Below, piece after piece: positions 1 through 52,536 of a DNA stretch of 52,536 bases. Made by a program: the position numbers and the translations under genes. Source of the DNA: Beroe ovata (lineage: Eukaryota; Ctenophora; Nuda; Beroida; Beroidae). A model generated the notes under the pieces. The model saw only the letters and a list, made by a program, of their open reading frames with translations, did not search any database and had not been told where the DNA came from. Where the stretch lies: the NCBI GenBank assembly GCA_946803715.1, contig CAMPET010000127.1, positions 102,454 through 154,989 of the forward strand, given 5' to 3'. Positions within the stretch are counted from its first letter, which is position 1. Each line of letters begins with the position of its first letter.

Positions 1-54
1 GTGTGTGTGTGTGTGTGTGTGTGTGTGTCTGTGAGTGTGTGTGCGTGTGTGGGC
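1..54. repeat. (GT)n microsatellite at window edge
   Basis: The window opens inside a GT dinucleotide run with minor CT and GA interruptions. Its length cannot be known because the edge cuts it. Similar GT/CA runs recur in introns throughout the window. Confidence 0.9.
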
Positions 55-232
55 AGCTGGTACGAAATTACCGTGTTTTGTCACGTGACTGTCATGTATA
101 TCTAAACGTGAACTATGTGTGCCTGCTATTATACGCGTTAATCTCATACTTAGACGCGCTCCAGGCTCCTGTTCTAGCAGTCATGATGCAATCATTAAGT
201 TTTAATCGGTATTTGGTGCCCTATAGATTACA

Positions 233-1610
233 GGTCAAGCTTTACACCTACAGAAATTCCTGAGTTGATGAATGTTTTCCAGATTTCCATGTTCTCCGCA
301 CTTCCGGAATTTGTGGAACTTTCAGCAGGTCTCTAATTCGAGCGTGCTATAATAGTATAAATGCTACATTCCTGACGTGAGACACTATGGTGTTTTCAAC
401 AGCTGATTTTGTTGACTTATAGCGTGAAGTATAAGCTAGTCGGTACATATCGTAGGGAGATTTGGATCAGGAAAGAAAGACTTATGCCCAAATAGTTGAC
501 AACGTTGTGCCTCTTTTGAAGTACGATAAACTAGACAAATTCGTTGGGTTACGATACCGGTTATCAAAAGTATGAGCAACGCGATGCGACAGGATTCCTT
601 TATCCTCAAGATTTGCTGTAAGATCAAGATTGTGTCTTACAGCTGAAGATCTGAACAAAGCGCAGCATATGCGGTACTGCTCGGATAGGCATGTGGGATG
701 TGGCATGTGGCACTCTGATGGAATTGCAGTCTTCACAATCGTACTTAATTAAACTGACAAATTGAAATACAAACAGGTATTAATTTGGTTGCCACTCGAA
801 TTAAAAGAAGCATGTGCATTGTGATTGATGCTGTGACCTCATAGAGCTGACGCAAGTTGTAGGTGCGTAGGAACAGGTTCAGTAATTATAAAACACATGC
901 GCAAACAAATGGCACGTGCCCGACACGTTACATTCAATCTGAGCACGTGGCACTTCAAAATGGAAGTAAGCCGTGAAATTCAGTCCCGAGAAGGGAAAAG
1001 GAAAGTGGCGATCTGTCACAGGAGCATATTGCATGAAATGTGACATGTCACTCAATTTATGATGGAGTAGGTAATTGCCCCATTTCTGAAGAAGTATCTC
1101 CATCTTTGGGAGAGGTTGAGTCCCTTCGGTAAATGGAAGTTAGGGTGATGCTAATACAACATAGTGAATTCGAGGGAGTTGATTTTGAATGTTGAGAACG
1201 TCATCCTTGGTTTTGGCAAAGAATCATTGGTGAAATTATTCTGATTTCGGGACTTTGGATCTCGAGATTTTAAGATAATCGAAACAAGCTTAATCAAGTA
1301 GGTATTGAATGTTTAATCGATAATCGATATAATAGTCCATAATCTAGGTATGTTGTTTATTGCACGGAAATATGCAGTAGAGTTCAATCATTTAAGACAC
1401 ATAAACAGCTTCCAAAAACACTTGAAATGATTGGCCTTCGACTGGTTACGGTTTATATAGTTTTAGAAAATAACGAATACTCATATGAACTCAGCATAAT
1501 GATAACGCATTGCTCCTAGTCAGTAGTCCTCAGCTATGTTTAAGAATCAAATACGAATACTGAGTATTATTGTCTGTCTCATCTTGCTATCACGTACAAC
1601 TGACACCACT
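233..1610. other. Stretch with no recognised gene
   Basis: Only short open frames without family resemblance or convincing splice boundaries are seen on either strand. It lies downstream of the minus-strand receptor gene and may hold its 3' UTR. It may also be part of a PRKDC intron if further PRKDC exons lie before the window. Confidence 0.5.
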
Positions 1611-2711
1611 TCACACTTTGCTGACACCGGCCTTGATGTGAACTTGTTTGCCCGCTGGATGACACAGGTGATGGTTGTTGTTGTTGTCATCGTTGTTATC
1701 ATGACTCTTGTTGTGGCCACGCTCGGCTGAAGTAATCCTTGTGCTCACGCCCATCTTATAGGAAATGTATCCCCTCACACTGTTTCCTCGGAGAATGAGG
1801 ATGAGCGGTGTCAGCGCTGAGTTGAGGAAGAGGAGGTGATTGCTCGCTATTAGCAGCATGAACAGATTCCGATAGTTATCCCCAAATGTGAGGCCGATAG
1901 TGGCATCCAGGATCACTGTCACGAAGTACGTGGTGTTACAGACGAAAAATGCAGCTGTCAGCAGGATGATGGTGACCGTCATTTTTCGGTTCCGTTTCTG
2001 GCTCTTCTCCTGGAGGAGTTTGCCCCTCATGTTGCGGATGATCTGCTTGATCTGGATCACGGCACTGATCAGACACATGATGGACGGCACCCCGTAGGGA
2101 ATGAAGATCGTCACGACGACTATCAGGGTTTTGTTCAAAGACGGGTAGCCCGAGAGCAGCTCGTTAATGATGATTCCAGGGGGTCTCGGATAGATGTAGA
2201 GAATGTCAATGACAGCCTGGAGGTCCACTTGCAAGAACTGGGTGACTTGGTACGCGATGACCCACTCAGTGAGGATTAGGGCCAACCAGAGCAGCGTGTA
2301 GAACACAGTGGATTTAATGATGGCTCCCCTCCTACAGACATGTAGCGGGAATAGGATAGAGATTGTCCGGGTTACAGTAAGCTGGACACTCTGGAATGCT
2401 GACACGTGGAATGACAGCTGGAGGAATGCAAAGAACACGGAGTAGAGGAAGACCCTGACGTGGGGGTAGAGCTCGCCCATGATGACAGCCACGCCCTGGT
2501 ATATTGCCATGATACCAGACACCATGTCGGTACTGGCCATGGTAAAGTAGATGAGTTGCATCACCTGGTTTGTCTTTTTCCTGAAGAACATGCACACCGT
2601 GAAGTTGAACGACACGGAGAGTATGCCCAATACAATGCTCAGTGATGGTAGCACGGCCTTGAAACCGATAGAGTCCACCAGTCGGATATAGATCGTGTTG
2701 TTAGTATTCAT
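1611..2711 (-). CDS. Rhodopsin-type (class A) G-protein-coupled receptor, intronless
   Basis: A single open frame encodes 366 residues with seven hydrophobic segments, the layout of a class A receptor acting at the plasma membrane. Family landmarks are present in altered form. TM2 carries ASTD where LAxxD is usual. The end of TM3 reads TRT in place of DRY, keeping the arginine. TM7 reads NSALTPLIL in place of NPxxY. A basic third loop (KSQKRNRK) leads into TM6, and an N-glycosylation motif (NNT) sits at the N-terminus. The tail is rich in Asp, Asn and His, encoded by a GTT/GTC-type simple repeat near 1675-1705. No ligand can be inferred. The start ATG lies 128 bp from a PRKDC exon that runs the other way. 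Confidence 0.85.
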   Translation of the reverse strand: MNTNNTIYIRLVDSIGFKAVLPSLSIVLGILSVSFNFTVCMFFRKKTNQVMQLIYFTMASTDMVSGIMAIYQGVAVIMGELYPHVRVFLYSVFFAFLQLSFHVSAFQSVQLTVTRTISILFPLHVCRRGAIIKSTVFYTLLWLALILTEWVIAYQVTQFLQVDLQAVIDILYIYPRPPGIIINELLSGYPSLNKTLIVVVTIFIPYGVPSIMCLISAVIQIKQIIRNMRGKLLQEKSQKRNRKMTVTIILLTAAFFVCNTTYFVTVILDATIGLTFGDNYRNLFMLLIASNHLLFLNSALTPLILILRGNSVRGYISYKMGVSTRITSAERGHNKSHDNNDDNNNNHHLCHPAGKQVHIKAGVSKV

Positions 2712-2839
2712 TTCCTGGAACAGTGTTTAGGTTACTATTTGTTACACAAATTATATGACATCCTAACAAAAGTAATATCAATAGCACCTTTACTATTGTT
2801 TTTGTCACCCATGAAAACTCCTCACTACTCTTTCCCCAG

Positions 2840-5800
2840 GGTGGGTGTCATGACAACCAAACTGCTCGCTCACTGGAGCGTGTATGACACGTGCAGTCTG
2901 ATGTCGAGTGATCACCAATCTCTCCTCCTCGAAATTCTCTCCACTCTTACCTCTCTCTCACTCCCTCCCAACTCGCTCACACCTCTTCTCCGGACTATGT
3001 ACACTCTTCTACTCTCGAACTCTACTGTCGCATCACAGCGCATCAAAATAATCAACATGTTCAAGGTAACAGCTGTGTGTGTCTGTGTATCTCTGTGTGT
3101 GTCTGTGTCTGTGTGTGTCTGTGTCTGTGTGTGTCTGTGTGTGTGTTCGTCCAATGTCCATGGACGTTTCCAGAGGACAATCGAAACTAGACGTGAAATC
3201 GCGAGCAGTTGTTTAAAAGGTGGTGCAATCCACGTCCTAAAAACCACTATATGACATTATACGGCGTGCAATATTGTACAACAGAGAGTATAAAGTCGAA
3301 TATAATGCGAGCAAAACCACGCTCCTAATGGACACTCGTCTACTAAATACGCATGGTGTTTAGGGATGTAATGGAGGTTAATGCGGTATCGGAACAACTT
3401 TATTATAACAGAGCACTGATTCTAAAACCGTCTTATTACACCGTACGGACGCGCGTCACCCAGGATTAATATCATTATTATAATCCTTCGAAAATTCCCC
3501 ACCTCTATTTGACATAATCTGCATTGTGTTATAGAGACGTCCCCGTCTGTATTAAATAATACGTGAGTGCCTGGATATATTGTAGTGTTTAACAAAAGAA
3601 TTATTGCAGTCAGAGGGGAGATTAGTCTGAAATTACAACTAACATCAATTCTGAGACAGCATTGTCGACTGATGTTGAGATCACTCATTATAGAACGCGT
3701 TAGCGATCATGAATAAATTCAATCGTGACAACTTTCATTTAAATAATAACAAACAATAGCATAAACACTGTGACGAATAATGCGTTTTTGAGCAAATATT
3801 AGACGTTAGAATGACAGCTATTTATGTTCACCATCAATTCAGAGTCCCCCTAACTGTAGGTGATCACGACCCCCTGCATGTGACGTTAAAACCAATCCTG
3901 CCCCGTGACACTAACTTCTTGGTTCAGGTTATACTATAGGTTGAACGCAGTGAGCGTCACTGACACTAAGTCCCAGTGACACTAGACCATTGTGCACTAT
4001 AATAACTCCCCGCTCCATGTGATTGAGGTTGACACGGCGACACTGACACCACAGCTAGAACCGTGACACTGATACTGACATCGGAACTTGACACTAGTGA
4101 CACTAACCCACTCTGATTCAGGTGATAGAGGTTGACACAGTGACACTGACACCACTGCTAGGACCGTGACACTGATACTGACATCAGAACTTGACACTAG
4201 TGACACTAACCCACTCTGATTCAGGTGATAGAGGTTGACACGGTGACACTGACACCCGTTCTGGACGAGTTCACGCGTCACCACATCCCACTCCTCTCAA
4301 CTGAGCTTGATTCGAGCACCGTGGAGGCGGCGGAATATGCGGCCACTGTCAACACAATGTGCCAAGCTGTTGTCAGTCGTGGCTCAGTCGTGCTGTACCC
4401 ACTTCTCGAGGTATGAGACAGTATTTTAGAGGTATGTTCGTTGAGATGTGAGTTTAAAGATATGAGCGTAGATACCAGTTACTAAGTACTTCAAAGGCGA
4501 AATTTCTAGAAATACAAGGTAAAATCAAGTAATTTCGCGATAACCAAGTAATTTCACGATAATCGAACTTTAACACGGTTGATAATTGTGTGAAGTGGTA
4601 CTTCATGCCGAAGGTATAGTCCGCTCTAGGAGTTGAGAGGTATAATTACACACGAGTATTAATATAAAGTCATTCTAATTAGTCCTCCTCCTCCTTTTGT
4701 GTGTACTGAAGAACCCATTAAAATTGATATATATATTAGCACCACGGACTCCTAGGTACGTGTCACGTGACACGTACCTAGTCGCCACAGTATTGTTCCG
4801 AGTCTAGCTGATAGTCCAGGTGGAAGTTATGATAATCCAGGGAAGTGGATTGTTACGGAGATAATTGCTGCTGTATCTCCAAACAAACGCAGGAGCAAGA
4901 TACAATTACAAAGCCAGATTCTGAACTTCTGGAGCTATTCTCTTTTATAATTAGTGCCAATGAGGCACCCTGTTACATATATCTGCGAAGCTGTATCCAA
5001 CAACAGCTGCAGCTATATCATACGCGCACGTGCATCCCGACTAATTTGGTAAGGAGGTGGTAGGAGGTTTAATGAGGTTATAGGAGGTAACACCTGCATT
5101 ATTATCTCATATTATCACCATATTTAATCTCAAGGAGCCGCGCGTGGTGAGATCACACGAGGCCTCCACACGTGCTAATGTCACGTGACAAAATGTAACT
5201 CTTGCAGGTGGTAACAAAGATTGTTTGCCGCGAGAAGCACCATCCCTGTGACGTCACGTTCTCATCCACCATCTCAAACATAGCATCCCTCCTCAGTTCT
5301 ACCACCTACAACACCGTCTGTGAGCTCTTACTCCGGCATGTTCTACACGAGAATGGTAATATTTCCCAATTAACACGCACTCACAAGTATGTATGACGTA
5401 TGTCCCGCGGAAGTGCTGTTCATGTTAATTATCCATTCGGGCCCTCGGCCTGTTCCATGTTATTAACACGAACCTTGGCCATGGCCTTACTCTACTTTCA
5501 CACGTCTCACGCATGTTTGCACGGAGCCAATATGCTGTTTAGGAAAGGAGGGAGGTGTAAATCAAAATAATAAGCCAGGATTTGGGAATGTAAGTGTTAA
5601 AAACAAAGGTGAGGTCTTGGAAAGCAAGCAATAATAGTACAATAGCCTTGGCCTTGAGGACAATTGGGAGCTATTACACCGTTGAGAATAAACATCATCG
5701 TCGTATGAGCATATATTCATAGTGAGATAAGCATATTATAATGAGTCATGATGCCCGAATATCACAATAAAAGAATAGGCCCCCTCTCCCCCTCCCGCCC

Positions 5801-7353
5801 CATTTGCTGCTGTCCGCGCGTGCGCGTTGACTAATGCAATATCATTATCAGAGCTGAGGAATTGTTCATAAGTCACGGGGTCATGCAGACGTTTGTCTAT
5901 AATTGCACGTGTTGAAACACATAGAAATCTTGTGGTGTTTTCACCACGTGTACACTGTACGGTGTACAGTAACTACTGAGAGAAGGGAAATGTGTTAATG
6001 TTACTAATACTATGACAATCAATGGGTGCGATCTCGCACGAGCCATAGGTATCGGATATATATATATATATATATATACGGTGCACCAAAGAAAGGGAAT
6101 CCCCCAGGAGGAGCTCCAGGTAGCGACAAAGCGAGAGTGGGCAATTTTGTAATTGCAAATCCGCTGCCCAGTTAAGAATGAGTGAAGGTAGTATTATATT
6201 GCGTTTTCCGCAGGTATAGCAAACAGCTGCAGCAGGATATATCATAGCAATGCACGCGTGTACCTACAATGGGAAGTACTTAACAAGTTATAACAGGGGG
6301 TTGAAAACGAATTAGCTCGCGCCTAATTATTTGTTCTGTGAAAGTATTTTTATGAGAATACCGCTCGCGGAGACGCAATGTCCAGACTTAATGGTATGCT
6401 GAATTTCTCGAGTTTTATAATAGCGTATGCTTAGCGCTATGGTATACTGGATTGTTCACAAATTAGAGTTCACAATTTTCCTTGTTCAGAGTTAGACTTA
6501 TGCTTCAACTTATCAAGACAGAGGCAGACAGTATATCTAACTCTATTGCACTTGCAAAATTCTGCCCATTCTTTTGGAAATAACTATGCACGAAACATTT
6601 TTTTTTCTGAGAAAATTACCCGAAAGACAGTTTACATTCGGAAAAATAGTGAAAGCACAACTTTGAAATCACTGATTTTGGAAATGCAGTATGATCAAGA
6701 TTTAAATTCTATCGAATTATGTGTCATCCTTACGTTAACGTAGGGTATTGCGGCGATGCGCAGGTGACACGCGGTCACCTGGTGCGACGCCGAATGTAGG
6801 CAGATTGTGGATCGAATATATTATAACTCCGAATCTATATTATATACCTCCGCAAAATCTCCAGAATAAACCAGCGTAATATTATGTATGTAAAAAGTCA
6901 TGAAATCGATCTCAAATCTAGTATGCCGATCGGTGTCGCGATTCAATCGTGAAAATGCCAGAATCGACAGCAAAATTGAAAATTCAAATATGCTACCACC
7001 AGCTTTCATCTTCTGAGAGCCTGAGCGAGATATAGTGAAATATCGGGAATTTCACCGGCGTATTTGAGTTCTGGCATGGTGATGAAATAACGTAATTTGA
7101 TTAGGACACGTCATATATTTTGCTGACTGAAGTTTAATATTTTGTAGATTTGGGTGAAATCTGCCGCAGACGTTGTTCACGTATACATTCATTCTTGTTA
7201 AGTTGTTAGTTGGTACAAGGTCTACAAAATAAATTCCCTAAACTGGAGTGAGAGAGTTGAGCCTCGAGATCAAGAATGAAAATGAAGCAAGTTTTTATAG
7301 ACAAAACATATCCACTCGGCTCCACAAACACACACACACACACTCACACACAN

Positions 7354-7384
<31 letters not shown>

Positions 7385-10300
7385 ACACAAAAGGAATATC
7401 CAGAAGCTAGAAACTCTGATCTCTCATCGAGAGGGGAGAAGGTAGTGGGAATGGGCACCATTGTGATAAAGCGCAGTGGAGTGTGGGCTAGATCGTTAGT
7501 GTGCGCCAGCTGCTCCACCTGCTTATTCTGAGAGTGCGTCGCCTAGGCACACGGTGAAGAGGGAGAATGAGAGAGCGCTGCACAGTTTAATAAATACCCT
7601 CAGACATTGCATGCTTTTCACACCGCGCGCTCATACAGTGAACGCAACCCAGTTATATGTAGGCTGCAGCTGAGTAGTATAAGAATGAGATAAACTACCT
7701 TTCATATATTAACTTTGAGTGGGAGAAGGAATTTCGTGCTATTTAAGTGTTTAATTAAGCCGCTGAATATCATATGAATATGAAATATTGACACCACTCA
7801 AGTGGAGGACTGTTTAGGGTGCGGTTATAGGTTTGAGCCTCTACTTTATCATGTCATCATGGTGGGTTGAATACGGCCCCGAGAAACGCGACACGTGATA
7901 AATAAATAATAATTGGCGTAAGGGTGCTATTTTCACACGGGCCGGACCGCGTTCAGAAAGTTTCACCGGAATCGAATTATCGAGCTCTAGTGAAGAGTGA
8001 GAAGGGTCTATAAAAAGCATAAATATGTTGTCACCACTTATAAACTACCCGCAGATGGAGAGCAAGTTTGCCGAAAAGCGTTGACACCGCTCCTCCAGCG
8101 TGTCAACAAGGTTGTCCTAATCCGATTCACGGAGTCAAACTGGGCCAACTTCTCACGACAACTCGACGTCAACACGCTGGTAAGTGTGGGTGTACCGATG
8201 AAACCCAGGGTCCCTGGGTGATCTGTGGTTTACGGTGTCGACCCCAATATCTAATGGTGCATTGTCGACCCCAATATATGGTGGTGCAATGTCGACCCCA
8301 GTGCAGACAGTGTAGACCCCACTGTAGATATAGAATGAGGAAAATTGTTGTTCAGGGTCGCGTTACCATCATATCATTGTGCATACAGAATCGAACCTCT
8401 ATTAAAGTGTTCACACCACCACAGACCGACGCATCAGTTTATAGTAGTTACGTAGTTTATGCTACCCAAATCATAGACTGTCAGTCCCTAATGATTTTAG
8501 TGTGGTTACTATAAACACTTTCATGCTGACTTCACTACAGCGCGTGTTCCGTGTGGGAATACGTGTTCCTACTCTGACATCGTATAACCTTCGCAGACTG
8601 CTCCTCCAGTCAAACTTTAATCGGATTTAAAAGCGAACCTCGCCAATTTTGACAGAGTGAATACGAACAGTCCACGTGTACTATAAACTGGCACGTCTAC
8701 ACACTTGCCAAGCACTGCATCACGTGTTTTAAACACGTGCATAAAACTACTATACACAGGAATATAACGTGACGAGGAGTGTGTGTGAGATGCTGCAAGT
8801 GTTCCTGGCCCGGACAATCCCATCCGATGTCAATTCTGATATGAGCAAAGATATCATCAGGTATGACGTACTGTTACTTCAAACTGGTGAGAAAACATGC
8901 GACTTAGCTACCCATGATGTGCCGTAGGCAATATTTATCAGATACTACTTGAAGTACTATGGAATTAAGTATATCGTCAATTGATATCAAACTGCAGTAG
9001 TATGATGCTGAACATTCCATAACCCTTTGTAAAGATCCCACCGAAACGCAATGTCGCAATATCCAATTGTGAGGCGCTGTTGCAAGCTGAAGCAACAAAT
9101 ACTATGGTCAAAACGTTGAGCATCATGTCTACCCGCTCATTGCTCTACGAGCACCAACCAAATCCTAGGTTACCGTGTCGCAATCGCATATAGCGCGTCT
9201 GTACCTCACCCAGCGACCAACTTATCTAATATCAAAGTAGTAGGTCAGCTGAAATTGACGCAGGATTGTCTGAGCTTATGATTATGATTTTATAAGTTTG
9301 GTGACTGGAACAACATACGAATTTTACTGCGCTGGTCATTATATGAACTGTCAGTTAGACAGGCTTGTCAAAAACGCGACACTGTAATCAATCATTCTGA
9401 TACACGGTCACAAGATAATGATTTGTTGTCATATATCGACGTGTCGGTGTGTGAGTGTCGGTGTGTGAGTGTCGGTGTGTGAGTGTCTGTGTGAGTGTCT
9501 GACGTGTGTGTGCGTGTTTGTGTGTGTGTGTGACTAGAGTAGTTTCTGAATATCGGTACACTTTGGACACCTGATGCCACCCTGCCTCTTTATATTCTGA
9601 AAGTTGAAAGTGCAATTATCAAGATCAACAGAGTCCTATATATCAGTCATGCTGACAATATGCGCGTCAGCCAATTATATGACTAGTGACAACTGACCGC
9701 GTGATTTATGACCAATCACAGAGCATGATTTGACACTTATAGCTGTTCGTGACCACGAATAAAGGTTCCGTAGGTTTGGGGAAAGAGATGGGAGGAGAGA
9801 ATACGCTAGAGTGTGGCATGGTGTTTCAATCTAATATCGCTCATATTTGTACCTCTCTCCTCCCCCCAGAGATACACTCTTCTCCTTTGTACATCCGATA
9901 AGAACCAATCAGTGAGATTGATTCATTACATGTCTGTGTTCCACCATATGATGTGTCTGTAATCTATCTTAGGATGTGTGTCTGTGTGTGTGTGTGTGTG
10001 TGTGCGTGTCTGGGTGAAGAGCATTGGTACGAAAGGGGTATTGTTGAGGTAACAATTCTTAATTCCTTAACATCACGTACAGGATGGATCTTAACCCCCC
10101 CTCCCCCTTATCTCACGACAGGATCAGTGCAAAGGTACGGGAAGTGAACAGGTTATCCATTGCGGATGACCAGGCGGAGTCCTGGTACAAGCGAAACCAA
10201 TCACTCTACAGCCTCCTCATCCAGGCTCTACTCCACTGTGACAAGGTAGGGGGGTCCGACTACCTGCGGCCATTTGCCTAAAAAATTCCGATTTTGGCCA

Positions 10301-13300
10301 GCTGGCCGATGGCCGCTGGTAGTCTGACCCCCCCCCAAGGTATACTACTCGGTTGTGCACGTGCCACCGCCGCCGCCGCTGCTCAGTTATCAGTTATTAT
10401 CTTAGTTCATAGTTCATGTTAGTCCATGTATTATCTCTTTCACACCTGTCTGAGTCGATAACCCATATGTTCATACGCAAAATTTCACACATGTTACAGG
10501 AGTACAAGTTTTTCGATGGATTAGCGCTCACTGAAAAGGGCAATAAGAAGGTCNCCTCCTCATCCAGGCTCTACTCCACTGTGACAAGGTATACTACTGG
10601 GTTGTGCACGTGCCACCACTGCTGCTCAGTTATCAGTTATTATCTTAGTTCATAGGTCATTTGTTAGTCCATGTCTCTTTCACACCTGTCTGAGTCAATG
10701 ACCCATATGTTCATGCGCGCAATTTCACACACGTTACAGGAGTACAAGTTTTTCGACGGATTAGCGCTCACTGAAAAGGGCAATAAGAAGGTCTGGTGTA
10801 ACATCTTCCCCGATGACTACCCCACTGTACTGGAACTCACGGCTTCCTTCAAAAGACAGAGCAAATCAAATAAGAAAGGTGAGCTGAATGGGGAAAATGG
10901 GAAATTCGTCTTGTGAAGCCAACCAAAATCATGTGAAATTCAGACTTGCGACCAGTACCCAACTATCTCAGTAAACGTCCCATACTTTATACTGTAATTG
11001 ATTGCAGAGGGTGATGAGGAAGAGAGAGAGAAGACAGCTGGGAGTTTCACACTTCTCCTAGAAAGTTCCCTAAGTCAGGATGTCACAACGTACACAACAT
11101 CATCATCCCAACACCCCACATCCTCCAATACAGGTCGGTACTGTGTACAATGTACTGTGTACAATGTACATTGTACATGTAGCAGACGTGTTCAGTGTAT
11201 TTCAGTGTATTGAGTTTGCAGTGTACATTGTACATTTTAGTGTGTCTGTGTTCGTATCGAACTCACGATTTCACACACTAGCCGCAGTGCACAACGGGAA
11301 AATATGCTATCATACAAATATTTCATTCCCAAATCCTCTCGCGTATTTTTCATCATGTTGAATTTGTCAAACTTGAAGTAATAATGATGATGTCTTGTTT
11401 ATTGGAAATCTCAATTTGACGTGGGAAAATCAGAATTTCTCGCCAAATTAGGTGAAATATTCTGGGTCACCGCGGAAACCTATTACAACTTGTCCCCCTT
11501 ATGAAATAATCTCCGCTCAACTAAACTACGTGAATTTTCAGGAATCGTGACAGTTGACAGCAACAAAACTGACGATGAATATACTGAAAACTGCTTCCAC
11601 CGAGCACTTAGCAGTTTGTGCCAGAAATTCTGTGACCGAGAGGATTTTTTGAAGAGGATCTCTCAAATGTATGTGTCACGAAATGGCTGTTCCCCGCAGC
11701 TCAGAATTCTATAAGCTTCATTGGTCGAATCGGAAATCACTTACCAAGAATTTTTGAATACGCTCACCCACTGCGAAACAACAATCCTCGCAATATTGCC
11801 TATTACAGTAGTGTTTTGTGTGACAATGCTTTCTAAGTGCTCATTTAGGTGTAATCTTTGTCGATCGGGCAAGCATCCTCATTGTTCGTAACAATACTTC
11901 AGAGCGAGAGAAACCATTAAATCTGTAAAATTAAATCATCCGTAGAAAGTTATTGGCGATTACGGCGTATGAGTTATACTATAGTACTGGAATTTCTCAA
12001 CTAATCGTAACCCCAGATTTGACGATGCACTGATCGTCAACAATGTCAAGGTCTATCTATCGCAAGTGATGATAGAGTGTGCAGAGTGGATCAAGCCTCA
12101 CCTCAATCACTTGGCCGATGTTTGGATTGGTTGGCTCGCATCCAGAGATGCAGTAGACAGTGTGACAGTCTCCGTTCTTGAGCTTGTTTTCAACGAGGAT
12201 GTGAAAATCAAGGTAACGATAAGGGTGGATAAATACATGAACCTAGTTTTGACCGAATTGGAATGGATTAGATGCTATAAACCATGATCATGTTATCTGC
12301 AGGATCCAGCAGTATCGCGAGACATTCTCTGCTCAATGTTGAAACTGGTAACAGTGGAAACACCGGTTGTCAACGACCTCATCGGTCTATCCTCTCACCT
12401 TATGTCAGCGTGGTGGCCGGTGTCGGTTGTTGACATGGGTGTTTTCGCTCCTCTCCTGGATCCTGGCAACCCACAATCCGTCATCAACTCGTGCAGATCA
12501 CTGCGACTCCTCCTCCAAACGAGGTCGTGTTCGCTCGTCAGAGGAGATGCGCTCTACCCCTCCCTCGTGAAATCCCTCTCCTCTCCTAAGCGGAGAGTGT
12601 ATGGACCCGTTGCCGTGGTGACAGGACTCCTCCTCACGTGGATGAAGTGTCACGCTGACACCACTTACACTGAGAGTGTCAACCAGCTTGGTGACATCTG
12701 TCTCGCTCTGTACAGGGACACTGTACACCTCCTCAAGTTTATTTGTATCGTTCACAACGTGAGCAAGGCTCACCCGGACACAGCAGCCAGATTTCAGGGA
12801 CAGTTGAGGGACAACTTGGCCCGTACACACGGCAAGACTCAGTCCATGATACTGGAGACCCTGGGCTTGGCAGGCGACGACATGGCGCTGATAGTGGGAT
12901 TGGCAACTATTGGCCTGGAGAAGACGATGAGAGATGAGGAGATACAGGTCACCGTGGCAAAGTCTTTGGTGAAATGCGTGGATACAATGAGCCTCGAACA
13001 GGTACAGTATCGCTGGTATAGTACCTAGTCATTGACTACTCTACTCAATACATTTTTGAAGCTATACCGTCCTTGTCGCTATCGGCTATACCAATCAAAA
13101 ATAATTTCAGATTTTGTCGGTGATAAAAGACGTGGGTAAAACGATTGAAACAACAAGCGTGGAATGCCGACACTTGTTACTGGAATTTGTCATGAAGTGT
13201 AGAGACAGATCTGATGAAATAAGTTTACTTTGCACCACTATACTGATGCGGTGTGTGTGTAATAAGGAGCTCCAAGATGCGGCGCTAGCGTACTGGAACA

Positions 13301-16300
13301 CTGCTCTCCCCCACACACTCTCAGATAGGTTCAGATGTCTCCTAAACCTATACTCGCCTGATATGGATACAGTCTTCCTCAAGGCCCTATCCTTAGCTCT
13401 CCTGTCCCTTGGACAAGTATCCGCAGGAAAGCCCATCTTCGCTCAGCCCCTCGCCACAGACCTGTGCTGGCAAGACCAAGACATATCTGGAACACTGAAC
13501 TATGAGCAGAAGAGGAGAGGTGTGATCCGGGCTACACAGAAAGTATTCCAGTTCTCTCAGACTCAGGCTGAGGAGTTCAGTGCAGGCAGCAAAGCTAAAT
13601 CCGTTGTTAGGATGCCACGTGGCTATACATCACGGTCACCATCACAGCGCCCTCTGTCATACAGTGAGATGGCTACAGCTAGGATGCGGCAGCAGAGGAA
13701 GCTTCAGACACAAAGAGGTCGAGACAAGGCAATCCATCTTGTTAGGAATTACAGAGCTGGTGAACTTCCTGATATTCAACTGGCGTACAAAGACTTCCTA
13801 GGTCCAATCAGTACCATTGCAAACTCATCCGACTCGTTTGCCGCTTTCCTACTGCTGACACTCCTTCAAAACGAGGCATCACTCCATTGTGAGGCTGAGA
13901 TCACGGCTGTGCTCAAAAAAACTTCAAACCAATTTCTGGCCAGGTTTTGCATTGAGATATGCCTAAAAGAATCCTACGTTATGAGTGATATCTCGACAGT
14001 AGCTATCAGGCATCATCAGTATAACTTGGGGATTCTGTGGGCTGAGCAGGCTATCTCCCATCAGAGTGATTGGACTGATCTCTGCAAGTTGTATGGGGCT
14101 ATCGGAGACCACGACTCGGTGCTAGGCATCAGGCAACACCACATGGATGCTGATGCCCAGCTATTGGATGCTGTAACTGCAATGTCTCGTAATAACTTCA
14201 CGTCTGCCCTTACGAAGTTCCAACACCTGACTGAACCTCCAATGGAAGACATGTTGCAGTGCATGCTGAATCTGTGTCAATGGAGTGATATCGGGAGCAC
14301 AGTCAGTGAGATGCCACCTTCCACGATGGCAGCAAATCTGGCACTTCTGTACTCTACCCAACCTTCTGAGACCTTCACTTCTGATGATATAGAGCAAATT
14401 GTCAACAAATACAGTGATTTTCTGGACGTTGAGTCCAATGGACATCTTGCTCTGCTATACAAGCTAATCAATAAGAACGACAAGGCGCTATCGCATATCT
14501 ACGATTCCATTGATTGTTTCATCAAACAGTGGAGGGTATCACAGCAGAATGTGCAGCGACACAAAGTACTCTTCCCTATCCAAAGTCTTGCTGAGTTGCA
14601 TGACTGTGTGGCTAAGCAAGGGGAGCTATCATCACAATGGGAAACATGTTTTCCTGACTCACTCTCCACTCCCATGCATGCATGGTACAGCTTGATAAAC
14701 CAAAGGGAGCGGCTATCGGGTATCAGGAACAGCGGGGAATCATTGTCCGACTCACAGATTGACTGGGATGGTGGCAACATGTCGGGTATCATATTCGCTG
14801 CTGCCAGATCAGCTCTCCGTCAGAATAATGTTGAAGCTGCGAGGAAGTTAGTGGGGAAGTTGGACACCTCGGAAATGAGTAGGGGAGAGCTAGCTGCTTA
14901 CTACGACATTGGTGTGGATGTTGCTATAAGAGCTGGGACCACGTGCGAATCACCTGCGGATCACGTGAAACAGTTGGATCGGTTCATGTCCATGTTGGAC
15001 AAGGATGATCAAAGAGTGGCGAGCGGGCGGGTGAAGTTGGCCATGTCAGCACTCATCTACAACACTCCATCGGCGGGTTATTACGACCCTGTGGAGTTGT
15101 TCGGGGATGGACTTCAGTGCTTCAAGGAGTGTGCTGATACTGTGAGTTCAAGGGAATTCCTGATTCAAAATGCGATTCAATACGGTTTGTGTGTGTTTGT
15201 CATCCATTCTGCTAAAATCCACACTTTTCAGCAGAAGGAAAGCGTAGAAAATCACGAGGTCATGATTGAACTTCTCTCGTCGGAGATCCAGAGTCCATCT
15301 CCCATCGTACAGGCCCATCACGTGGCTGAAATGGGGAAACTCCTGCAGCGCCTCACACTTTCCGCTATGAGGTATGTAATTACATGCACTGGCTCACGCT
15401 CATGTTTGAGGCCTCAGAGTTGTGAGGCACATAACTTAGGAATATAGGGCGTGTTACGTGTAATGTTATTAATTTTTGGACTGGTCACTGGGTAATTCGT
15501 ATTCTGTTCTCGCTGAGATTAATTCATCAACCCAACCCCCGTTCATGATAGGTTAGATAGCCGGAAAGCTCGTCTCCTGTTCCCGTACGTGCTGCAATCA
15601 GTGGATGAGGGGTGTGAGGATTTCATAAGACAGGTAATTCACACTCCTGTGTTTATCTATTAATATTATCAGCATCCGAAATGGATCCTATTATTATAGA
15701 ACATTATATTACTGTTCATGTGTGCAGTTTTGCAGAGCTGGATTAACCTGGCTGCACGGTGTTTCAGGCAAGTGCGGTGCCATCATGGATGTTTATAGAG
15801 TGGCTATCACAGCTCTTGGCTTTTGTCACAACACCAGCAGTTGCTTACCAGGCAATACAAGTGATAGCAATGGTAGCTCGAGACTACCCTGGAGCATTGA
15901 CCTATCTGTGGAGGTGAGTACAGCTACAGTCTCGACAACTCGAAATGTTGCCATATTATGTGACGTGTGTAACTGTCATAATGTCATATTTTGTGACGTG
16001 TGTTGTCACATATTGTGACGTGTGTTGTCATTTGTTGTGACGTGTATAATCATATGTTGTAACGTCAGACATTAACGATATGACGATCATCTCAACAGGG
16101 TCAGTGTTGAAGACTGGAAAAGTCTCCCTGACACAATCACCCCTCATGTGGATGAAATAACGTCCCTTATTGGGGAGGACAGCACAGGACCTGCTTTCCT
16201 CGACGCTCTGTCCACTCTGTCATCACCTGACATGCTCCTGAAGGATCTCATCGATGAGATGGCTGTCAGGGGCCGTGACACTCAGACCGACTACCTAGAC

Positions 16301-19300
16301 AAGATGACACGAGCATTGTTCACCAAAAACTCATTGTCTGATGTGAGGAACAACTTTGCGATGAAACACAAGCAGTCCTGGACCTCCTTATTGGGGAAGA
16401 TAAGCAAGGTCGGTAGTGAGACCTTCACCATGAATCATTGCACAGCTTCGTACTATGTTGACAGCATTGTGATCTATTATTACACAGCTTTATAATTGTG
16501 GTTTGACCACCATGACCAGGTAACAGTGGTAGAGAAGAAGGTGGACGAGCTACGGAAATATCACGAGAAAGTGAAGAATGTTCCCACGGGAAGGAATGCT
16601 AAGGGAGGACCCACTCTCTCACAGTACTCTAGATGGTTCCACAGCTACTCTCCCAACTCGCTAGAGTTACCTGGTAAACACATTATACCGGCTGTGAACT
16701 CCAATGGATAATATTGATCAGATGATACGTATATTTAAAGTCATGCGGTCTGATATGAACTCGACATCATGCAATGAATTGAGGGACTTATATCCGCTCT
16801 GCACTCTGCAGGACAGTACGACGGTGCCTCTAAGCCGTGTCCGGAAATGCACAGGAAGATTGCCAAGTTTGAGGAATCTATCACTGTGCTAGCGTCTCTC
16901 CGTAAACCGGTCAAGATGAGTATGCTATTGGACAATGGGGAGAGGGCGAGTGTGTTGGTGAAGGGAGGAGAGGACTTGAGAACAGACCAGAGGGTGATGC
17001 AGGTGAGATAAGTGGTGCGATCAACTTGCTATCCGACTTCATACCCGGTGCTATGCTTATGTCTTGATAGGGAAATGTCCCGTGACACCCTAAAGCAGGC
17101 CAATTCAAACATGAGGGGGAAAGCATAGCTTCCTAGGTCGACGATAACTTTCCAGTGATAACTTCCCATTTCAGCTATTGAAAGTCATGGACTCCAACTT
17201 GCGGAGCACTCTGAGAGACGCGTCTCTCCGCACTTATGACGTCATACCCCTCTCCAACAACCTGGGCATGATAGCGTGGCTGCCCAACACGACCACCATC
17301 AAGTCCCTGCTTTTCAGCGATGAGGCTAGCAAGAAGATCGCGGCTGACACCAGTAATCAGTATTCTTCATGGATATCCAAATTCAAATCTTACACCAAGG
17401 TTAATTGCAGCTGACTCTATTGGTTGAATTACAATTGCTCGACACAAAACTATTTGTCACAGCGTAATAAACAAGCAGCTTCTTCTGAGTTACGTTCGTT
17501 TGTGACGCACAACTTGAAATGTTCTAGTAGTATATCTCATTCTCTTGTTAGAGGGCCATATATTATATCGCTGTTGCGTTTACAAAGAGCAGAGTTCGCA
17601 CATCGACTGGTAGAGTATACTTGGGTCAAACTAGTTTATCGCCAGATCAGCAACGTATATAGGAATCATTCAACAGCATATAAGTAGCATTATCAGTCAA
17701 CAGATATCAGTATGAGTAAAGGATGAGATGTCAGCTCGACCATTACAGCGTCCACTGTCCACCCTAAACTTCAGTATTCCGTTTTTCCTCTTGGTTTTCT
17801 TCATTTGTGGAATTGACGGGTTGCCTCGATCTCAACAACGTCTTCCCTACCCTTTCGAGAGCAAACTTCCGTGATTTTGGTGTCAGGAACAGGTATACAA
17901 TGGGATCAAAAACAGCCTGCACGAGCGATGGAAGTGACGTCATAGAGAAGCTGACGGGGAACACATCGCCACGATCCCGAAGTGCCAGGATGTAGAATGG
18001 TGTGATGATCAGTAGGAGCATGTTGGTGAAACTTCCCAAGTTCAGGATACAGATTTTTGCTGCACAGAACAATTTACTCTTTCCGCAGAATCTCCTGTTC
18101 TTCAGTAGGTAGATGATAGCTATCAGTGAGGAGAGAAGTGAGAGGAAATGGACCACAACGGGCGCCCCGTAGTACACAATGAGGTTTTCCTTCTTCTCCA
18201 AGAAATTGAATGAGCCGATCGTTAGGCCGATTGCGCTGATGAAAGTGTTGCTCGCGACCTGTCCTCCAAAGATATGGATGGAATGGAGAGCCAGCGTCCA
18301 AAGAAATGATACCACGAGATAGGTGTACACCAGAGTGGGACTAATGTTCTGTAGAGGTGACACGATCTGTACGGCCCGAGTGGACCCAATGAGAGACAAG
18401 ACAAAGTATGAGAACTGCATGACAACCCAGCTGAGCAGGGACATGACCTTGTGGAATGGACTGATGTCACGCGTCACGAACGGGTAATGGTATCTCCCGG
18501 TGGGGTCGAGGAAAAGGGAGAGGTAGTTTGTCGAGCATATCAAGGTGGTGAGGAGGTCTGTGACAGCGAGCAATCTGAATAGGAATTTAGCGAGGGACGG
18601 GGGATGCTGGTTGTTGTAGAGATACACAATCGGGTTTGTTGAGATGGATGCCATTGCAAGGAGAATTGTCAATGCTGAGAAGATGTTTGCGTAAGAGGAA
18701 TCGTAGATATGTTCCCCGAGATTCATGAAGCTGTTGTTTTTACTGGCAGGTATCATCTCTTTTCCTGTGATACAAGTTACTGCTTTCGATTGCATCAAAT
18801 TGACGTGTTATTATGTGATTTTAATACTCATATAGATGAGCTATGCTCTTTTCAGATGTACCAACGATCCAGCGCGGGCGATGTCGAATTACAAAGAAAG
18901 AAACTAACATCTCGAATAACCGACAAAATGCTCAAGTCAGTCCTGATCAAGTTATCAAGGTGTTCAAACACATTTGTCAGCCTTCGCAAGTGAGTATGGG
19001 TGCGAGGGTTGCAATATGAATATTCATATCACGAAACGCTATAGCAGATTTCTCGAAGATATATGGAACCGCGAACAACTATGAAATAACTGTCGTGGGA
19101 GCCGTCTTCGTGCTTTCCTAATCTGATATAAAGAATGCTTTTTTATACGCTTATTAAATGCTACAAAATTTCAACCCAAAAGAAAGGATTATACGCTTAA
19201 CGTTCCTTATGTTCCGAACGCTAAAATTTCTTAATGTACGCGTTCACAAACTATTATGGCAACAAAATCGACAACCCATCGATTATAAGCGATTTAAAAT

Positions 19301-20840
19301 GAACGCGTTTCAATCTCCCTTGCCACTACTTTAAGTAAACGTTCAATTCGTTCACTACAACTAAGACTCATAGTCTCACGAGGGTTATAATCCAAGAAAA
19401 TAGGTTTAAATAGGTTTAAATAGGTTTATATTATAACCCATCAAAGTATCGCCTACCATCTACTACATACTCGATATATCGTTTCTTGGCTCCGATTCAG
19501 AAGTTGAGCACCGTATAATCAAATAATACCTTCTGGCGTGAGGGATACGTGCGATAATGCACGAACGCAGTGAGGGCGAGCACGTATCACGAAAACAGCC
19601 AGAAGGTATTATGTGTTATAATCCTGCACTGCGAGCACCATTATCAGAAATATAGAGCATGCATTATTAGCGGAAATAATGCCCGGAGAGTATTATAATC
19701 CCTATAGATAAGACTGGTAATCCCTATAGACTGATACCCATACACCAGGAAGTTTGTTTCGACACACATCAGCATGTGTTTGTGTCACTGGATACTGGGA
19801 GTCGGTGATAGGCACCTCGATAACTTTCTCCTGGACACGTCCACCGGAGAACTCATCGGAATTGATTTCGGACACGTTTTCGGGACTGCAACCACGGTAT
19901 GTGCAGACACGTGCACCCAATCCCACTCTTACCCACCAGTAACCACACACATTCCCCCTCTCTGGTCTCTGCAACACCAGTAGTCACACTCATTCCCATT
20001 CTCTACCTCACCAGTCACCCACTATACTTCACCACCACTCTACTTCACCCTCATTTCCAATTCCCAATTCCACATCCCCTTCGCCACTGGTTGTCACTTC
20101 TCCATCCCCTTCGTACCCCACCTCTCATTGTCATATGCTCCCTCAACACATCCTAACTCAACATTACCCTCACCTCGACTGATACAAAATAGTGAAATCT
20201 CACTTTCAGTTGCTCCCCGTGCCCGAGCTAATGCCATGTCGCATAACTCCCCAATTCGAGGGAGTGATTGCTCCAGTGGGAGTTGATGCAGCAATGCGCA
20301 GACCCATGGCGAAGGCGCTTTCTGCACTGCGACAGATCAGGACGGTACTGTTCTGTTTGATGGATGTGTTTGTGAGAGAGCCCACTCTTGATTGGTGCAA
20401 ATACTCCAAGAAACACTCTACACGGAAAGGTAAACTTCGTTAGGAGAATATTTTCTTTTTCTTCGCAACTTTTCTCACTCTAGTTATCTGTTCCATCACC
20501 TTGTGTGATGTCCGTTCACCTCGAATTTACAAGCTGTTATTTATATTATCCAGGTGATAGTAACAAAGACAATTGGTACCCCCGTGCTAAAGTGGAGACT
20601 GCACGCAGAAAGTTGGAGCTCGGCAACCCGTCCGCAATCATGAGAGACGAGCTGAAGGAGAATGTACACGTGGGTAAGGAGGTGGCATTCGGTCGCGTTG
20701 CCATGGGAGACAAGAGCCCGCGCGCGCGGGTTGGGGATGTGTGCAGGAGTGAGGATGAACAGGTGATGTGCTTGTTGGAACTAGCAACGGACCCCAATGT
20801 CCTGGGCAGACAATATGAGGGTCTTCAGACATGGATTTGA
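2840..20840 (+). CDS. PRKDC: DNA-dependent protein kinase catalytic subunit (DNA-PKcs), 3' half of gene
   Basis: DNA-PKcs is the giant nuclear PI3K-like kinase that works with Ku in non-homologous end joining. Exons read from the sequence: 5208-5355, 8055-8179, 8760-8860, 10122-10245, 10740-10878, 11008-11133, 11542-11668, 12017-12212, 12303-13001, 13111-15371, 15552-15633, 15768-15913, 16099-16408, 16520-16673, 16812-17002, 17175-17399, 18856-18989, 19749-19896, 20210-20429, 20554-20840. All junctions are GT-AG, phases agree throughout, and the sum is 5,943 nt (1,980 codons plus stop). Earlier exons 2840-3065, 4225-4410 and 4841-5048 are less sure: 4410 ends in phase 0 but 4841 needs phase 2. 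Identity rests on the GELPDIQ segment, the kinase loop [22 protein letters not shown] and a C-terminal TWI stop. Human DNA-PKcs is about 4,100 residues, so the N-terminal half lies before the window. Confidence 0.93.
3074..3146. repeat. (GT/CTGT)n microsatellite in PRKDC intron
   Basis: A GTGTCT-type run starts 8 bp after the donor of the exon ending at 3065. It makes the first part of the intron almost pure TG/TC. Confidence 0.9.
3147..4018. other. PRKDC intron, no further feature seen
   Basis: AT-rich intron sequence with scattered GACACT motifs from about 3905 on, which grade into the 103 bp tandem repeat. No coding frame with family resemblance was found. Confidence 0.5.
4019..4251 (+). 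repeat. 103 bp tandem repeat that duplicates an intron/exon boundary
   Basis: Two near-identical units (about 4019-4121 and 4122-4224) are followed by a third partial copy that runs into the exon at 4225. Each later unit begins with the acceptor-like TGATTCAG and the first codons of the exon (GTGATAGAGGTTGACAC). Read from the acceptor at 4121/4122, the frame reaches TGA after 15 codons. Only the last copy therefore opens into the full exon. Differences between copies are a few point changes, so the duplication is recent. Confidence 0.9.
4752..4781. repeat. Perfect 30 bp palindrome
   Basis: Two 15 bp arms (CTAGGTACGTGTCAC and its exact reverse complement) meet with no spacer in the intron between the exons near 4410 and 4841. 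The centre is the E-box CACGTG. Confidence 0.95.
5356..8054. other. Long PRKDC intron with simple repeats and a hairpin
   Basis: No coding frame was recognised. The intron holds a (TA)n run at about 6055-6078, a strong stem-loop at 6751-6792 (CAGGTGAC facing GTCACCTG with flanking GGCG/CGCC pairs), and a CA microsatellite at 7326-7388 containing the single N at 7353. The exons on each side join in phase (G|AT), so no exon need be missing here. Confidence 0.7.
8224..8332. repeat. Tandem repeat with GTCGACCCCA core
   Basis: Three to four copies of a unit of about 25-30 bp with core GTCGACCCCAATAT and TGGTGCA, the last degenerate, follow a PRKDC donor site. Confidence 0.8.
8861..10121. other. 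PRKDC intron with GT microsatellites
   Basis: No exon recognised. GT/GTGAGTGTC runs lie at 9439-9532 and 9973-10006. The flanking exons join in phase (AG|G). Confidence 0.7.
10212..10793 (+). repeat. Duplicated exon/intron block on both sides of an N
   Basis: 10212-10552 and 10554-10793 are two versions of the same stretch: end of one PRKDC exon, intron, and start of the next exon ([17 protein letters not shown] in both). They differ by point changes, small indels and the 88 bp hairpin. The first copy stops at the N inside the exon and the second continues to the proper donor at 10878. This is best read as two haplotypes joined end to end by the assembler. Confidence 0.85.
10249..10336. mobile_element. 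88 bp hairpin MITE with 6 bp target duplication
   Basis: Arms beginning GGGGGGTCCGACTACCTGCGG on the left and the near-complement ending CCGCTGGTAGTCTGACCCC on the right form a hairpin. It is flanked by AAGGTA on both sides (10243-10248 and 10337-10342). The second, near-identical version of this locus after the N at 10553 has a single AAGGTA and no insert, so it serves as the empty site. The duplicated AAGGTA is the PRKDC splice donor AAG|GTA itself. No coding capacity. Confidence 0.85.
13111..15371 (+). CDS. PRKDC: PRKDC large exon (linker and FAT region)
   Basis: This 2,261 nt exon is by far the longest of the gene and encodes about 753 residues. It starts after a TTTCAG acceptor and ends in phase 2 at AG before GTATGT. 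Residues near 13740-13790 ([13 protein letters not shown]) match the conserved human DNA-PKcs segment around GDLPDIQ. The rest is helical-repeat sequence expected of the FAT domain. An RS-rich stretch ([15 protein letters not shown]) around 13609-13650 falls where vertebrate DNA-PKcs has its autophosphorylation cluster region. Correspondence of individual sites is not established. Confidence 0.9.
15922..16070. repeat. Degenerate tandem repeat, TGTGACGTGTGT units
   Basis: About five copies of a unit near 25 bp (GTCATATTTTGTGACGTGTG type) fill the intron between the PRKDC exons ending at 15913 and starting at 16099. Each contains a TGACGT core. Confidence 0.85.
16812..20840 (+). CDS. PRKDC: PRKDC kinase domain and FATC exons
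   Basis: Six exons encode the kinase end. Exon 16812-17002 gives the start of the kinase with the ATP-contacting lysine in [14 protein letters not shown]. Exon 17175-17399 continues the N-lobe/C-lobe junction. Exon 19749-19896 holds the catalytic loop [10 protein letters not shown] (Asp, His and Asn all kept) and the metal-binding DFG in GIDFGHVFG. Exon 20210-20429 starts LLPVPELMP. The last exon carries NWYPRAKVE and the FATC end ATDPNVLGR, with stop at 20838-20840. All catalytic residues of an active PI3K-like kinase are present. The intron 17400-18855 houses a receptor gene on the opposite strand. Confidence 0.93.
17764..18798 (-). CDS. Class A G-protein-coupled receptor nested in a PRKDC intron, intronless
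   Basis: A 344-residue single-exon frame with seven hydrophobic segments, predicted to sit in the plasma membrane. TM2 has the usual LAVTD (LAxxD). The TM3 end is STRAVQ, keeping the arginine of DRY. TM7 has DPIVYLF (the DPxxY form). The tail is short and rich in Asn and Glu. The whole gene lies inside the PRKDC intron 17400-18855 on the opposite strand. Its start codon is only 57 bp from the PRKDC exon at 18856, so its 5' UTR or promoter must overlap that exon unless it is spliced. It shares the intronless and antisense arrangement of the receptor at 1611-2711. The ligand is unknown. Confidence 0.87.
   Translation of the reverse strand: MMQSKAVTCITGKEMIPASKNNSFMNLGEHIYDSSYANIFSALTILLAMASISTNPIVYLYNNQHPPSLAKFLFRLLAVTDLLTTLICSTNYLSLFLDPTGRYHYPFVTRDISPFHKVMSLLSWVVMQFSYFVLSLIGSTRAVQIVSPLQNISPTLVYTYLVVSFLWTLALHSIHIFGGQVASNTFISAIGLTIGSFNFLEKKENLIVYYGAPVVVHFLSLLSSLIAIIYLLKNRRFCGKSKLFCAAKICILNLGSFTNMLLLIITPFYILALRDRGDVFPVSFSMTSLPSLVQAVFDPIVYLFLTPKSRKFALERVGKTLLRSRQPVNSTNEENQEEKRNTEV
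18990..19748. other. PRKDC intron with an inverted-repeat element
   Basis: No exon. A TAGGTTTAAA triplet repeat lies near 19400-19430. An inverted repeat at about 19526-19612 has arms ATAATACCTTCTGGC and GCCAGAAGGTATTAT around about 57 bp, with an inner partial pairing (GATACGTGC and GCACGTATC). It resembles a small MITE, but clear target duplications were not found. Confidence 0.7.
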
Positions 20841-20925
20841 ATACGGAATACCTTTAACTTTCGATAGGTTCAATTTTAGCGCTATTACTATTTGGTATTT
20901 AGACTCATCAGAAAATTTATTTATA

Positions 20926-20968
20926 AACCCACAGAACAAAAGCTCAAAGCAAGGCTTACAGCAATAAA
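20926..20968. terminator. Candidate convergent polyadenylation signals
   Basis: AATAAA at 20963-20968 lies 123 bp after the PRKDC stop on the plus strand. TTTATT at 20926-20931 reads AATAAA on the minus strand, about 250 bp after the stop of the TSP1 gene. If both are used, the two 3' UTRs overlap tail to tail. Confidence 0.4.
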
Positions 20969-21179
20969 TCTAGCTTAGTTTCGGCCTCAGCCATCTGTCC
21001 CCATTCTCTGCACGCCCACAAAACTACACGACCAAGCGATAACACTCTGATACACATTTGCACTTGCAGTCACAACCCTGTTAATTGAGTCAATAATTGA
21101 CCGAGAGTCCCTGCATTCTCAATATCTCCATTATTCTTGGTTCGATAAATCGACAATGTCGCATGTTGAAGCACACCCC

Positions 21180-22450
21180 TCAACTTTTAATAGACACTGA
21201 CGGTTGGAAGAGCTCCGCGAAGAAGTTTGTCGTGAGTTCGCGTGACAGCCGTCTGTCTGACAGTTCAGTGACAGGTATATCAGGGAGTCGTTTCTTCCTG
21301 CCAGCGCGGCACGCAATTATGGACAGTCCGACACAGCAGAAACAGAGCACCACCACAATAGCGCTGCCGATGAGCCTTCCCTTCACTAGATCTGAAGCTG
21401 AAATGAGCATTTGTAATTAATGGTTATCATCACAAATGCAATAATGGTTGTCATCACAAATGAAAATCCGTATTGAGGATTAAAGTTTGAAAATCGTACT
21501 CATAGCTACTTAGTAGTAGTACTCACTCACTTTTCTCAATGCAGCACTTGCCGTAGTTAGCTTCCTTACATACGCAAGCGTCCAATTCTTCCGAAAACTC
21601 CCCATCATTATAACACAACATGCCTTTGCATACCTGCAAAGATACCCACGTGTAATTATCATGACGATTATCACGCGGTAGTAATGACGATTATCACGCG
21701 TTCATTCAGTTGTTTGACGATTGTCACGCAATTGTTATGGTGACTATCACGCGTTATTCATGACGATTATTACGCGGTTGCTATGACGATAATAATCACT
21801 CGGTTTTTATGGCGATTTCTCTAGATTTTCATGTGACTCACTTGTTCCTCGACGAGTAATATCTGTGTACAGGGTGTGCCACCACACTCCGCCTCCCGTG
21901 TTACTTCTCTCCGTCTTTCCCTGTGTGCGTGAGACATGATTCGAGACTGGTTATTTCATCGAGAGTTTTATGGAAGTCGTCTCATGGTGTGAAGTCAGAG
22001 TTAACGATGCTGCCCGCCCACAATGTAAGATTTGACAAAAGAACGAGTATATTATACGGGTGTTATAAGTTTTATTGTGTGTTGTTAGGGATCACTATTC
22101 ATGTCCATTGTTGTTTGGCTAGAGCATACACACAAACACAATATGCACACGCAAGTGTCTAGTTTTTAATATGGGATCGTTCACGAATTATATAATCAGG
22201 CTAGAAGGGTAACCATCAAAAGATTACACTGCAAGTCATTGTAGCAAATACTGTAAATATGATCACGGATAAGGTTTCTTAATGGAACATATTTTGATAA
22301 CACGTGTGTCTATGTGTGCGTTCCCGAATATGAAGTAGTTGTTGACTCACTTTCTAGAGGGCATTCCCCCACACGCGTACAGACACTGACTCCACTCACT
22401 CCACTCGCCCACTTTACAGTCTACAGGGTCTTGGCACGTTCCGGACCCCT
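21180..22450 (-). CDS. Single-pass membrane protein with a thrombospondin type 1 repeat, 3' end of gene
   Basis: Four exons in phase, in order 22351-22450, 21842-21920, 21531-21633 and 21180-21397. The first two encode a thrombospondin type 1 repeat: WSEWSQC, ACGG, then the basic strand KERRREVTREAECGGTPC. The third encodes a small cysteine-rich segment (VCKGMLCYNDGEF, then CVCK and KCC). The last gives a stretch of about 21 hydrophobic residues (LIGSAIVVVLCFCCVGLSII), a basic stop-transfer RAGRKKR and a cytoplasmic tail of about 40 residues ending at TGA 21180-21182. The protein is therefore type I, with an extracellular adhesion or signalling module. Upstream exons with a signal peptide should lie above 22450 but were not found. 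No specific family was recognised. Confidence 0.8.
21655..21808. repeat. Minisatellite, ATGACGATTATCACGCG units
   Basis: About six degenerate units of 25-32 bp with core GACGATTATCACGCG lie in the intron between the second and third listed exons of the TSP1 membrane protein gene. Confidence 0.88.
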
Positions 22451-25105
22451 CTGTCACCAATGTTAACCAAACCAGCTGTCGATGAGGATATTGGAAATGG
22501 AATAGAAATCATGCCGAAAATAGTGGGCTTCTAAGTCGAAAATAGACTATGGTCTTACCAAATATGGTATAAGGTCTTACCAAGAAAATCATGCTGGGAA
22601 AACCAAACTGCAAAGTGTTGTTGAAGAACCAAGTGTGTTAAGTCGCATAGAACTTTAACATGGTAAAAACTAGTGAAACGTACATCAAGTACAGCCGTAT
22701 ATTGTGACGTGTAGTACTGAAAGGTGTGCGCTCATACCCTGCCATCGAGTGAGTAAATCCCTCAGTAAAACTTGTATTATTAATTAGGGGAACCATGACT
22801 ATATGTGTTATGGGATGCTTATGCCATTAGGATAGCGGCTACTATGCTAGTTTTACTCGCAATAAGCGCACGTTGCGATTATGTTGTGGCATACATAGTC
22901 AAATGTCACGTGAGGTGTGAGTAGCACGTCCCATTTTACACGTTATTTTCGCACCGATCGTATTTTACAGCTAGTGCAGTAGCGTTGATCACAGATCAGT
23001 TATCGTCTCTGTGTTATGGGAGTATCCGAGATGTTTTGTGTGGTCGCGAGATCAGCCAGGTCTCAACCTGAGCCATTACAGAGGCACATGTGAGCTGTGG
23101 TGGAGATTTGCTTCATTTGTCAGCAAATCTCCACGAGTAATTGAGTATGATAATGTACTATGAAAGACACGAACGACGAAAATTGCAGTTAAATTTCGCA
23201 ATGAACAAAATACCCTAGATTTGGTCAACCTCAAATCAACGGTTCCCCTCCTCCAATATAATAAGGGGAAATAGATTGACTTGTAATTGGTTAATTGCGG
23301 TCCTCCTTCTAAGAATCTAAGAATAAAGGTAATCTACGGGAAGATAGAGAGAGAGGTGGCAATCAATAAACAAGGTCGTATGTACTGGTACAGTGACAAA
23401 GATTACAGATTATAGCAGTAGCTCTGTAAGACGTGTATAATATATTAAAACACATATAATTCACGTTGTGACCGTTGTATGATGAATAATGTAGGGAGGT
23501 GCAAGTAAGGGAGAGAAGGGGAAAGTGAGAGAGAGAGAGAGATGGCGAAAAGGTTCAATGTAGCAGTGCTGCTCAATTAAGAAAGGTGTATGATAATGAG
23601 TTGTACATTTGCATACACAGCTAGGCGGCGCATCGCATTGGTGTCACACTTAATTTTTATGCTTTTTACTGCCATGCGATTTAGTAGAGAAATGACGCCA
23701 TGATAACAATACCTATGTCGACCATATTCCTACAAGTGGTGTATAAGATCACAGGCAACTTGTTCCCGCGCTGCGTGACCCAAATACTCCGACATTTCAG
23801 ATCACAGAGTAAAATAAGGGGCGCGCAACGGGTGCACATTGCACAAGGTAACTAGTAGCTGCGTGTTAACTGTATGGTAACTGTATGGTAACTGCATGGT
23901 AACTGTATGGTAACAATGGTAACTGCTTTGTGATGTTGATCTGACTACTATGTGATAAAAACGACAGTGATGAGACACGGCCGGTCATAGGATATTGTGC
24001 TATAACACGAATAATTTTGCACAATAACTCCCTATTACTTTTACAATTAACGACATATATAACACGGCGCACGTGTAGCTATAGAAATGCAGATAATAAA
24101 ACGAATATAGGGCATATATTTTTGTTTAAACTTAACTGAAAGTCTTTCGGGAGTAAAAGGTGTTGGCAAATTTAAGGACATAAGTTAGGTGTCATTATCC
24201 GTGCCATTGTATAATTTCATCCAAGTGTACTTCGATACAACCGAACCGTAGCCATTCAATCTGCCAGTGTAGGTATCAAGATAAGCAAAACGATGAAGTG
24301 AAATTCTTAACTATCGAAAGCGGTGAGGATATTGATAAATTGAGACGTTCTATAAGTATAATGACTGTTGTCAGAGAGACTGCTGTGTAATGTAACTGTC
24401 ATGAGATGATATTTCTACATTGATATGAATTGCTTATACTTGAGTTGATGTTTCTACTTTCTAGTTTAATGTTCCGCGTTTATTGTTCAACCCTAATTTA
24501 ACTTTTATAATTCATTGGTATACCCCTGGTCTCCTTGTCTCCTCAGTAGACGTCAAGCAACTGCATTTTGGCATGTACTTGACCTTGTGTAGAATGCGGA
24601 CAGTCAGGCCAACATGCTGTGTCTGATGTCGACCACGATGGACATGTTGGCATGATTGTGTGCCTTCACTAGGCAGTAGGCGATAGCAGTGGTTCTCAAT
24701 TTGGCGCGCGGTGCGCTTTCTGATCTAGTTTTGATATATCGTCGCTCGATCGCGGCACGTACGCCAAAAGCGCACAGCAGATCATCTCGGATGCGTCGCG
24801 CGCTACAAACATGAGATGGAAAAGTGTGACCGGCCTTCTTACAAGAAACAATTTCACCAGATTTCCGAATTGGCCAAAATGATTGCTACAATTTCACAAA
24901 TTCATTTTATCGAATCAAGTTTTGGTTACAAAATCCACAAATAATCAGATCAATCCATCTCATATCTTGAACTGACAATATTCCCAGAAACAGAAATGAT
25001 TTCCTAGAAACAAAAGGAGCGAATTACTATGTCACAAATTCCATGTTCCTGATCGTCAAATGCGAAAGAAAGCGTCCTATAAATATAAATTATGGCACAC
25101 GTTGT
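22451..25105. other. Gene-poor stretch with repeat fragments
   Basis: No exon recognised, although the 5' part of the TSP1 gene should be here. Seen: a fragment of the TGTTCCCGCGCTGCG element at 23768-23850; an 11 bp tandem repeat (ACTGTATGGTA type, about five copies) at 23868-23925; and CAGTGGTTCTCAA at 24689-24701, which looks like the end of a hAT transposon although no partner end was identified. Confidence 0.5.
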
Positions 25106-28100
25106 TCACTGTGCCAGCAAAGACTGTCCAGTCATGGCCGAGGGCTGGGAAAGTCCCATCAACGCCAGTACTGTGGGTGCTACGTCACAGATGGCGGCAT
25201 TATGCGTGGGCTTGCAGAACTTCTTACTCCCCCCATCCATATAGAATGGAACTGAAACAGAAAGCGTTACGGGTGATAAGAACATGTTAACAGTATCTAT
25301 GCCTTGTTAGCAACTTCAGTGTGGAGATAATGTGGTTTTAATTTGTAGGTGCTCGTACACTGACAAGCATCGTGTGAGATTACTGATATCTATGCCGATG
25401 ATAGCAACTCACAGCCTAATGAAACATATTAAAGTTATGAATAAAAATTGTGTGTAAACAGTTAACACACGGCAATCGACATTTAATTACCATTATCGGC
25501 CATCGACATTATCGACAATCTGTATGTTCCGCAAGATGTGCGGCGTGTGCGTCAATTAACTCCATCGCACGGGTGCGCGAACTAACTTCTTTTGCTCGAG
25601 AACTCATTCAATTGCAGCTGTGCGCGGCGTAAACGAACCTCTATTGCACGTGTGCGCGGTGTGCGCGCCGCCAGTCTCCGAGTACATCTTCTCAGCGTTG
25701 CCATGGTCTGCAGTCACAAGGAACGTGTAGCCGTGTTCCCGACAAGCTTCAAGTATCTCACCAATACACCTGTTCACGTGAGTCATGTGACAATCAGACG
25801 CGTCATTTCGATAGCCAAATCGCACTGCAGGTCATGGTTAAGATCCAGACTACTGAGAACAAGTAATGAATATCAATGTTAGAGCAGCACATTCACCCCC
25901 GCCCCTTATGACTAGCAAGTGGTAATTATATGCAAATCATCGTCTATTGCCGGACTTAATTTCTAACCACGCCCTGAGTACTCCTACTCAACAATACTGA
26001 GTATACAATATTACCTGTCGGTTTCGGTACACGCCTCTACGGTCGGCTCGTATTTCCCGGTGTGTCCGACCATATCAGGCGGAGCAAAGTTACACATGAC
26101 AAACGGATGTGAGCCAGTAGCGATAGTGCGAACCATCTGAAATAGTTGACAGAACTAATAGGACTGCAAGAATCTTCTAATGAACCCCCGATTGGGAAAA
26201 GTTTGGAACAAGCACATTCTTTCACCAGTGCATCCCTTTCGGTCCCCTAAAACACCACTGAGTTTCTTTGAACACGACATGAGGTGCAACATGCCCATAT
26301 ATGGAATAATGTGACACAATATCACGTGGCATAATAGTAACATATAACAGTAACACAGCATTGTCGAGATCCACGCACCCGTTGGTAAAAACACGCCACC
26401 ATCACACTCCCTCACTTACCGCATCAGCGACTCCTGCAGCGTTCATGGTCGGTTGTAAGTCGTAAGTAGCAACCTTTGGGGAAGGGACCATTTCTCTATC
26501 CTCATTCTCCCATTGCTTCTCTATCCCACCATTGAAGAAGAACGTTACGTGTGCGTACTTTTCCGTTTCTGAGGACACAATCTTTGAGTACCGGGAGGAA
26601 GTGGACTATGGGAGAGTGTCGGCAGAGATTGAAAAAGAAGTTAGATGTGGAGTGGGGGATAGAAGCGGAAGTAAAGTAAGAAAGGTGAGGACTGAGGAGG
26701 TGAGGTGATTCATTTGATAAATGATCAACAGTCATCGTTTTACCAATCAATCAAAATATTCTGCCAACTTCCAGCAGATGCCTATTTTCTTCACAGTGTT
26801 GGTGGTTGAAAGAATACAATAATTGTATATTTGCAAAGTGACTGAGTGACTGAGATTTACAATGCATATTATCTTGCTTCATATGCAAATACAGAGTACT
26901 GCATTCTGTGCTGTATGTGACATGTATTCCTTATATGCACTGATAAAATAATGACCTCATAAGCTACCCCATACAGAGTGAAACAAGAGCTTAATTTGAT
27001 CATATGTACGGAAAGAAAATAATAGGAGCCGCATATCAATATCCGCATATCTGTGTACAATACACAGATGTACACAGAGAAGTAGGTATATACAGGGAAG
27101 TTGCAATTCTTGTGGGAATTTGTATAATCGCGCGTATACCTGCACAGTGGTATTGTTTCACTCCGTTCTTGGACAGCCATTCAGCAAGAGTGTCAGTGTT
27201 CGAACACGGTGGGAACAGATTCGGAAACGGGAACTCCTCCTTGTACTTTGTAAGCGTCGTTATGGAGATATCCTTGGGGACAACGTCGGTTTCAAAGTGC
27301 TGCTGCACACCGAACGCCTCCACTATCTGCCGCATCCTATCAGATCTGAAGTCGAAGAAGATGAGAGTGTCTCCGTCGCCGATCAGCCCGTTGCTATCCA
27401 CGATGATGGGTTTGAGAAACTCGTCAGTGACCCCACTCTTGTACTGATCCTGGACAAAGGAGACAAGTTGGCTGGGAGAGACAGGATCACCCTTCCCTTG
27501 CACCAGCCCTTCATACGTTATCTGAATACGCTCATGTCGCTTGTCTCTGTCCATTGCGTAGTACCTGGGCAACGACAGTGTATCAAGTGTGAGTTGGGTA
27601 CATTATGATTGCGAACATTCTATCCCTACGTCTTATACGATAACAGATTCCTTTTCTGTTCCACGATTCAAGCTTAGTATTGTCTGGCGATGCTAGACCG
27701 CTGATGCAAGCCGCGAAGCGGCTTGCGTCTGAGAATAAGTTTGAGCCGCGCGCGCAAAACGAAATTCTCGACAGGGGCTATCATCGATCGACAAGCTTAG
27801 TATTGATAATGCAGTCTGACGCTGCTGAATTTCAAATTTTAAACCCTGCACGATGAAATTCAAGCAAGATAGAAAAGTAATAATCTGCAAAAGAGGGTGA
27901 TAAAACTGCACACGGTACTATGTGAAATCAATATTATATGATAGTGTAATCATGACTATGTAGAGTCATGTGGTATTCATGTTACCTGCCCATAACTGTT
28001 GCGAGATTACCATACTCCAACCCCTTCATGAAGTCCATCATATCCGTCATGTATCCTGTACCACTTGTTGGTTTGGTGTCCCGGCCGTCGGAGAAAAAGT

Positions 28101-28732
28101 GGAGATACGCAGGAGGAGCATTGAGTGTCTTGAGAGCGGAGAGAAGTCCTTTTGTGTGGTCAATGTGGGAGTGGACCCCTCCGTCAGACACTAACCCTGG
28201 TGGAGTGACAAGTCTGTGTGTGTGTGTGTGTGTGTNTGTGTGTGTATGTGTACTGTGTGGAGTTTGTGTGTGTGTGTGGCATTTGTGTGTGCGTCGTGTG
28301 TCTGTGTGTGATAGGAGCACAACAACTCACCAAGTAGATGTATTTTATTGGCATTTCTTGCTGCAGCATCAACCAGTGCGGGGTTCTTGATGATGTCATT
28401 GTTCTGGAAGCTGAGATTTATCCTGACAATATCTTGGTACACCACCCTTCCTGCCCCGATGTTGAGATGACCGACTTCACTGTTACCCATCAATCCTGTA
28501 GCAGGAGGGGGGGTGTTCAGTAAACTTATCAGTAACATTCGGATTCACTATCCGGTGGTGGAGAATGAATAGTACATCACGACCTACCTACATCACAACA
28601 TGATAAACTCGTATGTCATCATTGTATTACCGTCAGGTAGTCCCACAGAGAGCCCATGGGCAGCAAGTGTGAGGGCATTGTTGGAGCTGAGGGCATCCAT
28701 CACAGGGGTGTCTGCAGCCAGAACGGCGTTAC
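25106..28732 (-). CDS. gpmI: 2,3-bisphosphoglycerate-independent phosphoglycerate mutase (iPGM), first exon missing
   Basis: The enzyme interconverts 3- and 2-phosphoglycerate in cytosolic glycolysis without a bisphosphoglycerate cofactor and uses Mn ions. Eight exons in order: 28631-28732, 28331-28495, 27986-28196, 27140-27564, 26420-26568, 26015-26136, 25639-25769, 25106-25251. All are GT-AG and in phase, giving about 483 residues against a usual 510-530. Visible family motifs: the catalytic serine in [53 protein letters not shown], metal ligands in [10 protein letters not shown] and [15 protein letters not shown], and [12 protein letters not shown] near the C-terminus. The first exon, which should carry the metal-binding Asp in an IDGWG motif, was not seen between 28733 and 29450. 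It is a different fold from the cofactor-dependent mutase of vertebrates. Confidence 0.93.
27671..27806. mobile_element. Short repeat, empty-site copy of the 33728-36167 repeat core
   Basis: Between two copies of CAAGCTTAGTATTG lies a copy of the repeat core that begins TCTGGCGATGCTAGACC and ends CTATCATCGATCGACAA. The same core is seen at about 34083-34680, where it carries inserted elements. Here the two insertion points (GAGAATAAG and CGATCGACA) are uninterrupted. It contains an inverted GCAAGCCGCGAAGCGGCTTGC stem. It lies in an iPGM intron. Confidence 0.75.
28211..28310. repeat. (GT)n microsatellite with an N, iPGM intron
   Basis: A TG-rich run interrupted by the single N at 28235, between the iPGM exons ending at 28196 and starting at 28331. 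Confidence 0.9.
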
Positions 28733-29240
28733 CTAGGAAACCAGTGCTAGAAGTACTGTTGTCATGGCAGGCACGTATGAGAAACTGAACACAACGGATC
28801 AATGTTTGACAGACTTTGGAAAATAATCGGTTGAGGACCCATTCTTCCAGAGCCATGATATCATAATTATAAGGGAATTGGAATACCATTCATGTTCACG
28901 TCTTCGAGATTGAAGAAGCCCAGCTTAACACAATTTAGCCAGGTTATGAATATGTCATGAACCATGTGACTAATGATAACAATACCAAGCGGCCAGGGTG
29001 CCAGACTCAGAGATCTATACATCTGTTGAGATACCCGATTCCATGCTTATTCAGAGTAGGGACCATTGTCTGACTAGTTATAATAAGCCACAACATTCCA
29101 AATTGGTGGCTTTATTCTACGTACTCGACAGACAAAGCTTGTTCACGTTAGAGTGAGAACTGATTATTCAGTAGGGGGCTTATGACAAAGCAGGAAGATG
29201 GAGTTGGTTTGGGGGTGACACTGCTTACATTTGTTCACTG
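28733..29240. other. Gap between iPGM and the lectin-like gene, no gene seen
   Basis: This should hold the first iPGM exon and promoter, but no frame with the expected N-terminal motif was identified. AT-rich, otherwise unremarkable. Confidence 0.4.
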
Positions 29241-29251
29241 GAGTTTGGAGC

Positions 29252-29262
29252 TTATATAAACC
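29252..29262 (+). promoter_or_regulatory. Candidate TATA box of the lectin-like gene
   Basis: TTATATAAA followed about 25-30 bp later by a CAGTTAGT initiator-like stretch lies about 200 bp before the proposed start codon at 29452. An upstream ATG at 29297 opens a 34-codon frame that ends before the main start. Confidence 0.45.
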
Positions 29263-29451
29263 GCACCCATCCCACAGTTAGTCTATTCCGCTGCAATGAC
29301 ACCAAATTTACTCGTGCCAAGTTTGGATGAGCTCACAATTGCGTTCGAATTATCAAACTTGAGCAGATTTTTGTTCAATAAGTCGCCGTTTTAACATCAC
29401 TCGAGTTCACCCTAAAGCAAAACACTTCACTCTAATAATTCTAGCCTCAGG

Positions 29452-30958
29452 ATGCTGCAGTGCTCTTCTGTTTTGAGAAACTTGGCATGTCTCTACTTTA
29501 TATTTTCTCCAATTGCAGGTAACTTCATGTATGATGTGAATTATGATATAATCTTGTTGTGATAGAGAATGAGTTCTCTAATCGAAGATATCGAAGCGAT
29601 TTTCCATTTCATTGATGAAATTGATTCCAACCCTCAGGAGAAATGGAGCTTACCATAACGCACTCAGCAGCAAATAATTGGTATCAAGATAAAATACCCT
29701 CAAATGCACACGATGGAGACTACACCACGTTTTACAGTGTAAAGGATCAAGAAACCGAAGGCAACTTCCTCAAACTGTACTTGACGACTGTTTATCGAGT
29801 TTCACGGGTTGTGCTTACTAATCGTCTCGATACGTGTTGTCCACAACGATTTATCGATACCGAAGTGAGCGTGATGATTGATGTTGGGGCTGAGATCAGT
29901 ACAGGCAGTTGTGGAAGTCGAATAACTGGTACCTAAGCGATTACTACATCGTGTGCCGATTATTGGACCCGTAGGTATGAGACAATTTGACACCACAATC
30001 ATGATTGTGACTTACAGAAACCCATTCTAGACCAAGAAGTTGATAGGCAGAACATCGATATAGAACATCAGACGTTCGATATGGATTGTCATGACGTATT
30101 AGGAGACATGATATTCATAACTGATAAAACAGATGGAAATGTGGGTCATGGAATTTCTGAAGTCAGCGTTTATGGAGCAGAAAGTAAATAATCACTAATC
30201 AGTTAGCGTAATTAATATATCTCCATAACATTTATCATACTGATTTTTCGGGGTACTATTACCGAGTTATAGTTGAGAAGAGGAGATATAAAAGATGCAA
30301 TATTTTCAGATATCATATCATGGCCAACAACCAAATTCCGAATCAAGAAAATTGGTGGCCCGTCTGACGGAAAATTCATCACATACAACCCTGAGGCACG
30401 GAACGGTTACTCTTCCTTCATTTACACGCAACCTGACCCAGGCAAAGAGGGAGAGGATCAGTGGTGGATGATGAAACACAAGATGCACCAGGATCAATCA
30501 TGCTACAGTTTCATAGCTATGACAGGTATTACAGTTGGTCACACTCTCGCTCTCTATACGAGTATCAATCTCTTCTAGAATCAATTATCCCAATTATGTT
30601 ATCATGCTGCATACCATGATTTTCACTAATATCTATGCATCTTTCGATCTTTCGATGGAACCACCCTTCCTTAGGAGGCAACACAGGACGAGTATTGACG
30701 ATCCATGGCAATGAAGAACTATCGAGAGTGTATGTTCACACTATCGACCACTCGATTGACGATGAATGCTGGACTATAGCTCAAGTACCGGGAACTCCGC
30801 CAAGCTACCGGATCACAAAGACAATGCACGTGAATGCAGGGAAACACTTAGTCTCCAGAATAGAGAGAATCGGCTCGGACACATACTGGGTTTCTGTTAG
30901 CGATGAGAAAATAGATCTCTTGTGGGAGATACAGCCGTATTGGGGTAATTGCAGCTGA
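29452..30958 (+). CDS. Secreted protein with fucolectin/F5-8C-like domain and a novel C-terminal domain
   Basis: Five exons (29452-29518, 29638-29928, 30031-30183, 30310-30525, 30675-30958) join in phase to 336 codons plus stop. Exon 1 is a signal peptide (LACLYFIFSPIAG). Exons 2-3 form a galactose-binding-like fold of the F5/8 type C or fucolectin kind: THSAANNW, LKLYLTTVYRVSRVVLTNR, the CC pair in DTCCPQR, and a closing EVSVYGAE strand. Exons 4-5 hold an unassigned region with paired Trp motifs (EDQWWMMKH, DECWTIAQV, LLWEIQPYW) spaced like lobes of a beta-trefoil lectin. That assignment is weak. The protein may bind sugars outside the cell. The last exon could instead splice at 30942 into sequence near 31200; the unspliced stop is the simpler reading. 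Confidence 0.75.
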
Positions 30959-32138
30959 GCTTTACAAGTCAACAGTAGTGTCTTCAGTAATGCTGTAGCC
31001 TGCACTACTGCTATCTCTTGTTCCCTGGCTTTAGATCAGGTTTACTTCAATCCAGGTTTACTTGGCAGTATTTTTGTCAGTAGTCACTAGGTCAAACCAA
31101 AGACAACTTTTAATAATCACCAACACTTAACAAAGATATCCTGAAATGGTTAGCTGTTTTAGGGCACTACTAATCCCTCCAATGTCGTTTCCCAGTTTTA
31201 TCCACAGATTTCAGACTCTTGGACGGATTGGAAATAGGGCACAATCCTTACTGATTGTGACAGCAACAGCTGGCGCAGACAAACTCACAAATTTGGCAAG
31301 TAAACAGAGCTAATGGTCCTATCCTCGCTCATACTACGTAGGTTCTTATGACATCGTTTCAGCTCAGATATTTCAACAGTTCAGATATCTCATTTAATGA
31401 ATTCATTTTCATACCTACCTACTATTCTAATCCAGATAGAAGCGTCAGAACATGTGTTGAATGCGAGGAACAAATCACACAACCAACTCACCTTCGACCT
31501 CAGAGGACAGACCCCAGCCATCGATCACAACGAGACAAACTTTTCCAGAAGCCATGAGTCCTGTACATGTAACAGGGTACAGCTTGACTGACATAAAGTG
31601 AATATTTGAGAAACAACCGATTTTCATATCAAGACTGCATTTTTCGTCTCAGTTTCCTACTTTTTTATTCTTACCAGCAATCATATTGAGTCATTCATAT
31701 GTAAGATCTGGTATAATAGTATAATACCTATGTCCTATAAGTTGCGTGGAAAAATTTGATGTCAACGAGGGTGTTCATAAATAAAGCATATCAATGAGGA
31801 GTTAACACGATAAAAACATAAAATTATAACAACGCTGGCACATCTGATTAACCATCAGCTTAGTTCAAACTCGTATAAGCTCAAGTTCACAGAACTTAAT
31901 CTTCACAGAAATTCAATCGTCTAATCATGAGCCTAAATAGTGGTCGCGGATATCATGAAATACCTACAAGATTAGTATTTCAGTTACTTGATCAATCTGA
32001 TACCTAGCATTTTTCACTAGTAGGTATTTACTACTGATGTTACTTTTTTGATTGAAAAAACAAATCTTGATTCAGAGAAGTCTGTAACATGTGTTAATAA
32101 ATTAAACTTCCTCAAAGAGAATTGGCATGTGCTTACCT
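30959..32138. other. Intergenic, possible extra 3' exons
   Basis: Short open stretches after acceptor-like sites at about 31207 and 31437 could be alternative exons of the lectin-like gene, but they lack family resemblance. The rest is AT-rich with no feature seen. Confidence 0.35.
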
Positions 32139-33035
32139 TCAGAAATATGAATGATCGCGTTCATTTAATCGTTGATCAAACTTACGGAAGGATTCCAAAG
32201 CTAAATAGAATGTAATGTTCCATGGCCCATTTCTATACCATGCTGGGAGCGAACCTTTCCACAGGGCAGCAAATCCTTCATTTCTGATTGTGAGCATTAT
32301 CATATCAGCAAATCCTTCATATACTCGGATATCAGTCCTGTGAGTTTTTTGCTGCATGATCCTCGTCTTTGCCACATCAAACGGCTGAGAAAAGGTTACA
32401 CCAGCTGCAGATGCAACGACAGCAGAACATATCTGAGTTCCCCATGAATCTTTGAGACCATTATTGTTGGTAAGGATATTCTTCATGAAGACATAAGTCG
32501 GAATTTCAACACCATTTACAACTGCAGCCCTCTTAGCATTCGGCCATTTTCCTTGATACAGCCCACTCAAGCCACCCTTATTGTAAACTCTCTTAAAGGT
32601 TTTGAAAATAGTATCATTTCTGGTGTGGGTACCAGACTGTGACAACACTTTCATTCTATCAATTGGGGTTGTGATAAGTGAGCTTGTTACTCCTGCTGTC
32701 ATACCAAGAGAAACAAGGAATGGCAGATGACTATCTGATCCTCCCCGTGAATTCCACCATGACTTCCCAGTGAAAAATATTCCCATTCGTATGGTTCCAT
32801 ATGTAGCTTGCCGTAATGCAGCATACTTCACTCCACTGAACAGTGATCTTGGACCCTCTTCTAAACTCACCAATTTCATAGTATGCAATGTTCCTCTATA
32901 TTTGATAGCAGTAAGTGCATCATCTGTGACTTGACCCTGAACTTGTAATCTGATTTTACTGGTATCAAGGGGAAAACTCACAAGTTCAGCTATCACAGCA
33001 GATAACCCTCCATATATAAATGCTTCTAGAGGCAT
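32139..33035 (-). CDS. Mitochondrial carrier, UCP5/KMCP1 (SLC25A14/30)-like, intronless
   Basis: A 298-residue frame with the three repeats of an inner-membrane mitochondrial carrier. The signatures are PLDTSKIRLQ in the first repeat, PIDRMKV in the second and PFDVAKTRIMQQ in the third. The N-terminus (FIYGGLSAVIAE then LQVQGQ, YRGTLH, LRQATYGTIRMG) follows the SLC25A14/30 uncoupling-protein-like branch. Transported substrate cannot be told from sequence. The second signature departs from the usual PTDVLKIR of this branch. The lack of introns in a neighbourhood of intron-rich genes suggests a retrocopy, but no clear poly(A) relic was seen. The next stretch to 33727 is AT-rich and empty. Confidence 0.85.
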   Translation of the reverse strand: MPLEAFIYGGLSAVIAELVSFPLDTSKIRLQVQGQVTDDALTAIKYRGTLHTMKLVSLEEGPRSLFSGVKYAALRQATYGTIRMGIFFTGKSWWNSRGGSDSHLPFLVSLGMTAGVTSSLITTPIDRMKVLSQSGTHTRNDTIFKTFKRVYNKGGLSGLYQGKWPNAKRAAVVNGVEIPTYVFMKNILTNNNGLKDSWGTQICSAVVASAAGVTFSQPFDVAKTRIMQQKTHRTDIRVYEGFADMIMLTIRNEGFAALWKGSLPAWYRNGPWNITFYLALESFRKFDQRLNERDHSYF

Positions 33036-34149
33036 GCTCGACTTGATCAGACCTTGAGCTGGATTATGCTATCTTGAGCCTAACTTTATAAGTAGGTATC
33101 ATACCTATCACTCCTGTAAATGAAAGTCATCAAAGAATAAAAGTGGGTTATTGTCTTGAAGCTAATCTAAAGTCCATAAATTCATAGCAAGTCTTTGTTG
33201 AAATAGTGATACATAAGAGTAAAGAGTTATTTCACTATATTGGACCACAATAATAGGTGCCATTAATAACTCAACTGAACATGACTCATGGATGATGACT
33301 GATGGCACTTTTAAATATTCAACAAATCAATTGAGTAATAAAATAAATCGAAATGAATTAAATTATATTTTTACAGCACAATATCAATGAACAGGAAATA
33401 CATTTTGTTTTGCTGAGGGAGAGTACTTACTTAGTTAATCTTTTAGACTGTTAACAAGGCCACCCACTTAAGAATAACTATAGATAGTACTATGGGTTGG
33501 AGTGGTGAACCAGTTCAGTTTTTTCGTTGGTTTTGTAAAATTTATAGAATTTTATATCGTGATGTATAATCTATCTATGTAACAAGATGCTTGTGCAAGT
33601 TTTGAGAGAAAGTGAACATTGCTATAATGCTATGGTAACACTGTAGAAGGAAACAGATGCAGGAAGCTCATTTCTGACTATCATGCTTTGATTACATTGT
33701 CCTCTCTGTTGATAGGAATTCAGCAATGGCTTAGGCTTTGGGTGTACTGTTTTTTGGTTTTTGGTCTGTTATCATAATCATTGAAGCACAAGTCAAGCAA
33801 GCAAAAGTCAAGCAACAGGTTCGTGTTCAATAACAATCATCTCTCAGTGCCACATTTGTGATATGGTAGATTTGTTTCCAGATGCACTCCTACAACTAAC
33901 GTCAAGCCACTCTATTGAAAGGGAATTCCCACATACAGATTTGTGCGCGCGTTACAGTATGTGCAGTTGTCGATCGGCAATTGCGATGAAAGACCTTGTC
34001 AAGAATTTCGTTTCGCGTGCGCGGCACGAACTTATTCTCAAACCAGATAGCTGACAAAATAGCTGACACTCGCGCTTAAGCTTGTCTGGCGATGCTAGAC
34101 CGCGACCGCTGATGCAAGCCGCGAAACGGCTTGCGCCAGCGAAAATAAG

Positions 34150-34366
34150 TTGACAGATGTTATCTGTCCACTGTTTCGTGCGCGCGCACCTTCATCGAAG
34201 GTGCGTTGTCAGATGTTACCTGATCTGACCTGTTTCTTGCGCGCCTTCATCGAAGGCCGAAACTGTTTTGGCCTTCGATGAAGGCGCGCGAAAAACTGAG
34301 GTCAGATAAAATCTGACAAAAGGTGCGCGCGCGTAAAAAAAGCGGCCGACAAATAACATTCGGCAA
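34150..34366. mobile_element. Foldback element (outer) with a second foldback inside
   Basis: Termini TTGACAGATGTTATCTGTCC and a right end AACATTCGGCAA form an imperfect inverted repeat around a GCGCGCGC-rich stem. Flanks AAAATAAG and AGAATAAG are an 8 bp target duplication with one mismatch. The copy at 27671-27806 has one uninterrupted GAGAATAAG at this point. A 114 bp element is inserted in its loop. Confidence 0.7.
34206..34319. mobile_element. 114 bp foldback element (inner)
   Basis: Termini TTGTCAGATGTTACCTGATC and a right end GGTCAGATAAAATCTGACAA, with inner arms GCGCGCCTTCATCGAAGGCC facing their complement. Flanked on each side by AAGGTGCG (34198-34205 and 34320-34327), a perfect 8 bp duplication. 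Non-coding. Confidence 0.82.
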
Positions 34367-34421
34367 AGAATAAGTTGAGAATGAGTTTGCGCGCGCAACA
34401 AAATATTCAACAGGATCGACA

Positions 34422-34663
34422 TTGTAGGATTTTACCCTACCGTCGGTGCGCGCGATTTTCATGTGCACACGTTGCGCGCCCCTGTTCTACTCAGTGAACT
34501 GAAAAGTCGCTGTTCTACTACTGAAAAGTCGCTGTTCTACTCAGTGAACTGAAAAGTCTCCAAACCACGGAGACGCGCAGCGCGCGCGGAGTATTTGGGT
34601 CACGCAGCGCGGGAACAGATTTTCAATCCACCCCGCCAGCAAGGGTAGGGTGAAATCCTACAA
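34422..34663. mobile_element. TTGTAGGATTTTACCCTACC-ended MITE, interrupted copy A
   Basis: 20 bp terminal inverted repeats with one mismatch. Flanks GGATCGACA (34413-34421) and CGATCGACA (34664-34672) agree in 8 of 9 bases. Both the second large repeat and the 27671-27806 copy show the uninterrupted ATCGATCGACAA. A 156 bp element of another family is inserted inside it. Confidence 0.82.
34462..34617. mobile_element. TGTTCCCGCGCTGCG element nested in MITE copy A (reverse orientation)
   Basis: Runs from TGTGCACACGTTGCGCGCC to GCAGCGCGGGAACA and is flanked by GATTTTCA on both sides (34454-34461 and 34618-34625), a perfect 8 bp duplication. Its middle has a tandemly repeated segment (CTGTTCTACTCAGTGAACTG type). 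A shorter copy with its own 8 bp duplication lies at 48732-48848, and a fragment near 23768. Confidence 0.87.
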
Positions 34664-34947
34664 CGATCGACAATAATCACTTTATTTTGTCAATAAACAA
34701 ATCGTGTGATAGTGCTTCTTAATAAATTTTATGTCTCGAGCTCATGAAAGTATTGCACACACTCACAGTTCACACTGGGAGGGTTAATTGCTCAGTGTGA
34801 TGTGCACTATTTTTCATGCATCAAGTAAATGACGTGTTCCTGTCGACCGCAGTTTTAAATTTGTTTTCTGCTGTTCTGTCCAATGACTCAATGAGTAGTG
34901 TATCATGCCCACNGTGCACTTCCTAGGAACGAGGATTTATTGGTATA

Positions 34948-35021
34948 TATTGCTGGCGGGATTTTATCCCTGGCGGGGCGGATTGAAATCGCGTGCACCG
35001 ACGGTAGGGTAAAATCCTACA
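34948..35021. mobile_element. Uninterrupted but left-truncated copy of the TTGTAGG MITE
   Basis: Starts within the inner part (GCTGGCGGGATTTTATCCC), continues through GGCGGATTGAAAT, and ends in the intact terminus GGTAGGGTAAAATCCTACAA. It shows what copies A and B looked like before other elements entered them. Its left end is missing, close to the N at 34913. Confidence 0.75.
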
Positions 35022-35509
35022 ATGGTGACTGTACTATCAAGGCTTAGGCTTTGGGTGTACTGTTTTTTGGTTTTTGGTCTGTTATCATAGTCATTGAAGC
35101 ACAAGTCAATCAAGCAAAAGTCAAGCAACAGGTTCATGTTCAAAAACAATCATCTCTCAGTGCCAAATTTGTGATATGGTAGATTTGTTTCCAAATGCAC
35201 TCCTTCAACTAACGTCAAGCCACTCTATTGAAAGGGAATTCCTGCACGTACAGATTTGCGCGCGCGTTACAGTATGTTCATGTGCAGTTGTCGATCGGTG
35301 ATTGCGATGAAAGACCTTGCCAAGAATTTCGTTTCGCGCGCGCGGCACGAACTTATTCTCAAACCAGATAGCTGACCATGACAAAATAGCTGGCGCTGAC
35401 ACTCGCGCTTGTTTGGCGCGATGCAGATGCTAGATGCTACAATGGACAGATAACATCTATCAACTTATTTTGCGCCAGCGAAAATAAGTTGATAGATGTT
35501 ATCTGTCCA

Positions 35510-35777
35510 TTGTAGGATTTTACCCTACCCTTGCTGGCGGGATTTTATCCCTGGCAAGATTGAAAATCGTTGCCGGATGTTATCTGTCCACTGTTTCTTG
35601 CGCGCGGCGCGCGCGCCTTCATCGAAGGCCGAAACATCGAAGGCCGAAAATCCTGTTTCGGCTTTCGATGAAGGCGCGCGCGCCGCGCGCAAGAAACAGT
35701 GGACAGATAACATCCGGCAAAAAAATCGGTGGCGGATTGAAAATCGCGCGCACCGACGGTAGGGTAAAATCCTTCAA
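35510..35777. mobile_element. TTGTAGG MITE, copy B, opposite orientation, interrupted
   Basis: Left end TTGTAGGATTTTACCCTACC, right end GGTAGGGTAAAATCCTTCAA. Flanked by ATCTGTCCA on each side (35501-35509 and 35778-35786), a perfect 9 bp target duplication lying inside the left arm of a foldback element. Its own interior is interrupted by the 151 bp foldback at 35570-35720. Confidence 0.88.
35570..35720. mobile_element. 151 bp foldback element with about 66 bp arms
   Basis: Arms starting TTGCCGGATGTTATCTGTCC pair almost perfectly (about one mismatch) through TGCGCGCGGCGCGCGCGCC to TTCATCGAA, leaving a short loop. Flanks share AAAATCG with a one-base offset. A related, more diverged foldback follows at about 35787-35891. 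Confidence 0.85.
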
Positions 35778-36206
35778 ATCTGTCCACTGTTTCTTTCGCA
35801 CGCGCGCTTTCATCGAAGGCCGAAACATAAAACGGCTTTCGATCATGAAAGTGTGCGCGCGCAAGGAACAGCGGACAGATAACATCCGGCAAAGAATAAG
35901 TTGAGAACGAAATATTCAACAGGGTCTATCATCGATCGACAATAATCACTTTATTTTGTCAATAAACAAATACTAATAGTGTGATAGTGCTTCTAAATAA
36001 ATTTTAAGTCTCGAGCATGAAAGTATTGCACACACTCACAGTTCACACTGCTCAGTGTGCACTATTTTTCATGCATCAAGTAAATGATGTGTTCCTGTCG
36101 ACCGCAGTTTTAAATTTGTTTTCTGCTGTTGTGTCCAATGACTCAATGAGTAGTGTATCATGCCCACTTGGCAGGTTTTTCTAATTCATAATAACTAAGT
36201 TTTTTT

Positions 36207-36237
36207 TGAGAAACAGAGGTCAGATAAAATCTGACAA
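36207..36237. mobile_element. Solo end of a TTGTCAG foldback element
   Basis: GAGAAACAGAGG, then TCAGATAAAATCTGACAA, matches the right end of the element at 34206-34319. No matching left end was seen. Confidence 0.6.
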
Positions 36238-36860
36238 GAGCATTTATTCATTATTTGCACTCGTACTAAATTCATTGCCCTAATTTTTTGAAAATTCTTA
36301 TTTTTGTCTCTTTTTTGGTAAAACAGACATTCTAGGTGCTGATTCCGTATCACCCCATGTGATGCATCCTTGGCAAGTTATGGGCGAAAGACTGATTTGG
36401 TCACGTGATCAGTCATACAGTGTCCTATGTTAGCTGTATACAGCACATGGTGCATGAAATTAAACTATGCTGATTGATCATAGTCAGATAAAGTGAATCA
36501 CTTATGCTTTATTATTGTGTGTGCAGTGCTCAAAAGTTATAGACAGAATTCCTCCTGTCTTGAATAATTCAATCTCCCACTTCCTAGTGCACTTGAAGAA
36601 TTTAGTAATTAAGGTAACTTAAAATAAGTTGATAAGTGGAGATATTTTTTTAAAGTAGAAATCTAGGATACTACTACTTCATGAAAAGACATATTTCAGA
36701 AAAGAAAGATTCTTTTGAGACATCAATCTGCAAGAAATCTAGAATGATTTTATATATCTGTTGAAATTGATGAGGGATATGATGTCAATGGGTTGCTTGC
36801 GCTTGGTAGTCAGTAATAGCTAAAAAGTAGCCTCATTCTTTAACTATTCTATCAGTTCTC
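36238..36860. other. AT-rich intergenic stretch before POP7
   Basis: No gene or repeat recognised. It should contain the POP7 promoter, but no TATA-like or other element stands out. Confidence 0.4.
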
Positions 36861-37241
36861 ATGGCAGCAGTACAGACACTAAAACCAAAAATGAAAAAGA
36901 ATGCACCTGTTCACAGCAAAGGCATAAATGAAATTTACTTGGACAATAAACAGCCATTCAACCAACAGTTGGAACGTTCATGGCGCATTTTGCAAGAAGG
37001 TAACTTGGATCATATTCTCATTCATGGGATAGGACCAGCAATGCAGAAAGTTATAAACTTAGCATTACAAATCAAGTTGCGGGGAAATGGGATTTATGAC
37101 TGCAGTACCACAACCAAAACGATTTATTTGCATGATGATTTGGTGGCAACTCATGATGCAGATTGTGGTGCAATTCCTTCACAGACTCGGAAAAATAGTG
37201 CCATAACAATCAAAATATTTAGAGCACTGGATGTTAAGTGA
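36861..37241 (+). CDS. POP7: Ribonuclease P/MRP protein subunit POP7 (Rpp20), intronless
   Basis: A 126-residue Alba-fold protein. The family partners with Rpp25 and binds the RNA of RNase P and RNase MRP, which process tRNA and rRNA precursors in the nucleus and nucleolus. Visible family features: NEIYLDNKQPFNQQL (human NDIYVNM), HILIHGIGPAMQKVINLALQ in the RNA-binding Alba helix (human IYIHGLGLAINRAINIALQ), STTTKTIYLHDDL, and a closing RKNSAITIKIFRALDVK (human RNNSAIHIRVFRV). Human POP7 is about 140 residues. The start ATG is chosen because the Alba core follows about 22 residues later, as in homologues. Confidence 0.9.
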   Translation: MAAVQTLKPKMKKNAPVHSKGINEIYLDNKQPFNQQLERSWRILQEGNLDHILIHGIGPAMQKVINLALQIKLRGNGIYDCSTTTKTIYLHDDLVATHDADCGAIPSQTRKNSAITIKIFRALDVK

Positions 37242-37377
37242 ATAGTCCCCCTGGTTTTGATTGATATTATTTTTAAATTTCCATAAGATTCAATCTGCTA
37301 ATAGTTGAACTTCTTGCCATTGGCATAAGTTACGCTATGAGTGTAAGAATGGATGTTGCAAATCTTCTTATTCTCAA

Positions 37378-37600
37378 TCAGGGCCCAACGGGGAAGCAAT
37401 TTTAGGCTGGGGTCGGACTGGGGCCGGGGAAGCCAAATTCGGCCGGGGCCGGACCAGAGCCCGGCCGGGGAAGCCAAATTTGGTAGGGGCCGGACCAGGG
37501 CCAGGATTGGGGAAGCAATTTCAGGCCGGGGCCAGGGAAGTAAAATTTGGCCAGGCTGGACCGGGGCCAGGAAAGCTAAATTTGGCTGGGGCCCGGGATC
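37378..37600. repeat. GC-rich repeat, GGGGCCGG/GAAGC-AATTT units
   Basis: About six degenerate units of 25-45 bp alternate GGGGCCGGACCAGGGCC-like blocks with GAAGCCAAATTTGG-like blocks. The array is bounded by AATCAGGGCCC on the left and GGGCCCGGGATCAT on the right. Its very high G content is unlike the flanks. Confidence 0.85.
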
Positions 37601-37792
37601 ATCCCTCATTAATGATGCGGATGGTGAAAATGATGAGGCCCATGGTGAAAATGTTTGACATATGAGTCTGATCTAATCAGGTGTGATGAATATTTTAAAC
37701 TTTACTGTTTTTAGTTTTATTATGACAGCTTTTTTCATTTTACATTACAGCAATTACAGCAATATGCTTGTTTTGTCTTGTCTTTATTAAAA

Positions 37793-37962
37793 CCCCAGCC
37801 CCATCCTGGGCAACATTTACAATTTCGGCCAGGGCTGGGGAAAATATGCGAAATTTGACCGGACTGGGGCTGGGGCAGGGATTTCAAGATTCAATTCTGC
37901 GGGGGCCGGGATTGGCCGGGATTGCTACTTTTGGCCAGACCGGGGGTCGGGCCCTGATCTCA
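37793..37962. repeat. Second GC-rich repeat of the same kind
   Basis: The same GGGGCTGGGG and AAATTTGACCGG style of units. It ends GGGTCGGGCCCTGAT, the inverted counterpart of the ATCAGGGCCC start of the first array. Confidence 0.75.
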
Positions 37963-38101
37963 ATGATTCAATATCAAGAATATTTTAATTTTTGTTATTC
38001 ACATAGATTATTATGATGCTATGTAATGAAGAAGTATGGTGTTGAATGTTGTATGAAAATTCACGTTATCGTTCATACTGAACTATACACTGTAGATACA
38101 C

Positions 38102-40909
38102 ATGACAGTACAAGATTTGGGTGATGGTGGGAGTGAAGATGGATTGGACTATCTTGCTTCTCTGTTTCAAAACGCTGATTATACAAGAATAATGCAGGTA
38201 ATCTGTCAAAGAGTTTTGATCCATCATTTGTTTTTGTATGATTTTAAATGTCATTATCACTGGATACGCTTATCAGGTTCACTCGAAGATCCAGGAAGTT
38301 GAGAGCTTGACATGCAAGTGCAAAGATTCAAGAGCCAAGAACAACAGTCTCATTGCCGAGCTACAGAATGTAAATTCCCCCTTCGCAAAACAGTTGACAA
38401 ATATTCTTGCTACCCCCACTTTAATGGTGAGCTTTATGTCATCCCCATGATATGTTCACTGTTGGAAAGAATGAAGTGATTGATTCACTGTGACTTTGTA
38501 GGGACTGCTTTCCGTCCATGACACAATAGCACGGAAAGAATATGAACCAAAACTACCTCCAATAAGTCCTGACTCAGACAGTGATCTGGAAGATGAACCC
38601 CACATCAAACTGATACGGATTTACAAATCTAGACAGGTTTGATTCTGAATTTTGTTCCTGATTTTGTTTGTATTTCGTCACTATGAGGACAGCAGACGTA
38701 ATAGTACGTGCTTCTTACTATGTTAGATTGTTCGAAAACAGTGTGACAGAAGCCAAAGCCTTTGGATTCTACTAATTAGTAATCACCACAGGAACTTGGG
38801 GCCACACTGAAACGGGATGAGAAAGGTCACATCCTTGTTGGTCGCATCATGCACGGCAGTCCTGCTGACAAGAGCGGCCTGCTCCAGCCTGCTGATGAAG
38901 TGAAAGAAATTAACGGTGTTAACGTTATTGGTAGATCACTGGATGAAGTGGCCACTATCCTATCCAAGACTTCAAATGGATGTCTAACGTTCAAAATTGT
39001 ACAGGGACGCAATAACACACTTCATAGGTTTTCTTGAGTGATGTATAATTGGATCATACAGATATCATGTCAGATAATACAGATATCATGTCATTTGTAG
39101 TTGCTCTGATTTATGACCCGCACTCCCGTACCTCAGTAACGACTACGAGTCACACATGCGGGCTAACTTTGAATATAACCCGGCACATGACCGGTCATGT
39201 CCCTGTCCTGAGGCAGGACTCGCTTTCAAACGGGGAGACGTGCTCAAACTTATATCCTCCGATGACAAGATGTGGTGGCAGGCTAGTTTAGTGAACGACC
39301 CAACTATGAGGTAAGGAGGGATGTCGGATGTTTATTTTGCAAGGAGAGGATGATTGTTACTGTATATATTGAGTGATGTGTTATTTCCCCTCATTACATC
39401 TTATACACACACACACACATCTCCAGAACAGGTCTCATTCCTAGTCGGGAGTATCAGGATCGCCGGATATCACAATCCGGAACAAGCGAAGAGAGCCTCA
39501 GCTCCTCTCAGAGCAAGTCGGATAGTTCGAAAAAGAAAGATGCGAAGTCAATGAGTTTTAGAAGAAAGAAGAAGGCCAAGAAAATGATGTTTTCGTCAGC
39601 CAAATCTCTTGAAAAGGATGCCGAAGTTATGCATTGTTATGAAGAGGTTAAATCAACATCACCAATTTAAGATAATGCACACATACACACACACACACAC
39701 ACCCACAATCACATTCCTTGCTTAACATCTCCCCGTTTCTAGGTAACGCTACACTATCCCGATTCGAAAGGACCGCGTCCCATAATCCTGGTCGGCGCCC
39801 CCGGCGTAGGGTGTGACGAACTGCGACTCAGACTGATCGGAAACAAGACGGGGCAGTACGCATCGCCCATCCCCCATACCACACGAGCCCCCAAACAGCA
39901 CGAGATAAACGGCAGAGATCTGGTGTTTGTCACTCGTCCCGAAATGGAGCGTTAGTACTATGGGGGAGGTGGAGGGGGAGTGGTATAAGATGTAGAGTTG
40001 TTTAAACACCATATTGTGTTGCAGGTGGGATTAAAGGACGGCAGTTTATCGAACACATGGAGTACAAGGGACATCTCTACGGCACGACATTTGATGCGGT
40101 TGAACAAGTGCAACGCGCGGGAAAGTCGTGTGTCCTCCATCTTCAGCCTCAGAGTATCAAGAAACTCCGGGGAAACAAGTTGAAACCGTATGTTATCCTG
40201 ATCAAACCGCCGCCCTTCCCTCGATTACAGATCACAAGACGAGATCCTGCTCTCCAATACAGACTGTCGGGTGTCAAGGAGTTCAAGGATGATGAGCTTT
40301 CCACTATGATACGGGTGAGTTTTGTGTATTCAGAGCGTTTGATGTTGTCAGGGTGTTGGGTGTTTTCAGAGCGTTTGATGTTGTCAGGGTGTTGGGTGTT
40401 TTCAGGGAGTTTGATGTTGTCAGGGAGTTTGGTGTTGTCAGGGAGTTGAGTGTTGTCAGGGAGTTGAGTGTTGTCAGGAAGTTTGGTGTTGTCAGTGAGT
40501 TTGGTGTTGTCAGGGTGCGTAACGAGTTACCAAAATACACTTAGTGACAGCTGTGATTCCATAGAAACGTAGCTAAACGTTGACCGTGGTAGGGGTGGCC
40601 ATTACTTGTTGATAATGTACAATCGTCCAATCACGAAAATCTGTTCATTGCATGGAAACCTAATACCTCCCTTACTCTGTGTATTCCTCACACATGTTAT
40701 AATTGTGTATGTAACGGTTTATTGTAACCCTTCATGGTATGTAACGCTATCTGGTGTTTCAGGTATCAGATGCGATTGAAAGACACTTTGCGCCTGTCAT
40801 TGACACGATTCTTGTAAACGATGAACTGCATGCTGCCAACAAGGACCTCCTATCAATCATTGAGAATGTACGGAACAAACCACAATGGGTGTCAACGGCT
40901 TGGGGATGA
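38102..40909 (+). CDS. PALS1: PALS1/MPP5-like MAGUK scaffold
   Basis: Nine exons (38102-38197, 38277-38426, 38502-38636, 38792-39027, 39137-39310, 39427-39646, 39743-39950, 40025-40314, 40763-40909) join in phase to 551 codons plus stop. Domain order is L27 (LDYLASLFQNADYTRIMQV and VHDTIARKEYEP), PDZ (LGATLKRDEKG, then GSPADKSGLLQPADEVKEI), SH3 (MRANFEYNP, PCPEAGLAFKRGDVL, KMWWQA, GLIPS), a basic HOOK stretch (FRRKKKAKK) and a guanylate-kinase-like domain (RPIILVGAPGVG, PHTTRAPK, HLYGTTFDAV) ending PQWVSTAWG. The PDZ and SH3 sequences are closest to PALS1, an apical polarity scaffold that binds Crumbs and PATJ. Only one clear L27 is seen where PALS1 has two, so a 5' exon may be missing or the ATG at 38102 may not be the first. 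Another p55/MPP family member is the alternative. Confidence 0.85.
40324..40515. repeat. Tandem repeat, 18 bp and 45 bp units, PALS1 intron
   Basis: TTTGATGTTGTCAGGGAG-like units repeat about nine times, the first two within a 45 bp higher-order unit (GTGTTGGGTGTTTTCAGAGCG). They start just after the donor of the exon ending at 40314. Confidence 0.9.
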
Positions 40910-41589
40910 AGTGGTGTCACTATGTCAGACCAGTATCTAACATGATGAGGTGTCAAGGTTGTGAAGTTAAGGGAAAGGGGATGAGCTTACCAAATGTGCT
41001 CTTCTGTGTAATAATATGTGACGTGTAAGTATACCGTTATGAGACGAGATTTGGGTTGAATTCAGTATATTGCAGGGGTGTTCCATGATATACATGCGAA
41101 TTTTAACTTATGCTGAGCTCTTTAGATGTACTCAAATCGGATCATGATTGATGATGTACCAGTTTTGAATCCCCGATTTTTGCGATCATTAGGTAATTGA
41201 TCAATTTCAATTCATTTTAGTTTAGTCTTGTAGATAACACTAACATTGATTTAGTTGACTCGGGAACGGCAATTGTAAATACTTCGTTGTGATTTGACAT
41301 GGTGTATCTTAGTAAGGAATTTACTGTATAGCTATCAGATTATGATAATATCAGAATTTACTGCTTGAACCTGGAACATATTTAATTTTTAAGTACACTA
41401 TTTTTGTGTTTCCTTGAATTCTGCCATGAAGATGAATTACTGATTGGCGATGATACTAAATTGTAATGTTCATCGTTCGGCTGCGTTCTACTACCATATC
41501 ATCCAGCAGAGCGCTATGACCATGTGAATCATCTGAGTTGCGGATCGCAGCACACAACCAAATCACGAGAGTGTGTGAGTGGAGTATGA
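40910..41589. other. Intergenic between PALS1 and LIN54
   Basis: AT-rich, with no gene seen. It presumably holds the PALS1 3' UTR and the LIN54 promoter, but no signal can be named with confidence. Confidence 0.5.
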
Positions 41590-43540
41590 ATGGCGAACGA
41601 GTTCAAGCCACTCGTTCCCTCGTCCCACAAGGGAAAAGCCAGCTTCTCCATCTCTAACAACCGGATAAACCGAGTGTCGGTATCGAGCGGCGCGTCCACG
41701 GCATATGTGCCGTCTCAGGATGCCGCCCAGGAACGAGGTGGCGCTGCGCCCGGTGGCAGGACTTCTCTGAGAGGGAGTGGCGTGATAACCAAAGTGGGGG
41801 ACGGACGGCAATTACAATCTATTGTACCACGGGTCAATAAACCGCCCACTGCGCCCACTGCGGGATCACAGAAAGTACTGCTGAACACATCGGGCAGTGC
41901 AAAGTATCTCCTTGTCAATACATCACAGATGAAACAGCCTCTGAAGAGACCGATCAGAGACCCTGTGCCTCACATCGCCATCAAGAGACCCGCCACTAAA
42001 CCCGCGTACACGCCGATATTACCGCACACTGCCCCGCCCGGGCGCCCCGGTATGCAGGGCGCAGCGTCCGCCCGGCGCCGGCCTGGCGACATGGAAGTCA
42101 CGTTACGAGATCCAAGCGTGGTGCCGGCCCGTCTGAAGCCCGGTCCTCCCCTCCCCAAACAACCGGTCACCGGATCGATAGACGGCGGGATATATCCTCG
42201 ACCGAAAAAACCGTGCAACTGCACCAAATCGATGTGTCTGAAACTGTACTGCGACTGTTTCGCCAACGGAGAATTTTGTAGTGGGTGTAACTGTCAGAAC
42301 TGTCATAACAACATTCAGCATGAGAGTGAGAGGTGAGTCGAGTGTGGATTTCTGCTTAGTGGATTTGATTGAATCACACTGTGGCATTGAGTTGGAAGCT
42401 TTGGACAAGTTGGCAAGCAGGAATCAAAATAAGTTTTCAATAGGCAAACGGTTACACGCTATTTCCAATTAATTACTTGCTATTTGATAAGAACATGAGT
42501 TATATACAGTATCTCTGCTGAAAAACAACACTCACTCCCCCAATTAATCAGGTCGCGATCAATCAAAACGTGTTTGGAGCGGAACCCTCTTGCGTTCCAT
42601 CCCAAGATAGGGAAGAAGTTTGATGGATTTGAGGGCGGGGCTAACGCAGATACTCGACATCATTCTAAGGGATGCCATTGCAAACGATCAGGATGCCTCA
42701 AGAATTACTGTGAGTAGACGTATGAACGCACGCTCTCATTATCAAATACTGAATGACATGGCACTCACTCACGATCACTAAAACACGCCTACTCTCACTG
42801 CAACGAACACTCACTGCCACTGACAGTAAACACTCACTTATACTCATCACTCACCGACATTCACTGACACTCACTACCAGGCGAGTGTTATGAAGCAAAG
42901 ATACCGTGCTCCGCGCTCTGCAAATGTGTGGGTTGCAAGAACTACTCGCAAACACACACCACACTCCACGAATTGGCCGATGTTGCTGTTGTCCGACATC
43001 AGCAACAGAGCAACGTGAGTGCCAAGTTTAACTCACAGATACAGAACATGACGCACTCTGCGCCTGACCTAGCTCCACTTGATGATCTCAATCTGGACTG
43101 TCTGAGTATGAACTTGGCTGCGGCAACGTGCAGGTACTGCTCTTTAGAATGGGTGTGTACTGCTGTGAGCCTCTCACTTATTCTTCAATTTTGTCTATAG
43201 AATGAATGAACTTCTAACAATCAACATCGTGTCTAAGACACCCAAATAAGCAAATCTTGTGTCAGTGTCGTGCATTCCAATATTGTGTTAAATACAGCCA
43301 AGCTCAACCCAGCACAATCTGTTTTGTAAAATTTAAGCTATTTTCCATTCTAACGAGTACCTGGTTTTATACTCAAGCTTGAACCCTCCACACAGGTGTC
43401 TGTTGTCTGCAGGATCACACGCAGTGGAGCATTACTTCAGTATGGAGACCATCGAGAAGGCAATTATAGAGGAATTCGGGCAATGCCTTAATAAGATAAT
43501 TGAAAAGGGCATGGAAAAGCAGTCTCATGATGGGAAGTAG
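41590..43540 (+). CDS. LIN54: LIN54/tesmin-family CXC DNA-binding protein
   Basis: Four exons (41590-42332, 42552-42709, 42881-43133, 43396-43540) join in phase to 432 codons plus stop. LIN54 is the DNA-binding subunit of the MuvB core of the DREAM complex and recognises CHR promoter elements of cell-cycle genes. Two tandem CXC (CRC) domains are complete: [20 protein letters not shown] with [10 protein letters not shown], then [20 protein letters not shown] with [10 protein letters not shown]. The linker [11 protein letters not shown] separates them. The tyrosine in each KLYCDC/KNYCEC motif that contacts DNA in the human protein is kept. The C-terminal helical region ([13 protein letters not shown]) matches the human RMILEEFGRCL segment. 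The protein is shorter than human LIN54 (about 750 residues), the loss being in the low-complexity N-terminus. Confidence 0.93.
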
Positions 43541-45680
43541 ATCATGCTTCGCAACAACTTGTACATAATACATCCGGTATACATTATTATAGAGTGTATG
43601 GTAGCTAGAAAATAATAGAGACATTATGATGATATTTAAATTCTTCGTATATACTATCTCAATTTAGAATGATTTAAATGCTGTACTTTGATACAACCTT
43701 TATTCTTTTATTAGATTACTAACATTGATTATTGTTACAATTTCTATGATTAATCTGCCGATTGGTTTTGTCGTGTCCGGTTTGAATTAACATGTAATTC
43801 AACTAAAAGGCATTTAATGTATGTATATGTTAGCCGATTAAGTTTAATTGTCAATGATTTATCAGTAACTGAAATTCTCTTCTCTTCTTTAATATTCAGA
43901 ATTTATGTTACAGTAACCTTAAATCTCCTTTTTACATGTACAGGCTCACAGACTATTGGCACGTTATAATGGTCAACAACGTTTATTTCGGTATTGTGAC
44001 TTATGAGCGTCTTTTTCTGTCTGAAATGTTTGTCTCGAGTGAGAACTTGAAATCTTTATAGTTAGTTCTTGATATTGTGCCTACTTATCATGAGTCTTGT
44101 GTACATAAATCCTTGTTCGATCATTATTAGGCTGCTTAGACTGTGTTCATATATGTTATTATCGATACAATAAGACATTACTGAGTGTGTTTTCATGTTA
44201 GATCGGAAGCGGTATAAGGTGGGACAAATATGCCAAGTTAACTAACAACTAGCAAATTATTTTAGACGTTTTTAGGGTTTGCTGCGCGTCTGCGCATATT
44301 ATCGACGTATAATCGAATCAAGTACCACGTGACATGTACCGGTTTAATCTTAATTAATTATCAATTAAAGGCTCTTGTCTCATCGAATTTTCTTGAAAAT
44401 ACTCAAATTTCCGTGGAATTCTCGATGTTTATCCGAGAAGATCACGCAAATCAGCAAAAATTGGGAGATCTTCATTCATGTTCATATTTATCTTCATTCA
44501 TGTTCATGTTTACGGTAAAGACTTGAGTGTTCGGACAGTATGGTGGCTAACATTAACTCGTAATGGAATACTGTGTAGGCACCTGTTGTCAAACATGAAC
44601 ACAAGGAAACATTTCATACCAGCGGGACATTTAAAATCGACTTAGGTCAAGNTGAATTGGATTAGAATAATGATTTTAGATCACTATACAGTTTAGAATT
44701 CTTAGCTCAGGCTGCGTTACATCCTTCGTCATCATCACAAGAGGTCAGCAGTAGATTGATACCCTCAACTAGAGTCTTCGATTGCCTTCTTTTCATAAAT
44801 TCCTGCTGTAACCGGTGCTTCAGTTTGAAAATTTCACTGGTGGTACGCTCTCATCCCAAATCCGTGTTTCAAGTCATGAAGTTGAATCTCTTTATTCTTC
44901 CACGGCTTTCCGACTCATCACTGCAACCCATTCATCGAGTGTATAGGCCATCTCAAACCTGAGAAGAACCTCAATTTGACCTCATCAAAACGGGACAAGT
45001 TGGATGAGGAGGGGTAGAGAAGCTGAGAGAAGAGGGAGGGATGTAATTATTCGAATGAAAAGGGAGGGGAAGTGAGAAACGAAAAGATTAAAGATCACTC
45101 AACTTTTCTCCCAGATTCATCTCTTAATCATGAAAAGTGCAAATGCAAGTGTAGTGCACATCAAAACTGATCACAAAGAGCAACACATTCTGGGAAAATG
45201 TGGGTACCAAGTTAAATAGACTGTCACCGTAACAATCGGTAGGTTAACTAACGATTTACCTGCTAAAATCTTCGTAAATATGTACCAGATATTACATACT
45301 ATAACTATCGTGACACAGTGTCACAGACACGGATTGATAAGTCGGGAAGCAACCTGAAAATCAGCGAAAATGGGTTTCCAAAATTAAAAACAGAAATGTC
45401 AAATGTATGCTCAGTGCTGGTTAGTGGTGTGCACTGAGCACACAGTACCTACATTCTATATTTTATCCTTACCTAACGAAAAACTGTGCGAAAACACATG
45501 TAACCACGTCGGATATATTAGCCACGAGGTAGGTAGAGTCTACATAGAGTATACATACTGATACTTTCAACTGAATGCCATATATCAGTCTGTATTGAGA
45601 ACCAACAATGAACAAGCATTGTAAATACTCGATACCCATACATACTTTAAACTATAGTGCAGGTTTTTACACCAATTCTA
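43541..45680. other. Long intergenic stretch, no gene seen
   Basis: AT-rich on both strands with no exon-like frame. It contains the N at 44652. A purine-rich GAGGGA stretch lies at 45005-45080. Confidence 0.5.
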
Positions 45681-45795
45681 TAATGCGGTGATCACTGAAC
45701 AGAAGCTAACATGCTTTACACATGTTAACCTGCATTAGTCTATTCCAAGAACCAATACACATTGTACGCAAGGAACAGCTGAGAGAGCAACCTCT

Positions 45796-45931
45796 CTTGT
45801 GCCGGTGTCAACCGTTATCGATGCAACAATAACGTCACAAGCGACAAAATGTAATTGTTGAGAGAAAATGGAGATTGTTGCGTTATTATTGCCTTATTGT
45901 TGCGCTATTGTTGCATCGGCATTGGCACAAG
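45796..45931. mobile_element. Small inverted-repeat element in the array
   Basis: CTTGTGCCGGTG on the left and CATTGGCACAAG on the right, each followed inward by CGATGCAACAATA and its complement, make an imperfect hairpin of about 135 bp. It may be a MITE, but target duplications were not resolved. Confidence 0.55.
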
Positions 45932-46593
45932 TTGCCCAAGTTACAGCTAAGAGATCAGTCTTGAAAATAGAAGATGTCTGAAAAGAACCTTAAAAATAAA
46001 AGATGTCTGAAAAGAATGCCCAAACTGTGTAGCAAGCTGAGTATCTGATGTGAGAAATTTGAGTGATTACACGGTGAACATGTTTTAAGCATACTTTTAC
46101 GCTTATCACTTGACATAGGTACATCAATTTATTGCAACACCCAATACACATTGTACAGTTATACACAAGGCAGAGCAGAGAGAGTCACCTTACCAATAGC
46201 GAAAACAGCTCGACCAAGATGTGAACAGAAATGAGATTGAATACACGGTGTACGATATACCTACGTGCTATACACGGTATTAATGCTTTACAACATAATT
46301 ACTTTACAATTTAATTACTCTCGCTTGGCATTTATCAATTAGTAACAGCTGAGGGAGCAACCTTGAAAAAAAGGATGCCCAAAATGTGAACAGTGAACAG
46401 AGCAGATACCCAAAATGAGACATCAATCTATTTCAAGAACAACAAACATTTATCACAAGTTAGGTACAGCTGAGAAAGCAACCTTGAAATCGGTCAAGAA
46501 AGGGCAGCAGAATGCCCACAATTTAACATGATGTGACGATATACACTTTACAATTACTATAGTTACTCGTGGACACGTCAATTTATTTCAAGN

Positions 46594-46904
46594 AATATGT
46601 CTATTGTTCACTTGACGTACACAGTACACGATACCACTACTTCTATTGTGCAAAATACGTTTATTAAACAAAATTTGTCCATTGGGCACAACATAATCTG
46701 TCTATTAGCCAAATTATGTCCAGTGGGCATTCTGTGTTCAATGGACGTATTCTATCAAGTGTGTCTAATTTACATGTGTATTGGACACACTGTGTCCATT
46801 GTGTCCATTGATCAATGTTTCCCCATTTTGCCCATTAGACTAGAATACCAGTTTTATGTCCATCAACGAGGGAAGATTTGTAGATGTGTCCATTGTGTCC
46901 ACCC
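46594..46904. repeat. 311 bp block between two Ns, GTCCATTG repeat
   Basis: Degenerate units built on TGTCCATTGGGCACA and TGTCTATTG lie between the Ns at 46593 and 46905. The flank before the first N (about 46532-46592, TGTGACGATATACAC to TTTATTTCAAG) is found again after the second N (about 46912-46979). The block therefore appears to be inserted with its flank repeated, or to be an assembly patch. Confidence 0.75.
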
Positions 46905-47020
46905 NAGTTATGTGACGATATATACTATACAATTGCAGCTATAGTTACTCTCACGTGGACACGTCAATTTGTTTCAAGAACAAACAAAATTGTTCGAAAT
47001 GTACAGCTGACACAGCAAGA

Positions 47021-48147
47021 TGAAGTTGAGTACCTATGCAAATCGCAGATATAATTGTTAAAACCTCCACGAAGTTTGTCTGAGCTCGGCTTGAGTGTAA
47101 AGCTGATCAGTAAAGCTGATCAGTTAGTGTGGCTCGATTGAAGATTCAGTTAACGTTTCCTAAGTTTATCGTATAAACCTCTTCTCCTGGACATGAGACG
47201 TTTTCTTTCCTATCAATTACAATACTATGAATATCATCACCATCAGCATTCAGCCTGAAGTACCTACTTCATGCATTAAAACACGTCGATTAAATAGAAC
47301 CTTTACTTTCGGAGGTAAAGGTAATTGCCTTATTCGATATTTCTAATGAAATAGTTTTTCTAGTGATGAGTTTTGCCATCAAAATAATCACTCAAGCCTC
47401 AATTACTTATGGCAGGGGTAAATTTATCGATGGAATTGTATGAGTTAGCTATGAGTGATTATGACAGTAGTCTTTTCAGACCTAAATGAGGAAGCATACT
47501 ATGAGCATGCTATAAGCATACTTTTTTAAGCTTAGCAGCTTGCATTGCTGAAGAAAGTAAAAGTAGAGTTGATGGTGGCATCTAACAATTGGAACCACAC
47601 GATGTTGTTATTGATATGTATCAGTATTTATGAAAATATAGAAGGACAGGTACAGATTCTTCGGCAGTTTTCCTAACTCTACAGATGGATGTCTTTTCTA
47701 AATTGAAAGGAAGGATTGGAATCAAAGATAACACATTAGACGAAGTGGAGAAGTTCGATGAGAAGATATGAGATTGAGTTACATTGAAGTTATGAGAAAA
47801 AACATATTTCCGTAACAAAAGTGACTAGAAGTGATAAATATACTAAAAAGGTTGCATGCAACACTGTGGAATTGGAAACAGTCAAACTGAACGTTGAAAT
47901 GAGGAAAGTGCCCACTGTGGAGCTCAAGTAGTGTGTAAATGTGTCACAAAGTGGACAAATCTCTTGTTCGACATAACGCTTGATCCAAAGCGCTAGTGTG
48001 GAAGGGCTGAGAAATCACTAAAAGCTCGATAACTTCTTGAGCTTACGTCAGTTTGCAATGAATTTTACGGCATTGTAAAGCGGAGAATCTCAGCTTTCTG
48101 GCAATGTATAATTTGACATAGGTCAAAAAAATTGACTGTGGTCTTAT
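47021..48147. other. Gene-poor stretch beside the FOXRED2-like exon
   Basis: No exon was recognised on either strand, although further exons of the minus-strand flavoprotein gene would be expected in this direction. The N at 48148 may hide missing sequence. Confidence 0.4.
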
Positions 48148-48173
48148 NATCTGAAATCAACAGGTAATCTGAC

Positions 48174-48342
48174 CTCCAGGTCCAGCTCCAATGATACAGT
48201 AATCCCAGGAACCATATGATTCACCAAATAGAAGAAGAAAGGCAACCAACATCAAAGCCCCTATATGATACCCCCTCTGAATATGTGATTTAGAATTGAA
48301 TATAGAGTTGAAAGAAAGTCTTACAAGTTGAAGATTGATCAT
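48174..48342 (-). CDS. First exon of a FOXRED2-like flavin-dependent oxidoreductase
   Basis: The exon starts at ATG 48340-48342 and encodes about 56 residues: a hydrophobic signal or anchor segment (GALMLVAFLLLFGESYG) followed by WDYCIIGAGPGG, the start of a Rossmann FAD-binding fold (GxGxxG). In FOXRED2, an ER flavoprotein linked to ER-associated degradation, DYCVLGAGPAG sits right after the signal peptide in the same way. The proposed donor is G|GTCAGA, which is weak. No later exons were found between here and LIN54, and the N at 48148 is close by. The gene is either incomplete in the assembly or a fragment. Confidence 0.5.
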
Positions 48343-48731
48343 TGAATGCCTTGCGCAAACTATATTGATTATTAAACTGTAATGTCATTAAATAAGATAT
48401 CAGATAACAGAATATTATCAATGAAATGATCTTGCAGCTATGCTCAAGATTTTTTGCACAATTTTGTTAAAATACAACAACAGTAATATTGTGATAATAA
48501 ATCCTGAAATAAATTTGTCAATGTCTATACTGATCACAAACATGATTTTGTTTTGCGATTGATCTTGCAGAGTGCAGAGACACTGTTTTGCTTCGCGCCT
48601 TCGCATTTCATCAAAATATTAGATCAATCAAACGTCATCGTATAATTCTGACATTTTGGCGCCACGGCACACGACGCACACGGTGCACTTACACGCACGC
48701 CCCTCACGCCCCCTCGTGCCTACCACAGAGA

Positions 48732-48848
48732 TGTTCCCGCGCTGCGTGACCCAAATACTCCGCGCGCGCTGCGCGTCTCCGTGGTTTGGAGACCTTTCTA
48801 CGACTTTTCAGCTCACTGAGTAGAACAGGGGCGCGCAACGTGTGCACA
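48732..48848. mobile_element. TGTTCCCGCGCTGCG element, 117 bp copy
   Basis: Runs from TGTTCCCGCGCTGCGTGACC to CGCGCAACGTGTGCACA, flanked on both sides by CACAGAGA (48724-48731 and 48849-48856), a perfect 8 bp target duplication. It is the same family as 34462-34617, here without the inner tandem repeat. Non-coding. Confidence 0.88.
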
Positions 48849-48879
48849 CACAGAGACGCGCAGCGCATTAGCGCGCGCA

Positions 48880-49075
48880 TTGTCAGATTTTATATGACCT
48901 TAGTTTCTCGCGCGCGGCGCGCGCGCCTTCATCGAAGCTAAGTACGGTGTTCCTCAAGGTCCCTTAGCAAAAATATATCTCTATGGCAATATGTATGGGA
49001 CCATTTCGCACACATTCGTGTCCGACAAGGTCCCTAAACGTGCGCGGCGCGCGCGTTGCGCGACGCAAGGTCAGA
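48880..49075. mobile_element. TTGTCAG-type foldback element, left end and GC-rich arms
   Basis: Begins TTGTCAGATTTTATATGACC, followed by a TCGCGCGCGGCGCGCGCGCC arm and TTCATCGAA as in the elements at 34206 and 35570. A second GC-rich arm (GTGCGCGGCGCGCGCGTTGCG) lies at about 49039-49060. The right terminus is not clear. Confidence 0.6.
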
Positions 49076-49703
49076 ATATCTTCACTTTTAGCTTTTCCAA
49101 GATTCAATTATCATTAATACAATATTTCTAGATATTTATCTTTCAAAAAATGACATCACAAGTTGATTTAAAAGATAATTATTATATTCTTTATAGATAT
49201 TAATACTGATTGTTAAAAGAGCCTCTCCAGAAATAAGAATTCTATTTCGCCAAAATGTAAACTTCTCAGATGCAAAAGGTTTCTCACCAGTTAAAACATT
49301 ATATTTTCAAAATGTGCAGTGAATGGGAAGGTATCTTTTAAAGCTTGTTTAGTGGAATATGAATAGACGTCTTAAAGATAGGGTATATTAACCAACTTAG
49401 GAATAAGTGAAGGTTAAATACCCATTTGTTGCATCTATTTATTTGTTTATATCTTGGTTGGGGCCTTCAGACCCTCCATATTTTAAACTTATCTACACTA
49501 CTTATTACAATCAAATTTGAGGTATGAATATGGAAAGTATGAGATAGAGCGGCCAGCGAAAATCCTGCAGAGATAGAGCAGCCAACAAGAATCCTCATCG
49601 TACCTAATTTCAACTACCTCTCCAGTGTTCAGGCTGAGTGTTTTGTTTTGTGAATCATCATTTTTCTCTCAGTCTTTCAATTATTTGAACCTTGTTCACT
49701 GAA
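49076..49703. other. Stretch before the retrotransposon ORF1
   Basis: AT-rich, with no gene. It may include the 5' UTR and promoter of the retrotransposon, but the element's 5' boundary cannot be placed from one copy. Confidence 0.4.
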
Positions 49704-51254
49704 ATGGAGTCATTCAATTGCAATAACTGTAAGTCTCTAGCTAAGCAGTGCAATGAGCTCAGATCTGAGATTGCGTCTCTGACTCAAAAGATGGATGCTC
49801 TTGTAGAGCTTCTATTTCATGATCAGGCTGATAAGTCCTGCCAAACAGACCCAAAACCTATTCTAACAACTTGCTCAGTGCAGACTGACCCAACACACAG
49901 TGATTCAGAATCAGGTGATGTTTCAGCAGCATCTGATACTCTATTTGACATATTCTGCAAGGCAAGTGAGTCACCTGCTTCCCATCAGCAAGTAGATAAA
50001 CCTCACACAATCCAGCAAGCAGAAATTCCTTGTACAATTCTACCAAACCAACCCTTTGTTGAGTTTGATCTCAAGAAATTGGACTCAGAAACAGAATTCA
50101 TTCAATCTCATAGCAACAGGTTAACATGTTATTTTGGTCAGTACCCCTATTCATATGGTAATACAACTCATCCAGCTTGCCCCTTGCCACCAGCTAACAC
50201 CTATCTTGCCAAAATCTTGCTTCACCTGAACAAATTGCTACCAGACTATCAGTATAATAGTGTACTCCTGACAAAGTACAGCAACAGCTCACACAATCTT
50301 GGATTTCACAGTGATGATGAACCAGAAATAATCAACCACTCAGAAATCGCTACAATATCACTGGGTGAACCAAGAACTGTTAAGTTCAAATCAAAATCAA
50401 AAACCCAATCTTCATTTGAGGTCCTTCTCAAGCATGGCGATGCTTTTCTCATGAGTAAAGAGTCACAGCACTCATTTGAGCATGCTGTACTTCCTGGGGA
50501 AAATGATCTTACACGCATCAGTTTGACACTCAGAAATCTGAGTCCTCCCTGTCAGAATATTGCCTACTCACAAGTCCTCAGCCAACCACATGTACGAAAC
50601 AAGAACCCCTGTCCTCCTGAATCTAACCAGACACTCTATATAAGCTCGAGCATGTTCAAAGGACTGCAGGAGAACAAACTCACTTCAGCATCTCAACTTG
50701 CCAAGGTCTTTTCATACCCAGGAGCCACTGCTGAGGGCATACTAAAGAAGCTTCAGCAGGATAAAAGGTTTCTGGAAATCAGCCCCACATCCATCAGACA
50801 AATATTCGTGATGTGTGGCACAAATAACGTGGACCAGATCCTCAACATTGGGAAGACAAATCATGGGAAATTTGTCTTAAATCATTCATGTTCTGACCAG
50901 CTACTGAACAAAGCAAAGAGGGACATCAAACAACTTGTTGACTACCTTCACAGAAGAGTTCCTCAGGCCACCCTCAATATTATCAACATTCTGCCAAGAA
51001 TCAGCTTGTGTAGAAACTTAGTAATCAACCAACTGAATCACTTCTTAAGGAGTTTGAGCAAGAATAACCCTCACATCAACATGATCGATACCGAATTTAA
51101 CCGTAACCTGTTTAGCTGGAAGTCAGGGGAGAGAAAGGACACCTTCTTTAGCAAGAGTGGAACTGACAACGTTCATCTTGCTCCATTGGGAGTGGCAAGA
51201 CTTGGCAAACATCTTAAGTATTTTGCCCATGCGAACATGCAAACACTACATTAG
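49704..51254 (+). CDS. LINE ORF1: coiled coil + AlkB-like 2OG-Fe(II) dioxygenase + SGNH-hydrolase-like domain
   Basis: 516 residues; start at ATG 49704, in frame with a weaker TTG at 49692. Residues about 1-40 are a Cys-containing coiled coil (NCNNCKSL, LRSEIASLTQKMDALVELL), then CQTDP and CSVQTDP motifs. Residues about 117-280 match the AlkB dioxygenase core: YNSVLLTKY, HxD iron ligands H202 and D204 in GFHSDDEPE, ISLGEPRTVKF, the third ligand H260 in SFEHAVLPG, and the 2-oxoglutarate-binding RxSxTxR (R271 and R277). AlkB enzymes oxidatively remove alkyl groups from DNA or RNA. Residues about 310-510 look like an SGNH hydrolase: ISSSM (Ser316; the usual block I Asp is Ser), YPGAT, MCGTNN (G372, N374/N375) and DNVH (D488, H491). 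Esterase domains are known in some LINE ORF1 proteins. The AlkB part is the unusual one. Confidence 0.85.
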   Translation: MESFNCNNCKSLAKQCNELRSEIASLTQKMDALVELLFHDQADKSCQTDPKPILTTCSVQTDPTHSDSESGDVSAASDTLFDIFCKASESPASHQQVDKPHTIQQAEIPCTILPNQPFVEFDLKKLDSETEFIQSHSNRLTCYFGQYPYSYGNTTHPACPLPPANTYLAKILLHLNKLLPDYQYNSVLLTKYSNSSHNLGFHSDDEPEIINHSEIATISLGEPRTVKFKSKSKTQSSFEVLLKHGDAFLMSKESQHSFEHAVLPGENDLTRISLTLRNLSPPCQNIAYSQVLSQPHVRNKNPCPPESNQTLYISSSMFKGLQENKLTSASQLAKVFSYPGATAEGILKKLQQDKRFLEISPTSIRQIFVMCGTNNVDQILNIGKTNHGKFVLNHSCSDQLLNKAKRDIKQLVDYLHRRVPQATLNIINILPRISLCRNLVINQLNHFLRSLSKNNPHINMIDTEFNRNLFSWKSGERKDTFFSKSGTDNVHLAPLGVARLGKHLKYFAHANMQTLH

Positions 51255-51345
51255 TGCAATCTTTCACTAACTTTGTTTACCAAAAAAGCTTGTTGATTAA
51301 TGCTCTGTCTCTGCAATTTCATTCAAACTTGTTTGAACTTACATA

Positions 51346-52536
51346 ATGGCTAATCTTCACAATCTCACCTTAGGACACTGCAATATTCAAGGGGGTTTAA
51401 TAGGGATTTCTAAATCAAGACAAATTTCAGACTTGATCACCAAATATAGAATGGATATTCTCTCCATCAATGAAACAAACCTTAACGATACAATAAGTAC
51501 CAGCACTCTAAACATAACTCCAAATTATTCGTTTCTCCGCCGGGACAGAGAGAAAAGTTCAAGGGGTGGATGTGGAATTATAATCAGTAATAAAATAGCC
51601 TATGATGAAAACGTCAAACTGGAGCCTACTGACAGAACTATTGAAGCTAAATGGGTGAAAATTAAGAGCAGTAACATCTACGTCTGTGGGTTCTACAGGT
51701 CAAATAATTTCTGTAAGCTAGATGACTTTTTAGACTACTTTACTGAATGTATGATAAAACTTAGGGGAAAGAAAGTCATCTGGATTGGGGATATCAATGT
51801 AGACCAAAATAAAATTACAAGCCCTGACTATAAGAAATTGGACTCAACTCTGAAATCCTTCAATATGATTCAAACTATCCAAAACTATACTAGAGTAGCC
51901 AAACGGGGTAGTAACTTCACCTTGAGCACAATAGATGTAATTTTCACAAACTGCTACTCAGATTTTGAAGAGTCATCAGTCCTTCCTGAGAAAATAGGTG
52001 ATCATTACTCCATCAAATGTAAACTCAATTTCAAGGTAGAACTTCCACCGAAGTATCAAAAAGTATCAATGCATAATTACTGTACGAATAATATTAAATC
52101 ATTCCAATCTCATCTTAGCAATCTGAATTTCGAGCCACTATATCAGTGTCAACAAGTGGACAAAGCTGTCTGTATTTTAGAAGAACATCTTAATGAACAT
52201 CATGACCACTTCTTCCCTCTCAAGACATCTAAAAAGCACCCAAATTTCATCTACAAACCTTCTGAAGAAAGCCTAAAAGCAATTAAAGCTAAAAAGAAGC
52301 TTCACAGGAAATTTAGGCTTAAGCTTAAGAAAGTTGAAGCGTCTAGATGCGGGAATTGTAACGTGTGCCACAATTGCATAAACGTCCACATTGCTTGGGA
52401 CGATTATAGGAAGCAACGTAACTTAACCAACAAAATCACAAAGAATAACAAACGTGACAATCTAGTGAATGATCTGAGGGCGAAATGTGCCAAAAATGAC
52501 ATAAAAGGTATCTGGAAATCAATCAAAGTTGCTGCT
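51346..52536 (+). CDS. LINE ORF2, N-terminal part: APE-type endonuclease, then Cys cluster
   Basis: 397 codons open to the window edge. The exonuclease-endonuclease-phosphatase fold is complete with its catalytic residues: HCNIQGG (Asn), LSINETNL (Glu), WIGDINVD (Asp and Asn, where GDFN is usual), STIDVIFTN, and IGDHYSI (Asp-His). In LINEs this nuclease nicks the target to prime reverse transcription. After it comes a basic region and a CxxCxxCxxC cluster (CGNCNVCHNC, about residues 335-344) before the expected reverse transcriptase, which is cut off. Confidence 0.9.
   Translation, partial: MANLHNLTLGHCNIQGGLIGISKSRQISDLITKYRMDILSINETNLNDTISTSTLNITPNYSFLRRDREKSSRGGCGIIISNKIAYDENVKLEPTDRTIEAKWVKIKSSNIYVCGFYRSNNFCKLDDFLDYFTECMIKLRGKKVIWIGDINVDQNKITSPDYKKLDSTLKSFNMIQTIQNYTRVAKRGSNFTLSTIDVIFTNCYSDFEESSVLPEKIGDHYSIKCKLNFKVELPPKYQKVSMHNYCTNNIKSFQSHLSNLNFEPLYQCQQVDKAVCILEEHLNEHHDHFFPLKTSKKHPNFIYKPSEESLKAIKAKKKLHRKFRLKLKKVEASRCGNCNVCHNCINVHIAWDDYRKQRNLTNKITKNNKRDNLVNDLRAKCAKNDIKGIWKSIKVAA

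What the first reader, a model, noticed from the sequence alone, without database searches (positions are those of the whole stretch)
49704..51254. Retrotransposon ORF1 that joins an AlkB-type dioxygenase to an SGNH hydrolase
ORF1 carries every motif needed for an Fe(II)/2-oxoglutarate AlkB enzyme (HxD at 202/204, His 260, RxSxTxR at 271-277) between a coiled coil and an SGNH-like domain. AlkB domains are known in some plant RNA virus replicases and as cellular repair enzymes. A complete one in a LINE ORF1 suggests the element encodes its own nucleic-acid demethylase. It could repair its RNA or cDNA, or erase host RNA or DNA methyl marks. The catalytic residues are intact, which argues for selection. 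I know of no established description of this fusion but could not search.
Basis: partly seen in the sequence, partly recalled or inferred. Interest (0 to 1): 0.88.

Follow-up and report, generated by a model that had tools for sequence, protein, structure and literature searches.

The report
Jumping gene carrying an AlkB demethylase
A LINE-type jumping gene in a eukaryotic genome encodes, fused to a lipid-esterase-like domain, what looks like a working AlkB enzyme of the kind that removes methyl groups blocking reverse transcription, and dozens of relatives keep its active site, so it may clean its own RNA before copying itself.

The parts
49481..49521 (+). 5'-terminal 41-nt block, spliced-leader-like (ends TTTGAG)
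   Evidence: 26-nt core found about 400 times in the genome with up to 3 mismatches (191+209, control 0), in front of unlike sequences; same block at the 5' end of L011 and L013; placed
49704..51254 (+). ORF1, 516 aa plus stop
49719..49820 (+). CxxC and coiled-coil helix (residues 6-39)
   Evidence: Cys6 in 51 of 52 and Cys9 in 51 of 53 ungapped window-clade rows; AF2 helix 7-39; heptad pattern
49821..50015 (+). disordered linker with two QTD motifs (SCQTDP, SVQTDP), LC8-docking-like
   Evidence: pLDDT under 50 at 40-78 and 88-103; motif enrichment in the family
50016..50546 (+). AlkB 2OG-Fe(II) dioxygenase domain (residues 105-281)
50307..50315 (+). HxD iron ligands H202/D204
   Evidence: 72 of 72 ungapped rows; 73 rows span the columns, P0064 has a gap
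50481..50483 (+). third iron ligand H260
   Evidence: 74 of 74 ungapped rows; P0064 has a gap
50514..50534 (+). RxSxTxR 2OG-binding motif 271-277
   Evidence: R271 and R277 in 74 of 74 ungapped rows; T275 in 73 of 74
50616..51242 (+). SGNH hydrolase (esterase) domain, residues 305-513
   Evidence: S316 75 of 75, N374 73 of 73 ungapped, H491 69 of 70 ungapped, D488 60 of 70 ungapped; G340 64 of 64 ungapped, with gaps in 11 rows
51346..52536 (+). ORF2, 5' part (endonuclease domain), continues beyond the window into an assembly gap
   Evidence: PF03372 2.7e-9; gap of 1270 N; 65-68% aa identity to ORF2 of L012 and L013 over 395-396 codons

Best explanation
A LINE of the esterase-ORF1 kind whose ORF1 protein has gained an AlkB domain. 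Shown: domain order, folds, and near-perfect retention of both active sites over wide divergence. Inferred: ORF1p self-associates by its coiled coil (perhaps with LC8 docked on the linker), assembles on the element's own RNA, and its ALKBH2/3-like domain removes Watson-Crick-face methyl groups (m1A, m3C) that would stop the element's reverse transcriptase, so that more full-length copies result. The SGNH domain would tether or remodel the particle at membranes, as proposed for ZfL2-1.
For: AlkB match and fold. Nearest families by sequence and fold are ALKBH3 and ALKBH2, then E. coli AlkB; ALKBH8 scores far lower, and no ALKBH5 appears at E 0.1 in the sequence search. E206 aligns with the Glu of the ALKBH3 motif HSDDE (the like residue of the related ORF1 L015 aligns with ALKBH2 HRDDE) and is kept in 72 of 72 ungapped rows. 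Iron, 2OG and esterase residues are kept. In three pairwise comparisons synonymous sites of ORF1 are saturated while pN is 0.24-0.35 in AlkB and 0.24-0.36 in SGNH. AlkB of the window clade groups away from host and human ALKBH3 and from 48 free-standing AlkBs, so it is an old, independently maintained part.
Against: No activity, RNA binding or substrate is shown. ALKBH2 prefers dsDNA and ALKBH3 ssDNA/RNA (recalled), and the model does not tell which applies. Two loci of another lineage (C235, C63) have lost the iron site, so there the domain is dispensable. Three of 75 aligned proteins lack most of the AlkB region: P0055 and P0059 start late in it (probably incomplete) and P0064 is a Mnemiopsis gene model without it. 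Three PDB sequences named DNA N6-methyladenine demethylase appear at E 0.065-0.086 in the profile search, none with a stretch that passes by itself.
Confidence: 0.5

Rival explanations
1. The AlkB domain acts on host nucleic acids: it erases host RNA or DNA methyl marks (m1A, m3C, m6A or 6mA) used for silencing or sensing, rather than repairing the element's own template.
For: Orchid Gypsy elements carry a demethylase active on m6A RNA in vitro (PMC9289625, passages), and m6A is described as affecting L1 (opening of the abstract of PMC7873242, listing).
Against: Nearest relatives are of the ALKBH2/3 kind; no ALKBH5 at E 0.1. Fusion to ORF1, whose proteins are held to act in cis on their own RNA (established knowledge for L1), favours the element's own RNP.
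Confidence: 0.2
2. The domain protects DNA: it repairs alkylated cDNA or target DNA during target-primed reverse transcription, as ALKBH2 does for dsDNA.
Against: ALKBH3 is within 1.3 Z units and is the best sequence match; the protein is in the ORF1 (RNA-packaging) position.
Confidence: 0.15
3. The domain is a non-catalytic nucleic-acid-binding module that replaces the RRM or zinc-knuckle parts of other ORF1 proteins.
For: Esterase ORF1s are described as lacking defined RNA-binding domains (PMC3905857, passages), so a binding module would fill a gap; C235 and C63 kept a core without the iron site.
Against: Iron and 2OG residues are kept in every one of 72-74 ungapped rows, more than binding alone would need.
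Confidence: 0.1

Closest known systems
Esterase (Type IV) ORF1 of CR1/L2/RTEX non-LTR retrotransposons, e.g. zebrafish ZfL2-1 (PMC3905857, PMC4120745)
   Same: N-terminal coiled coil, C-terminal SGNH hydrolase with catalytic residues, ORF1 upstream of an endonuclease-RT ORF2; profile match to the ZfL2-1 esterase structure 4c1b at 6.6e-12
   Different: An AlkB domain sits between coiled coil and esterase; the linker is QTD-rich rather than arginine-rich; 'AlkB' and 'dioxygenase' occur 0 times in the main text of both papers
AlkB-like ORF of Phalaenopsis Ty3/Gypsy elements (PMC9289625)
   Same: A retrotransposon that encodes an AlkB-family demethylase with intact iron site
   Different: LTR element of orchids, a separate additional ORF, ALKBH5/ALKBH9B-like and m6A-active in vitro, described as a recent acquisition; here a LINE ORF1 fusion, ALKBH2/3-like and old
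AlkB domains of plant RNA virus replicases (Alphaflexi-, Betaflexi-, Closteroviridae, as named in PMC9289625)
   Same: A mobile RNA-based genome carrying an AlkB domain; structural matches in the viral library
   Different: Domain of a viral replicase; no esterase, no reverse transcription
ALKBH3 / ALKBH2 repair enzymes
   Different: Free-standing cellular genes; most ORF1 AlkBs form their own groups in the trees

Membership tests
AlkB family of 2OG-Fe(II) dioxygenases | Family profile match | tested here: met
   PF13532 81.1 bits, cut-off 31.2
AlkB family of 2OG-Fe(II) dioxygenases | HxD...H iron triad and the two-arginine motif (RxSxTxR here) | tested here: met
   Present in the window; 72 of 72 and 74 of 74 ungapped rows
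AlkB family of 2OG-Fe(II) dioxygenases | Double-stranded beta-helix fold | tested here: met
AlkB family of 2OG-Fe(II) dioxygenases | Oxidative demethylation activity | not testable with these tools
   needs protein
ALKBH2/ALKBH3 kind (m1A/m3C) | Nearest solved relatives by sequence and structure | tested here: met
ALKBH2/ALKBH3 kind (m1A/m3C) | Branches inside the ALKBH2 or ALKBH3 clade | tested here: not met
   The window clade branches apart from one human segment each of ALKBH2 and ALKBH3 and two host ALKBH3-like genes; so the claim is 'works like', not 'is an ALKBH3 orthologue'
ALKBH5/FTO kind (m6A) | Nearest relatives of that kind | tested here: inconclusive
   No ALKBH5 at E 0.1 by sequence; FTO appears at rank 48 of the Foldseek list
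Non-LTR retrotransposon (LINE) | ORF2 with apurinic endonuclease and reverse transcriptase | tested here: met
   Endonuclease in the window, both domains in ORF2 of related loci L012 and L013; the RT of the window copy itself is hidden by an assembly gap; Mnemiopsis P0201 joins partial AlkB and RVT_1 in one gene model
Non-LTR retrotransposon (LINE) | Target-site duplication and 3' tail | tested here: inconclusive
   Short ATTCA-like repeat at the 3' end of L012, by eye; window copy's 3' end lost in an assembly gap; no target-site duplication was sought
Type IV (esterase) LINE ORF1 | Coiled coil and SGNH hydrolase with catalytic residues | tested here: met
Type IV (esterase) LINE ORF1 | Reverse transcriptase of the CR1, L2 or RTEX clade | not tested
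   no reference RT set on hand; motifs look CR1/L2-like by recall only
Type IV (esterase) LINE ORF1 | Arginine-rich motif between the domains (frequent in CR1 members, PMC3905857, passages) | tested here: not met
   Linker 40-104 read by eye is not arginine-rich; described as frequent, not as required

The most novel reading that the evidence does not exclude
AlkB-SGNH ORF1 proteins are an old, widespread LINE class (named so far from a ctenophore) in which the retrotransposon carries its own template-repair enzyme: ORF1p, assembled by coiled coil and LC8 arrays on the element RNA, erases RT-blocking m1A/m3C so that reverse transcription runs to the 5' end. That would be a retroelement-encoded epitranscriptomic repair step built into the packaging protein.
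Probability: 0.4. Interest if true: 0.88.

Novelty: new variant of a known kind. Interest (0 to 1): 0.77.

Why it matters
It adds a second enzyme to a LINE ORF1 protein and gives a direct, testable link between RNA base methylation and retrotransposition: point mutants of the iron site, with insertion length and m1A/m3C on the element RNA as read-outs. It also raises the question of whether hosts use RT-blocking methylation against LINEs. An RNA-associated demethylase that evolved next to a reverse transcriptase could also interest people who read modified RNA by reverse transcription.

Tried and rejected
Not chance or a false Pfam hit: rejected by profile, fold and conservation. Not a host ALKBH exon next to a LINE: the ORF is continuous with the esterase, 68 of 75 aligned proteins cover both domains by at least 60%, and the host's own AlkB genes lie elsewhere (L010 is ALKBH3-like; L001 groups with human ALKBH3; L014 is AlkB plus methyltransferase; the labels ALKBH4, ALKBH6 and ALKBH1 for L021, L019 and L020 are recalled). 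Recently captured from the present host's ALKBH3: rejected for the window clade by the trees. dN/dS as a number: not possible, synonymous sites are saturated. The 5' block as a promoter of this element only: unlikely, about 400 copies in front of unlike sequences. Spliced-leader RNA gene (leader + GT + Sm site): of 26 exact leader+GT places, the window's among them, six others were looked at by eye and none was convincing, so the spliced-leader reading is not proved. Organism not identified: the 18S search never ran. ORF2 copy number in the genome: that search never ran. Reverse-transcriptase clade: no reference set. Families absent from the fold lists (for example ALKBH5) are not excluded by that absence. 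The second AF2 job was not used. Rows left out: P0076-P0080 (5 of 79 hits, no significant SGNH match) from alignment A1; the first 120 residues of the L018 frame from the trees; host ALKBH4/6/8-like rows from the tree. One search found 239 proteins but listed only 120, so the 48 free-standing AlkBs are part of a capped list.

Full report
What is there. The window lies on contig C127 of a 77.8 Mb, 534-contig genome. The ORF at 49704-51254 (516 aa) and the ORF from 51346 to the window end are on the + strand, 91 nt apart. ORF1 matches Pfam 2OG-FeII_Oxy_2 at residues 133-277 (1.6e-22) and, weakly, Lipase_GDSL_2 at 335-496 (3.5e-5, under the cut-off); ORF2 matches Exo_endo_phos. Just beyond the window ORF2 runs into an assembly gap of 1270 N, so this copy's reverse transcriptase and 3' end cannot be read; the sequence after the gap looks by eye like the end of another LINE.

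Relatives and conservation. A search of 5.8 billion proteins gave 79 hits at E 0.001; the last five (P0076-P0080) have no significant SGNH match. In the alignment of the other 74 with the window protein, P0001-P0064 are called the window clade and P0065-P0075 the distant rows. H202 and D204 are kept in 61 of 61 ungapped window-clade rows and 11 of 11 distant rows; H260, R271, S273 and R277 in 63 of 63 and 11 of 11; T275 in 62 of 63 and 11 of 11; esterase S316 in 64 of 64 and 11 of 11; N374 in 62 of 62 and 11 of 11; D488 in 60 of 70 and H491 in 69 of 70 ungapped rows of both together. G340 is G in 64 of 64 ungapped rows but 11 rows have a gap there, so the oxyanion glycine is not placed in most distant rows. 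N185 of the window clade (61 of 61 ungapped) is not kept in the distant rows. Three of the 75 cover under 60% of the AlkB region (P0055, P0059, P0064) and four under 60% of SGNH (P0044, P0047, P0057, P0062), leaving 68 of 75 with both. Mean column identity in the window clade is 0.54 for AlkB, 0.53 for SGNH, 0.36 for residues 1-60, and 0.34 and 0.21 for the two linkers. In three pairwise comparisons among the window ORF1 and loci L011 and L013 (43.5-55.5% aa identity) pS is 0.81-0.85, beyond correction, while pN is 0.24-0.35 in AlkB and 0.24-0.36 in SGNH. The named relatives are from the ctenophore Mnemiopsis leidyi (P0061 and P0064; P0201); most others come from unnamed environmental contigs. 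P0201 is a gene model that runs from a partial AlkB, through a stretch with a weak GDSL match (0.0081, under the cut-off), into a reverse transcriptase.

Other copies in this genome. PF13532 gives 18 rows: four loci of the window family (C127, C133, C105, C99; C133 and C105 share 2166 nt at 99.95%, and may be one copy split by the assembly), four other ORF1-like loci in five rows (C181, C6, C414, C86), two degenerate loci (C235, C63), and seven rows of host AlkB genes. A protein search adds C420 and C244. HxDxE is present in all ten ORF1-like loci counting the window, and an RxxxTxR or RxxxSxR motif in all nine that reach that far. C235 and C63 have lost HxD. C244 carries a PHD-like cysteine stretch (by eye), coiled coil, AlkB (1.8e-12) and a weak GDSL match (4.8e-5, under the cut-off) in one 737-aa frame. 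C414 has RVT_1 (5.6e-16) downstream on the same strand. C6 is followed by a frame with a sub-threshold endonuclease match (2.7e-4) and one that looks like RT by eye, without a Pfam match. So the AlkB-SGNH pair is spread over several unlike ORF1 lineages.

Origin. In a 43-row AlkB tree the window clade (15 rows, 99/92) and a second ORF1 clade (11 rows with L015, 100/95) join at 93/75, away from human and host ALKBH3. L030 with P0070 and the long-branched L036 lie outside them, and L016 with L018 fall, on long branches, in a set with ALKBH2, ALKBH3 and P0076 (89/82), which speaks against one origin for all. With 48 free-standing AlkBs added, a quick tree needs 2 changes for the 32 rows labelled ORF1, against 25.7 in shuffles; P0076 is ORF1 there by label only. 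One old gain, or a few, followed by divergence and perhaps exchange between LINE lineages, fits.

Mechanism. Shown: the anatomy and the retention of both active sites. Inferred: the activity. m1A and m3C block reverse transcriptase (established knowledge), the domain is nearest to the enzymes that remove them, and esterase ORF1 proteins are described as lacking defined RNA-binding domains (PMC3905857, passages). A cis-acting template-cleaning step before target-primed reverse transcription is therefore the favoured reading, at about even odds against all rivals together. The linker of the window clade holds 38 [STVC]QT[DEP] motifs in 56 linkers against 1.5 in shuffles (QT[DE] 49 against 3.4, highest of 500 shuffles 12); 32 of 56 have at least one [STVC]QT and 15 of 56 two or more; 0 of 11 in the distant rows. 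The shuffles keep composition but not relatedness, so the excess counts related sequences many times. Of 28 spacings 14 are 11-13 residues. This resembles multivalent LC8 docking (TQT anchor in a disordered region; PMC7861614 and PMC5746249, passages), which would dimerise ORF1p. PMC7861614 reports that LC8 is itself needed for piRNA-guided transposon silencing in Drosophila, so competition for LC8 is a further, unproved idea.

What is known. Eight searches of the open-access library found no description of AlkB in a LINE (on AlkB or 2OG terms, on esterase ORF1s); most of the listed papers were seen only as listings, and one search listed 20 of 28. Passages were read in: PMC9289625: orchid Gypsy with an ALKBH5-like m6A demethylase, and mention of AlkB in three plant virus families; PMC4120745 and PMC3905857: esterase ORF1s, no occurrence of AlkB or dioxygenase; PMC5408684: esterase ORFs shared between retroelement classes, no occurrence of AlkB; PMC6338049 and PMC6015446: no LINE-encoded AlkB in the passages shown; PMC10282587: an 80 Mb glass sponge genome with a spliced leader of about 37 nt. 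Repbase and most subscription journals were not searchable.

Noticed in passing
window 49481-49521; L011 about 1969-2010; L013 about 1946-1989; L030: A block of about 41 nt ending in TTTGAG, whose 26-nt core occurs about 400 times genome-wide (up to 3 mismatches) in front of unlike sequences, one family being frequent among the 20 loci cut out, looks like a spliced leader carried to the 5' ends of retrotransposed copies. A glass sponge of similar genome size has a spliced leader of about 37 nt (PMC10282587, passages).
   Followed up: partly
L044, L057, L045 around the leader-like block: In three places the leader-like block sits between inverted copies of its flanks (exact 42, 41 and 14 nt; shuffled mean about 7), a foldback arrangement that I cannot explain.
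   Followed up: no
window 49821-50015 and relatives: Arrays of [STVC]QT[DE] motifs, 14 of 28 spacings 11-13 residues, in the disordered linker of ORF1, enriched over shuffles; LC8-docking-like.
   Followed up: partly
L036 5557-7767 (-): 737-aa ORF1-like frame with a PHD-like cysteine stretch (by eye), coiled coil, AlkB and a weak GDSL match in order.
   Followed up: partly
L023 1077-4508 (+); L022: Large frame (1144 aa) with an AlkB core that has lost the iron site but keeps a GDSL domain (8.7e-11); a second copy of the AlkB core at C63. Possibly domesticated or decaying.
   Followed up: no
genome G000, PF13472 rows: 18 GDSL rows in the genome, of which four coincide with AlkB loci; the other frames, about 190-430 aa, could include esterase-only ORFs.
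   Followed up: no
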